From assembly GCF_037893015.1 (NCBI RefSeq), contig NC_133658.1, positions 258,953,856-259,017,855 on the forward strand: a stretch of DNA of 64,000 bases, written 5' to 3'. Positions 1-64,000 of the stretch are shown here, piece by piece. This DNA comes from Macrotis lagotis. Its lineage: Eukaryota > Chordata > Mammalia > Peramelemorphia > Peramelidae. Below the pieces are notes generated by a model. It was given only the letters and a program-made list of their open reading frames with translations, was not told the origin of the DNA and searched no databases. How positions within the stretch are numbered: the first letter of the stretch is position 1; every line of letters starts with the position of its first letter. The position numbers and the translations under genes were made by a program.

Positions 1-1489
1 ACAAATATGTGTGTATACATGTTTATATGGGTGGGTGCATGGAAGGCAAAGTGCTAGAGAATTTTCAAGAGCCAAAAGTAAACTCTGCAACTTATTTTGG
101 GTGAGACCAAAGTATATACAAAAATTAAATAATGAATGATTCCCTTCAACACACAGATTTTTAAAAAAATATGTTTAGACATTGCTCAGTTTTAAATTTA
201 TATTGAGTGCTTACCTAAATAAAAAGCATAAAAAAAGTTCAACAATCTAGAGAAAACACAAGTTCCTAAACTCAGGTAACTGTTATGTTCTTTTTAATAC
301 TTTTTAATAAAATTCTCTATTTTTATGCAATACCAGTTGATATGGGGAACTGGAAATTGCACAATGCATTTGATCTCTGTTTACTGTCCACCTGAATAAA
401 ACTAGCCTTCAAGTACATTTTTTTAAACTGGAAATTTACCAGTCATTAGTAGAAGAAAAATTATAAATTCTACTTGACTCTGAGTTCTTAATGAAGAAAA
501 ATTGAGAACTGGCAATTATGCAGTTAATTTTATTTATTTAGACTGCCAATCTCAGAATTACTTTAATCACAGTAACCCAAATTTCGGAAAAGCCTGTGTC
601 AGGAAAGTAAGAGTTCAGACTATTTCACTATAATACTAAGGATATTATGGATAGAATGAGCAACAAAATTTTAAAACAATCATTGGACATCAGAAATACT
701 GTAGCTGTTGCATAACATGCAGGAATAACAAGCTAGTGTTGCAAAAGAATAACTCTACTACCATGAACTTAAGCATTCAATGAATAGAAAAATTTCTTAT
801 TGCTCCTTAATAAAGAGCAAGCAAGATAAATCAAATAAAGCTGGCAAGTAGTCCCAGAGAATTAAATATTGCATAAAACTTTTATATGACTTGATTTCAA
901 ATGTGGTCATGAATTTATTTTCCTGGTCTGTATGGATCTCTAACTCTAATGACAGATACAGATCATGAATAAAATTACATGAAAATACCACCAATACCAT
1001 CCACACCATGCCTATCTTCCTGGTAGAGCAGACACAATATATTGCAAAAAATGTAATAGACTCACCCAGTTATAGACATGATTTCTTTCACAAGAGAATT
1101 TTGTCACTCCTTGACCAAAGAAATCAATGATAATCCTCTTCCCCAATTGTTACTTATGTTCATGAACTAAAGGTCAATTTGCGTGTTAGAAATAGTCTAT
1201 TTGTTCTCAAGGCACCACCTGCTCCCTTAATTACCATTACTCCCTTTTGTTGCCTAAATTATTTTACCAAGCAGAACTGACAAGACAAGAGCTCAAGGAG
1301 GATAAAAATAAACAAGCCAAGATTGGGGCAACTGGGTAACATGTTTTTAGCATGACAACATGTTGACCATGTTCATTCCTCCCAAGTGGAGCTAAGATAG
1401 TAGGATAAAGCCAACATTGCAGCTGAATTCTCCAACATTCCCCTTGAAACAACTTTAAAACAATTCCTCAAATCTAATTTTGGAGCCTC
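1..1489. other. Unassigned AT-rich DNA
   Basis: I see no gene, RNA gene or repeat that I can name here. Open frames are short (about 70 codons or fewer), run on the minus strand, and show no protein motif. The stretch may hold very old repeat remnants. Confidence 0.5.
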
Positions 1490-1998
1490 AGAGACAACAA
1501 GAAGTTGGAATGAGATATTTTTCCAGGTTTAGACAACTTAGTTTGTCAACAGGAGAGGTAAGTGATATGAAGGTAGAAGCCAGAGTGTAGTGTGGCTGCA
1601 CCAATGGTGGGCATTGGAGGCAATTTCAAGAGCAACAGCAAAAGTAGTTTCTGAAACTTTCAGTACAGACATGATAAGAACTGGACAAATGACCAAAAGA
1701 GGTTAAAGGGGGTCCCTTTGCTGTTGCTGGGAACAAAACCTGGGACTAATTAGGAACTCTGTTGACCATAAGCAGTTGTATGTCTAAATTCCAGGGGGAG
1801 ACAGGAGGAGTGCTTTATATTGATCACAAGCAAGAAGACTTTGTCACAATTCCAAAGTCCAAGAGGAGAGTTAGCACAGTTGACTACAGAGAAGGGCTTT
1901 TACTGGGAAAAGAATAAAGAGCAAACCAAGAGAGCAAACTCTCTTAGATCACATCACCTTAAATGCACCAAAACCTTAGGGTTCCAGAATTAACTTTG
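1490..1998 (+). other. Possible L1-type 5' leader, unverified
   Basis: This stretch is richer in G and in GGGG/GGAG motifs than its AT-rich surroundings. It resembles the leader region of a LINE in composition. It ends abruptly where recognisable L1 ORF2 C-terminal sequence starts. I could not match it to another leader in the window, so it may be unrelated DNA into which a truncated L1 landed. Confidence 0.25.
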
Positions 1999-3135
1999 AA
2001 AATGACAGCACACAGACAAAACCACTGTAACCAAGATCAAAAGAAATGTAGTAAATTGGGAAATAATTTTTGCAACTAGTATTTCTGTCAAAGGACTCAT
2101 TTCTAAAATATACAGAGAACTGAGTCAAATTTTCAAAAAAAAGCCATTTCCCAATTGACAGATGGTTTTAGGATATGCAAAGGCAATTTACAGATGAGGA
2201 AATCAAAGCAATCCATAATCATATGAAAAATTGCTCCAAATCATTACTTATTAGAGAAATGCAAATTGAAGCATCACTAAGATACCACCTCACAGCTCTC
2301 AGACTTGCCAAAATGACCAGAAAGGACAATGATCAATGTTGGAAGGGAAGAGGGAAATCTGGGACACTAATACATTGTTGGTGGAGCTGTGAATTCATCC
2401 AACCTTTCTAGAGGGCAATTTGGAATTAAGTACAAAGGACAACAAAAACGTGTATACCCTTTGATCCCACAATACCACTACTGTGTCTATACCCTGAAGA
2501 GATTATGAAAAAGGATAAAATCAGCATTTGTACAAAAAATATTCATAGCAGCCCTATTTGTGGTGGCGAGGAATTGGAAATTAAGTGAATGTTCTTCAAT
2601 TGGGGAATGGCTTTACAAACTGTGGTATATGCATGTCATGGAACACTATTGCTCTATTAGAAACCAGGAGGGATGGGTATTCAGGGAAGCCTGGAAGACT
2701 TTGCATGAGCTGATTCTGAGAAAAATGAGCAGAACCAGAAAAACATTGTAGACCCTAACAGCAACATCAGGGTGGTGATCAACCTTGATGGACTTGATCA
2801 TTCCATCAGTGCAATAAGCAGGGACAATTTTGGGCTATCTGCAATGGAGAATACCATCTGTATCGAGAAAGAATTATGGACTTTGAACAAAGACCAAAGA
2901 CTATTACCTTCAAATTAGGAAAAAAAACTTATATTATTATCTAATTTTTCTATCTCATACTTTATTTTTCTTTCTTAAGGATATGATTTCTCTGTCATCA
3001 CATTCAACTGAGATCAATGTATAACATGGAACCAATGCAAAATCTAACAGAATGCCTTCTGGGGGTGGGGAAGGGAAGCAAGAATGAGGGGAGGAATTGT
3101 AAAACTCAAAATAAATAAAATCTTTCAAAAAAAAC
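1999..3135 (+). mobile_element. L1 3' fragment (ORF2 C-terminus and 3'UTR)
   Basis: This is a 5'-truncated L1. The translated sequence shows the conserved C-terminal part of L1 ORF2: a 'MQIEASLRYHLTALR'-like segment at about 2,260-2,305, the cysteine/tryptophan segment 'GTLIHCWWSCEFIQPF' ending at 2,411, and an 'MEHYCSIRNQEGW' segment at about 2,636-2,675. The reading frame is broken several times. The 3'UTR has a G-rich stretch (about 3,060-3,095) and ends in AAATAAATAAAATC plus an A-rich tail. The same 3' end recurs at 48.8 kb (+) and at 8.9 kb (-). Confidence 0.85.
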
Positions 3136-3788
3136 AGAAAATGGCAACACAAACATAGCTGAAGCTTAGTATAATACCGCCCCAACCTCAGGTGAGCAAA
3201 GTCCAACTTTAACATAAAATTTAAAGTAAAAAAAAATAGGTTGGGAAAATGAGTAAACAACAAAATCAATAAAAAATTTTAACCATAAAAATTACTTACA
3301 GTGGAAGAAAAGATAAAGGTATAAATACAGAAGAAGACAACTGTGAAAACAGCAACCCAAAATAAACCCCCCCCAAAAGTGGCAATTGGATCCAAACCCA
3401 ACAAGAATTCTTGGAAGTGTTTAATAGATGAGTGATAGAAGAGAAAAATGGATTAAAAAATATAAGATGTGGGAAAATTATTTAAAGAGAATTAGCAGCT
3501 TGGTGAAAAAGGTAGAAAATAATATTGAAGAAAATATCACCTTTTGCCTAATGAAAAAAGAGCAACAGAAATTTACTGAATAAAAGAACTTCTTAAATAA
3601 CATAACTGTGAAAAAATTAAAAGGAGGTACAAAAATGTGTTGGGAAAAAAGGACTTTGTTAACCACAATAGGCCAAATAGTATAAAAGTTCATTCAAGAA
3701 AACAAATTGCAATGTTTATTTTTGGCTTTGGCAAATTCTCTAGGACATGCTCTGCTTATGAAAAACAGACTTAAGTTCAAGATTCATA

Positions 3789-3830
3789 CACACATATATA
3801 CACACATATATATATATATATATGTATATA
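3789..3830. repeat. (AT)n microsatellite
   Basis: Alternating AT/ATAC run inside the HAL1-like element. Confidence 0.85.
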
Positions 3831-4337
3831 ATTTATAGACAAGGCACAGGAGAGAACTGAACATGAAGGCATAATATATTATAAAAATGGAGTCAATGGA
3901 CCAAAAAGGAATGTATTAGGAGAAAGGGAAAGGAGAGGTAGAATGGGCTAAGATATTTCACATAAGATTCAAAAAAAACTTTTGCAATGGAATGGAAGAA
4001 GGGAAGGTGATGGGGAATGAGTAAATTTTCATTTTCATTGGAAATGGCTCAGAGAAGAAGCAACATACACACTCAATAGGGTAGAGAAATCTATATTACC
4101 CTAGAGGGAAAATAAGAGGAAGGGAGTGAGAGAAAGGAGAAAGGGGAAGGGGAGGGGAGGTGAAGGTGATAGAGGAGAGATCGAAGATCATTAGAGAGAG
4201 TAGTCAGATACAACAAACTTTTTTTTTTTGGCAAGGAATCCAGGGTCACAGGGTTGGGTGATTGTTGGGGATCTGAGGCCAGATTTGCACCACTTGACTG
4301 TTCCACAACACACTTTTGAGGAGGGACAAAATCAAAG

Positions 4338-4372
4338 GAGAGAGGGAGAGAGAGAGAGAGAGAGAGAGAGCG
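4338..4372. repeat. (GA)n microsatellite
   Basis: Uninterrupted GA dinucleotides, followed by a duplicated block around AAATGGCAAATAGAGGGAA. Confidence 0.9.
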
Positions 4373-4662
4373 AGAATAAAATAAATGGCAAATAGAGGGA
4401 ATGGCAAATAGAGGGAATTACAGGTAGCAATACAACTGTGGGAAAATATCAAAGAAACTTCTCTGACAGACTTACAATAAAGAATGTGATCCATCCCAGA
4501 GACAGAACTGATATCTGAACACAGACTGAAGTACAATTTTTTTGTCCTTTTTCTCTCACTTTATTTTTCATGAAGTTTCTCTATCTTGAGGGGGGGGGGA
4601 GGGAGGATTATGTTACAACAATACTATTATAGCAATATGTAAATAAACTCTAAAAATTAAAA

Positions 4663-5427
4663 GAAAAGAAAATTCAAGATTTATTCGTCTAAAAGGGACA
4701 GGAACTTCATTCAGCTATACTGGAAATTGGAAAAGGAACTAAAAGAATCTTTTAAAACATTTTTCACATGCTACACAATGGCTTGTTATTTTAGTAATTG
4801 GATTCTACAATTATTTGGACATCTGCTAGAGTTTCAATTCTGTCTAAAGCAGAACACAATTAGGAAGTATCTAAGGCCAGACTGGGGCTCAAGTCTTCTT
4901 GACACTAGGTCTGGTGCCTTATCCATTGCACCACACATCTGACATCTGTCTATATAGTTTTCCTCTGATGGAACAAATAATGACAGAATTCTTAGTAATT
5001 ACATGTATCATCTTTCCATATTAATTTTATTGAATCCCTCACAATTACTCTTTCATGTTTAGCTGTTTAAATTTCTCAAGTCTTTTGTGTGAATGTCAAA
5101 TTTCTATTCAGCTCTGCTCTTATAAAAAGGAATTCTTGAAAATCTGCTCCTTAATTAAATACATTTTTTTTCCTCTGAAAGATTATGCTCCATTTTGCTG
5201 AGCAGAGTCTTTGGTTTTAATACTAGCATTTATGCTTCTGAAATATTATATTCTAAGTCCTTCACTCCATACACATGAAAGTTGTTAAATACTTTGCTAA
5301 TATGGAAAGATGATATGGAAATATGTTTTGCATGATTTCACATGCATAATTGATATTTTATTGCTTTCTCAATGAGAAAGGTAGGAGGTAGGAATGGAAT
5401 TTGGAATTCACATTTTGAAAAGAAAAG
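4663..5427. other. Unassigned DNA with one MIR-type remnant
   Basis: No gene is visible. A short MIR/CORE-SINE head remnant lies at about 4,870-4,950 and is listed separately. Confidence 0.5.
4870..4950 (-). mobile_element. MIR/CORE-SINE head remnant
   Basis: The reverse complement reads as a degraded tRNA-derived SINE head (a GTGCAATGGATAAGGCACC-like core, then a TCAAGAAGACTTGAG-like segment). It is short and diverged. Confidence 0.55.
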
Positions 5428-6456
5428 AATAGGACTTCTGCCCAGGACAGTGGAAAGAAGACAGGCAAAGTTCTAAAATCTCCAGATCTTCCCCTATATA
5501 TGATATGAAACAAACCTCTTAACAGAAACCAGATCAACAAAACCCAGAAAGAAAAGCCAGGAGAAAGAACATCTATCTCAGGATTTGTCTTCAGTAGTTC
5601 AGGCACAAAGGGTTGACTCTGCCAGGATCATGAGAATGGGGAGAGCCTGGGTGCCTGGATAAGCTTCCAATTGGCCTGATTAGTGGCAGGGCTAGAGCCT
5701 GGGAGCCTGAGGGCCTGAGAACCAGACTGGCTTGATGAGTGGGGCTAGAGCCTGGTCCACCATGGGGGAGCTTGGGTCAACTAGGGAGCAGAGTCATTGG
5801 TGTTGGTGCTTACCCTTGGGAACTTGCCAATGGGACTGGGGGATGAGTTCTGGTGCAGGAGAGCTGTGGATATCATCCCTGGGCTCCTCTAGTCAGGAGG
5901 AACTCAGACTCCCCGCCTCCATTTCAGCTGAAGCCTCTTCTGAGAACAAACACAATTACAGACCTTCTGCCCCAGGTACAGGTGTAAGAGCAGCACAACC
6001 ATCTCAGCTGACAATAGAGAAAGTGATGGCCTCACCCCAAAGTATAGCCAACCATTGATTGAAGACAAAAGTATTTAACAGCTTCAATCACTCCCTCCAG
6101 ACCAAAAGAGAGGGCCTCAATCAAGTTCACAGACAATCCAAAGAAAGCAACCAGCACACCCTACTGGCCAGCTGGAAAAATTACACTCAGTGTGCAAATT
6201 CTCTATCACTCCCCTACTGGCCATATGGAGATATTACACTGAGTGAGTAAAGCTTCTAGGGATCCCAACACCAAACCTATGTGAACCAGCCCCTCACTAA
6301 CGTAAGATCTTAGCAAAATGAAGAAAGGTCAGTGGATAGGAAGGTCCATAGATAATCGCTTGGAAGGAAAAGACCCTAACTCAGAAAGACCTCGAACCTC
6401 TGAGGAGAATATGATCTGGTCTCCAGCACAAAAAGACTTCCTTAAAGAAATAGAAG

Positions 6457-6756
6457 GTGTTTAAAAATCGATTGGAAAATTTTGGAAAAGAAACCCAAGA
6501 GAAGATTAATACCTTGCAACAAGAAAACAAATCATTGGAAAATACAATTGGACAAATACAAAATGAGAATAATTCTCTCAGATCCTCAATTGGGCAAATA
6601 CAAAAAGAAAATAATTCTCTGAAAACCTCAAGGGGTCAAATGGAAAGATCTTTCAAAAATAGAATTGATCAATTGGAAAAGGAGGAGCAAAAGATAAATG
6701 AAGAAAAATCTTCTCTAAAAAAAGAATGGAGTCTGTGGAAACTAATGACTTCATGA
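6457..6756 (+). pseudogene. L1 ORF1 fragment: coiled coil with 14-residue repeats
   Basis: This 99-codon open stretch is the coiled-coil part of L1 ORF1, the RNA-binding chaperone of the L1 particle. Residues 17-58 form three 14-residue repeats: INTLQQENKSLENT, IGQIQNENNSLRSS and IGQIQKENNSLKTS. Each is two heptads. Upstream in-frame sequence (around 6,400-6,455, 'MIWSPAQKDFLKE'-like) belongs to ORF1 too but is separated by a stop just before this ATG, so the ATG at 6,457 is an artefact. The frame closes at 6,756, before the RRM-like and C-terminal domains. Confidence 0.75.
6505..6630 (+). repeat. Three 42-bp tandem units in ORF1 coiled coil
   Basis: Units at 6,505-6,546, 6,547-6,588 and 6,589-6,630 share the pattern AT(T/A)GGACAAATACAA..GA.AATAATTCTCT. 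The minus-strand L1 at 12.8-13.0 kb carries four such units. Confidence 0.8.
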
Positions 6757-7065
6757 GACAGCAAGAGCCTGTTAAACAAAACCAAAAAATAGGGAAAAAA
6801 AGGGAAAAAATGTAAAATACCTCATCAGCAAAACCACTGACCTCGAGAAAATAGATCAAGGAGGGACAACATGAGAAGTACTGATATTCCTGAAAACACT
6901 GAAGAGCAAAAAAAGCCTGGACTTAATATTACAGTATTTATTGATGGAAAATTGCCCTGATATCATGGAACCAGAGGTCAAAATAGTTATTGAAAGAATA
7001 CATCAATCCCCTCTGGAAAGCGATCCTAAAATGAAAGCACCATGTAATATTATTTTTAAAAAGGA

Positions 7066-7689
7066 GGAAGTTACACTTTATCTTTGAGACTATTAAAACC
7101 TTCAGTTGAACAAATTTTTATCCCTTGCCCACAACACAAAAAGCATTGTGTTAGATATTTACATACAGAAAAGTAGCATAATCTGTTATGACAAGTATTT
7201 TGTAATCTAATAAAGTGAGGAAAATATGTACATAAATTCAAATCCAAGAAATATTGTGTATCAAGTCCAAAGTCCCATATTAGATATTTGGTAATATATG
7301 AAAATTAAATCAAATAGTCTTTTCATCTTGGGAGTTCACAATCTAGCAAAATGCAAATGACACAAATACAAATAATTGTGAAATAATTTTACATCAAAAG
7401 AGACAAAAAATAATTAAAATATAATGTCAAAGGTGGGAAAGATTGTCACTGTTAGGAAAGATGTCATGGAAAAGTTAGATTGATATGGATGGATGGATGG
7501 ATGGATGGATGGATGGATGGATAGATAAAAGAATAGATCACTTTCATATTATATATCAGGCATTGTGTGCCAAGAGCCAGAAATGAAAATATTTTAACAC
7601 AAGATAAGGGTAGGTTAGCTTGCTGGTGAACAAGCAGAGCAATATGGAAGATAAATAAGCATGGCTCAGGCCCCTCATGTGGTGTTGTT
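7066..7689. other. Unassigned DNA with (ATGG)n
   Basis: AT-rich sequence without a gene I can support. It holds the (ATGG)n run at 7,485-7,524. Confidence 0.5.
7485..7524. repeat. (ATGG)n microsatellite
   Basis: About nine ATGG tetranucleotides in a row, followed by ATAG. Confidence 0.95.
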
Positions 7690-7895
7690 TCCATTTAGAA
7701 GGTCATCAATCTAATAGGGAGGGCCATCTCCAGTTGCCCTGATCCATATCTGGTAACTAAACCCAGATGACTGTGGAGGAGATAGTGAGATAGGTCTTTG
7801 TGCAGTTTCCCCTCGCTTAAATCCAACTCAATTGTGGATCGTGGCAATATATTCATGATGTCACGGTCCTCTTTCAGAATAGAGGACAAACAACA
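7690..7895 (+). mobile_element. 3' part of a long tRNA-type SINE
   Basis: The body reads as the 3' half of a marsupial SINE also seen at 16.6 kb and 20.9-21.1 kb: a CCAGATGACTGTGGAGGAGA segment, then a GATGTCACGGTCCTCTTTC segment and GAGGACAAACAACA at the end. Confidence 0.65.
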
Positions 7896-8330
7896 GCCTG
7901 TGTGATTAGGTGGAGATGTCCCATAGCTGCAACACAGCTCCTTCCCTCCTCCTTCCCTTCACCTTCCTTTCCCTTTCCATCCTCCCTCCATCCCTCCATC
8001 ATTCCCTCCCTTCCTTCCCTCCTTCACTCCTTCCTTCTTTCCTTCCTCCCTTCTTCCCTTCCTTCTTTCTTCCTCTCCCCTTCCCTCTTATCTACAGACA
8101 TTCGGACTAAAAGAATGTAAATTTTGCCCACTAAAACCCAGCAAGTTATCTCAGGGTTTACTAGTCCCAAAATATTCTGGCTCTTATAGATTGTCCAAAA
8201 ATAGGCACCAGACCAAGCCCCGATTTGGACCCAGAGTAACTGTAAATAATAATTGTTTGTTTTAGCCAGAAGCTCTGAAAGTCTTTCCCTTACACATTGA
8301 CTTTTTTTTTAGGGTAAAGGGTTCAAACGT
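7896..8330 (+). repeat. Unclassified repeat unit A (pyrimidine tract plus conserved 3' half)
   Basis: A ~150-bp CT-rich tract (about 7,937-8,090) is followed by TCTACA and a ~200-bp segment containing AATGTAAATTTTGCCCACT, CCAGACCAAGCCCCGATT and AATAATTGTTTGTTTTAG. The same order of blocks recurs in unit B directly downstream. I do not recognise the family; a solo LTR of an old LTR element is one possibility, untested. Confidence 0.6.
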
Positions 8331-8785
8331 TCTGATGTCATGATCCTCTTTGAAAATGAAGGACAAAAAACAATCTATGATAGTAGGGAAAACTTCACTC
8401 CGGGCTAGTTGAACAACATAGCTCCTCTCTACCTTTCCCTCCTCTTGCTCCCCTTTTTTCTTCTCCTCTCCCCTCTCCTCTTCTCTTCTCTCCTCTCTTC
8501 TCTTTTCTTTTCAGTCTACATAGGATATCATGCCCTTAGCTATGTTGCTCTGCCCAAATGAATTGTAAATCTTGTTCACTGAAACCTGGAAAGATATTTT
8601 GAGGTTTACAGGCCTCAGATTACTCTGGCTTTCATCCATTGGCCTATAACAGGTTCCAGGCCAAGCCCCACCTGGTCACTGTTTGGGTCCTGACTGGCTA
8701 AAGAATGAATGTATATAGCAATTGTTACTATTTGGCCTAAGGAGCTTCCCTTTGATTATTTCTGACTAAGTTAAAGAGGTCAACT
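8331..8785 (+). repeat. Unclassified repeat unit B, tandem with unit A
   Basis: It begins with a SINE-tail-like segment (GATGTCATGATCCTCTTTG... AAGGACAAAAAACAA). Then come a CT-rich tract (about 8,418-8,512), TCTACA, AATTGTAAATCTTGTTCACT, a CCAGGCCAAGCCCCACC segment and AGCAATTGTTACTATTTGG. The blocks are in the same order as unit A but clearly diverged, which indicates an old duplication or two independent same-strand copies. Confidence 0.6.
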
Positions 8786-8863
8786 TCTACGTCATTTCTT
8801 TTTTCTTTTTAAAATTTTTTTCCAATTACATAATATGAATGTTGTTAAACATTCATTTGCATT

Positions 8864-8878
8864 CATATGCATACTTTT
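8864..8878. repeat. Target-site duplication, left copy (young L1)
   Basis: CATATGCATACTTTT, identical to 13,922-13,936. Confidence 0.9.
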
Positions 8879-9099
8879 TTAATTTAAATTTATTTTTATT
8901 AAAGATATTATTTGAGTTTTACATTTCCCCCCAATCTTGCTTCCTTCCCCCCTCCCCCCACAGAAAGCACTCTGTCAGTCTTTACTTTGTTTCCATGTTG
9001 TACCTTGATACAAATTGGGTGTTATGAGAGAGAAACCATATCCTTAAAGAGAAGAGAAGTCTAAGAGGTAAAAAGATCAGACAATAAGATATCTGTTTT

Positions 9100-12000
9100 T
9101 TTTTTTAATTAAAGGTAATAGTCCTTGCACTTTGTTCAAACTCCACAGCTCCTTATCTGGATACAGATGGCTCGCTCCTTTGCAGAAGCCCAGAACTGTT
9201 CCTGATTGTTGCACTGATGGAATGAGCGAGTCCTTCAAGGTTGAACATAACTCCCATGTTGCTGTTAGGGTGTACAGTGTATTTCTGGTTCTGCTCATCT
9301 CACTCAGCATCAGTTTATGGAAAACCCTCCAGGTTTCCCTGAAATCCCATCCCTCCTGGTTTCTAATAGAACAATAGTGTTCCATGACATACATATACCA
9401 CAGTTTGCTAAGCCTTTCCCCAATTGAAGGACATTTACTGGATTTCCAATTCTTTGCCGCCACGAACAGGGCTGCTATAAATATTTTCATACAAGTAATG
9501 TTTTTACCCTTTTTCCTCATCTCTTCAGGGTATAGACCCAGTGGTGGTATTGCTGGGTCAAAGGGTATGCTCATTATTGTTGCCCTTTGGGCATAGTTTC
9601 AAATAGCTCTCCAGAAGGGTTGGATGAGTTCACAGCTGCACCAACAGTGTAATAGTGTCCCAGATTTACCACAACCCTTCCAACAATGATCATTATCCTT
9701 CCTGGTCATATTGGCCAGTCTGAGAGGTGTGAGGTGGTACCTCAGAGAAGCTTTAATTTGCATTTCTGTAATTAATTATTGATTTGGAGCATTTTTTCAT
9801 ATGGCTATGGATTACTTTGATCTCTTCATCTGTTAATTGCCTTTGCATATCCTTTGACCATTTGTCAATTGGGGAATGTTTTTTTGTTTTAAAAATATGA
9901 CTCAGTTCTCTGTATATTTTAGAAATGAGTCCTTTGTCAGAATCATTAGTTGTAAAGATTGTTTCACAATTTACTACATTTCTTTTGATCTTGGTTACAT
10001 TGGTTTTATCTGTGCAAAAGCCTTTTAATTTAATGTAATTGAAATCATCTAATTGGTTTTAGTGATGTTCTCCAACTCTTCCTTAGTCATAAACTGTTCC
10101 CCTTTCCATAGATCTGATAGGTAGACTAGTCCTTGATCTTCTAATTTGCTTATCGTATTGTTTTTTATGTCTATGTCCTCTAACCATTTGGATCTTATCT
10201 TGGTAAAGGGTGTGAGGTGTTAGTCTAATCTAAGTTTCTTCCATAATAATGTCCAATTTTCCCAGCAACTTTTTATCAAATAGGGAGTTTTTATCCCAAT
10301 GGCTGGACTCTTTGGGTTTATCGAACAGCAGATTACTATAATCATCTCCTGCTTTTATACCTAGTCTATTCCACTGGTCCACCACTCTATTTCTTAGCCA
10401 ATACCATACATTTTTGATGACTGATGCTTTATAATATAATTTTTAAATCAGGTAGGGCTAAGCCACCTTCTTTTGCACTTTTTTTCATTAAGCTCCTGGC
10501 AATTCTTGACTTTTTATTTCTCCATATGAATTTACTTACAATTTTTTCTAACTCGTTAAAGTAATTTTTTGGAATTTTGATTGGTAGGGCGCTAAACAGA
10601 TAGTTTAGTTTTGGTAGAATTGTCATTTTTATTATATTAACTCTACCTATCCATGAGCAGTTGATATTTGCCCAGTTATTTAAATCTGATTTAATTTGTG
10701 TGAGAAGTGTTTTATAATTGTTTTCAAAACGATTCTGATTCTGTCTTGGCAAATAGACTCCCAAATATTTCATTTTGTCTGAGGTTACTTTGATTGGGAT
10801 TTCTCTTTCTAGCTCTTCCTGCTGTTTCTTGCTAGACATATATAGAAAAGTCAAGGGTTTATGAGAGTTTATTTTATAACCTGCAACTTTGCTAAAATTG
10901 CTAATTGTTTCCAGTAGTTTTTTAGATGATTACTTGGGATTCTCTAGGTATACCATCATGTCATCTGCAAAGAGTGAGAGTTTTGTCTCTTCCTTCCAAA
11001 TTCTAATTCCTTTAATTTCTTTTTCTTCTCTAATTGCTGATGCTAACATTTCTAATGCAATATTGAATAGTAGTGGTAATAATGAGCACCCTTGTTTCAC
11101 CCCTGATCTTATTGGGAATGCCTCTAGCCTCTCCCCATTGAATATAATGCTTGTTGATGGTTTCAGATAGATACTGCTAATTATTTTAAGGAACAGTCCA
11201 TTTATTCCTACACTCTCTAGTGTTTTTAATAGAAATGGATGCTGTATTTTGTCAAAAGCTTTTTCAGCATCTATTGATATGATCATATGATTTGTGATAG
11301 GTTTGTTGTTGATATAATTGAGTATACTAACAGTTTTCCTAATATTGAACCAACCCTGCATTCCTGGAATAAATCCTACTTGATAATAATGTATTATCCT
11401 AGTGATGACTTGTTGTAATCACTTTGCTAAGATTTTATTTAGGATTTTTGCATCTATATTCATTAGGGAGATAGGTCTATAATTTTCTTTCTCTGTTTTA
11501 ACACTTCCTGGTTTAGGTAACAGTACCATATTGGTTTCATGGAAAGAGTTAGGCAGAGTTCCATCTTTCCCTATTTTTCCAAAGAGTTTACATAGGATTG
11601 GAACCAATTGTTCCTTAAATGTTTGGTAGAATTCACTTGTGAAACCATCAGGCCCTGGAGATTTTTTTTAGGGAGTTCAGCAATGGCTTGTTGAATTTCT
11701 TTTTCTGAGATAGGGTTGTTTAGGTATTTAATCTCTTCTTCATTTAACCTGGGCAACTTATATTTTTGTAAATATTCATCCATTTCATTTAGATTATCAA
11801 ATTTATTGGCATAGAGTTAGGCAAAATAATTTTGAATTATTACTTTAATTGTCTCCTCATTGGTGGTGAGTTCACCTTTTTCATTTATGATGCTAGCATT
11901 TTGGTTTTCTTCTTTCTTTTTTAAATCAAATTGACTGGAGGTTTATCAATTTTATTGGTTTTTTCATAATACCAACTTTTGGTTTTATTTATTAATTCAA

Positions 12001-12540
12001 TAGTTATTTGCTTTCAATTTCATTAATTTCTCCTTTAATTTTTACAATTTCTAGTTTGGTACTTAATTGGGGATATTTGATTTGATCTTTCTCTCATTTT
12101 TTTAGTTGCATGTTTAGTTCATTGAATTCCTCTTTCTCCAATTTATTCATATAAGCATTTAGAGCTTTAATATATCCCCTGAGAGTCTCTTTGAATGAAT
12201 CCCATAGGTTTTGGCATGTTGTTTCATTATTATCATTATCTAGGATAAAATGGTTAATTCTTTCTATAATTTGCTTTTTGGTCCACTCATTTTTTAAAAT
12301 GAGGTTATTCAGTTTCCAATTTGTTCTGGGTCTGTATCTCCTTGGCCCGGTATTGCATATGACTTTTATTGCATTGTAATCTGAGAAAGATGTATTCACT
12401 ATTTCTGCCTTTCTGCAGTTGATCATTAGGTTTTTATGTCCTAGTACGTGGTCAATTTTTGCATAAGTTCCATTTACTGCAGAGAAAAAGGTATATTCCT
12501 TTCTATCCCCATTCAGTTTCCTCCATAAGTCTACTATATC
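9100..12540 (-). pseudogene. L1 ORF2 remnant (endonuclease end, RT, C-terminal region)
   Basis: Successive open stretches on the minus strand translate into ORF2 in order. 12,094-12,426 is the end of the endonuclease domain, with SDYNAIK where SDH is usual, so the catalytic His has changed. 11,571-11,783 and 11,419-11,607 are early RT, including PKPG and [17 protein letters not shown]. 10,930-11,361 holds the mid RT blocks, [17 protein letters not shown] and SLFADDMM. 10,429-10,854 is the thumb-proximal region. 9,077-9,574 is the C-terminal region. ORF2 normally nicks DNA and reverse-transcribes L1 RNA; this copy cannot, because of stops, frameshifts and the missing endonuclease start. Confidence 0.85.
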
Positions 12541-12794
12541 TAATCTTTTCAGGAAGTCCTATAATTTTCAGGTTGCCCCTCCTCAATCTATTCTCAAGGT
12601 CAGCTGTTTTTTTGATGAGGTATTTTACATTTGCTTCTATTTTTTCTATTTTTTTGATTTTATTTAACTGAGTCTTGCTGTCTCATGGAGTCATTAGTTT
12701 CTGTAGACTCCATTATTTTTTGGGGGGAGGAATTTTATTCATTAACCTTTTGCAACTCCTTTTGCAATTGGTCAATTCTACTTTGGAAAGAGCT

Positions 12795-13055
12795 TTACAT
12801 TTGACCAATTGAGGTTTTGAGAGAATTAATTTCTTTTTGCATTTGCTCATTTGAGGATCTGAGGGAATTATTCTCATTTTGTAATTGTCCAATTGATGAT
12901 CTGAGAGATTTATTCTCCTTTTGTGTTTGTCCAATTGTACTTTCTAAGGTTTTGTTTTCTTGTTGCAAGGTATTAATTGTCTCTCCCAAATTTTTAAGCT
13001 CCTTCTTTATTTCTTCAAGGAAGTCTTTCTGTGCTGGAGACCAGATTGTATTCAC
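12795..13055 (-). pseudogene. L1 ORF1 fragment with four 14-residue coiled-coil repeats
   Basis: The open stretch starts inside ORF1 at a Met followed by NTIWSPAQKDFLEE. Residues 27-82 form four 14-residue repeats: INTLQQENKTLEST, IGQTQKENKSLRSS, IGQLQNENNSLRSS and NEQMQKEINSLKTS. A partial fifth repeat (IGQM) follows. The matching L1 at 6.5 kb has three. The rest of ORF1 continues in another frame up to the deletion junction near 12.55 kb. Confidence 0.8.
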
Positions 13056-13921
13056 CTCAGAGGTTCAGGTCTCTCTGAGTTGGGGTCTTTCCCTTCCAGG
13101 AATTTTTCTATGGATCCACCTTTCCGCTGACCCTTCTTCATTATGTTAAGTCCTTGAATTGGAGGGGGCTGGTTCACCTGGGTTTGGGATCACTAAAGGC
13201 TTTACTGGGTGTGGTTTCTGTGGCTGGCTAGTAGGTGGTGCTGTTTGCCCTCTCTGGAGTTTCTGTGACCTTGGTTGAGAGGCCTTCTCCCTTTGTCGGA
13301 AGGGAGGAATTAGAACTATTGAATTGTTTTGCCTTCACTCTATGGTGGGCTTTATCCTGGCCTGATGTCATTCCTCAGCTGGGCTGGTTCTTCTGCTCAC
13401 ACCCCTGGGCCTGAGGCAGCAGTAGTTTGCCTTTGTTTGAGAAGAGGCCTCTGTGCAATGGAAGTGTGCCCTCAGCATTTCTCAGACCTGAGGAGCCAAG
13501 GGATGGTGTCTGCAACTCTCCTGCACCAGAACTCCTCCCCCAGCCTGGTCCCAGAGATCCAGGGGGACAGCACCAACACCAGTGCCTCTGCTTCCCCACG
13601 GACCCAAGCCCCTTTCATCCAGCCCCACCACTGATCCAGCAGGTCTGGTTCTCCGGCCCTCAGGCTCCTGGTTCCAATTCAGCTGTTAATCTGGCTGATC
13701 CCGGGCTGATCCTCCCTCTGAGCCCAGACTCACCCACCAAAATACAGCGAAAGCTCTCATGGGAGACAAATGGTGAGGTAGATGTTCTTTCTCCTAGCTT
13801 TTCTTCCTGCATTTTGTGGGTCAGATTTCTTTTACAACTTTTGTTTCATGTGATAGATGGGGAAGAGATCAGGAGACGTTAGAACTGTGCCTGTCTTCTC
13901 TCTGCCATCTTGGCCAGAACC

Positions 13922-13936
13922 CATATGCATACTTTT
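13922..13936. repeat. Target-site duplication, right copy (young L1)
   Basis: CATATGCATACTTTT, identical to 8,864-8,878. Confidence 0.9.
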
Positions 13937-14487
13937 AAATTTACACATCAGCTTCTATCTATCCTCTCTTCGCACCCCCTTCCCCTCAGTAGTGAAAAGT
14001 CAGGTGAATATTAAACATATAACATGTTTACAGATTAGTCATTTTTGGAATGAGGAATTACAATTAAGGAATAAGGAAGAAAACCATGAGAAAGGAAAGA
14101 AGTAAATAAGAGAAATTTTTTTAAAAAGTGAATTAATTCAGTGTTTATTCAGATTCTGTGGAGTTCTTTTGGTTTGATTTGGTATGGTTTTTCTTCCTCT
14201 GGGTGAGGATAGCAACTATCCATAGCCAGTCTCCTAGGGTTGACCTAGCTCTCTGAACTGCTGAGAGGAGCTTCATCCATCAAGTTTGGTCAACTCATGG
14301 TGTTGATATTAAAGTGTACAATGTTGTCTTGGTTCTACTCCTTTCTTCAGCATCATTTTCTGTAATTCATTCTATGCCTCTCTATTCCTACCATTCAAGG
14401 ATTCTTAGTATTCCATAACATTCATATACCATAACTTGTTCAGTCATTACCAAATTGATGGGCATCCCTTCAATTTCCAATTCTTTA

Positions 14488-15805
14488 TCACTTCAAAAAG
14501 AGCTGTTTGAAAATTTTGGAACATGTAAGACTTTTTCCAATTTTTATGATTTCTTCTAGATATATGCCTAGCACTGGAATTGCTGGGTCAAAGGGTATGA
14601 TCAGTTTTATTGTTCTTTGGGCATAGGTACCTATTGCTCTACAGAATGGTTGAATCAGTTCCCAACTCCACCAATAATGCATTAATGTTCCAATCCTCCC
14701 TATCAAATCCAATTATTGTTCTCCTTTTTTTGTCAACTTAGTCAATCTGATATGTGTGAGGTGGACCCTTATAGTTGCTTTAATTTGTATTTCTCTAATC
14801 AGAAATGAATTAGAACATTTTTAATATGATTTTATATATATAGTTTTCATTTCTTCACTTGAAAACTTCCACTTAGCAATTGGTGAATGACTTGCAGTCT
14901 TATAAATTTGATGAAATTCTCTATATATTTTAGAAATGAGAACTTTATCAGAATCCCTAGCCATTAAAATTATTTCCCAACTTTCTGTTTTCCTTCTAAT
15001 TTTGGCAGATTTTGTTTTATTAGTGCAAAAATTTTTCAGTTTAATATAGCCAATATCATTCATTTTGCAGTTTATAATGTGCTCTACTTCATGCTTGGTT
15101 ATAAATTTCCCCCCTTTACATAGATTCGACATTGATCTATGATGTTGCACTTTATGTCTAAATCCTGCACCCATTTTGAATTTATTTTGGTATAACATGT
15201 GACATGTGGGTATATGCCTAGGTTTTGCCACACTATTTTTCCAGTTTTCTCAACCATTTTTGTCAAATAGTGAGTTCTTATCCCAGAAGCTAATGTCTTT
15301 TAGTTTGTCCAACAGTAGATTATTGTAATCATTTTCTTTGGAACCCATCATAATCCAATGATCCATTACTCTATCTCTTAACTAGTATGAGACAGTTTTG
15401 ATGACTGCCACTTTGTATTACAGTTTTAGATCTGTCAGAGCTAGGCTACCTTCTTTTACATTTTTTTCATATTCTTGACCTTATGTTGTTCCAAATGTAT
15501 TTTGTTACTGTTTTTTCTAACTCAGTAAAATAGTTATATGATAGTTTGATAGGTATGGAACTGAATAAGTTATTTAATTTGGAAAGAGTTCTCATTTTCA
15601 TTATGTTAGCTTGACCTAACCATGAGCAATTGACATTTTCCCAATTGTTTACATCTGACTTTATTTGTGTGAGAAGTTCTTGGTAATTGTGTTTATGTAG
15701 TTTTGGGGTTTGCCTTGGAAGGGAGATTCCCAAATATTTAATGTCTGCAGTGACTTTAAATGAAAATTTTCTTTCTATCTCTTGCTCTTGAGCTTTGTTG
15801 TTCAT
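14488..15805 (-). pseudogene. Old L1 ORF2, C-terminal half
   Basis: Three open stretches (15,467-15,805, 14,821-15,231 and 14,488-14,712) translate into successive parts of ORF2. Recognisable text includes FKVTADIKYLGISLPRQ, LISKIYREFHQI and GTLMHYWWSWELIQPF. They are separated by frameshifts and stops. Confidence 0.8.
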
Positions 15806-16455
15806 ATGTAGAAATGCTAATGATTTATGTGGTCTTATTTTATATCATCCTACTTTAATGAATTTGTTAATTGCTTCAAGTAATTTTTAAATGATTTTCT
15901 CTTATACTATCTTATCATCTGTAAAGAGTGAAAGCTTTTCTTCCTCTTTGCCAATCCTGATTCCTTCAATTTCCTTGCCTTCTCTTATTGCTAGCACTAA
16001 CATTTCTAATACTATCTTGACGAGTAATGGTTATAATGGGCATCCTTGTTTCACTTATGATCTTATTTGAAATGATTCTATTTCATCCCCATTACAAATA
16101 CTATTTGCTGATGATTTTAGATAGATAATGCTTATTATTTTAAGGAAAACTCCATTTATTTCTATTCTTCCTTGTGTTTTAAATAGCAATGGGTGTTGTA
16201 TTTCATAAAAACCTTTTTCAGTAATGATTGAGATAATCAAATGATTTCTGTTATGTTGATTATTTTCCTAATATTGAACCATCCCTGACTACCTGATACA
16301 AATCCTATTTGATCATTATATTATCCTAATAATAACTTGTAATCTCTTTGCTAAAAACTTTGTTTAAGATTTTTTCATCAATGTTTGCTAGGGAGATTGG
16401 CCTATTACTTTCTTTATCTGTTTTGGATCTTACTGGTTTTGGTATTAGCACAATA

Positions 16456-16660
16456 AAGTCAGCTAGGTGGTGCAGTGAATAGGGCACTAGGCTTGGATTC
16501 AGGAGGACAGAAGTTCAAATCTAGACTCAGACATTTGCCACTTATTAGCTGTGTGACTTTGGACAAGTCACTTAACTCTGCCCCACATCCAAGGTCATCC
16601 TGATTCATCTCAGACCACTGGACTCAGATGTCACTGGAGGAGAAAATGAGGCTGGGAACT
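16456..16660 (+). mobile_element. tRNA-derived SINE (long form) inserted in old L1
   Basis: Head AGCTAGGTGGTGCAGTGAA, a B-box-like AAGTTCAAATC, TAGCTGTGTGAC, and a longer 3' body ending GAGAAAATGAGGCTGGGAAC. The flanks TTAGCACAAT (left) and TTAGCACTGT (right) form a diverged target duplication within L1 RT sequence. Confidence 0.8.
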
Positions 16661-17722
16661 TAGCACTGTTGTTGTCATAACAGGAATTTGGCAGAGCTCC
16701 TTTTCAACTCCTATTTTTAAAAACAATTTGTGCAGAGTGCTCATCACTTGTTCATTAAATGTTTGGCAGAATTCACTTGTAAATACACTTGGACAATTTT
16801 TCTTCGAGAATTTATTACTGGTTGCTTCAATATCACTTTTCTGAAATAGGGTTAATTAAGTATTTTGTATTCTCTTCTGTTAACCTGCACAGTTTATATT
16901 TTTGTCAGTATTCATCCATTTAACTCAGGTTATCAAATTTATTGAAATACTGTTCAACAAAATAACTTGGAGTTATGTTTTTAATTTGCTTCTCATTGGT
17001 AGTTCAATATTTTCATTTTTGATACTGATAATTTGATTATCTTCTTTCTTTTGCTAATCAGATTAACCAAAGATTTATCTATTGTATGGGTTTTATGAAA
17101 TAAAACCAACCCAGTTTTATTTATTAGGTCAATGGCTTTCTTGCTTTCAATCTTATTAATTTCTTCCTTCATTTTCAGAAATTCTAATATGGTATTTATT
17201 GGGAATCTTTAATTTGTTCTTTTTCTAGTTTTTTAAGTTGCATACATAATTTATTGATCGATTCTTTCCATATTACTCATATAAATATTTAGAGATTTAA
17301 AATTTCCCCTTAAAACTGATTTGAGTACATCCCATAAATTTTGGTCTGATATCTCCTGTGACTGTCTGTTTGTATTTCCTTTGTATTTGATTTTTTTTTC
17401 TTTTTACTGATTGCAATATACTCTCCTTTATTTGAGAGTTTTGGAATACAGTCCTTGGACTTTTAATACTGGGGTCTTTTTCTAGAAGGGTTCTGGGGAT
17501 TTTTTCAACTGTTGTGGTGTTTTCTTGATGCTATCCAGGTTCTTTTCTGATCTGAGTTTTCTAGTAGTGTGACTATGTGCTTATCTGTTTAATAATGTAT
17601 AGCTTCATTGACTATTTTGCCTTGTAAGAAGACATAGTTTCCTTCCTTATCCTTTTTAATAAGATGGGCTTTTGCTTTTGCTTTATTTGAGATCAAGATC
17701 CTTACCCCTGATTTTTTTTTAC

Positions 17723-17974
17723 TTAAGCTGAAGCATAATATATTTTGCTAAACCCTTTTACCTTTACCCTCTGTGTATCTCTTTGCCTGAAATGCATTTC
17801 TTGTAAACAACATACTGCAGAATTCTGGTTTTTATTCCATTCTGCTATCCCCTTTTGTTTTATGGGAGAGTTCATTCCATTTACATTTACAGTTAAGGTG
17901 ATTAATTTTATATTTACCATTATGCTATCTTCCCCATTTATATTTTTCTTTCTTTTCCTCTTACTCCTTCTCAA
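17723..17974 (-). pseudogene. Old L1 ORF2 start: endonuclease N-terminus
   Basis: An 83-codon stretch on the minus strand reads as the N-terminus of the L1 AP-like endonuclease. LITLTVNVNGMNSPIK keeps the Asn of the N-N-G motif, and AVCCLQEMHF keeps the catalytic Glu of QExH. Lys/Arg-rich residues precede it. The frame then breaks. Confidence 0.8.
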
Positions 17975-18119
17975 CCAATTTTTTCTCCCTTTTCTCTTTA
18001 ACTTTTCTTTTAAAATTTAACTTTCAATTTATTTTCACTTATACTTTTGCCATCATTTTATTAGTCCCTTCTTCCCTTTTCTTTCCCTCCCCCCAGTCTC
18101 CACTTCCCTATAGAGTAAG

Positions 18120-19130
18120 ATAGATTTTTAAACCCAAGTGAGAATGTATCTCCTTCCCTCTCTGGACCAAAAAAATAATTTACTCAGTGTTCACACAGTC
18201 ACTTCTTCACTCTACTATAATTATCTTTATGCCTCTTCAACTGGTGTCATTTATTGAGAGAAATACTATCAATCAAGTACTAAAAATCACAGCTGTCATC
18301 AATTAAAAGTTGATTAATTGGTTGCTTGATAAGCTCAAAGTACTATTAAAGTACAATTACAGGATGATGTATTGATTACTTCATTGTTTGTAAGCAGCAT
18401 TGCCTCTTAGTCACTAAGTACTCTCCCCTCTTCTGTCTCATTAAAAATACACTTCTCAAGAGTCATGAATCACATCCAATTATAATCATTTTATACCTTG
18501 CCCACTTTTCAAGTACCCTCCAAGGACATCCAATTCTCATTGGTCTAAGCATCATACAAAGTCAAATCATGCACCATTTGTAGTTCCCCAAATATACTCT
18601 CTCTCATACTTTCCTGCCACTTAGCCCCCCCCCCCCACTAAGGTACTACTTCAAGTACTTAAACCCCTTGTTAATTGAAGCATGGATTAAGTCCAACCAT
18701 TCTAATTAGGTTCCCACCCTCTGTCCCTAAAGTACTCTGAATGTAATTAACTATAGATGCTCCAAGTGTTCTAAGTACTAGGACACTATGAAGTTCTCTC
18801 ATAAGGACTTTACAATTGATTGTAAGGTATGGGAGACACTGATTCCAACCTGCTCAGCATAGTATCCCTTCATCAGAGAAAGTGCTAAACTTTATGTGCA
18901 AGACTGAATTAAATTAGACTCCTGAATTGAGACTAAACATCCCAGCTTCTCATCTAGGCTTTTTGCCTCAAGCATAGTCCACTTCAATGGAAAAACAAGA
19001 ACTAACCGTACCCATATTCTCTAAATCCAATCTCTTCAATTTTATCCAACCCTTTAACAATCCTAAAAGAAATGCAATTCTCAAAAATTACAAGTGTTAT
19101 ATTTTCTCTTATTGGATTGTGTACAATATG
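18120..19130 (-). other. GTACTT-rich inter-ORF spacer of the old L1
   Basis: Between ORF2 (17.97 kb) and ORF1 (19.18 kb) lies about 1 kb with no coding signal. It is dotted with GTACTT/AGTACTT hexamers on the minus strand, for example near 18,380, 18,420, 18,650 and 18,730. It aligns colinearly with the spacer of the plus-strand L1 at 43.64-44.68 kb. Shared text includes TTTAGCACTTTCTCTGATGA, GGAGGGTACTT, CATGACTCTTGAGAAGT and GGCAATGCTGCTTA. Confidence 0.75.
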
Positions 19131-19177
19131 ATGTTCTTGACTAACATTTGTTTTGTTTTGTTTGTTCTCCTTTTCAT

Positions 19178-20208
19178 TTATCTTTTTTTTTTTTGCATCT
19201 CTTCAGTATTGTATTTGGAGATTGAATTCCTCTGTTCAGTTCTGGTCTTTTTAGCAGGAAATTTTAGAAGTCCTCTAATTTGTTGAAAATACATCTTTTC
19301 ACCTGACAAAATATGCTGAATTTTGCAAGGTAGATAATTCTTGGTTCTAATCCAAGGTCCTTTATCCTCCAACATATGGCATTCCAGGTCCTCCAGTCCT
19401 CCAATATCAAAGATATAAGACATGGCTAAGTCTGATTTTGTTTCATTTGCATTCAAATGGCATCTTTTGTCCTACCTGAAGCATTTTCTCCTTTATTTCA
19501 GGAATCCTGAAATTTGGCTATGATAGCTCTTGGAGTTTTTATCCTGGGGTCTCTTACTGAAGGAGTTCTGTATATTCTTTCAATGGCTATTTTGTCTTCT
19601 TTCTCTTATAGATTTGGACAGCTTTCCCTGATAATTTCCTAAAAGATGTTTTCCAGGTTCTTTTTGCTATTTGTCCAATTCTAATTTTTAGGGTTTTATA
19701 TTCTTCAGTTAGCTTTTATGTTTCCTTTTCTAGTTAGTTAATTTTATTCCTTGCTGAGTTGCATTTCTTTTCCAGTTGTTTCATTTTATTTTTTGGAAAG
19801 TTACATTCTTTTTCCAATTGGTTATTTTTACTTTCAAAAGGAGTTCATTTCTTTGGTCAATTTTTCATAATTTTCCTGCATGACTCTCATTTCTTTTTTC
19901 CATTTTTCTTCTTCCTCTATTCTTTGGTTTTTTAATTCTTTTTTTAGGTTCTTCTATTAGTTTTTTTTTATTTGAGTCCAATTCATAGATTCTTTTGAGA
20001 CTTGCCCTGAACATAATTTTTCACTGTTTACTTCCTCTGAGATGGCATTGTTATCATCTTTATCTGCATAGTAGCTTTCTATAGTGAGTACACTTTTACT
20101 TTTTTGCTCATCTTGCTTACTTGAGCTCTGCTCCTGGGTCATAGAGAGACCTAAGCTTTTTATGCTGGGACTGGGGTCATTGGCCAAGATGTTGTCTATA
20201 CAATCCAA
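19178..20208 (-). pseudogene. Old L1 ORF1 remnant
   Basis: The 5' part (19,957-20,208) reads ...KSVLTIESYYADKDDNNAISEE, matching ORF1 of the plus-strand L1 at 42,367 (MLTIESYYSDRDEKNAISEE). The middle is a coiled coil built from about three ~42-bp units (19,710-19,838). The C-terminal part (19,178-19,456) runs to the spacer. Several breaks separate the pieces. Confidence 0.75.
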
Positions 20209-20754
20209 GCCTTGCCTTTGCAGAAATTTGTTCCTCCCTTATGTCCCAGTCCTATTTTTACAGTGGTTTGTTCCCAAGCCAGTCCTGTATCTTGACCTGG
20301 TGTTCTCGGGGTTCAGACTTTGTTTGGGCTTGGAACTGTCCCTGTTGGCTTACTATCTAACTGCCGGGACCTATACTGTTGTCAAGCTGCTGGGACCTGT
20401 ACTGCACTGTAGCTAAAAGCTCCCTGCTGGCTTTCCAGCTTTCCTGCCTAGCTGGGCTTTACTTTCCCTATTCCCCCAAAGAGACAGACCTTCACTGAAG
20501 ATTCGCCACAATACCTACATTGAAATCTTCTTTGGATCTTGGGCTTTTTTTTGGTCTTTGGTGAAATCTGTACTTTTGATGTGTGTAGAGGCTTTATTTA
20601 TTTTTGTGAAAGGAAAAGCTCTGGGAGCATGCTGACTTCACAGCACCCACTTGGCTCCTCCTTGGAAGAACTCTGCTTTATTTCTTACTTAATATTAATC
20701 ATTGAATGGGCAATGTCTTAGTCAAACTGATAACCTGTTAAAGATCCTAGCTTA

Positions 20755-20910
20755 GGGGCAACTAGGTGGCATAGTGGGTAGAATACCAGCCCTAGAGTCA
20801 GGAGGATCTGAGTTCAAATTCAACCTCAGACAATAATTGCCTAGCTGTATGAACTTGGGAAAGTAGCTCTTAACCCCATTGCCTTAAATAAATAAAATTT
20901 TAAAAAAATG
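20755..20910 (+). mobile_element. tRNA-derived SINE with A-rich tail
   Basis: Head GGGGCAACTAGGTGGCATAG, B box AGTTCAAATTC, tail AAATAAATAAAATTTTAAA. The target duplication AAGATCCTAGCTTA (20,741-20,754) and AAGACCTTAACTTA (20,911-20,924) has three mismatches, so it is moderately old. Confidence 0.9.
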
Positions 20911-20924
20911 AAGACCTTAACTTA

Positions 20925-21130
20925 TAAAAGTCAAGGTCTCCTACTGCATCCTGGCCATCACCAGTCATCATGTTCTATATCTGTCCTCTGGACTCAGATG
21001 ACTCCAGAAAAGAAATTAAGGCTAGTGATTGCATATCCTTCCCTCAATTAAATCAATTCACTTGAATATCATGGCATCATATCCCTGATTTCTTGGTCCT
21101 CTTAAAGAAGGAAGATAAAAAACAATATGA
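20925..21130 (+). mobile_element. 3' part of a long SINE, split by the SINE above
   Basis: GTCAAGGTCTCCTACTGCAT, then CTCTGGACTCAGATGACTCC, then TCTTGGTCCTCTTAAAGAAG and AAAAAACAA: the same 3' body seen at 7.7-7.9 kb and 16.6 kb. Confidence 0.65.
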
Positions 21131-21254
21131 ACTAGGAGAGTGGCCCTCAAGGACAGTCAGACAAAGTTGGACAAGATTGTTAGGGAGATAGTAGATCAGT
21201 CCAGAAAATGAGTTGATTAGAAGATATTTTATTTTTTAAAAAGAATAGTATTTC

Positions 21255-21397
21255 TGGGTGGGTAGGTGTACAGTGGATAAAGCACCGGCCCTGGAGTCAG
21301 GAGTACCTGGGTTCAAACCGGACCTCAGACAGTTAATAATTACCTAGCTGTGTGGCCTTGGGCAAGCCACTTAACCCCATTTGCCTGGCAAAAAAAA
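21255..21397 (+). mobile_element. Young tRNA-derived SINE
   Basis: The full head-to-tail sequence is present, with CACCGGCCCTGGAGTCAGG, TTAATAATTACCTAGCTGTG and TTAACCCCAT, ending in an A9 tail. The target duplication AAGAATAGTATTTC is perfect (21,241-21,254 and 21,398-21,411). Confidence 0.95.
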
Positions 21398-21411
21398 AAG
21401 AATAGTATTTC

Positions 21412-21759
21412 AGCCAGTGGTGACCAAGGCATTCAAAACAGAGGCAATCATATAAATATTGATATTAAACAGGAGAGTGCAGGAAATATATGGGAAATGG
21501 CAAATACTCCTGTTTGTTTGGAGAGTAGCACACATAATGGATAAAACCAAAAGGTGAGAAAAGCAAAGTACCTTAATTTCGTGAAGATCTTTCAATACCA
21601 GATAATAATATTTGCACTTCATTCATTTGTCAAGAGGGAATCATCAAAGAACTTTGTTCAGAATAGAAATGTGATTAGATATCTGTGTGAAAGATGGCTT
21701 GAAGAAAATAAAAGAAGGAAGATGAATTAACAAGCTATTGTTACAATGCATTCATAGGA
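21412..21759. other. Unassigned DNA
   Basis: No gene and no repeat that I can name. Confidence 0.5.
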
Positions 21760-22110
21760 TGTTTGAATTTGAAGGAGCTATAGAGGTCATTTATTCCAAT
21801 TCCAATTATTCTAGTTTCAGTTCATTTTACAAATGAATAAACTGAGACCCAGAAATGGATAGTGACTTGCATGAGAATTTTTTTTTGGTTTTGACTCTTT
21901 CTCATTTCTTTGGTATGGTTATCTTTGGTTAATGCAGATCATCACATCTTTACCATTTATTATCTAAAAGATTTGTCTATGGAAATGAGAGCTTGCTCTG
22001 AGTCATACAGGGTTATCTTATGGCAGAGGGAGGATTTGAATCTGAGTATCCCTTACTTCAATGTTCCCTTCTGCCATATTGCTTCTCATTACAATGTCCA
22101 ATATTATTTA
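21760..22110 (-). mobile_element. MIR remnant split by a ~120-bp insertion
   Basis: The pattern TTTTACAAATGAATAAACTGAGACCCAG...GTGACTTGC is the reverse complement of an MIR. The continuation (TCATACAGGGTT, GAGGATTTGAATCTGAG) lies about 120 bp farther on. Between them is T-rich sequence starting ATTTTTTTTT. Confidence 0.65.
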
Positions 22111-22139
22111 GGTATTAAAGTAACAGGGCTAGAATAATA

Positions 22140-22300
22140 ATTGTCCCATGGAAAAGGCATGAGGATCTGAAGTCTGAGGATTTGGGTTTCAATTCTGGTT
22201 CTACTATTTTCTGTCACAGTTTTTCCATGTAAGTTATTTATAAAATGAGGGGTTTGGATTAAATTACCTACAGAGTCCCATCTAGATAATCTTTGCATTT
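22140..22300 (+). mobile_element. MIR-type remnant
   Basis: GGATTTGGGTTTCAATTCTG, GTTCTACTATTTTCTGTCAC, a shortened mid part and ATAAAATGAGGGG...GGATTAAAT fit a diverged plus-strand MIR. Confidence 0.55.
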
Positions 22301-22424
22301 ATCCTTATGTTTGGAAATCCCCAAACATTCTTCACATTGACCTCTTTCTTTATTCCCATTGTCACTGCCCTTATATATCTTCACACCTTCAATACTCAAT
22401 GATGTGATGAAAGATCTCTGGTTT

Positions 22425-22505
22425 ATGTGTATATGTGCATATATACACAAATATAAACACACATATGTGTATATGCACATATAAATATATGTGTACATAT
22501 AAAAT
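22425..22505. repeat. ATGTGTATAC-type low-complexity tract
   Basis: Alternating purine/pyrimidine repeats of ATATGTGTATA and ACACATAT. Confidence 0.8.
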
Positions 22506-22699
22506 TATAGATAACTGCATATATAAAAGTTCTATAAACTAGAATATGGTTAATTACATAGGAAAACTCAAAAACAACAATACAAGTAATTCTAGAAGAG
22601 GATTATTAGAAACATTGATCAAGAAAAAGACTGGATTTAAATCTGATTTCTTTTCTTGACAAACAATGGTTAATATCGTTAATATTAAAACAGTAGGGT

Positions 22700-22895
22700 A
22701 CAATGACTGATTTATAAATCATTAACTGGAATGTACACTTATAACCTATATTAGATTATTTGCCATGGGGAGGGGCAGGCAAGAACAGGAAGGGAAAGAT
22801 AGTGGATAGAATTTGTAACTCAAAATTTTTTCAAAATATTAAAAATAGTTTTGCCATGTATTAAGGGAAAACAAAATATTATTTTAAAAGACAGT
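22700..22895 (+). mobile_element. L1 3'UTR end
   Basis: TACACTTATAACCTATATTA, then a G-rich stretch (GGGGAGGGGCAGG), AACTCAAAATTTTTTCAAA and an A-rich end. The same 3' end type occurs at 24.9 kb and 52.4 kb. Confidence 0.65.
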
Positions 22896-22902
22896 AGATT
22901 AT

Positions 22903-23082
22903 GGGGCAGCTGGGTGGTGCAAAGGGTAGCTAGGTGGCACAGTGGATGGACCACTGACACTGGAGTCAGGGAGACCTGAGTTCAAATGTGACCTCAGACT
23001 CTTTATAATTGCCTAGCTGTGTGAACTTGGGCAAATCAAGTAATCATATTGCCTTGTATAAATAAAATTTAAAAAAAACTAA
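22903..23082 (+). mobile_element. tRNA-derived SINE with duplicated head
   Basis: GGGGCAGCTGGGTGGTGCAA is followed at once by GGGTAGCTAGGTGGCACAGT, so the first ~20 bp of the SINE occur twice. The rest is ordinary: GGAGTCAGGGAGACCTGAG, GCCTAGCTGTGTGAA and an A-rich tail. Confidence 0.85.
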
Positions 23083-23254
23083 AATAAATGATGGGCTGTA
23101 TCTTAGTTCAATTAATTCACAGAATTCAAAAGGTGGGAGAGGAAGAAAGAGGGCACTTAATGAGAAATAGAAATACATTAAAACCTTCATGGCATGGTAT
23201 ATAGAAGGCTGACCTTGAAATTAGTACAACCTCCTCATGGGTAGGCTGACCTAA

Positions 23255-25035
23255 TATAATAGCAATGGAAATTCTATTTAAATTAAATTACTTATTCAGT
23301 GCCATACCAATCAAACTACCAAAAATTATTTTATTGAGCTAGAAAAAAGGCTAACTAAATTCAAATAGAGGAACAAAAAGTCAAGAATATAAAGGGAATT
23401 AATGAAAAAAAAATTGCAAAGGAAGGTGGGCTAACCATACCAGATCTAAAATTATATTATAAAGCATCAGTCATCAAAACTGTTTGGTACTGGTTAAACA
23501 ATAGAGTTGTGCGTCAATGCAATAAAGTTCAAAAGATACAGTAATAAATGACTATAGTAATCTACTGTTTGATAAACCCAAAGATTCCAGTTTCTTGAAT
23601 AAGAACTCACTCTGTGATAAAAAAAAAAAAAACTTCTGGAAATGGAAAACACTAAGGCAAAAATTAGGTATACACCAACATCTCCCTCCCTATACTGAGA
23701 TAAAGTCAACGTGGAGACAGGATTTTGACATAAAAGGTGATACCATAAGATAAGCCAGTTAGGCGAAAAGACATAATTTATCTGTCAGATGTATGAAAAA
23801 GGTAGGAGTTTATGACCAAAGAAGAGACAGAAAACACTACAGAATTCAAAATGGATAATTTTTATATTAAATTGAAAAGTTTTGCATAAATAAAACCAAT
23901 GTAATCAAGGGTAAAAGTAATACATTAAGTTGAGAGATGATTTTTACAACTAGTGTGTTTCCAATAAAGAATACTTTTCTAAAATTTGCAGAGAAATAAC
24001 TGAGTTAAATTTAGAAGAATACAAGTCATTAATAAATGGTCAAAGGATATGAATAGACAATTTTAGATAAAGAAATCAAAACTTTCTATAGTCATATGAT
24101 ATATTCTAAATAATTGTTGATTAAAGAAATGCAAATTAAAAACAGTTCTGAGGTACCACCTCACAGCTATCAGATCAGCCAAAGTGACCACAAAGGAAAA
24201 TAATCAATGTTGGAGGAGATGTGGGATAAGTGGTATATTATTGCATTATTGGTGGAATTGTGAACTGATCCAACTGTTCTGAAGAGCAATTTGTAACAAT
24301 TTCCAAAGGTTAGAAGTAAATATGTATACCCTTTGATCCAGCAATGGCACTGCTAGATCTGTATCAAAAAAGGATCACCAAAAATAGTGAAAAAATCCAC
24401 TTGTACAAAAATATTTATAGTTGCTCTTTTCATAGCAGCAAAGAATTAAAAATCGAGGGGATATCTAACAATTTGGAAATGCTTGAACACATTATAGCAT
24501 CTGAAAATTATGGAATACTATTTTTCCATAAGAAATCATGTGGGATTGGATTTCAGAAAAGTCTAAAAGACTTTATGAACTGATGTTGTGTGAAATGAGG
24601 AAAATCAGCATATTGTACATACAATATTGTGTGATGATCAATTGTAAGAAATTTGCTCATCTCAGAAGTACAATAATCAACAACAATTCTGGAAGACTTG
24701 TGATGACACTATACAGACGTGGAATTATGGAGTCTGAATGCAAACAAAAGTTTATCATTTTTAATTTTTATAAAATTGTTTTATGTATTGTTTTCCCCTA
24801 ATCATGTTTCCCCTTTTTGATTTGATTTTTCTTTTATTAATATAGATATGTATTAAACATAGTTGTACATGTATAACCTATATTAAGTTGCTTTTTGTCA
24901 GAGGGAGGAGGGAGGAAAGGGAGAGAGAGAAAAAAAGTGTGACTCAAAACCATATAAAAACTTATTGTTGAAAATTATCTTTGCACATAATTGGACAAAT
25001 AGATAAAGAAATAAATTTAAATGAAAAAGAAATTA
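23255..25035 (+). mobile_element. 5'-truncated L1 (end of RT to 3'UTR)
   Basis: It starts within ORF2 at text equal to the RT thumb region (TTATTCAGTGCCATACCAAT, also at 50.99 kb) and continues through the ORF2 C-terminus (AAATGCAAATTAAAAACA, GAGGTACCACCTCACAGCTA). It ends in a 3'UTR with GGGAGGAGGGAGGAAAGGG and an A-rich tail. The frames are heavily broken; short open stretches at 24,344-24,801 are remnants. Confidence 0.85.
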
Positions 25036-25149
25036 TCCTGACTATAGTACAACATAAATGTGTTTTCATGGCAAAGGCATTTGAATTCAAAGTATCTCAG
25101 GAAACTATTTAAAACTAACTTTTATAGACACTGATGAATAGAATTTTCA

Positions 25150-25335
25150 CAACAAAATTTAATTGCACAGAAGAAATAAGAGTTCAAATACTATTTCTAT
25201 CATTTGTCACATGCATGATTTTTTAAAAAAAATTTACTTAAATATCCTAAACTTTAATATCCTAATTTATAGAATAGGAGGATCAGATGAAGTGAACTAC
25301 AAGATTCGTACCATCCCTAAATCTGAGATCTGAGG
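25150..25335 (+). mobile_element. MIR-type remnant
   Basis: AAGAGTTCAAATACTATTTC, CATTTGTCACATG, an A/T insertion, then TATAGAATAGGAGGATCAGAT and ACTACAAGATTCGTACC: diverged plus-strand MIR. Confidence 0.5.
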
Positions 25336-25636
25336 GAATTAATAGCTTTCAAAATATGAGAATAAAATAAGCAGATGGAGTTTGTGGAAAATATCTAAAA
25401 TGATCTAAACAAATGCATCTATCAAAATTACTGTTTGCATTTTTAGAATATCATTTCTATTCTGATTCTAAATATTCCATCTCAACAAACATTGTTGCAA
25501 AGAGGATGCAATTGAATTATGAAACATACCTTTTCTAGGCTCTCTTGGGCTTGCTTGACATGAAATTACAGTACATAAAGAAGAAAATAATGAAAAATAA
25601 GACAAAAAAGGAAAAAATAGCCAAGATATAGCCAAA

Positions 25637-25639
<3 letters not shown>

Positions 25640-25675
<36 letters not shown>

Positions 25676-25696
25676 CAAGACAGAGAGAGAGAGAGA
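25640..25696. repeat. (GA)n microsatellite, interrupted
   Basis: Two GA runs (25,640-25,670 and 25,681-25,696) separated by AATATCAAGA. Confidence 0.9.
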
Positions 25697-26004
25697 TATC
25701 CTCAGCATAAATCCAGAGATGAAAAAGTTGCAAGTGATATAAAGCTAGGGAATTTGTGTGTGTGTGTGTTTTCGATATAACTTCCCAATACACAGCATAT
25801 TCAGGTCAATATATGAGTCCAATTTAAAAAAATCTTCCATCTTATTAAGGTTTTTCTAATCTGTTCTTTGGTACTCTGTAAATGGCAGAGACAAAAATCA
25901 CAGCTTCTCTAATCTAAATTATATATTTATAAATATATATTATTTGGTTCAACTAATTTCAAATCAGTTTTGTTTCAACTTGCCCCGTTAAGAAAAAAAT
26001 GTTG

Positions 26005-26260
26005 CTGCTTAGTCATTTAATCATGAATAACTCTTCATGATCCCTTTTAGGGTTTGTATGGCAAGGATACTGAAGTGATTTGCCATTTCCATTTCCAGCT
26101 CATTTTACAGTTCAGGAAACTGAGGCAGAAAAGATTAAGTAAATTGCTCAGGATCACACAGTCAGTAAGTGTCCAAGGCCATATTTAAATTCAGTCTTTT
26201 TGACCCCAGGCTCCATATTCAATCCACTCTTTCCACTGTACCACCCAAGTATCCCCTAAT
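26005..26260 (-). mobile_element. MIR/CORE-SINE, marsupial type
   Basis: Reverse complement of a long CORE-SINE: CATTTTACAGTTCAGGAAACT, AATTGCTCAGGATCACACA, ATTTAAATTCAGTCTTTTTG, and the head CTGTACCACCCAAGTATCCCC. It includes a 3' extension (GAATAACTCTTCATGATCCC, GATTTGCCATTTCC) common in marsupial MIRs. Confidence 0.8.
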
Positions 26261-26261
26261 C

Positions 26262-26515
26262 CAGGCATATATTGGCTAACATTGATAAAGTATTTTAACA
26301 TTTGAAAAGTGTTATATAATTTTCATCTCATTTGATCATAACAATAATTCTATTAGGCACTTGTATTATTATTTATGTTTTATTGATGAGAAAACTAAAG
26401 CTGAGAGAAATCAGTTTATTCACCCATGGTAACAGAAGGTAAATCTGAATCAAGGTTTAAATTCAGATTTTGACTTCAAATTGAACCCTAAATCCACTAC
26501 ACACTATCACATTGC
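26262..26515 (-). mobile_element. MIR remnant
   Basis: TGATGAGAAAACTAAAGCTGAG and ...GGTTTAAATTCAG follow a 3'-end-like TTGAAAAGTGTTATATAAT; reverse-complement MIR, diverged. Confidence 0.6.
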
Positions 26516-27090
26516 TGATGTCTTTTCTAAGAATTGTTGTTTGACTGGAACTTTCAAATAGTCAAATAAAATATCAACCTTCAGATAAGGAAGAGAAGTG
26601 GGAACTTGCTCTTTCTCAAAATTGGAGTAGATGAAAAGATTAGCATAAAATATGAAGGCAAAGATGGGGGAAAGGATCTTTTATAAATTTAAATCTTATC
26701 TGAACTGTACAATATAAGTTTGAACACATAAACACACATACGTAAAAAGCCAAGAGTTTGGTGTAGAAGGAGATGGGGAGGGAGAAGAGAACAAACATTT
26801 ACTAAGCAAAAACTATAGGTTGAATATTTTGTGACTATTATTGTGTTTGTATAGAAACATGTGGATGCAGCAGCAGGGAAGAAGGGACATTAAGAGAGAG
26901 GATGTAATCAGGTATATTAAGGACAAGGAGTTAGAAATAAAATAAACTTCATCTTGGAATTTTGGAATAAAAGATTAAGAATAAATAAATAGAAAGAGAG
27001 TTCAAGGGCCAGTTATTGAACTTTGATAGAGCAATGGACATTGATCAATGCAATTGTCAACCACAGTTTCAAGGAATAATGCTGGTGGAT
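26516..27090. other. Unassigned DNA left of the DUSP11 copy
   Basis: No gene seen. The last part (about 27,000-27,090) joins directly to 31,428 onward if the DUSP11 copy and one target duplication are removed, so it is the left half of its insertion site. Confidence 0.55.
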
Positions 27091-27104
27091 GATATCCACT
27101 TCTT
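27091..27104. repeat. Target-site duplication, left copy (DUSP11 retrocopy)
   Basis: GATATCCACTTCTT, identical to 31,414-31,427. Confidence 0.93.
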
Positions 27105-27132
27105 TTTTTTTTTTTGATGAATAAAATGCCAA

Positions 27133-27138
27133 TTTATT
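27133..27138 (-). promoter_or_regulatory. Poly(A) signal AATAAA of the DUSP11 copy
   Basis: TTTATT on the plus strand reads AATAAA on the minus strand. It lies 17 bases before the start of the T run (27,105-27,115). Confidence 0.85.
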
Positions 27139-28859
27139 TAAACCTGTGAATTCATAACACCTTTAGGTCACAATGTTTTCTTAAAGATACTAACAGTACA
27201 ATTACTATTGGGAAGTTTTGTTATGCATTAAAAAATACACATTCTCGAGAAAGTTGGCAAGCACCAGTATAGGCAAAGTTGGAGACAAATTCATTAGTTA
27301 AAGGATAGGGTTATAAAACTGTTTTGCCAAACTTCCATGGAGGCCTAAAATCCCTCAATGCCAAGTTTATCCAAACTCTCCCCAGCTTTCAAACATTTAG
27401 GAAACAGTTCAGGGTCTAATGGCCATTTCCTTTTCAAGGTAGGGTGGATTTGAGCAACCCAGATCCCTGCGAAAAGATTGTGACTTGGATTCATAGCCAT
27501 TCTTAGAGACAGTGAGATGTAGTTGAGACTTGGAAGGCAGGAGATCTGGATTTAATTTAGAATCACTAACTTTGGGACCTTGGGGCAAATCTATCAATTA
27601 GTTTCTCATTTGGAAAATGGAGCTACTTGGTAAAACCTAGAGTATTACAAAAATAGGTGGAATTATTTCTGCTCACACAAACCCATTCTTAAATCAATCC
27701 TAGTCCTCTAGCTGACAGCTGCTGAGCTATATCAGCTCAGCTTTAGGAAAATCAATGAGAAGGAAGTGGGGAGGGAAGAGGAAGGGAGGGAGAGAGAAAT
27801 GGGGGGGTAGGTGTAGGGTGGAAGACCCAAGAAACCATCTTGTTGGCTTGGCAATGTGATTCCTTAATTTCAAGGCTCCCACAGGGGTCTTAAAGAGCTC
27901 GAATGAAAGCACCAGTTTCAGTTTTCTAAACATTCACTTTGTCCCTTCAAGGTTTTTCTGTCCAGTCTGTTCACTTTTTCTATAGCAATAACTTCTTCTT
28001 TGGAAGCTGCCCTTTGTGAGCTCTTTGAAGAGTTTGGATGAGAAATGAGCTCTTTTCTTCTATTGCTCTCATTTGCCTCCAGTCCTGGCCTTGTTTAATT
28101 CCAACTATATTTTCCTGGTACAGCTGGAGGAGTCATAGCTAGCAGGTCTCCTTGGCCCCTGGTCAGTCACTTTTCTGTAGCCGTCAATACAAAAAAAAAA
28201 GGTTCCCGGCAGCCGATTGTGACTAGGATGGGCTTTGTGGTCACTTGTGTGCCAGGTGGATCCTGGCTTATGAAGGGATGTCTCCACACGTGACATACAA
28301 CACAGTAGCTCTGCCTTCTCCACTGGGTTAACATGGGGTTTCTTGAACACAAATTGAATACTGAACATTCTTACCTCCATCCACGTAATCAGAGGTGATT
28401 GTTGAAAAGATCTGAGCTCTTCCTGACGTAGGCCAGGTGACAAGGAGACAAACTGGGTGTGAAGCAAGGAATTCCAAGACAGAACTAGTTTTTCTTTTGG
28501 AAGCAATGGCAAGATTCTGTCAGTTCAATCCAAGGAAGGTCCAAGGTCATTTTTCATGACTAGTAGTAGTCTGCTCATTTGTTAAGTGGGAATAATGCTT
28601 GTCCAGGTGGTTGTGGGGGAAATGCTCTGTAAAGCTTGAAGCACCACAGGAGGTAAGCCCGATCTATTGTCAACGCGATTCCAGAGCCACCAGAGCGTGG
28701 CCAGGTCGGCTGCCAGTCTATGTAGCTCTTTAGAGTTTACAAAGCACTTGAGACAGGAAGTTGCTATCTGGGCCTCATGATGCACCTGTGAGGTAGCGGG
28801 CAGCTGTCATTAACCCTATTTTACAGAGGAGCAAATAGTTCTTGTAGTTAAATGAGTGG

Positions 28860-29000
28860 AATGTAGCTTGGCACAGTGGAAGAGTTACTGGTACCAGAGT
28901 TAGAGGACTTGGCTTCCAAAACCACCTTTGATGATTACTTCCTGTCCCGGGGCAAGTCCCTTCAGCTGCCTTGGTCTCTGTTTTCTCATGGGTAAAAATC
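28860..29000 (+). mobile_element. MIR-type remnant in DUSP11 3'UTR
   Basis: GTAGCTTGGCACAGTGGAAG, GGACTTGGCTTCCAAAACC, TTACTTCCTGTCCCGGGGCAA and TCTGTTTTCTCATGGG fit an MIR head and core. It is antisense to the DUSP11 transcript. Confidence 0.65.
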
Positions 29001-29499
29001 CAAAATGGCCTCCAAGGACCTTTCTCTCCGTCTAGTGTCCTTTGACTAGCCCAAGGGCCCACAGTATTGTGTGATTCAAGCCTAGGATCCAAGAGTGTTA
29101 CTCTCAAATGCACAGGCTTATTATTAGTTACCAAGTCTCCCTAGAAGCAATTTGCTTAAGGACAGAAATGGGAAGATGAGCTACTGATGAGGTTAGAGCC
29201 TTCTTTAAATTTCATCCTGAAGCTATCAAATGAATGGAATGAAAGATCAGCTCTAATCTTGGCAGTGCTAGGACCACCTAAGTTTGAGCTGACTGATTAA
29301 GAACATGGAAAGAGGAGAGAAACCGTAAGAAAAGCTGCTGCCACTGGGTGGTATATTCCTGGAGTGGATAAGGGCACTAGACTAAGTTTGACAGGAATAT
29401 TCTTTTGGCAATCTCCAATATCCCTTTCTAATTTTTTTCTCTCCGACAAATAATCTTATGATTTATAATTTTATTACTCGTGTAGGATGACCCACTAGG

Positions 29500-29675
29500 T
29501 TCATGGGGTCTGTAGAAGTCACTGATTCCAACTCCCTCATTTTAAAGATGAGGAAACCAAGGCCTATGGAAATGAGGTGATTGCCAAGGTCACACAAACT
29601 ATTAAGTGCTATATCTGGATTCTTGACTACAAGACCAGTGCACTCTATTCACAGTGCCACACTGCTGTCCTGGGG
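29500..29675 (-). mobile_element. MIR remnant in DUSP11 3'UTR
   Basis: CATTTTAAAGATGAGGAAACC, GTGATTGCCAAGGTCACACA, ATCTGGATTCTTGACTAC and TCTATTCACAGTGCCACACTGC are a reverse-complement MIR, sense with respect to the DUSP11 transcript. Confidence 0.75.
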
Positions 29676-30277
29676 CTGATGGCAGATGTCAATTATGTTA
29701 AGAAGTCTATTTTTTCCTTTAAACTGGAAATTTTGTTCATTTTGCTCTTTTACTAAGAGATGTGGTTAGCTTGAATATCTCTGGGTAAACTGATCAACTC
29801 TCACTTTGGGACTTGTTGACTTGGGACTTAAGCCTGGTGCTTGGGCATCATCCCAGAGCGGCCATTCTCAGAGGCCCTGACAGGTCTAACCCTAAAGAGA
29901 TTGTCTCCTAGGAAGGCTGTAAAGCTAAATTCTGAACACAATAAAAAAAATGGTGTTAATGACCATGGATCAATAAATAAATATAATAAAGACCACTTAA
30001 AAATGTTACTAAAATAATAAAACAATAAAAAAGTTTAACTGGTAAATCTAGATATGCAAGTTAATTTTTGGTAATCTGCAGTGGAGGCTCATTGGCCAAA
30101 ATCTAAAATGCCATCTTGTTTTAAAAATTTCAGGTATGACATGGGATTTAAAAAATTTCACCATCTCAAATACACTTCAACCCCATTAGCAAAGTGGTAA
30201 AAAAAATTATAATTTCTCCCTAAGCTTGCCTGGGAAAGCAGTAAAACAGATGGTGATCCTCCCTTGATTTGGCCTGT

Positions 30278-30490
30278 CTAAACATCGTGCCAATTATTTT
30301 CTTCCATTTGATTTCTACAAATCTGTGACTGTCTATCTGTTCCCCATTGGTCTGGAAAATATGGTCCATTATCACTGTTAAGTTTCTGTCTTTTGTTCCA
30401 AGGAGGGAGATTATAGTTGGGTTTTAGATTCCAAGTATATCTGCTCTGAGAATAGTCCTCTCTAGCTGGGCCTGGAGGAGGCAAAGGGGG
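30278..30490 (-). pseudogene. DUSP11 C-terminal tail, out of frame with the phosphatase part
   Basis: In the next frame, the text LPPPGPAREDYSQSRYTWNL matches the proline-rich C-terminal motif of DUSP11 as I recall it in human (LPPPGPPGEDYSHRRYSWN). The switch of frame falls at or near the six-C run (30,486-30,491 on the plus strand as G6). This frame ends at a stop before 30,278. Confidence 0.85.
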
Positions 30491-31274
30491 GATGGCTTCC
30501 CACATTTTGGCAAGAATAATTCCGTCTCTGTTGGTTTTTCCTGGATGACTGGTAGAAATCTCGGGGCTGTGAGTGGAACTCTCGCAGATGGGATCGAAAG
30601 TCTCTGGGTTGAGAGTGGAACTCATGGGCCTGGTAGTGGAAGTCATCTTGGGGCTGGGGGCAGAAGTCTCGAGACCAATGAAAGGTCCGTCTCTGGCCAT
30701 GATAGTCAGTTTCATGGGTGTTGTAAAAGTTTCTCCTCTTGATAAATGATGATTCTTCAAAATGGTCTGGCCTTAAAGAACCATCATTCTTTCTAATTGC
30801 TCCATGCCGAACATCATCAATGTAATTCTGCCTTTCTATAGCATGTCCTCGACATCTATTGAACAATTGCATCGCATCATTCGGTCTCATGCCTTCAACA
30901 TCAATCAAATACCAGCAAACAAGATATCCTGTTCTGTTTAAACCATGTGCACAGTGGACTCCAATCAGTTTGTCATTATGTTGGTTTTCTTTCAAGAATT
31001 TGTTCACTGCACATTTGAATTTAAAAATTGTGTCATCATCAGGCACCTGGTGTCCAACAGTAAAAATCTTTAAATAAGGAAGAGCCTCTGGCAAATCCTT
31101 TGGTTTATAATAGCGTTGAGTGTATGTTAAATCGATGATCCAGCCAAGCTCTTCATTCTGCTCTCTTATTTTGTTAACAAGATCCAAAGGGGAAAAGCGT
31201 TCTTCTGGGGCAAGTTTTTCTTCAAAACTCTTTTTTAAAGGAACTTTAAAAGCAATGAAACGTGTCCCGGTCAT
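30462..31274 (-). CDS. DUSP11: DUSP11-like phosphatase ORF (270 aa) in the retrocopy
   Basis: This is an open frame of 270 codons starting MTGTRFIAFKVPL, homologous to DUSP11. The catalytic P-loop H107-C108-A-H-G-L-N-R114-T is intact (CX5R). It is preceded by IIDLTYTQRYYKP (residues 46-58) and YLKIFTVGHQVPDD, both typical of the RNA-triphosphatase type of DSP. NRCRGHAIERQNYI follows the domain. Residues 200-240 are rich in H, Q, R and F with the octamer FHSQPRDF twice. Human DUSP11 starts about 45 residues earlier; here the codons before Met read NHLLVGQR in frame, then a stop farther up, so the N-terminus is shortened. A Trp (residue 121, YLVCWYLI) stands where I recall Arg, which fits CpG decay. 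The natural C-terminus is lost by a frameshift near residue 262. Whether it is transcribed is unknown; it may simply be a young pseudogene. Confidence 0.85.
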   Translation of the reverse strand: MTGTRFIAFKVPLKKSFEEKLAPEERFSPLDLVNKIREQNEELGWIIDLTYTQRYYKPKDLPEALPYLKIFTVGHQVPDDDTIFKFKCAVNKFLKENQHNDKLIGVHCAHGLNRTGYLVCWYLIDVEGMRPNDAMQLFNRCRGHAIERQNYIDDVRHGAIRKNDGSLRPDHFEESSFIKRRNFYNTHETDYHGQRRTFHWSRDFCPQPQDDFHYQAHEFHSQPRDFRSHLREFHSQPRDFYQSSRKNQQRRNYSCQNVGSHPPFASSRPS

Positions 31275-31413
31275 CCGCTGTCCAACAAGGAGGTGGTTCG
31301 CGCCCTTCCCCCGGCCGCCGCCATCGACGCCGCCGTCCCCTCAGCTCCGGGACCCGTGCCCGCCCGGCCCCCGTGCCTCCGGCCTCGGCCCGGCCGCCCC
31401 GCGCCTGCGCCTC
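31275..31413 (-). other. GC-rich 5'UTR/N-terminal part of the DUSP11 copy
   Basis: 139 bases of very high GC with many CpGs. An upstream ATG at 31,322-31,324 (minus strand, ATGGCGGCGGCCGGGGG) opens a 17-codon frame whose TGA overlaps the ATG of the main frame (ATGA at 31,271-31,274). One base more or less in the five-G run (31,308-31,312) would put the first residues, MAAAG, in frame with KGANH of the DUSP11 N-terminal region, so this ATG is probably the parent start. Confidence 0.65.
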
Positions 31414-31427
31414 GATATCCACTTCTT
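31414..31427. repeat. Target-site duplication, right copy (DUSP11 retrocopy)
   Basis: GATATCCACTTCTT, identical to 27,091-27,104. Confidence 0.93.
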
Positions 31428-31649
31428 GATAAAGAAGTGAGACTCAAAACTTAGAAAGAGACATGAATTTTTGAAGAATGTCAATGTGGTAATCTTTTTC
31501 CTTAAATGTTCATATTTCTTATAAGACTTTTTTTTCTTTCTTTTTTTCAAATAAAGGGAGTGTTAGAAGAAATAATTAATGTTATTGGAAAAAATTAAAT
31601 AGATAGTTTAAAAGAATCAGTGATTAAATCTGGATTGATAAAGTGAAGA

Positions 31650-32045
31650 CAGAAAGTAAATGGAAGATGAGCACTTCAAAAAAAATTCTATATTGATTTC
31701 TTTCTTTCTCATTCTTAGACATACTGGAAGGGAAAAGAACAGAAAATTATAGAAGATATGATAGAAGGGAAATATAATGACAAATATGAATGGAATTGAT
31801 TCATCCATACATTGGAAGAGAATATGAACAAATGGATTAGAAAATAGACTCTAATAATGCATTATTTATTAGAAATTCCTAGCACAAAAAAAGATTAACA
31901 AAGAGCTAAAGTGAGAGATTAGAGTAAAAATTGATATTTTTCAGGTGAATTTCAGTAATCCAGAGTAGTAATTTTGAATTCTAATAAGTTAGTAAGAAAA
32001 AAAGGAAATAAAAAAGAGATTCTACATTGTTTTTAAAGGAACAAT
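31650..32045 (+). mobile_element. Old L1 fragment, endonuclease region
   Basis: Diverged text equal to L1 ORF2 endonuclease: an AATATAATGACAAATATGAA start-like part, AAATGGATTAGAAAATAGAC (compare AATGGATTAAAAAACAGAAT at 39.68 kb), and TTTTTCAGGTGAATTTCAG. It has no open frame. Confidence 0.55.
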
Positions 32046-32068
32046 AATAATAATAATAATAATAATAA
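32046..32068. repeat. (TAA)n microsatellite
   Basis: Eight TAA trinucleotides directly before the 5' end of the HAL1-like element. Confidence 0.9.
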
Positions 32069-33146
32069 CAGCCAAGTTGATGGAATAAAGACAGGAACTT
32101 ACCCAAGCTCTCCTCCAAACCACTCCAAATACCTTTCAATAATGACTCAAATCAAATTATAAAGTGAAAGAATCACAAAAAGGTCCCAGAAATCCAGGAA
32201 GAGACAGTAGGACAATTGAGTCAGTAGCAACAGGTATGATTTCCAGAACTCTCAGGTTAGAGAATACAAAGGACAGCTTGGAAGATCAACAGGAAAAGTC
32301 TGCCTCCCCAGGGTGAGAGAGGAGCACAGTCCAGCACAGACCTCAGCGGTGCAGATCTGGTGCCCACAGACCAGAAGCAAGCCTTGTCAGTAACTGAAAG
32401 AGCAGCTGTACCTATTTCTAGAACTCTCAATCCACAGATGATAAAGGGATCAGAAGGAAATAATAGGGATCTGATTGCTATCACTGCAGTAGGATTCTGT
32501 TGGTTTGTGTATAATTAAGATCTGGGTTGCATTCTTGAGTCCCATTCCCCGGAAAAGTAACAGAAGCACAGCAGAGCTTATTGCTGTAGCTGAACAGAGA
32601 CCCCTCCTCACAGTTCCATGGCAGAAAGGAGTACTTGTGGTCACCCACAGCCCAGAGCACCGATCCTTGGAGCTAAAGGGCTTGGGAGTACTGAAAACTT
32701 ACAGATCACTAGAAGTATCTCTGAAAATAATTACAAAAAAGCCTCAAAACCTGGGACAGTGTTCTCTTCACCCTGAAAACAGAGTTCTACCCTAACAAAG
32801 AATTAAAATCAAGTTACAGGTTGAGGAAACGAGCAAATAAAAGAAAAAAAAAAGAAATCTGACCATAGACAGTTACTGTGGTCATCAGGAAGATCAAAAT
32901 GCATACCAAGAAGACAATGATGTCAAAGTCTCTACATTCAAAGCCTCTAAGAAAAATATGAACTGGTCTCAGACCATGGAAGGATGCAAAAAAGGCTTTG
33001 AAAATCAAGTAAAGGAAGTTGAGGACAATTTAATTAAGATGAGAAGTGAGAGTGATGTGGGGAAATCATGAAAATTAAGTTAGCAATTTAGTGAAGGAGA
33101 CATAAAAAATTACTGAATAAGATAACATATTAAAATCCAGACTGGG

Positions 33147-33317
33147 GGGGGGGGGGCAGCTAGGTGGCATAGTGGATAAAGCACTGGCCCTGGAGTCAGG
33201 AGTACCTGGGTTCAAATACAGTCTCAGACACTTAATAATTGCCTAGCTGTGTGGCCTTGAGCAAGTCACTTAACCCCATTTGCCTTGCAAAAAAAAAAAA
33301 CCTTAAAAAAACCTTAA
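33147..33317 (+). mobile_element. Young tRNA-derived SINE in ORF1 of the HAL1-like element
   Basis: G-rich start, GCAGCTAGGTGGCATAGTGG, B box GGTTCAAATAC and tail AAAAACCTTAAAA. The perfect 15-bp target duplication AAAATCCAGACTGGG lies at 33,132-33,146 and 33,318-33,332. Confidence 0.95.
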
Positions 33318-34448
33318 AAAATCCAGACTGGGCCAAATAGAAAAAGAGGTCCGAAAATCCAAAGAAGAGGAGAACTGGTCAAATGGAAAAGGGAATTAAA
33401 AAAGCTCACTTGAAGAAAATAAATCCTTAAATATATAAAATTGAGCAAAAGGAAGTTGATGACTTTGAAAGAAATCAGGGAGTGATAAAACAAAACCAGA
33501 AAAAATGAAGAACTAGAAGAAAATGTATAATATCTCATTGTAAAAACAGCTAAGAAAATAGATACAGAAGAAATCATTTAAAAATTTTTGGACTACCTGA
33601 AAGGGTACATTAAGGGATTGTAGAATATTTCAGGAGGCAAAAGAGCCTGGATTACAACAAAAAATCAACTACCCAGAAAAACTGAACATATTCTTTCAGA
33701 GGAAAAGATGGACATTCAATGAAATAGAGCACTTCAAAACTTTCATGATGAAAAAGTCAGAGCTAAACAGAAAAATTTGATCTTCAATTAAGAGACTCAA
33801 GTGAAGCATAAAGAGGCAAAGAAGAAAAGCAAATCATAAAGGACTTAAAGATGTTGAATTTATTTTATTTCTTCATGGGAAAATGATATTGATAACTCAT
33901 GTGAACCTTCTCATTTATTAGGGCAATTAGAAGGACAAGGCACAGGTGGAGTTGAATATGAAGGGAAATATATTAAAAAGGTGGAATTATGGGATGAGAA
34001 GGAATGTGCAGGGAGACAAAGGAGGGGGAGATAGAAGGGGAGCTTTTACCACAAAAATGAGTTAAGAAAGTTTTTGCTATACAGTGGGAGAGGCTGAATT
34101 GATAGGAAATGAATGAATGCTACACTCATTAGAATTGGCTCAGAGAAGGCATAACATACACATTCATTTGGGTTTGGAAATCTGTCTTATCCTAAAGGAG
34201 AGGAAGGGGATGGGATAAAAGTAGGGAGTGATAGAAGAGTGGGAAGATTGTGAGAAGGGGAAACCAGATGCAAAACACTTTTGAGGAGAGAGAATGAAAG
34301 GAGAGTGAAAGAATAGAACAAATGGGTATGGGGAGAATAGGATGGAGGGAAATAGAAACTGTGGGGAAAAATTATTGAAACAAAGTTTCTCTGAGTAAGA
34401 CCTCATTTCTTAAATATAAAGAATTGAGTCAAATTCATTAAAATAAAT

Positions 34449-34600
34449 AGCTGGGAAGCTAGATTGCATAGTGGATAGAGCACTGCCCTGGAATTAGGAG
34501 ACATGATTTCAAATCTGACCTCAGACACTTAATAATTATCTAGCTGTGTGACCTTGGGCAAGTCACTTAACCCATTGTCTTAAGTAAATAAAATAAAAAA
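34449..34600 (+). mobile_element. tRNA-derived SINE at the ORF2-tail region
   Basis: GCTGGGAAGCTAGATTGCAT, GATTTCAAATC, TTAATAATTATCTAGCTGTG and an A-rich end AAATAAAATAAAA. It lies just right of the ORF1/ORF2-tail junction and is more diverged than the neighbouring SINE. Confidence 0.88.
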
Positions 34601-35560
34601 GCAAAAGCTATTCTCCAATTTATAATGATCAAAATATATAAATAGTTTTTTAAATGAGGTCAATACTATTTATGATAACATTTTTTAAAATTGTAGAACA
34701 ATTCTTAGGTATTACCTTAAATATTTTGGATTGGCTAATAGGACAGAAAGAGAAGATGACAAATGTTGGAATGAGATGTAGGAAAAATGTTACATTAATG
34801 TATTGTTCAAGTAGTTTGAAATGATTCAACAAGTCTGTAGAATAATTTAGAACCATGCCCAAAGTGCTATAAAACCATGCCTACCCTTTGTCCTCACAAT
34901 GCCACTACTAGGCCTATGTTCCAGAAAAGATGAAAAACAGGAAGGAAAAGAATCTATAAGTATAAGGCTATTTTTACCAGCTCTTTTCTGGTGGCAAGGA
35001 ACTGGAAATTGAAGGGATGCCCATCAACCGGAGAATGACTAAACTGTGGTCTGTGATTATGCTAGAATATTATTCTGCTATAAGAAATGATGACCAGAAT
35101 TCTCTCAATAACATCTGGAAAAATTTACATGAACAGACGCAATGGGAAATGTACAATATCTAAAGTAACATCAATATTACAGAAAGATTAGCTGTGAATG
35201 TCTTTCTTTTTCTCAGCAATGCTTTGCCCCATGGCAACTCTGAAGGTCCTGTGGCAGAAAAGACTATATCCATCCCCAAAGACCATTGCTCTCTGAATAT
35301 GGATTGAAGCATATTTTTTAAAAACAATTTTTCTTGAGGTTTATCTTTTCTTAAAGGGAGTATGTTTATTTTCACACCATGACTATTATGGCAATGACAA
35401 CATTGCATGACTACACATTTTTAAACTATATTAAATAACTTGCTTTCCCAATGAGGGAAAGTGGGGTGGGAAGAAGGGAGAGAATTTTGAACTCAAAGTT
35501 TAAAATATGAAGGAAAAAATGTGTTTTTCATGTAAATGGGGAAAATACAGTAGAGTATAA

Positions 35561-36040
35561 TGAAAATAAATAATAATAAATAGTTTTTAAATTGATAAAC
35601 AAATATACATAAATATAAATTTACAAGTATATTTATAAGTGTACAGATAAATGTTTATATATGTATATATGAAACTCTTGAAACTCACAGTGATATAGTA
35701 TCTAAATAATGAAAGAAAAATCTGATCAAAATATAGAGAAATGGGAAAAATATGTTAATATTTATTTCAGAGTAAGAGAAAAAACAAAATGAGAACATGA
35801 TTAAATGAATAAAATTAATTCAAGTAAATTATTAGAATTTAAGTAAATTAACAAATATGGGAGATATAAAAACTTATAAAGAATATTGAATGGGTTTATA
35901 AAGGAGTATACAGTACATAATTCCTCATCTGTATATCATACATTTGGGGGAAAGAAAGATCATGTGCTCGATAAAACATATTAAACTCATGACCAAAGGC
36001 AGAAAAGGAGAAATGTTAATAATATTATTCAAAAAACCAA
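35561..36040. other. Unassigned AT-rich DNA
   Basis: TATA/AAATA-rich sequence with no gene or nameable repeat. Confidence 0.5.
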
Positions 36041-37478
36041 AAAACAGGATACTCCCTATTTGACAAAAGTTGTTGGGAAAACTGGAAAATAGTATGGTAA
36101 AAATTTAGCATAGATTCACAACTCACACCAAAATAAATGAAAATGGATACAGGATTTAGACAACATAGATAAATTAATAGACCAAGAAAGACTCTATCAG
36201 ATGGAAAGGGGACAAATTTATGACCAAGCAAGTATTAAAGCACATTATAAACTTCAAAATGAATGATTTTGACTCAATTAAATTAAAAAGGTTTTGCACT
36301 AATTAAATCAATGCTGCCAAAATTAGAAAGAAAACAGAAAACTGGGAAACAATCCTCACAACTAAGAGTTCTAATAAAGGTCTCATTTCTAAAATATATA
36401 GAGAACTGCATCAAATTTATAAGGTTGCAAGTCATTCTCTAATTGACAAATGGCCAAAGCTTATGAATAGACAATTTGTAAATGAAGAATTTAAAGCTAT
36501 ATACAATCATATAAAAATGCTCCAAGTCAATACTGATTAGAGAAGTGCAAATTAAAACAACTCTGAGGTATCACCTCACAGCTATCAGATTGGCAAAGGT
36601 GATAAAAAGGGAAGATGATCAGTGATGGAGAGGTTGTGGGAGGATTAGGACATTAAAGTATTGCTGGTGGAGTTGTGAACAGATCCAAATATTCTGGAGA
36701 GCAATATGGAACCATGCCCAAAGAACAACAACACTGTTCATACCTCTTGACCCAGCAATTCCAATTCTAGGTCTATATCCAGAAGAAATCATAAAAAATG
36801 GGTAAAGTTCTACATGTTACAAAATATTTATAGCAGCTCTTTTTGTAGTGGCAAAGAATTGGAAATTGATGAGATGCCCATCAATTGGGGAATGGCTAAA
36901 CAAGTTACAGTCCATGAATACTATGGAATATTATTGTTCTATTAGAAACTATAAATGGTAGAACTCTGGAGAAGCATGAAATGAATTATAAGATCTGATG
37001 CTGAGGGAAGGGAGAAGAATCAAGAGAATGAACAAATTAATAAATGCATTGTGAGATGATCAACCCTGGTCGATGAAGCTTCTCTTACCAATTCAGAGAT
37101 GTAGGACAATCATATTAGATCAGCTATGGACAATGCTATCCCTATCCAGAAAAAAGGAACTAAAGCAAAACAAAAACAAAGCAAATCAAAATCATTCACA
37201 TTTACTTTTTTTAAAAAAAAAATATCTCTAATGTGTTTCTTTCCCTTAATCCTAATTCCTCTTACTGAAAATGACTAATCTGTAAATATGCTTAACACAA
37301 ATGTGTGCAAGTACAACATAAACCTGTCTGTTAGCTGCTGAGGAAATGGAGGTGGGGAAAGAGAGGGTGGAAGGAAATTTTGTAACTTAAAATATACACA
37401 TGCACATGGATGAATGCTGAAGAACTTTCACAACATGTATTGGGAAAAATAAAATATTGATTAAAAAATCCAAAACAA
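36041..37478 (+). mobile_element. 5'-truncated L1 (late ORF2 and 3'UTR)
   Basis: It opens with ORF2 text CTCCCTATTTGACAAAAGTT and follows the C-terminal region: CATTTCTAAAATATATAGAG at 36.39 kb, GAGGTATCACCTCACAGCTA at 36.56 kb, and CCAGCAATTCCAATTCTAGG at 36.75 kb. It ends in a 3'UTR with ATATACACATGCACATGGAT and an A-rich tail. No long frame remains. Confidence 0.85.
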
Positions 37479-38530
37479 CAAAAATTACAATCAACAAAAA
37501 CCCTTTAAAGGAATGATTAAAACCTAAATGGATACTAAATAATGTAATCCTTAAAAAAATTGACATTTCAATGATAGAGTGAGGAAGGCACCCTTGAACC
37601 CCTCCTAATTTGCTCTCCAAACATTAGAAAACTGCATCAAAATTGATCTAATTGTGGAGAAATAGCTTACTGGTCAGCAAGAAAAATCTGTTTCACTTGA
37701 TTGGAACAGTAGCCTGGTTAAAGAACAGCAACAACAGTCAGTCTTACAATAGGGGACCTGCAACAAGGTTTGAAGATCGGGGCAGTCCACAAGCAAGACC
37801 CCACCCTCCTGCAATCCAGCAGCTCCCTAGAAAAGTAAGTAGCAGAGCCCCATCCTAGTGATCAACCTCTAGCACTCAGGGAGGCCTTGATCCCATTGCT
37901 GCCCTGCCCTGCTGTGAGACTGCCCAATGACAAGACTCTGTCCCTGGGACCTGCTGGAAGAGAGAGAGAGACTCTATTTCTAAAACAATCCAGAAAGAAT
38001 GACCCATCTCTGAAGCCAACCAGTAGTTGAACTCCACAACTAGGGTAGATAAAGAAGAGACATTCTTCCCTGACACATCCTAATACAAGTCAGAAGAGAA
38101 GTTTAGCCTCCAGAGAAAGCCCAGTGAAAGCCAGTAATAATACCCAGCACTTCAGCACACATATCTCTCACATAAAAGCATCTTCAACAAAAAATTCCAG
38201 AAAGAGCTTTAAAAAAGATTTTTAAAAAGTAACTTAGAGAAGTAAAAAAAAATGGGAAAAGAAATGAGAGCAATGCAAAAAATCATGAAAAAAGTCAATA
38301 GCATGGGAAAATATATAAAAATTTTCTGAGAAAAATAGCTCCCTAAAAAGTTAGAATTGACCAAATGGGAAAAGAAAATCATTAAAGATTCACTGAAGAA
38401 AATAATTCCTTAAAAATTAGAATTGTACAAGTAAAAACTCATAACTCTATGACACATCAAAATATGATAAAAGTAAAATTAAAAAAATAGTAAAATTCTC
38501 ATTGGAAAAATGACTTAGAAAATAGGTTCA

Positions 38531-38641
38531 TGGGGGCGGCTAGGTGGCATAGTGGATAGAGCACTGCCCCTGGAGTCAGGAGTACCTGAGTTCAAATCCA
38601 GCCACTTAACCCAAGCCACTTAACCCCATTGCCTTACAAAA
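38531..38641 (+). mobile_element. Young SINE with internal deletion
   Basis: Perfect 12-bp target duplication AAAATAGGTTCA (38,519-38,530 and 38,642-38,653). Head and tail are normal, but about 40 bp of the middle (TTAATAATTACCTAGCTGTG region) is gone and GCCACTTAACCC occurs twice in a row. Confidence 0.9.
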
Positions 38642-39904
38642 AAAATAGGTTCAGAAAGATAAGAATTACTGGATTTTCCAGAAAGTCCTGTTAAAAAAAT
38701 TACCTGGACAACATTTTTCAAGAAATTACCAAAGAAAACTTCCCTGTTATACCAGAACCTGAAGGTAAAATGGAAATGGAAAGCATTCACTAATCATACC
38801 TGAAAACTCAAAATGATAACTCCCAGGAACAAGTTAATCAAATTCCAGAACTCACAGATCAAAAAGAAAATACTGCAAGCAACCAAAAAAGAAGCACTTT
38901 AAATATCATGGAGCTACAGTTAGGATTACACAAGATTTGAAAACTTCCACATTAAAGAACCAGAAAACTTGGGATGTGACATACCAGAAGGCAAAGGAGT
39001 TAGTTTTATAACCAAAAATCACCTACCCAGCAAAATTGAATATAATATTTCAGGGTGGGAAGGGAATTGATAGCTAATGAAATAGAGTTTCAAGCATTTC
39101 TCATTAAAAGACCAGTACTGAATTAAAAAAAAATTGACCTTCAAAAACAAGACTCATAAGAAACATAAAAAGGTAAAAAAAGGGAACAAGAAAGAGAAAA
39201 ACATAAGATATTCAATAAGGTTAATCTGCTTATATTTCTAAATGGCAAGATAATATTTGTAACTCTTAACAACTTTATTATTGTAAGTAAAATTAGGAGG
39301 TGTATCAGAGGGTATAAGGTGACAATGTTTGGATGATATCTCCCAAAATAAAATAAAACAGTAAATAAGAAAATTGCACTAGAAGGGAGGGGAAGATTAT
39401 ATGAGATAAATTATCCCACAAAAAAAATTTCATGAACCAGTTAACATAGTGGAGGGGAAGTTAGGAGGGATGGTGAGCAAAGCTTAAATCTTACTCTCAT
39501 CAAAACAGGCAAATAGGAAATAATAAACACATACAAAGAATTGGATATAGATATCTTGTCCTATAAAGAAGAAAGGGATATGGGATAAATAAGCTAAAAA
39601 TAGATATCAAAATACAGTAAGTAATCATATCTATACATGTGATTTGGATGAACTCACCCATAAAATACAAGTGAATAGCAGAATGGATTAAAAAACAGAA
39701 TTCTACATTTTTTTTGTTTGCAGGAAACCCATTTGAAGCAGAGAGATATGAACCCAGGGTAAGAGGCTAGAACAGAATCTATTTTGCTTCTGCTGAAGCA
39801 GTGAAAGCAGAAAAGCAATAATGATCACAAACAAAGCTTAGATCTTATTAAAATACATAAAGAAGGAAACTGTCTTGCTGAAAGGTACAAATTCATAGGA
39901 ATAT

Positions 39905-39906
<2 letters not shown>

Positions 39907-39939
<33 letters not shown>

Positions 39940-39976
39940 GTATGTATATATGTATACATACATATATATATATATC
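39907..39976. repeat. (TC)n(TA)n compound microsatellite
   Basis: A TC run followed by TATATA/TATG repeats within L1 ORF2. Confidence 0.9.
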
Positions 39977-41645
39977 AAGTGAAATAACATCTAAATTGTT
40001 AAATGATAAATTGGATGAATTACAGGAGGAAATAAATAATAAAGCAATACACATAGGGGTGGGGGAATGACCTCAATTTTCCCCTATCAAAGCCAAATTA
40101 AATATAAACAAGAAAAAATGAAAAGATAATAAAAATATGGAAAAGTTAAATAGGACAGGTATCTGGGAAGAATTGAGTGGGAAGAGAAATGAATATAACT
40201 TTTCCTCAGCAGTAGATGGTTACAAAAAAAATTGATGAAGTATTAGGGCATAAAAACTGCACAATTAAGTGCAGAAAATCAGAAATAGTAAATACATCTG
40301 TTTCAGATCATGATGCAATAAAATTGTATTCAATACTGGACAATGGAAGGAAAGATTAAAAACTAATTAGAAATAAATCTAAATCTGAAATGGAATGGGT
40401 CAAGGAAGATATCATAAAAGCAATCAATAATATCTATATAGATAATGACAACTATAAGAAAACATACCAAAATTTATGATATGCAGCCAAAATGGTACTT
40501 AGGGGAAAAAATTATTCTCTAATTGCTTATATCAATAAATGAGATAAAAACTAGATCAATGAATTGGACATGTAACTAAAAATATCTAGAAAAATAACAC
40601 ATTTAAACACTGAAATAGAAATCTGAAAATCAAAGGAAAGGTTAATAAAATTGAAATTAAGAAACCAGTGAGTAAGCTAGTAGATAAAATCAAAATTAAT
40701 TATATAGAAAACCAACAGAATTGATCAATATTGATTAATTTTATTTTAAAAAGTAAAGGAAGGAACCAAGTTGCTAGTATCAAAAATGAAAACAATGAAT
40801 TCACCACCAATGAAGAAGAAATTAAGACAATTTTAGGAGATATTTTGCCCAAATCCACACCTCTAAATCTGACAATTTAATGAAATGGATGAATATTTGT
40901 GAAAATATAAGTTATTTAGAGAAATAGAAGAAATGAAAAACTCAAATAATCTAAGAAAAAATAAAATGAAAAAGCTATTAAGCCATCTCCTAGGAGAAAT
41001 TCATGGTGAATTATACCAAATATTTAAGGAACAATTAGCCTCAATACTATATAAACTATTTGTAAAAATAGCTGAAGTTCTACTAAATTTCTTTAATGAC
41101 ACAAATGTTTTGCTGATATCTAGACAGGATTGGCCAAAAAAGAGAAAGAAAAGTATAGACAAATTTTCCTAATGAATATTGATGCAAAAGTTTAAATATA
41201 ATGCTAGCAAAGAGATCACAACAATTTTTTCACAAGGATCATATACTATGACCAGGCGAAATGTAGAACTGGTTCAATAAAAGGAAAATTGTCAGCAAAG
41301 TTGACCATATTAATAAAAAAAACAACTGAAATCATACAATCATTATGATAGATGCAGAAAATGTCTCTGATACAGCACCTATTATTATTAAAAAACACTA
41401 GAGAGCATGGAACTAAATGAAGATGATCTCTAAGTATTATTTATCTAAAAATAATCAACATTATCTGTAATGAGGATAAGCTAGACTTTTTTCACAATAC
41501 AATTAGGGGTGAAGCAAGGATGCCCATTATCAACTCTAATATTTAATATTATATTAGAAATGTTACAAACATAGCTCTCTTTGAAGTTGCAAAGAATTGG
41601 AAACTGATGGTATGCCCAATAATTAGGGAGTGACAGAACAAGTTT

Positions 41646-41648
<3 letters not shown>

Positions 41649-41705
<57 letters not shown>
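41649..41705. repeat. (TA)n microsatellite, about 57 bp
   Basis: Pure TA dinucleotides inside L1 sequence; a likely length-variable site. Confidence 0.95.
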
Positions 41706-41708
<3 letters not shown>

Positions 41709-42366
41709 TGTAAATGAATGTTATTATTCTAAAGGAAATGATGAGCAGGCAGATTTCAGAAAAATTGGGAAAGACTTATATGAACTGACACTGTATGATG
41801 TGAGCAGACCTAGAAGAACAGTATACACATTAACAGAAATAATCTGTGGGACTGCCAGAGCATAGCCAAGATGGCAGCACAAAGCTAGTATACTCTCAGA
41901 GGTTTTCCCTATACAATGTTAAAAGAATCTTCTAAATAGATATTAAAGCTACATGTTCCACTATAAAAATATCTAAACAAGTTCTCAACTGTAGAAATCC
42001 TACAGGATCTTGAGTGAAGGTTTTTCTCTTCTGGGGAAAAAAGGAAGTACGACCCAGTTAAGTGGGAGAGCAGAAAACTAGCAGAAGGCTTCCAGCCACA
42101 GTGCAACCTAGGCCCCAGTAGCTAGCCCAGGTCCTGGCAACTAGATAGAAAGCCAGCAAAGGGGGTACCATCCCCAAATGAAATCTGAACCCTGAACACT
42201 GAGGCAACAAACAGGACTAGGTAGGGAACAAACCACTGCATAGGCAATACCTGGGCTGTATAGGCAACATTTTGGTAAGTGATATGTCAGGGATCAGATC
42301 CCAGGCCCAGCACAAAGCTTTGTGATTATACTCCATATACCCTAGGAAAAGAGCTCAACAATCAAA

Positions 42367-43510
42367 ATGAGTAAAAGAATGCTAACCATAGAAAGCTACT
42401 ATTCAGATAGAGATGAAAAAAATGCCATCTCAGAAGAAGGCATTCTTCTTGAGGAGTCTAAAAGGAGTTTATGGATTGAACTCACATCCAAAACCACAAA
42501 CAAGAGTTCAACAAAAATTTTAAAAAACCAAAAAAGAGAGGAAGAAAAAAATGGAAAAATGAAATGATAGTCATGCAGGAAATTTATGAAAAAATGACCA
42601 AAGAAATAAACTCCTTTAAAAGCAAAAATAAGAACTAGAAAAGGAATAGAACTCATCAAAAAATAAAAGTGACTAAATGAAAAAGAAATGTGACTCAGCT
42701 AAAAGTTAAATTGACCAATTGGAAAACAAATAAAACTCATCTAAAAGTCAAATCAACCAACAAAAAAGGGAATCCAAATCAGCAAAAAGTAGAGTTAATA
42801 AAATGAAAAAGGAAAAGAACCCACTAAAAAGTAAAATTAACCTACTTAAAAAGGAAATAAAAAGCTAACTGAAGAAAATTAAACTCCCAATATTAGAATT
42901 AGACAAATAGAAAGTAATGAACCTATAAGACACCAAATGACTGAAAAATTGAAGAGAATATAATGGACCTTTCAGGGGAAAAATGAACTGGAAAATAGAT
43001 ACTGAAGAGACTATTTACAAATTATTGGTGTACCAGAAAGCCTAGGTTAAATAAAAGAGCATGGAACATATCTTTCACTATATTATCAGGAAGACTGTCC
43101 TAATATTCTAGAGCAAGAAGACAGCATAATCCTTTAAAGAATTAACAGGATACCTCCAGAGAATGAAACCTCAAAGGTCCATCATAACCAAATTTAAGAA
43201 TTCTCAAAAAAAAGGAGAAAATACTGCAAGCAGCCTAAAAGAATTTAAATACAAATGAATCACAATCAGAATCACAGAGGCCTTATCAAGGTCAACATTA
43301 AAGGATCAGCAGACTTGGAATATGATACTCCAAAGAGCAAAGGACCTTGATTATTTGCAAGAATTAACTATCTTGAACAATCCAATATATTCTGTTTGGG
43401 GGGGAAGATGGCTTTTCAATGAAACAGAGGTCTTTCAAAATTTTCTGTCAAAACCAGAACTGAACAGAAAATTTGATCTTCAAATACAAGATTTAAGAGA
43501 TGCATGAAAA
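42367..43510 (+). pseudogene. L1 ORF1 remnant
   Basis: It starts MSKRMLTIESYYSDRDEKNA, the same N-terminus as ORF1 of the minus-strand L1 near 20.1 kb. The first frame is open for 66 codons. A coiled coil encoded by six ~42-bp units follows (42,618-42,867). The C-terminal part ends near 43,505 (open stretch 43,322-43,507). The N-terminal 'LTIESYYSD' block is not present in the L1s at 6.4 and 13 kb, so two ORF1 lineages coexist in the window. Confidence 0.75.
42618..42867 (+). repeat. Six ~42-bp tandem units in ORF1 coiled coil
   Basis: Units start AAAAGNNAAA at about 42,618, 42,658, 42,701, 42,743, 42,785 and 42,827, with lengths of 40-43 bp. The core is AAAAGT(A/T)AAATTNACCAA.TNGAAAA. The same family's copy at 19.71-19.84 kb has about three. 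Confidence 0.75.
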
Positions 43511-43639
43511 GGTAAATGGAAAGGGGGGGGGGGAACAAATAATAGTCAAGAATATTAGATTGTATACATCCTTACAAGGGAAGATAACATTTGCAATTCT
43601 TGAGAACTGTATTTATCTTAGGATATTTAAGGGGTTGAA

Positions 43640-44680
43640 TATAGTTGAAGTTAGAGATTTGGGAATGGTTGGTGCTTATCCTTCTTATTGAAGAAGATCA
43701 AAATGACATCACTATATTTGAGACAAATACATTGTGTCCCACTATGTTTGATCAGAATGCTCTACCACAGGTCAGTCACATACAATCCAGGTGAACACGT
43801 GTGGTGTTTACTCTAAACTTATATATTTCACATTTCCTTTGTGCTATTTTAAATCTGCCTTCCTCATAGAGCTTAGCACTTTCTCTGATGAGAGCACCTT
43901 ATTCTGAACAGTCTTGAGCCAGTATCTCCTATGCCTTTCAATTAACTCCAAAGTCCTTAAGAAAGAACTTCAGTATGTTCTAGTTCTTAGAGTACTTAGA
44001 AGCTCTCTATATAGAAGTGACCTTTCTGTACTAGATACCTTAGTTAGAGAAAGTTGTAGTACAATGGAGACAGAAAATAGGAAGGTACTTAAAAGGGTTG
44101 AACATAAAGATTAGAAAGTGACAATCCTTACTTTAGTTAAAGAGGTATTACTGTGGTTGGGGTGTGAAAGGGACAAGAGAGAGCATCCCTGATACTTTAA
44201 GGAGGGTTATAGTCTATTATAGGAGTACTTTAGAGAAGGAGGGAGAAAATTTACTTAGCGGTACTGGTCTTGAAAACATCATGAGATATTTTGCTTTGCT
44301 TCACAGTTTTGTAACAATTGGAGAAGGTGGGTTTGGCAGGGCTTGGTATAAATGGATCATGAATTGATTTGACTTTGCATGATGCTCTGGATCAACAGGA
44401 TTGTGTGATTGTGTGTCCATGGAGGGTACTTTAAAAGGGGATAAGAATAAAGTGGTCATAATTGATGTGATTTATGACTCTTGAGAAGTTTATTTCCAAT
44501 GAGACAAAAAAGGGGGAGGGTACTCAGTGGCCAGGAAGCAATGCTGCTTATCAATCAATGAATCAAACTTTGAGAATGGTACTTCTATTAGGACAGAAAA
44601 CAAAGTTTTTGAAAGTGGACAAAGTGTTTGAAAGCAAAGACAGGATTAAAACAATAAAAACATAAAAAGAAGGACTATAA
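43640..44680 (+). other. GTACTT-rich inter-ORF spacer, second copy
   Basis: A noncoding spacer between ORF1 and ORF2 of this L1, colinear with 18.12-19.13 kb (opposite strand). GTACTT-type hexamers lie at about 43,989, 44,084, 44,225 and 44,428. This copy has an extra ~100-170 bp near 43,680-43,860 that the other lacks. That part resembles a separate SINE-like repeat (GAATGCTCTACCACAGGTCA). Confidence 0.75.
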
Positions 44681-45274
44681 TAAGAGAAGGCTAGGCATTA
44701 GTAGATAAATAACACCAGGTGAAGAAGCACAAGGATCTTTCATAGAAGAGGGAAAGAAGGGAAGTTGTGAACATTGAGCAAATCTACTTGATAGATTCAA
44801 CCCAGAGGTACATTCACCATTGGGTGTAAAAATTTATCCTACTCTAAGGACAGTGGGAGGTGAATAAGGGACTGACAAAAGGGAAGGCAAATGTAGAAGT
44901 GAAAGTGGAGGTAAAATTAAAATTTAAAAGAAAAAAGGGAAGGGGAGCAAAACATTGGTGAGGAGGAATAAGGGGAAAGGAAAAAGAAAGTATAAATGGG
45001 GAAAGACAGAAAGGAGGGAAGTATAGAATTAGTAATCTTAACTGTAAATGTGAAAGGGAAGAACTCTCCAATAAACACAAACAGATAGCAGAATAGATTA
45101 AAAACCAGAATCCTACAACAAGTTGTTTAAAAGAAAGAAATTTGAAATAGAGAGATACACAAAGGGGAAAGTCTGGAGCAAGATATATATTAGCAGAAGT
45201 TAAAAAGCAGGGGTACTGATACTGATCACAGACAAAGCAAAAGTAAAAACAAATCTCTTTAAAAGGAATAAAGG

Positions 45275-45431
45275 GGCGGCTAGGTGGCGTAGTGGATAAA
45301 GCACCAGCCTTGGAGTCAGGAGTACCTGGGTTCAAATCCGGTCTCAGACACTTAATAATTACCTAGCTGTGTGGCCTTGGGCAAGCCACTTAACCCCATT
45401 GCCCTGCAAAAGATCTAAAAAAAAATAAAAT
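45275..45431 (+). mobile_element. Young tRNA-derived SINE in L1 endonuclease region
   Basis: GGCGGCTAGGTGGCGTAGTG, B box GGTTCAAATCC, TTAATAATTACCTAGCTGTG and tail AAAAAAATAAAAT. Perfect 14-bp target duplication AAAAGGAATAAAGG (45,261-45,274 and 45,432-45,445). Confidence 0.95.
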
Positions 45432-45565
45432 AAAAGGAATAAAGGAGGAAACTACATCTACTAAAAAGGCACCATAGGCAATGAAGTTATATCTTTATGA
45501 AGCATATATGTACCAAGTAGTATAGCACCTAAATTCTTAGAAGGGATGCTGAACAGCTCTGAGAA

Positions 45566-45814
45566 TTGGGTGAATTTCATCACAAAACAAACAAGAAGCA
45601 AGTTAAGAAGGTGAATAAAACATTAGAAAACTTAGATATCATAGACCTCTTGAGAAAACTGAATGAGGATAGAAAAGAACATATCCTTTTCTTTGAAGTA
45701 AATGGCACATACACCAAAACTGACCATGTACTAGGGCATAAAAAACTTACAATCACTTGTAGAAATGCAGAAATAAGAAATGCATGCTTTTCATATTATG
45801 AGCAAGAAAAATAA
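45566..45814 (+). pseudogene. L1 ORF2 endonuclease fragment
   Basis: 82 open codons near the end of the endonuclease domain: LDIIDLLRKLNEDRKEHILF, then YTKTDHVLGHK, which keeps the Asp of the I-D-H motif, then NAEIRNACFSYYEQ, where SYY replaces the catalytic SDH. It is inactive by sequence. Confidence 0.8.
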
Positions 45815-46398
45815 CATGTACTAAAGGTGATGAAAAGATGAAACAAAAATTGATTGGAAACAAAACAACAATTGTATCAAATAAGTGGATCAACCAACAA
45901 ATCATAGAACAATCAATTATTTCATCCAAGAAAATAAAAACAATGAAACATCATATGAAAATTTATGGTATACAACAAAGCAGTTTTTGGGGAAATTTTA
46001 TATCTCTAATACCTATATGAATATAATAGACAAAAAGGCAATCAAATAATTGGACATGCAACTAAAAAAGCTAGAAAAATGACAAATTAAAGATACTCAT
46101 TTATATATCAAATTAGAAATTCTGAAAATCAAGAGGTTAATAAAATTGAAGACAAGATAACCACTGATCTAATAAACAAAACTAAGAATTGGTTTTATAA
46201 AAAAAATAAAATACCATATTTCCCCATGTATTAGATGCACCTTTTTTCAAAAAATTCAGGTTCTAAAAACTGGGCACATCTTATACAGATATATTTGTTG
46301 TAGTATTTCCCCCTTTTTAGCACTTCTTTTCTTTGTGCTCATTGTTTTGTATTTGTTACCAATATATTAGGTTACGTTTTGCCATATTCTGCCCAGAA

Positions 46399-49052
46399 AT
46401 GACTCAGAAAAGATTTTCATACAGTGCTGAATTCAAGTTAAAAGTGATCCAGTTTGCAAAAGTGAATGGAAATTGTGTTGCTGAATGTAAGTTTGGTCCT
46501 CCTCCAAATGAGAAAACAATTCAAGACTGACTATGGGAAGAAGAAACCCTATTGAAAATGCCATGGCTGAAGAAGGTCATGAGAGGCAAGTCAGCAAAAT
46601 GACCTGATTAAGAGAGGGAATTGAATATATGGATTGAAGAGCAATGGACCATTGGAATTCCTACGTTCATAAAGATGGTTCAGCATGAGGCAGGAAGAAT
46701 TGCTAATGAAAAAGAAGTTACTGATTTCAAAGGAGGACACAATTAGTGTTTCAAGTTCATGAAATGGAATGGAATAAGCATGCATACATTCACCAGACTT
46801 GCCCAAAATATTCCTGAAAGCTATGAGCTTTCAGGAGGTCCTTGACTTTCGTCTTTTTTTGTCATTCAATTTTGGAAGGCACATCAGTTTGAGTTGGGAC
46901 AGATTGCAAATAAGGATGAAGTCCCCTTTCAATTTGATGTCCCAAGTAACAGAATTGTTTATAAGAAGGGGGGGTGAAAATTGTAATTATGAAGACAAGT
47001 GGACATGAAAAGAACCATTATAAAAGTTTTTCTAGCTTGTTGTGCTGATGGAACCAAGTTGCCTCCTATGCTGATTATCAAACACAAAGTAATGCTAAAA
47101 GAAGACATTTCTTAAGGAGTGATTGTCCACATTAATAATAATGGTTGGATGGATCAAGATGGGATGAAGATCTGGTTTGAGAAAGTTTGGAGTAGGGGAC
47201 CCAGTGGGCTCTTACACAAGTCCACCCTATTGGTGTTTGATCAATTCAGGGCACACATAACAACAAACAACACAAAGACTGTTGCAGAGTAAAAAATAAA
47301 ACTTGCCACCATACCTGGAGGCTTAACATCCCAATTCCAACCATGTGTTGTCAGCATTAAGAAATCCTTCAAAGCTACCATGAAAGACAAATGATACCAA
47401 TGAATGAAATCTTCTAGGGCCAAATTGACACCAGCAGAAAGTGAAGAAACCAACTAAAGGAGAAGTTTGTACTTGAGTGAAAAGATCCTGGAATAATATC
47501 AAGTTTGATATTGTTGTCAAGTCATTTAAGAAGTGTGGCATTGCCTTATATCAAGATAAGATCAAAATGGAGACAGGATTTAGACATAAAAATCATTATT
47601 AGCAAACTAGAAGATCAAGGAGTAGTTTGCCTGTCAGATCTATAGAAAGGGAAGCAGTTTATGACCAAGGAAGAGATAGAAAACATCATTAAAAACAACC
47701 TAGATGATTTAAATTACATTAAATTAAAAAGATTTTACACAGATAAAACCACAGTAACCAAGATCAAAGAAAACATAGTAAATTGGGAAACAAATTTTTA
47801 CAACTAGTATTTCTGAGAAAGGACTCATTTCTAAAATATACAGAGAACTGAGTCAAATATTTAAAAGAAGCCATTCCCCAATTGGCAAATGGTCAAAGGA
47901 TATACAAAGGCAATTTACAGATCAGGAAATCAAAGCAATCTATAGTCATGTGAACAATTGCTCTTAATCATTACTTATTAGAGAAATGCAAATTAAAGCA
48001 TCTCTGAGATACCACCTCACACCTCTCAGACTGGCCAATATGGCCATAAAGGACAATGATCAATATTGGAAGGGAAGTGGAAAATTTGGGACACTAATAC
48101 ATTATTGGTGGAGCTGTGAACTCATTCAACCTTTCTGGAGAACAATTTGAAATTATGCCCAAAGGGCAACAGAAATGTGCATAACCTTTGATCCAGCAAT
48201 ATCACTACTGGGTATATACCCTGTAGAGATTATGAAAAGGGGTACAAACATCACTTGTATATCATAGCAGCCCTGATTGTGGTGCCAAAGAATTAGAAAT
48301 TAAGTGAATGTCCTTCAGTTGGGAAATGGCTTAAACTGTAGTATATGTATGCCTTGGAAAACTATTGTTCTATTAGAAACCAAGAGGAATGGGAATTCAG
48401 GGAAGCCTGGAAGGACTTGCATGAACTGATTCTGAGTGAGATAAGCAGAACCAGAAAAACATTGTACATCCTAACAGCAACATGGGGGTCATGATCAACC
48501 TTAATGGATTTGTTCATTCCATCAGTGCAACAATCAGGCACAATGTTGGGATATCTGTGATGGAAAATAGCATCTATATCCAGAGAAAGAATTGTGGAGT
48601 TTGAACAAAGATCAAAGACTATTACTTTTAATTAAAATAAAATTTACCTTATTAGGTAATTTTGCTATCTCCTATACTTTTTTCCCTTAAGGATATGATT
48701 CCTCTCTTATCACATTCAACTTAGAACAATGTACACCATAGAAACAATGTAAAGACTAACAGATTGCCTTCGGTGGGAGTGGGGGGGGCGGAGCAAGATT
48801 GGAAAAAATTGTAAAACTCAAAATAAATAAAATATTTCAATAAAGAAAAAAGTATGGCATTTCGAATGCCATAGATGGAACTGATGGCAAAGCAATATAT
48901 GAAGATAGTGATTTACCATCAAACATAGATGAGGACAAGCTAATTGATGACAGTTTTGATATTGATGAAGGAATATATGAATTTTATAATGAACAAAACT
49001 TGAGTTCAATAAGTTTATGTAATATTTTTTCAAATTTTGGGGCCCAAAATTA
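46399..49052 (+). pseudogene. pogo-type transposase pseudogene, split by an L1
   Basis: The first open piece (46,399-46,530) begins MTQKRFSYSAEFKLKVIQF, a CENP-B-type HTH. Further blocks are in other frames. NKDEVPF at about 46,908 holds the first catalytic Asp. LLVFDQFRAH at about 47,228 holds the second Asp. IPGGLTSQFQP at about 47,312-47,345 is followed by CVV where LDV is usual, so the third catalytic Asp is lost. VVKSFKKCGI at about 47,512 follows. After the L1 insertion, an acidic C-terminal tail runs to about 49,050. Several stops and frameshifts make it dead. The block order is that of pogo/Tigger-like transposases and of the POGK C-terminal half, as I remember it. Confidence 0.8.
47543..48846 (+). 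mobile_element. L1 3' fragment inside the pogo transposon
   Basis: A 5'-truncated L1 of 1.3 kb. It runs from late ORF2 (GAGACAGGATTTAGACATAA) through the C-terminal region (AGATACCACCTCACACCTCT) to a 3'UTR with GGGAGTGGGGGGGGCGG and AAATAAATAAAATATTTC. The target duplication AAGAAGTGTGGCATT (47,528-47,542) and AAAAAGTATGGCATT (48,847-48,861) lies in transposase sequence. Confidence 0.9.
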
Positions 49053-49089
49053 AGATGTATTTTATATATGGGGAAATACAGGAGATAAA

Positions 49090-49844
49090 ATTTGGTTAAT
49101 CTGATTTTTTTCAAAAAAGGAAAGAAAAATATCAAATTATCACTATCAAAACTGAAAGGGGTGAACTTAGCACCAATGAGGTGGAAATTAAAGAGATAAT
49201 TCAGAACTATTTTGTCCAAGTGTATTACAATAAATTTAATAACCTTAGTGAATTGGATGAATATTTACAAAAACAAAAAGTATTCATGTTAAAAAGAAGA
49301 AATAAAATACTTAACCCCATTTCAGAAAAAGAAATTGAAGAAACCATTGATAAACTTCCTGAAAAATAGTCTCCAGGTCCAGATGGATTTACAACTCAAT
49401 TTTACCAAACATTTATGGAACAATAAATTCCAATTCTACATAAACTATTTTAAAAAGCAAGAGAGGGAGTTCTGTCAGATTCCTTTTTTGACATCAACAG
49501 AGTGTTTTTACCTAAACCAGGAAGAACCAAAACAGACAAAAAAAATTATAGCCCAATGTCCCTAAAGAATATTGATGTAAAAATTTTAGCAAAGAGTTTA
49601 CAAGTTATTACTAGGCTAATGCAACAAGATTAGGTGAGATTTTTACCAGGTAGGCAGGGATAGTTCAATATTAGAAAAATACTCAACATAATTGAGCATA
49701 TCAATAATAAAACCAGCAGAAATCATATGATTATCTCAACTGATGCTGAAAACACCTTTGACAAAATATAACAATCATTTCTATTAAAAATGCTAGAGAA
49801 TTTAGAAATAATTGGAGTTTTTCTTAAAATAATAACAAGTTTCT
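49090..49844 (+). pseudogene. L1 ORF2 reverse transcriptase, first part
   Basis: Open stretches 49,181-49,369 ([19 protein letters not shown]) and 49,335-49,565 are early RT. The conserved SPGPDGFT block lies at about 49,370-49,392. Text for NIDVKILAKSLQ and later RT blocks follows up to 49,844. Confidence 0.8.
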
Positions 49845-50427
49845 CTGAAATATTCATAGCAGCCCTTTCTGTAGTGCCAAAGAATTGGAAATTGAGAGGA
49901 TACTCATCAATTGGGTAGTGCCTAAACAAGTTATTGTGCATGAATACTATTCCATAAGAAACCATAAATGGTCAAACTCTAGATCAACATGGAATGAGTT
50001 ACAGGATCTGATGCTGAGTGAAAGGAGTAGATGTACACATCAATCCCAACATTGTGAGATAAACAACCTTGATAGAAGCAACTCCTCTTAGCAGTTCAGA
50101 GAGCTGAGACAACTGTATCTGAATGGGACTATATCATCCCCATCCAGAGGAAGAAAAACAAAGCAAATAAAACACACCAAAAATCCAACCCTTCAGAATC
50201 TGATGAACACTTTATAAAAATTATTCCATATATCTATTTCCATTAATTCTAATTCCTCATACAGAAAATAACTAATCTGATAACATGTATATCAAAATAT
50301 GTATAAACAATACTAACCTGATTGTTTTCCACTGAGGGAAGGGGTTGGGAAGGGAGGGTGGAAGGAAATTTTGCAACTTAAAAATATACATATGCATATG
50401 GATGAAAATAAAAAGACAAATCAAAAA
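49845..50427 (+). mobile_element. Short L1 3' fragment inside L1 RT
   Basis: The last ~580 bp of another L1 (ATATTCATAGCAGCCCTTTC to an A-rich tail). Flanks AATAACAAGTTTCT (49,831-49,844) and AATAAGCAGTTTCT (50,428-50,441) match at 12 of 14 positions. RT text of the host L1 resumes directly after. Confidence 0.9.
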
Positions 50428-50441
50428 AATAAGCAGTTTCT

Positions 50442-50960
50442 ATCTATAGCCATCAACAAAAATTATATTTAATAGGATAGACTAGGAACATTTCCCCAAA
50501 AAAATCAGGGTCAAAAAAGGGTCCCCATTATCATCATTACTATTCAAGATAGTATTAGAAATATTAACTTTAGCAATGACTTGAAAAGAAATTGAATGAA
50601 TTAGAATTGACAATGAAGAAGCAAAATTTTCACTCTTTGGTGATGATGTGATTATATACTTACAGAACCCTAGCAAATCCATCTAAAAAACTACTTGAAA
50701 CAATGGACAAATTTAGCAAAATTGAAGGATATAAAATAAACGCACATAAATCATTAGCATTTCTAAATATGAACAACAAAATCCAAGGTCAAAAGATAGA
50801 AAGAGAAATTCCATTTAAATTAATTGCAGAAAATATTAAATATTTGGGGAACTACCTCCCAAGAAAAATTACGAAGACAATTGCAAAACACATTTCACAC
50901 AAATTAAATCAGCAAACAATTGGAAAAACATCACTTGTGCATGGTTAGGACAAATCAATA
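50442..50960 (+). pseudogene. L1 ORF2 reverse transcriptase, second part
   Basis: It continues the RT: a CCCCATTATCATCATTACTA stretch, SLFGDDVIIYL at about 50,632-50,664 (the catalytic box is usually FADD), then IEGYKINAHKSLAFL and IKYLGNYLPRK (open stretch 50,703-50,948). Confidence 0.8.
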
Positions 50961-52465
50961 TAATAAAAATGATAATTGCATTCAAATTACTTATTCAGTG
51001 CTATACCAATCAAACTACCAAATAATTATTTTACTAAGCTAGAAAAAAATAGAAACAAAATTCATCTGTACCAACAAAAGTTCAAAAAAATCAGAGACAT
51101 TGATGAAAGACCAAATGTAAGTGAAAACAATTGAGCTATATACCTCATCTAAAACTCTACATAAAGAGGTAATCAGAACTGCCTGATACTACTTGAGAAA
51201 TTGAGTAATAGACCAGATTAGGATAGATACAAAAAGATACAGTAATAAATTACCACAGTAATCTATTGTTTTACAAACTAAAAGACATTAACTTCTGGGA
51301 TAAGAACTCATTAATCAACAAAAACTGTTGGGAAAACTAGAAAATATTATGGTAGAAACTAAATATAGGCCAACAGTTCACACAAAGAAAACCAAAGCAA
51401 ACAAATTATAAGGAAAGTTTTCTACTTTCCTTACTTTGGGGAAAGTTTTTGAAAAAGTTTCTTAGATAAAGACTTCATTTCTCCAATATATAGACTTCTG
51501 AGTCAAATTCATAAAAAATTTAATTCATTCTCCAATTGATAACATCAAAGAATATGACCAGGAAATTTTTTGACAAAGAAATAAAACTATCTATAGTCAT
51601 TAGGAAAAAAGTTCTCTAAATTACTGTTAATCATAAAAATCCAACACTGAGGTACTATCTCACACTTTTAAGAGTGGCTAATATGACAAAAAAGGACAGT
51701 ACTGGAAGTTGGAGAGGATGTGAGAAAGCTGGAACAGGAATGCATTGTTGATGAAGTTGTGGATTAATTCAGACATTCTAGAGAACAATTTGAAACTAAA
51801 AAGCTCTAAAATTGAGCAAAACCTTTGATCCAGGTCTATATCTCAATGACATATTAAAAAAAAGAATAATTACCTTTCTGTTAAAAAAAAATGTGTTGTT
51901 TTTTATTGTTGTTATCTGATTATGATTAATGGCTATGAATGGAAAATCAAAAAATACCCATTAACTGGGCAATTGCTAAACAAACTATTGTATATGATCA
52001 TAATGGAATGTTATTGTGCCTTAAGAAATGACTGGCATGATGATTTCAGAAAAACCTGAAGAGACTTAGATGAATTGGTGCTTAGTAAAGTGAAGGGAAC
52101 CAATAGAACATTGAACACAGTAAAAGTTGTATTAATCCATGAAGGACTGTGAATAACTTATTATTCTTAGGAATACAATGGTACAAGATAATCTCAAAGA
52201 ATTAATGCTGAAGCAGCACACTAGCTACCTTCAGGAAAATAACTGGTATGGATTTAATACAGACTGAAACATGCTACTTTTTCACTTTCATTTTTAATTT
52301 GAATCTTCTTGTACAAAATGAACACTATGGAAAAGTTTAACATAATTGCACATGTATAATCTATATCTGATTACTTAACATTTCAGGGAGGGGGTATGGG
52401 AGGAGGGTAAGGAGGAATAGAATTTGGAATTCAAAATTTTTAATAAAATTGTTAAGAATGTTGGT
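50961..52465 (+). mobile_element. Old L1, ORF2 C-terminal region and 3'UTR
   Basis: No long frame. TTATTCAGTGCTATACCAAT at about 50,988, CATTTCTCCAATATATAGAC at about 51,477 and GAGGTACTATCTCACACTTT at about 51,649 are landmarks. The 3'UTR has GGAGGGGGTATGGGAGGAGG at about 52,387 and ends near 52,465. Confidence 0.75.
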
Positions 52466-52855
52466 CAAAGAAAAAAATAACAGAAGAAAGTTAATGTTAC
52501 CACAGAAAATGACAATATAGTAAAATTTTGTATGGCAGCCACAGTAGTCAATATGTATTTTAACATATTCTTCAACAAAATTAATCATTTAATAAGCAAG
52601 TTCTTACTAAGATATTTTATGTGTGATGAAGTGTACTAATCACAGCATATCCAAAAAAAGGGAAAAATACAGTTCTTGTACTCAAAGATTTTACATCTTA
52701 ATGATAAAACAATATATGTAAAGCAGCACATAAAAGTTAAATACACATAAAAGAATTGTAACCTTAGAGGGAAAGTTATTAACACTTGGAGATACCAGGA
52801 AATTTGCTCAGAGGAGGAAATGGAAATTCCTCCTTTTCTCTTATTTCCCCTAATG
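52466..52855. other. Unassigned DNA
   Basis: AT-rich, no gene or nameable repeat. Confidence 0.5.
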
Positions 52856-52889
52856 GGAGGAGGAGGAAGAGGAGGAGGAGGAGGAGCAG

Positions 52890-52944
<55 letters not shown>

Positions 52945-53380
52945 GAGACAGAGAGAGAGAGACAGAGAGAGAGACAGAGACACAGAGACAGAGAGACAGA
53001 GACAGAAACAGAGATAGCCAGAGATGAGTCAGAGAGACAGAAAGAAAGAGAAAGACAGACATAGAGAGACAGAGACAGATAGAGATAGAGAGACAAGTGA
53101 AAGAGAAAGTAAGATAGTGATATAAAAAGAGAAACAGAGAGAGACAGAGATAGAGTGACAGACAGAGAGACAGAAATACAGACAAAGAGACAGGAAAAGT
53201 AGGAGAAAAAGAGAAGAGACAGAAAGAAGGAAGAAGAAGGAGAAGGAGAAGAAGGAAGAGAAGGAGGAGGAGGAAGTGGATGGAGATATTGAGAGATGAA
53301 GGAAGGAAGGAAGGAAGGAAGGAAGGAAGGAAGGAAGGAAGGAAGGAAGGGAGGAAGGAGAGGGAGGGAGGAAGTAGAAA
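52856..53380. repeat. Purine-rich compound microsatellite, about 520 bp
   Basis: (GGA)n, then a long (GA)n, then GAGACA-type repeats, AAGGAGAAG repeats and a (GGAA)n run at about 53,300-53,350. Nearly all purine on the plus strand. Confidence 0.95.
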
Positions 53381-53649
53381 GAAATTGCCCATAATAAGAA
53401 CAGTTAAGCAAAGGAAATTCCAGCATTGATGAGCTCAATAAATATGTGTTTTTTTAGTCCCATGTTTTTTTCTGTTAAGAGGTAGGTAGCACGTTTCATT
53501 TTCAGTCCAATAGAATTGTAGTTTGGCATTTTATTGAACATAATTAAAGTCCTACAAAATTTTTTAATATGAATACTATTATATCACTATTATCACTATT
53601 ATTATTTTATCACTATAATAGATAGCTTTAACAGAGTGTACTAAGACTG

Positions 53650-53860
53650 TAAAGTGCATTTCAAATATTATTTAATTTTATCCTCATAACAATCCTGTGA
53701 GGCAGATACTATTATATCTCCATTTAGCAGATAAATGAATTGAGACACACAGAGGCCAAGTGATTTATATTAGATCATAGAGCTGGTAAATCAGATGCCA
53801 GATTTAAACTGATCTATATAACTCCAGATGAAAAGCTCTATCCATTTCACCAATTAAATA
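53650..53860 (-). mobile_element. MIR
   Basis: GTAAAGTGCATTTCAAATAT, TCCTCATAACAATCCTGTGAG, TCCATTTAGCAGATAAATGAA, CCAAGTGATTTATATTAGATC and GCTCTATCCATTTCACCA are a nearly complete MIR in reverse complement. Confidence 0.8.
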
Positions 53861-53878
53861 TGTAACAATATTGTTATT

Positions 53879-53912
53879 ATATATATATATATATATACAT
53901 ATATACAGCTAT
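53879..53912. repeat. (AT)n microsatellite
   Basis: TATATATATATA followed by CATATATACA. Confidence 0.85.
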
Positions 53913-54399
53913 TATGCTATTATTTGGGTCTTTTGTGTTTATTTACTTAATCATTTTTTCCTTAAGGAAAAGGGAGATGAGTGTATTGGCAAGTACCAGG
54001 AAAGGACTCAATAGATAGAAGAGATAGATATAAGAGGAAGAATAGAGATGGTAGTGGAGGAAGTTGATTTAAAAAAACATGGTAGGGAAGATGAAGGGCA
54101 TATATAAAGATAAATAGAAGAGATAGTGAGTAATTGTAGTCTGGAAGGAAGGAAAAGCTAATGTCAAGGAACCATGAGATGGAAAAAGAAAGGAAATAAT
54201 TTAAAGAAAATTGTCTTAGTTATTTTTTTTAAAAGCTTGAGAGAACATCCCAAGTAGGAAGGATGGAGGAAGTAGTAGTAAAATAAGAACTAAATGAGTC
54301 ACTACACTGAGTAGAATAAGTTATAAATTAGGAAGGAAGATGATAACATTTGTTGGGACAAAGTAAAATAATTGAAGTGAGAATAAAACTAAAAAATTT
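53913..54399. other. Unassigned purine-rich DNA
   Basis: A- and G-rich sequence (AGGAAGG, GAAGAT) without coding signal or nameable repeat. Confidence 0.45.
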
Positions 54400-54960
54400 T
54401 AAAAGGTGACAAAAACTCAATGATAGTCAAATAATGTGAGCAGTTCTCAAAAAATAACTGCAAATTATTGTCAAACATATGATCTACAAACCCTTCAAAT
54501 TGCTTCTATTAAGAGAAATATAAATCAAAACAATACTAAGGTTTTTGGCTCACACCTCAGAAATTTGTAAAAAAAATTACCAAAAAAATGGCAAGCTGGA
54601 GGAATTCTGGAAGAATAAGAACCCTAAGATATTGTGTGCGGGGCTATAAAAACCATCTAGAATTATACAAATCAAGTGAGTAAAATGTCTAAACCCTTAG
54701 AATCAGAGTTTTCACTACTGGAATTTTATCCCAAGGAAATTATCACTAAGAACAAGGTCCATATTTACCACAAAATATTTATAACAACACTTTTTTGTGA
54801 CAATAAAAATTCATAAAAGGTTGCTATCCATCAACTTAGGAATTAATTGACAAATTGTGATACATGAACATAATAAAAGATTACTGTCCTAAGAAAAATG
54901 TTTTTGATGAAAGCATGGAAAATTATTTACAAACTGATGCAAAATAAAGCAAACAGTCTT
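54400..54960 (+). mobile_element. Old L1, ORF2 C-terminal fragment
   Basis: Diverged but ordered text: TATTAAGAGAAATATAAATCA, TTTATCCCAAGGAAATTATC, CCACAAAATATTTATAACAA and TAATTGACAAATTGTGATAC. No open frame. Confidence 0.6.
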
Positions 54961-54984
54961 CCTTTATGAATCATTGAAACATGA

Positions 54985-56330
54985 TGTCTATGTTCCTTCT
55001 TTGATCATGACTTTCAGTTACTCCAGTAATTATTTTCCCCCCAATAATTTTTAAATTAAATCTACTTGATCTATTTTTCCAGTTCATTAAATATTTATGT
55101 GGTATTTCACAATTTTCTCCTATTTTTTTTTTTATTTTTTGACTTTGGTACATTGTTTTTGCGGTATCATAGAGTCGTTAGCTTCCATATGTTTGATTCT
55201 AGATTTAAGGAATTATTATCTTGATAGAGTTTTTGTGCTTATTTTTTCTATTTGGACAATTATTACTTTTGAGGATTTATTTTTATCATTGAAGTTTCTG
55301 CCTTTTTAGAAATCTGACCAATTCTACTTTTAAGAGACTATTTCATATTTTGTGCCTATTTTTACTAAACCTGTCTTTTCATAATTTTCTTCCCTTCCTC
55401 TCGTTTTCTTTGCCAAAATTTTCCATCTATCACTCTCACTTGATTTTGAAAATCAATTTTAACTCTTGTGGGCCTTGCATCCAATTCATGCTTTTTGAGG
55501 CTCTTTTTTGAATTTATTCTTCTTTCTCTGTTTCTGTGTTGATCTTCCCTGTCCCCAAAGTTTTCATGGTCAGGTTCTTTTGCATTTAACTCATTTTTCA
55601 AGCCAACTTCTTGACTTTGAATTTATGTAAGGATTGGACTCTCTACCAAATTTCAGGTTCCTCTTCACTATTGTTTTCAAAGATAATTCTGGGATTTGGA
55701 AGTTTTCAATATTTCTAAGAGGATGTGATCTGAGGGAAGCTCTCCTACTCTGAGCTATATATTTTTATCCTGGAAGGGCATCTGAATTTTTGTGATTATA
55801 ATTGATATTTTTCCTCTGGGCTCTTGGGAATGGAAGTGATACTGCTCCTCAGCAATGCTTGTCCTTAAGAGGCACTGATCCTTCTGAATTGAAAATGTTT
55901 TTCTCAGGCCTTGAACCTCAGATGTAGATATAGCCATTGAAATTGCAGCATCTGGTAATGCATTCAGTGGTAGGATAAGGTTTCCCTTTAATCTCTTTCT
56001 GATTAGTTGCATAATTCTTATACTGCCTCTGATTTGAAAGTTCCCATAGCTGCTGCTACTTCAATCACCATCAGAACTACAATTGGTGTTGCATCCATCT
56101 GGGCTGGGTTAGTCTCCACCCCACCCCATGCCATAGATCTCTCTTTCTAATCTCTGAAGTTTTCTTAGGCTGCAAGAATATTCCATCTTGATCTTTTGTT
56201 GGCTTCCTCACTCTAGAAATTGCCTGGAGGTGTTATTTTAGTTATTTGCAGAGTAACATTGCAAGACTTTTGGTTTCCTTTTTTCGGATATCTTGGTTCT
56301 ACTTTTGGAAATGTCTTTATCAGTCTCAAT
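54985..56330 (-). mobile_element. L1/HAL1 5' part: leader and ORF1 (minus strand)
   Basis: On the minus strand, open stretches at 55,755-56,012, 55,365-55,601 and 54,971-55,153 are Lys/Glu/Asn-rich with ORF1-like text: KNRSSRFNLKIIGGK resembles the NLRIIG block. A leader lies upstream to about 56,330. No ORF2 follows. It lies beside the plus-strand L1 tail at 54.4-54.96 kb but in the opposite orientation. Confidence 0.6.
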
Positions 56331-57340
56331 TGACTGCTCAATTTCCAGTTCTTCCAGACCAGCTGATGGAATCTAAGATGGTTTAGTTGGAAGCCAGAGA
56401 AATAAGGAGAATGTTATTACCTTCTTCAATAATAGGAAAGGTAGAGATTGGGGAGAGGGAAGGTTAGACAGAAAGATATGAAGTTCTGTTTTTGGATATA
56501 TTGAGTTTAAAATTTACACTTGATATCTAGTTTGAGTTGCCTGAAAAGCAACTGAATACATAGGATTAGGAGTTGGCATATTTGAAGATTTGAAAAATCA
56601 TCAGTATAGAAATGGTGATTAAATAAATACATGGGAATTGATGAGATCCAATGTAATAGTTTAAACAGAGAAGAGAAAAGGGCCCAGGACAACTTGAAGG
56701 GACAAATACATTTAGAGAACAAAGAATTCAGCAAAATAAGACAGAGAAGGAGTTCTTAAGAAGGTAAAAGGAAAATTAGGAGAAAGAAGTGTTGTAGAAA
56801 CCTAGAGAGACTTGAGAATGGAACTAGAGATAGCAAACTAATGTCAATAGTAAACTTAAAAACATCAAATAGCATAGTATATAAATTCATAAGGGGAAAT
56901 TTAAATTAATTACAAGAAGATATATAAAATAATATAAGAGAAGGAAACTTGATTTTTTCCCAGCTAAAGATAGAATTGATAGAAAAAATACACAAAAGTG
57001 AAAATATAGATATAAGTAATGCTTTAGAAGTTATAGGTAAAAAATTTGTGGTGACTTTTAAATGGAACAGTAAAGGGAAAGGGACTAGAATTGTGGTTTT
57101 ATTGGTGCAAAGTAGCTCCAAGTGAGAACTTTTTTTGCCAAAACAGGTTGATAACCTTCTTTGCAAGTTGTTATTTTACCAAGTTGTTTGGAGCACCAAG
57201 AAACCAAATGACACTAAATAAATAAATAAATAAATAAAATAATAGAAATAACGTTATCACAGGCTTTTAAAAAAAGGATTATGCACAATGAACAGATTAG
57301 ATTGATAAAAAGAATTTAGTTCAATATCACTAAAACTATT
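56331..57340. other. Unassigned DNA, partly an old repeat I cannot name
   Basis: The 56,480-56,710 part (GTTTTTGGATATATTGAGTT, TTGATGAGATCCAATGTAATA) looks like an old interspersed repeat, but I cannot name it with confidence. An (AAAT)n run lies at 57,215-57,240. Confidence 0.45.
57215..57240. repeat. (AAAT)n microsatellite
   Basis: Six AAAT units. Confidence 0.9.
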
Positions 57341-58005
57341 CAAGGACTTATGGCTTATTCCAAAGTGTTAACCAATGAAACACACTTTTCTTTTGCCTGA
57401 CTGATATTCCTTGGCATCCCACCTGCTCACTATCACTGTATAGCTTTGTTCCCGGTCTGTTGTATCTGGGTGTCAGTCTTTATTTCATTTATTTTCTTGA
57501 GTATTTATATGACAGGATTTAATGCTGCTAAACTATGATGACAAAGCATAGCCTAAATTATAAGCATGTCGACCTGCTGGTCACACCAAAAAATTTTAAA
57601 TATTTCTGCTTTTAATTGGATTTTATTTCTGCATTCAGAAATGCTTTGTAAGGAAAAGTGACCAAAAACAAGACAAAATCCAAATACCTCTAGGCTACTT
57701 GTTTCTGGGGGTGGTGGGGAGGTTACAACTGAGAAACATGATCCATGGGCTAGAAACAGCAAGGTGAGCAAGGTCTAATCCAAGAAGTCAATTTATTCCA
57801 GTCCTGGCTGTGGTGCTAGCTGGTTCAGTTGGGGTCACAGTGAATGTGACCTTCCATTCTATTCATTCAGCGAACATTTCCTAAGTCGTATTTCTAGGAT
57901 CTGAAATTTAGTCTTCACATACTCTACCTTATGAAGCTGATCATAAGCCCTTGGCTTAGTAAATAATTTAGGGAATGCAACACTTTATTGGCTATAAAAC
58001 TGAAA
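57341..58005. other. Unassigned DNA
   Basis: No gene seen. ATTCATTCAGCGAACATTTC at about 57,860 hints at an L2-type tail in reverse orientation. Confidence 0.45.
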
Positions 58006-58110
58006 GGGACTGCCCTGGAGGAAGGGTAACTGAGGCACAGAGAGAGGAAAGAATTTGATTAAGATCATAGGCCAGAGGCCATTTACCTGGGGAGCATGAA
58101 ATGGTTTCAG
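58006..58110 (-). mobile_element. MIR fragment
   Basis: GTAACTGAGGCACAGAGAGAG followed by ATTAAGATCATAG: the conserved MIR core in reverse complement. Confidence 0.6.
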
Positions 58111-58635
58111 AGAATTTGTAAATTTGTTTCTTTCAGTATATCTATAACTGTAGTTCAATTTATTTTCCTGTGCTATGCTATATATTCCATTTTAAACTTT
58201 CAAACATTATTTTGAGAAGGGGCTCATAGGCTTCCTTAAACTATCAAAAGACTCATAATGCACAAATACACATTAAGAACCCCTCTCCTAGAGTTACTAA
58301 AATATCCCAAATTGAAACTTTTTGTTTTCTCCTCAATGCTATGTAGCCATATAGCATTTAGTCTGTGTGGGTACTGAACCCTATACCATATCATTACAAT
58401 CAAACTGGTCAGGCTAATGGGCTACCTTATATGCCAAATCATTCATTACTATGAGGGGTGATTCATTTTTGAGTCAGTATTTTGAGTCATTCCAATTTTG
58501 TACAAAGGAGCTATGACAGCTTGCATTCTGGTTGCACAATCTTTAAGTCTTTATTTTGTACAAAGACATAATCTCCTTCAAATTTATTGAGCAAAGTTTC
58601 CACTGGGGAAAATGCAATACCCAGACAATTGATAA
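58111..58635. other. Unassigned DNA
   Basis: No gene or nameable repeat. Confidence 0.5.
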
Positions 58636-58870
58636 ACCTAAGTTCAAAGCTTGATTCCTTGACTTTCTATGTAGTCTGGAAGAGTCGATCTCTCTCAGTC
58701 TCAGTTCTTATAACTATAAAATAGTGATAATCATATTACCCTTAAAGGATTGCTGATTATTAAGAAGATATATTGCTTGTTTGCCATTTCCTCCTACAGT
58801 TCCTTTTCCAAATGAAGAAACTGAAGCCAACTCGGTTAAATGGGTTACAAGTAAATAAGTATTTAAGGCA
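58636..58870. mobile_element. Two MIR-type fragments, head to head
   Basis: 58,636-58,760 reads as plus-strand MIR (AGCTTGATTCCTTGACTTTC, CAGTCTCAGTTCTTATAACT). 58,765-58,870 reads as minus-strand MIR (TTTGCCATTTCCTCCTACAG, AATGAAGAAACTGAAGCC). Confidence 0.6.
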
Positions 58871-59089
58871 AGAGAAAGAAAACATTCTAAATGAGAAGAG
58901 TGTATAGGAGGTTTCAGATCTTTGCTAGCTGGTGGTTATAGCACTTGTTGAAGAAGGTACTTGCCAGGCGACATTCACATTAGTAGTGTCTTCCTCTATA
59001 ATGACTTGTGGCAGAAGCATATGGTACTTGGCTTACCTAAAAGAGGATATATTGGATTATAGATTATAGATTGAGATATGGAAGGGATG

Positions 59090-59265
59090 ACAAAGTCAAA
59101 GATCATAGCTTAAAACTGAAAGAAACTTAAAATCTACCCCTTCATTTTAAGATAAGAAAACTGAGGACCAAGAAGGTTGATTACATAAGTATTAACTCTG
59201 ATTGGGTTTGACCCCAAGTTCTCTGACCCCAGAACCAACACTCTTTCTCATATTCCAACACTTGT
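59090..59265 (-). mobile_element. MIR-type remnant
   Basis: CTTCATTTTAAGATAAGAAAA, CTGAGGACCAAGAAGG and CAAGTTCTCTGACCCCAGAAC: reverse-complement MIR core and head. Confidence 0.6.
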
Positions 59266-60829
59266 GTTTCATATATTAAAAAAGTGAAAGATTTTGATGT
59301 CCAAAACAAAATGTTCCAATATGAGACTTCTAGGATTTTTTAAAGGAGATTAATGGACAGTGCTAAACTTGAATGCTATCTCACGAGCAATCAAATTCAA
59401 ATGTTCCCCATTTTGAAATTTTAGTTAGTGTCTTCTGTAGAGATGATTTCTTAAAATAGTAGGGATCTAGGAAAAGTATCACATTATTGTAAGTCCTGCA
59501 TATTGGGGTTAAAACCATATCAGGGAGGAATGGAGTGAGAAGAGATCTGGACCTTACTACTATATTTTCTGCCTCATGACTATGGGTTAACTAGAGAGTG
59601 CAAGTTCAATAGGAAGGGATTTCCTTGCTTGATTAACTCTCAAATTATGTTTACCTTCAAGAGACATGACTAAACCAATAAGGTCAAATTCAAATAGAAA
59701 CAGGGTTCCCTACATACTGAAGCTTACATATTGACTTTGAAAATCACATATTCATATCATATATATATATATATAGTTTATTTTAGATATTTCTCAATTA
59801 TATTTTAATATAATTTGCATTTCATTTGGAAGGGTTATGGGATATATGTGGTCCATGGATCATGTTCTGACTCTAAACTAAATAACAGTGTGGCATAGAG
59901 GGACTGGTAGAACTATATACAGTTCTGTGAAAAAGGGACTTACTGGAATGACAAAGTATGGCTAGTAAGTTCACTTTCTTCCCAGGGGGGCTAATGACCC
60001 TGAGTGTTTTCTGTGTTTTCTGTGTTCTCTGTGTCTATTTGAGATTTCATGGGAGTTCTTAACAACTTGTGATTTTTATGGTCAGGGAAATGAATTCTGC
60101 CATATATTTAATTTACATTTACCATCTTGAATATTTGAAGAGGAGATAAGGGCCGTGTTGTTCATATATGGTGTAAACAGGCATGAATTCTATATGAGTA
60201 TATTAGATTTGCCTAGAATAACTCTAAAGTGGAGGCAATGAGCCAAAGAAATAAAATAATATCCTGTGGACCAGTCCTTAGGAATGGATTACTTTGTTTG
60301 AATCCAGAGTCTTGGAGGGGCCTGAGCTATAGATTATAGATCTGTAGAATCCAGAATCAAAAGAAATCTATTATTGCTGGAGAAGTTCAGTGAAGAATTT
60401 ACAAAGGGGGCTAGCTAGGGAAGCAGAAATGCAAAAGGACTACCTTTTGAACTGCATTTTAAAGGAGTAATTATATTGATATGATCCTGATAGGAAAAAG
60501 AGATAAAATTTCTCCTATTAAGTACCTAGAAAAGATCATTGCAAATTCCACCAGGTGTTAGGTTAGCAATCATATTTTGAAACATGATTCTTCATATTTA
60601 TTACATTGCCAAATTATTTTATGGAAAAAATATGTCTTAAAATAGAGAAGTTGAAAAATTCAACATGGTTTCAATATAATTCATTAGCAATAATAAATTA
60701 AATCCTGGCAATGGCACTGAAGATTCTTTGCCAGATTTTTGACCATAGCAACTCACAAAAAAGATGTTAAACTTAAGAATGTTTGCTATTTATTTCAGTT
60801 ACCTTCCCACCAGTGAAATCCTGAGTCAT
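59266..60829. other. Unassigned DNA
   Basis: AT-rich sequence without long open frames. It has a short (AT)n run at 59,757-59,776. I see no exon, RNA gene or nameable repeat. Confidence 0.5.
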
Positions 60830-60985
60830 TGATGTTAAATTATTAAATTGTAAGTTCCAGGACTAGTCTCCCACAATGCCTAGCATGTAGTGCTTTATAT
60901 AAAAAATATTTAGCTAATATTTGATGAATGAATGAATTAATGAGTGATTAAATGAGCAAATAAATGAATGAATGAATATCAAACC
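60830..60985 (+). mobile_element. L2/THER-type 3' tail with (GAAT)n
   Basis: AAATTGTAAGTTCCAGGACT, CACAATGCCTAGCATGTAGTG and TATTTGATGAATGAATGAAT are the 3' end shared by L2 LINEs and the SINEs they mobilise, ending in a short tandem repeat rather than poly(A). Confidence 0.7.
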
Positions 60986-62685
60986 AGCCTGTAGAATACA
61001 AGGCTATATTTCTTTTCTCTGTATATGATTAGTGATTATTTCCTCACATTCCTGATGCATGCTGAACTATAAAGATTTTTATCTTTGCTCTTTCTACCAT
61101 CTATTAGAAAACAAGGAATTAAGTTACTTTTATTCCCTGTATCTCTCCATGAGTTTTATTTCAATACTCTATGATTGATTAAGAAATTCATGCTCCAAGT
61201 TGTACCTAGACCACCAGCTCTCATATTCTCTGATTATGTTCAATATTTAGAATTGACTACTTGTTTAATTAGTCCATATTAGATAAATTTTGTTATTAGT
61301 GTATATATTCTCTCATTCAAGGTTTTGTGCTGTTTTTCATAGGTTCAGTATCTATAAGATACCCTGATTTCTTTCTATCCTGGGCTATTTCCTCACAAGA
61401 TACCACCATGAAAAGAGGTAGAGAGACAAAGGAAGAAAAAAAGAAGTGCACTTGTCATTACTTGTTCCTCTTTTTCCCTTTGGTGACTCCTTTCCTTCCA
61501 TCTGCCCCCCTTCCACTTCCCAATCCCACATTTATTCTGAAATTATACTTGATTGATGGATAGTAGTTGGCCACTTACCGGTCTTTGGTAAAGGACCACA
61601 GGTTGCCCTTGATTTAATTCTGTTTTGATATCTCATTGATGTCTTCAGGTGCCAACACATAGGTGAAGGAAATAGAGTGGTTGTTGGAATGGGACTACAC
61701 AGAGAAGCATTGTCAGTGAGATCAAAAGACATCAAGGGAAAGTCTAGGTCCCTAGGAAGGAAAGAGAAATGAATCAGACCAAAGGCTGTTGTGCTCTGGC
61801 AAAAAATCAAGAAGCAAATCCACAGATGATGGAAAATGTAAATGAAGAACAAAAAAATGGAAAAGAACAGTATTTGGAGGTAAGATTTTGAAGTTAGGAA
61901 AAATGGAGAGTTGAAAAGAAACTCTTAAGAGATCATTATAAATAAAAAGAAAATCAAATGGATTCCCCAATTGAAATAGAGATGCTATAGATAATACATA
62001 AATTAAATTTATACTTATTTTGGCAATTCAAAATGGTGTTATACTTTTAATCAGAAGTAACTGGGGTAGGACAACTGGGACTTAACCTAAGATCATGAAT
62101 TTAGAAGGTATCAAATCTAGAGGATTGAGGAAATACTTAGTAAAATTCCTTCCTAGATCTACCCCCTTGAAAACCCTATTCTAAAGAGACAAGACTCTAG
62201 TTTTTTGGAGATTCTGTGTTTCACCCTCTAAACTAAGGTTGCCTCCAGTACAAAACTTTGTACTTATAGATTTGTCTTTGGGTGCCAAAGAGAATGGCTT
62301 GCACCTAATATGAGCAGATGGAAATTTGATTCCTATATTTAGAAACTTTAAGTGGCTTTCTGTTTTTATAATTAGAAAAAAACCCTAAAACCCAAATTCT
62401 TTAGCGTACCACTTAAAGTTTTATACATTTTAACAGTAAACTTATCATTTCAATGTTATTTAATTCTTGCTTCTAATCATGCTCTCTAAACTCCAGTCAA
62501 AATGGACTAAGGTAATAAGTATTCCCCAGTCTTAGATCTTGTCTGGTCTTCTTGTTCATTCATACATTCCCATAGGTTATCCTCCTAGGGCATCCTTCAC
62601 ATCTTAGCCTTTTTCTTCCCTTTTCAAGAATAATCTCAGCTGCTTTATCATCTATGAAAACAGAGTGAAAGCTATCTTAGAGCAC
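60986..62685. other. Unassigned DNA
   Basis: Open stretches of up to 106 codons (61,532-61,852, minus) show no conserved motif and no composition bias. I see no gene that I can support. Confidence 0.5.
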
Positions 62686-62865
62686 TACATGAATTCAGAA
62701 AGACCTGGGTTCAGATGTAATTTTGGACCCTTACCAGCTGTATAACCCTGGACAAGTAACTTGACTTCTATGTGCTCTTCTATATGAAGAGGAGGAAAGG
62801 GAAGTTGGAGCTGATGATTCTAAAGGCCCTCTACATTCTTTATCTATGATCCTATGATGTGCATA
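62686..62865 (+). mobile_element. MIR
   Basis: GAAAGACCTGGGTTCAGATGT, ACCAGCTGTATAACCCTGGAC, AAGTAACTTGACTTCTATGTG, then CTAAAGGCCCTCTACATTC: plus-strand MIR. Confidence 0.75.
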
Positions 62866-63019
62866 TTCTCTCCAATCTTATATAGCTCATTTGTTTCCAT
62901 GACACTCTATTCTTATTTCTAGGACTCTAATGATAGATACCACCGGTCCTTTCAAATATCTAATAACTAAGAAATGTGAAAACTGAAATCATTCCATACT
63001 TAATAAACACTTAAAACTT

Positions 63020-63275
63020 AAGAGACAGCTAGGTAGTAGAATGGATGAAGCACTAGACCTGGAATCAGGAAGGTCAGAGGTGAAATTTAGCTTGAGACAC
63101 TAGTCTTAGTCATTTAATCTTTGTCTGCCTCAGTTTCCCAAATGTAAAAAGGGTTAATTGTACCTAGCTCTGTGAGCTGCTGTGAGAATTAAATGAGATA
63201 ATATTTTTCTGTAGTGTTTAGCACAAGCTTGGAATAAAGAAAGCAGATACTTGCAAATAAATGCTTGTTTACACC
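63020..63275 (+). mobile_element. MIR/CORE-SINE with L2-type tail
   Basis: AGACAGCTAGGTAGTAGAATG head, GAATCAGGAAGGTCAGAGG, CTGCCTCAGTTTCCCAAATG, GAGAATTAAATGAGATAATA and the tail AAATAAATGCTTGTTT. Nearly full length. Confidence 0.8.
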
Positions 63276-64000
63276 CTTTCTTCCTTCCTTAATAAAAGTA
63301 ATATGAAGGAAAATGAATGAAGTTTAAGAGAGCTAAGTGTGCATTGTAGCAAGTCAAGAATATCTGGCATGTTGCATGGAGTACTATACCTTGTGGCTAG
63401 GGGAAAACTGGATTCAGGGTTTTGTGCCTATTCTACAGGACCAAAAACTCAGGGCAATCAAATCCTGGAGAAAAGAGTTCACATGACCCAGACACATGGG
63501 AGAATTATTAAAATGAAAATGACAATTGAATATTTTTTTTAAAATAACATAAGAATAGCTTTTCCATTTCAGCCATTCAATATATTCTCTTCCCAGGAAA
63601 GAAACCTACTTAAGGTACTGAGCTGAGAACAAAAGGTCACTTGGAAAATATGAATTATAGAAAAGAAAGTTGAATTGTATTAAAGAATATTTTAATTAAG
63701 TTTTTGTTGCCTAAAAAAACCCTCATTTCCATTAAAGGATTACAGTCTTAAAGAGACTGGATGAATAAATAGTAAGGGGACCCTTTTTTTCTGGACAAAG
63801 TTGGAAAAACATCATTGTTACTTCTTGCCCCTCACTCTCTTGTGGCTTTCAGAGGCTTAAAGGAGTAACTTAGAGGAAATTTGAATTTATCTAAGACTTT
63901 ATCAAATCTGTGGTGTTTCTTCTAAAGGCCAAGGCTAATGAGTTTGATAGAACTGCATAGCCTGAGTCCCTGCTGTCAGCTACCATCAGAGCACAGGACA
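63276..64000. other. Unassigned DNA
   Basis: The open stretch 63,339-63,542 (67 codons) has no motif. No gene or nameable repeat to the window end. Confidence 0.5.

Follow-up and report, generated by a model that had tools for sequence, protein, structure and literature searches.

A Near-Full-Length Processed Copy of DUSP11 in Macrotis lagotis, Most Likely a Pseudogene Without a Functional Phosphatase

Overview

Positions 27091-31427 of the 64,000-nt stretch of Macrotis lagotis DNA analyzed here (the window) hold an intronless, minus-strand copy of a DUSP11 mRNA that ends in a poly(A) tail and is flanked by a perfect 14-bp target-site duplication. We read it as an L1-type processed pseudogene of DUSP11 that is drifting and most likely encodes no functional phosphatase, and we put the probability of this reading at roughly 93%. 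The copy is an ordinary processed pseudogene in good preservation and with clear boundaries. It is like other L1-mediated processed pseudogenes in being intronless, in carrying an A tail after AATAAA and a duplication, in having an intron-bearing parent elsewhere and in its later decay, and it differs from them in nothing essential, although it is near full length (~4.2 kb) and has suffered large losses only in the GC-rich 5′ end and the coding start.

Boundaries of the Insert and Its Parent Gene

Read on the sense strand, the insert runs from GC-rich DNA through a DUSP11-like frame and a long 3′ UTR to an AATAAA signal and an A run. The same 14 letters, GATATCCACTTCTT, stand at both edges as an exact 14/14 match, at 27091-27104 on the poly(A) side and at 31414-31427 on the 5′ side of the insert, and occur nowhere else on either strand of the window. 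The poly(A) tail appears as a run of 13 T on the plus strand (27103-27115; minus-strand feature), two of which are common with the duplication, and the AATAAA polyadenylation signal (27133-27138, minus strand, read by eye) lies 17 nt 5′ of the A run in the sense direction. This signal is also present in the parent, which reads CAGTGGCTTC at the position of the copy's A run and has no A run there. The copied 3′ untranslated region (27116-30277, minus strand) is collinear with parent exon 9. At the opposite edge lies a remnant of exon 1 (31295-31413, minus strand) made up of CpG-rich 5′ UTR and N-terminal codons, and GC content over the insert's first 150 nt is 80%, with 23 CpG, the whole window being 34.6% GC. 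The perfect duplication, the T run with its nearby signal and the GC-rich 5′ edge had all been described in the original prediction, and each is borne out.

The parent was sought in the genome (3,655,600,598 bases in 607 contigs) both with the insert and with the protein, only the best candidates being scored; the insert search scored the best 40 of 71 candidates and gave 48 match rows, from which we followed the parent, two sister copies (L012 and L013), a copy on C5 and a copy at C1:307 Mb. Among the best candidates scored with the insert, a single locus was split into exons (C1:10581146-10598217), and the best candidates scored in the protein search of the genome included no second multi-exon DUSP11 locus. 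The gene model at this locus has nine exons (C1:10581147-10598259) with GT-AG at 8/8 introns and sits on the same contig as the copy, ~248 Mb apart from it. Its last exon and the copy are 97.35% identical over 3438 aligned positions. The copy runs without a break across seven of the eight exon junctions (2 to 8), and the remaining one, junction 1, falls inside a 24-bp deletion, in agreement with the earlier claim that the copy has no introns. The multi-exon parent for which a search had been proposed is thus in hand, and the outcomes that the proposal had set against itself, introns at the site or no parent elsewhere, were not found within this genome. The parent is probably the DUSP11 ortholog, judging by its sequence and its position as the sole multi-exon locus found; TPRKB (PF08617), the neighbour of DUSP11 in human, gave three matches, two at C1:20.74 Mb and one on C9, none of them beside the parent at C1:10.58 Mb, and so gave no sign of synteny with human.

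The existence of a parent gene, the loss of its introns, the A tail and the target-site duplication lead us to infer that machinery of the L1 type was the agent, as had been proposed. A spliced, polyadenylated DUSP11 mRNA would have been captured in the germline by this machinery, which would have nicked the target at TCTT/GA, used the poly(A) tail for priming, copied ~4.2 kb and left the 14-bp duplication. GC-rich 5′ pieces, the start codon among them, were lost during copying or later, and the copy has afterward drifted without detectable selection. The statement that an almost complete ~4.2-kb mRNA had been copied stands overall, but ~124 bp are gone near the 5′ end. The consensus nick site of the L1 endonuclease is TTTT/AA, and the site of the copy (read by eye) is two letters off this consensus; such a partial match is a point against the pseudogene reading. 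No place in the genome matches both flanks as a paralogous empty site would: the left flank has 3 other matches and the right 14, at 68-81% identity, none common to the two sets.

Lesions in the Coding Region

The coding start of the copy has been damaged twice. About 100 bp of exon 1 are missing, the native ATG included, with exact breakpoints that are uncertain (GC repeats), and an in-frame deletion of 24 bp between two ACCTCCC repeats (31294-31295, minus strand) has removed PDRWKDYL together with the exon 1/2 junction. Alternative splicing was considered for the lost exon 1/2 sequence and rejected, as the end of the 24-bp gap offers no AG acceptor; nor, by eye and within its uncertain breakpoints, does the exon 1 gap seem to end on one. 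Deletion or template slippage is for this reason the preferred explanation. In two of the three near-full-length copies parts of this GC-rich stretch are gone, between borders that differ, and this points to fragile DNA or to a reverse transcriptase that slips there.

Further downstream, a run of six C, five in the parent, L012 and L013, introduces a +1 frameshift (30491, minus strand). The shifted frame meets a premature stop at 30462-30464, 182 nt 5′ of the position of the native stop codon (30278-30280, minus strand), which lies outside the frame of the 270-codon ORF. This ORF (30462-31274, minus strand) spans the DUSP11 catalytic domain and part of the tail with an out-of-frame end, and begins at an internal Met that corresponds to codon 50 of the 380-codon parent frame. 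As the original prediction stated, it is a DUSP11 frame with HCAHGLNRTG: it matches the human DUSP11 structures 4jmj, 4mbb, and 4nyh (E 8e-89 or better) and, more weakly, 9h2j_O (named tyrosine-protein phosphatase), 1yn9_A (polynucleotide 5′-phosphatase) and mRNA capping enzymes, and Pfam recognizes DSPc at 52.1 bits (cut-off 33.5). The 270 open codons and the intact P-loop Cys and Arg are points against the pseudogene reading. The substitutions of the copy include T158A in the P-loop (ACA to GCA, HCTHGLNR to HCAHGLNR; 30948-30950, minus strand, coordinates read by eye) and R170W, also found in L013. Set beside DUSP11 itself (PIR1, RNA/RNP complex-1-interacting phosphatase), the copy has a clearly homologous catalytic domain with the same P-loop Cys and Arg, but it lacks the native start and PDRWKDYL, its C-terminus is shifted and it carries T158A and R170W.

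Substitution Pattern, Sister Copies and Age

From codon 50 onward, the coding part has accumulated 17 substitutions on the branch of the copy, 14 nonsynonymous (three of them common to L013) and 3 synonymous. Neutral simulation gives a mean of 12.8/17 nonsynonymous and P(N<=14) of 0.82, whereas the parent branch has 1 nonsynonymous and 5 synonymous changes with P(N<=observed) of 0.0035; each test used 2000 simulated sets. In these simulations, and in that of stop codons below, CpG sites are taken to mutate at five times the normal rate and transitions to make up 60% of changes. The sister copies have 17 nonsynonymous and 4 synonymous changes (L012) and 15 and 1 (L013). On 17 changes and the assumed mutation model, the branch of the copy shows no sign of purifying selection. 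When decay by 17 substitutions was simulated neutrally, the frame stayed stop-free in 42% of runs, so that its being open does not argue for use. We infer from the lesions and the neutral pattern that function is absent.

Two other copies are near full length with ~96% identity, L012 at C1:649563763-649567951 and L013 at C6:154099863-154104021. By eye, L012 has a duplication of ~12 bp, AAAGATAATCTG, and L013 one of ~14 bp with one mismatch and leading A's that are common with its tail; the nick site of L013 reads TTTT/AA. Both are broken, L012 by 3 stop codons and L013 by a 24-bp deletion at a site other than that in the window copy, a 4-bp deletion and the loss of 160 bp of exon 1. Also recovered were an older copy at C5:141034439 (73%), which is heavily broken and has 14 stops within a single stretch, and, at C1:307310873, a 3′ fragment (87%).

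Over 4101 gapless columns there are 52 private changes in the window copy, 74 in L012, 55 in L013 and 31 in the parent. Shared pair patterns number 3, 2, and 1 for the 3′ UTR, against 3, 0, and 0 for the coding sequence. Given similar private counts and few pair patterns, the window copy and L013 are about equally old, and L012, with more private changes (74 vs. 52 and 55), may be older. All 3 coding patterns unite the window copy and L013 against the parent and L012, as would be expected if these two copies had a common source. However, two of the three are C-to-T changes at CpG, which are prone to parallel change, and the 3′ UTR has only 1 pattern that unites the two, so these two copies cannot be placed in order.

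The private divergence of the copy is 1.27% on gapless columns, or 1.24% when columns with gaps are counted too (52 changes, 4179 columns). This translates into an age of 21, 11, or 5.6 My at 0.585, 1.17, and 2.2e-9 substitutions per site per year, respectively, and the epithet "young" given to the copy in the original prediction holds in a relative sense only. The fastest of these rates, 2.2e-9 per site per year, is a mammalian average, and the middle one assumes one generation a year. The slowest combines the devil rate of 1.17e-9 per generation with a generation time of 2 years, as given in the bilby genome paper (PMC11239497). The same paper places the split between the greater and the lesser bilby at ~3 My (PMC11239497). 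Since all age estimates exceed this value, we predict that the copy will be found in both bilbies.

A Base Missing from the Parent Gene as Assembled

As assembled, exon 3 of the parent (C1:10592706-10592836) reads CCCCGAAG and is one base short, with no A before GAAG. This A is present in all three near-full-length copies and in the old one on C5. The missing base shifts the frame, and the parent product is therefore 93 aa in the assembly. The parent region of 23 kb contains zero N, and apart from this base the branch of the parent shows conservation (1 nonsynonymous, 5 synonymous). The assembly is described as built from ~10x HiFi with linked-read polishing (PMC11239497). Our reading is that the base is missing through an error of assembly, or else in an allele of very recent origin. 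There is a slim chance that the animal sequenced truly carries the deletion and that the lineage is losing DUSP11, in which case the retrocopy might supply leftover activity; the copy would then be the longest ATG-started open catalytic frame among the DUSP11 loci found here. DUSP11 controls the sensitivity of RIG-I to 5′-triphosphate RNA (PMC7706711), and the missing base is worth checking for this reason.

Alternative Explanations

The original prediction saw in the copy a possible lineage-specific retrogene, which would make a shortened, tail-less RNA triphosphatase from the internal ATG. The open 270 codons with their P-loop residues are compatible with this, and the GC-rich 5′ DNA carried along with the copy could hold promoter activity. 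The viral DUSP11 of avipoxviruses also provides a precedent for a DUSP11 core that is active without the long tail: a fusion with residues 1-197 of SWPV vDUSP11 was active, so that the C-terminal tail is dispensable in this viral relative (PMC12058148). Those are active viral genes, however, whereas the copy is decaying in its own host lineage. Translation from the internal Met would omit 17-21 residues that are present in the human crystal constructs, and it would have to contend with an upstream ATG in the exon 1 remnant, which opens an out-of-frame ORF of 17 codons ending in a stop that overlaps the codon of that Met. T158A and R170W alter sites at which T and R are found in 5/5 compared chains (three human DUSP11, 9h2j_O and 1yn9_A). 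With the native start gone, the tail shifted, 14/17 nonsynonymous changes against a neutral 12.8 and a frame that survives by chance in 42% of simulations, this proposal does not hold up well, and we regard such a retrogene as improbable.

A transcribed non-coding copy could instead act on the parent: it might give rise to antisense or small RNA, or serve the regulators of the 3.2-kb 3′ UTR as a decoy. Retention of almost the whole 3′ UTR at ~97% identity would fit such a role, but age alone accounts for this identity and the 3′ UTR has more private changes in the copy (40) than in the parent (25), which leaves the idea rather far-fetched. It is barely credible that the insert is a segmental duplication of an older retrocopy and did not arise by its own retroposition: three near-full-length copies of similar divergence might hint at this, yet flanks, duplication and exon 1 end are distinct in each of the three (by eye) and shared pair patterns are few. 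An L1-type processed pseudogene, drifting since its insertion, is the reading we prefer.

Concluding Remarks

Our literature search on DUSP11 with retrogene, retrocopy or marsupial found no paper, and none of the matches listed for DUSP11 with pseudogene names a DUSP11 pseudogene in its title or abstract opening. Were a protein made from the copy, 5′-triphosphate RNA processing would gain a new source, but the evidence is against this. The copy offers a clean example, from a marsupial, of a long mRNA that has undergone L1-type retroposition, and together with its two sister copies of similar divergence it forms a useful neutral clock.

The parent DUSP11 gene (L010) was the sole multi-exon DUSP11 locus found among the best-scored candidates in the genome, and its reading frame, as assembled, is broken after approximately 72 codons. 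On sequence comparison, exon 3 (G000:C1:10592706-10592836) lacks one A that is present in four retrocopies, namely the window copy, L012, L013, and the C5 copy, and this absence may reflect an assembly error, a recent allele, or gene loss.

Differing parts of one GC-rich 5' stretch in exon 1 are gone from two of the three near-full-length retrocopies, the window copy (exon 1, 31295-31413) and L013, a pattern as if reverse transcription had slipped there. The sister retrocopy L012 (G000:C1:649561500-649570500) lies within what we take to be L1 ORF1-like sequence (locus positions ~1900-2080 and 6450-6550), and paralogous empty sites for its insertion should therefore exist. Elsewhere in the window, at 9077-12558 (-), several open stretches, split among separate frames, were judged by eye to resemble pieces of L1 ORF2 reverse transcriptase.

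The genome also holds further, older DUSP11 retrocopies, L014 (G000:C5:141032500-141037500) and the 3' fragment L015 (G000:C1:307308500-307313500), so DUSP11 has been a recurrent source of retrocopies in this lineage.
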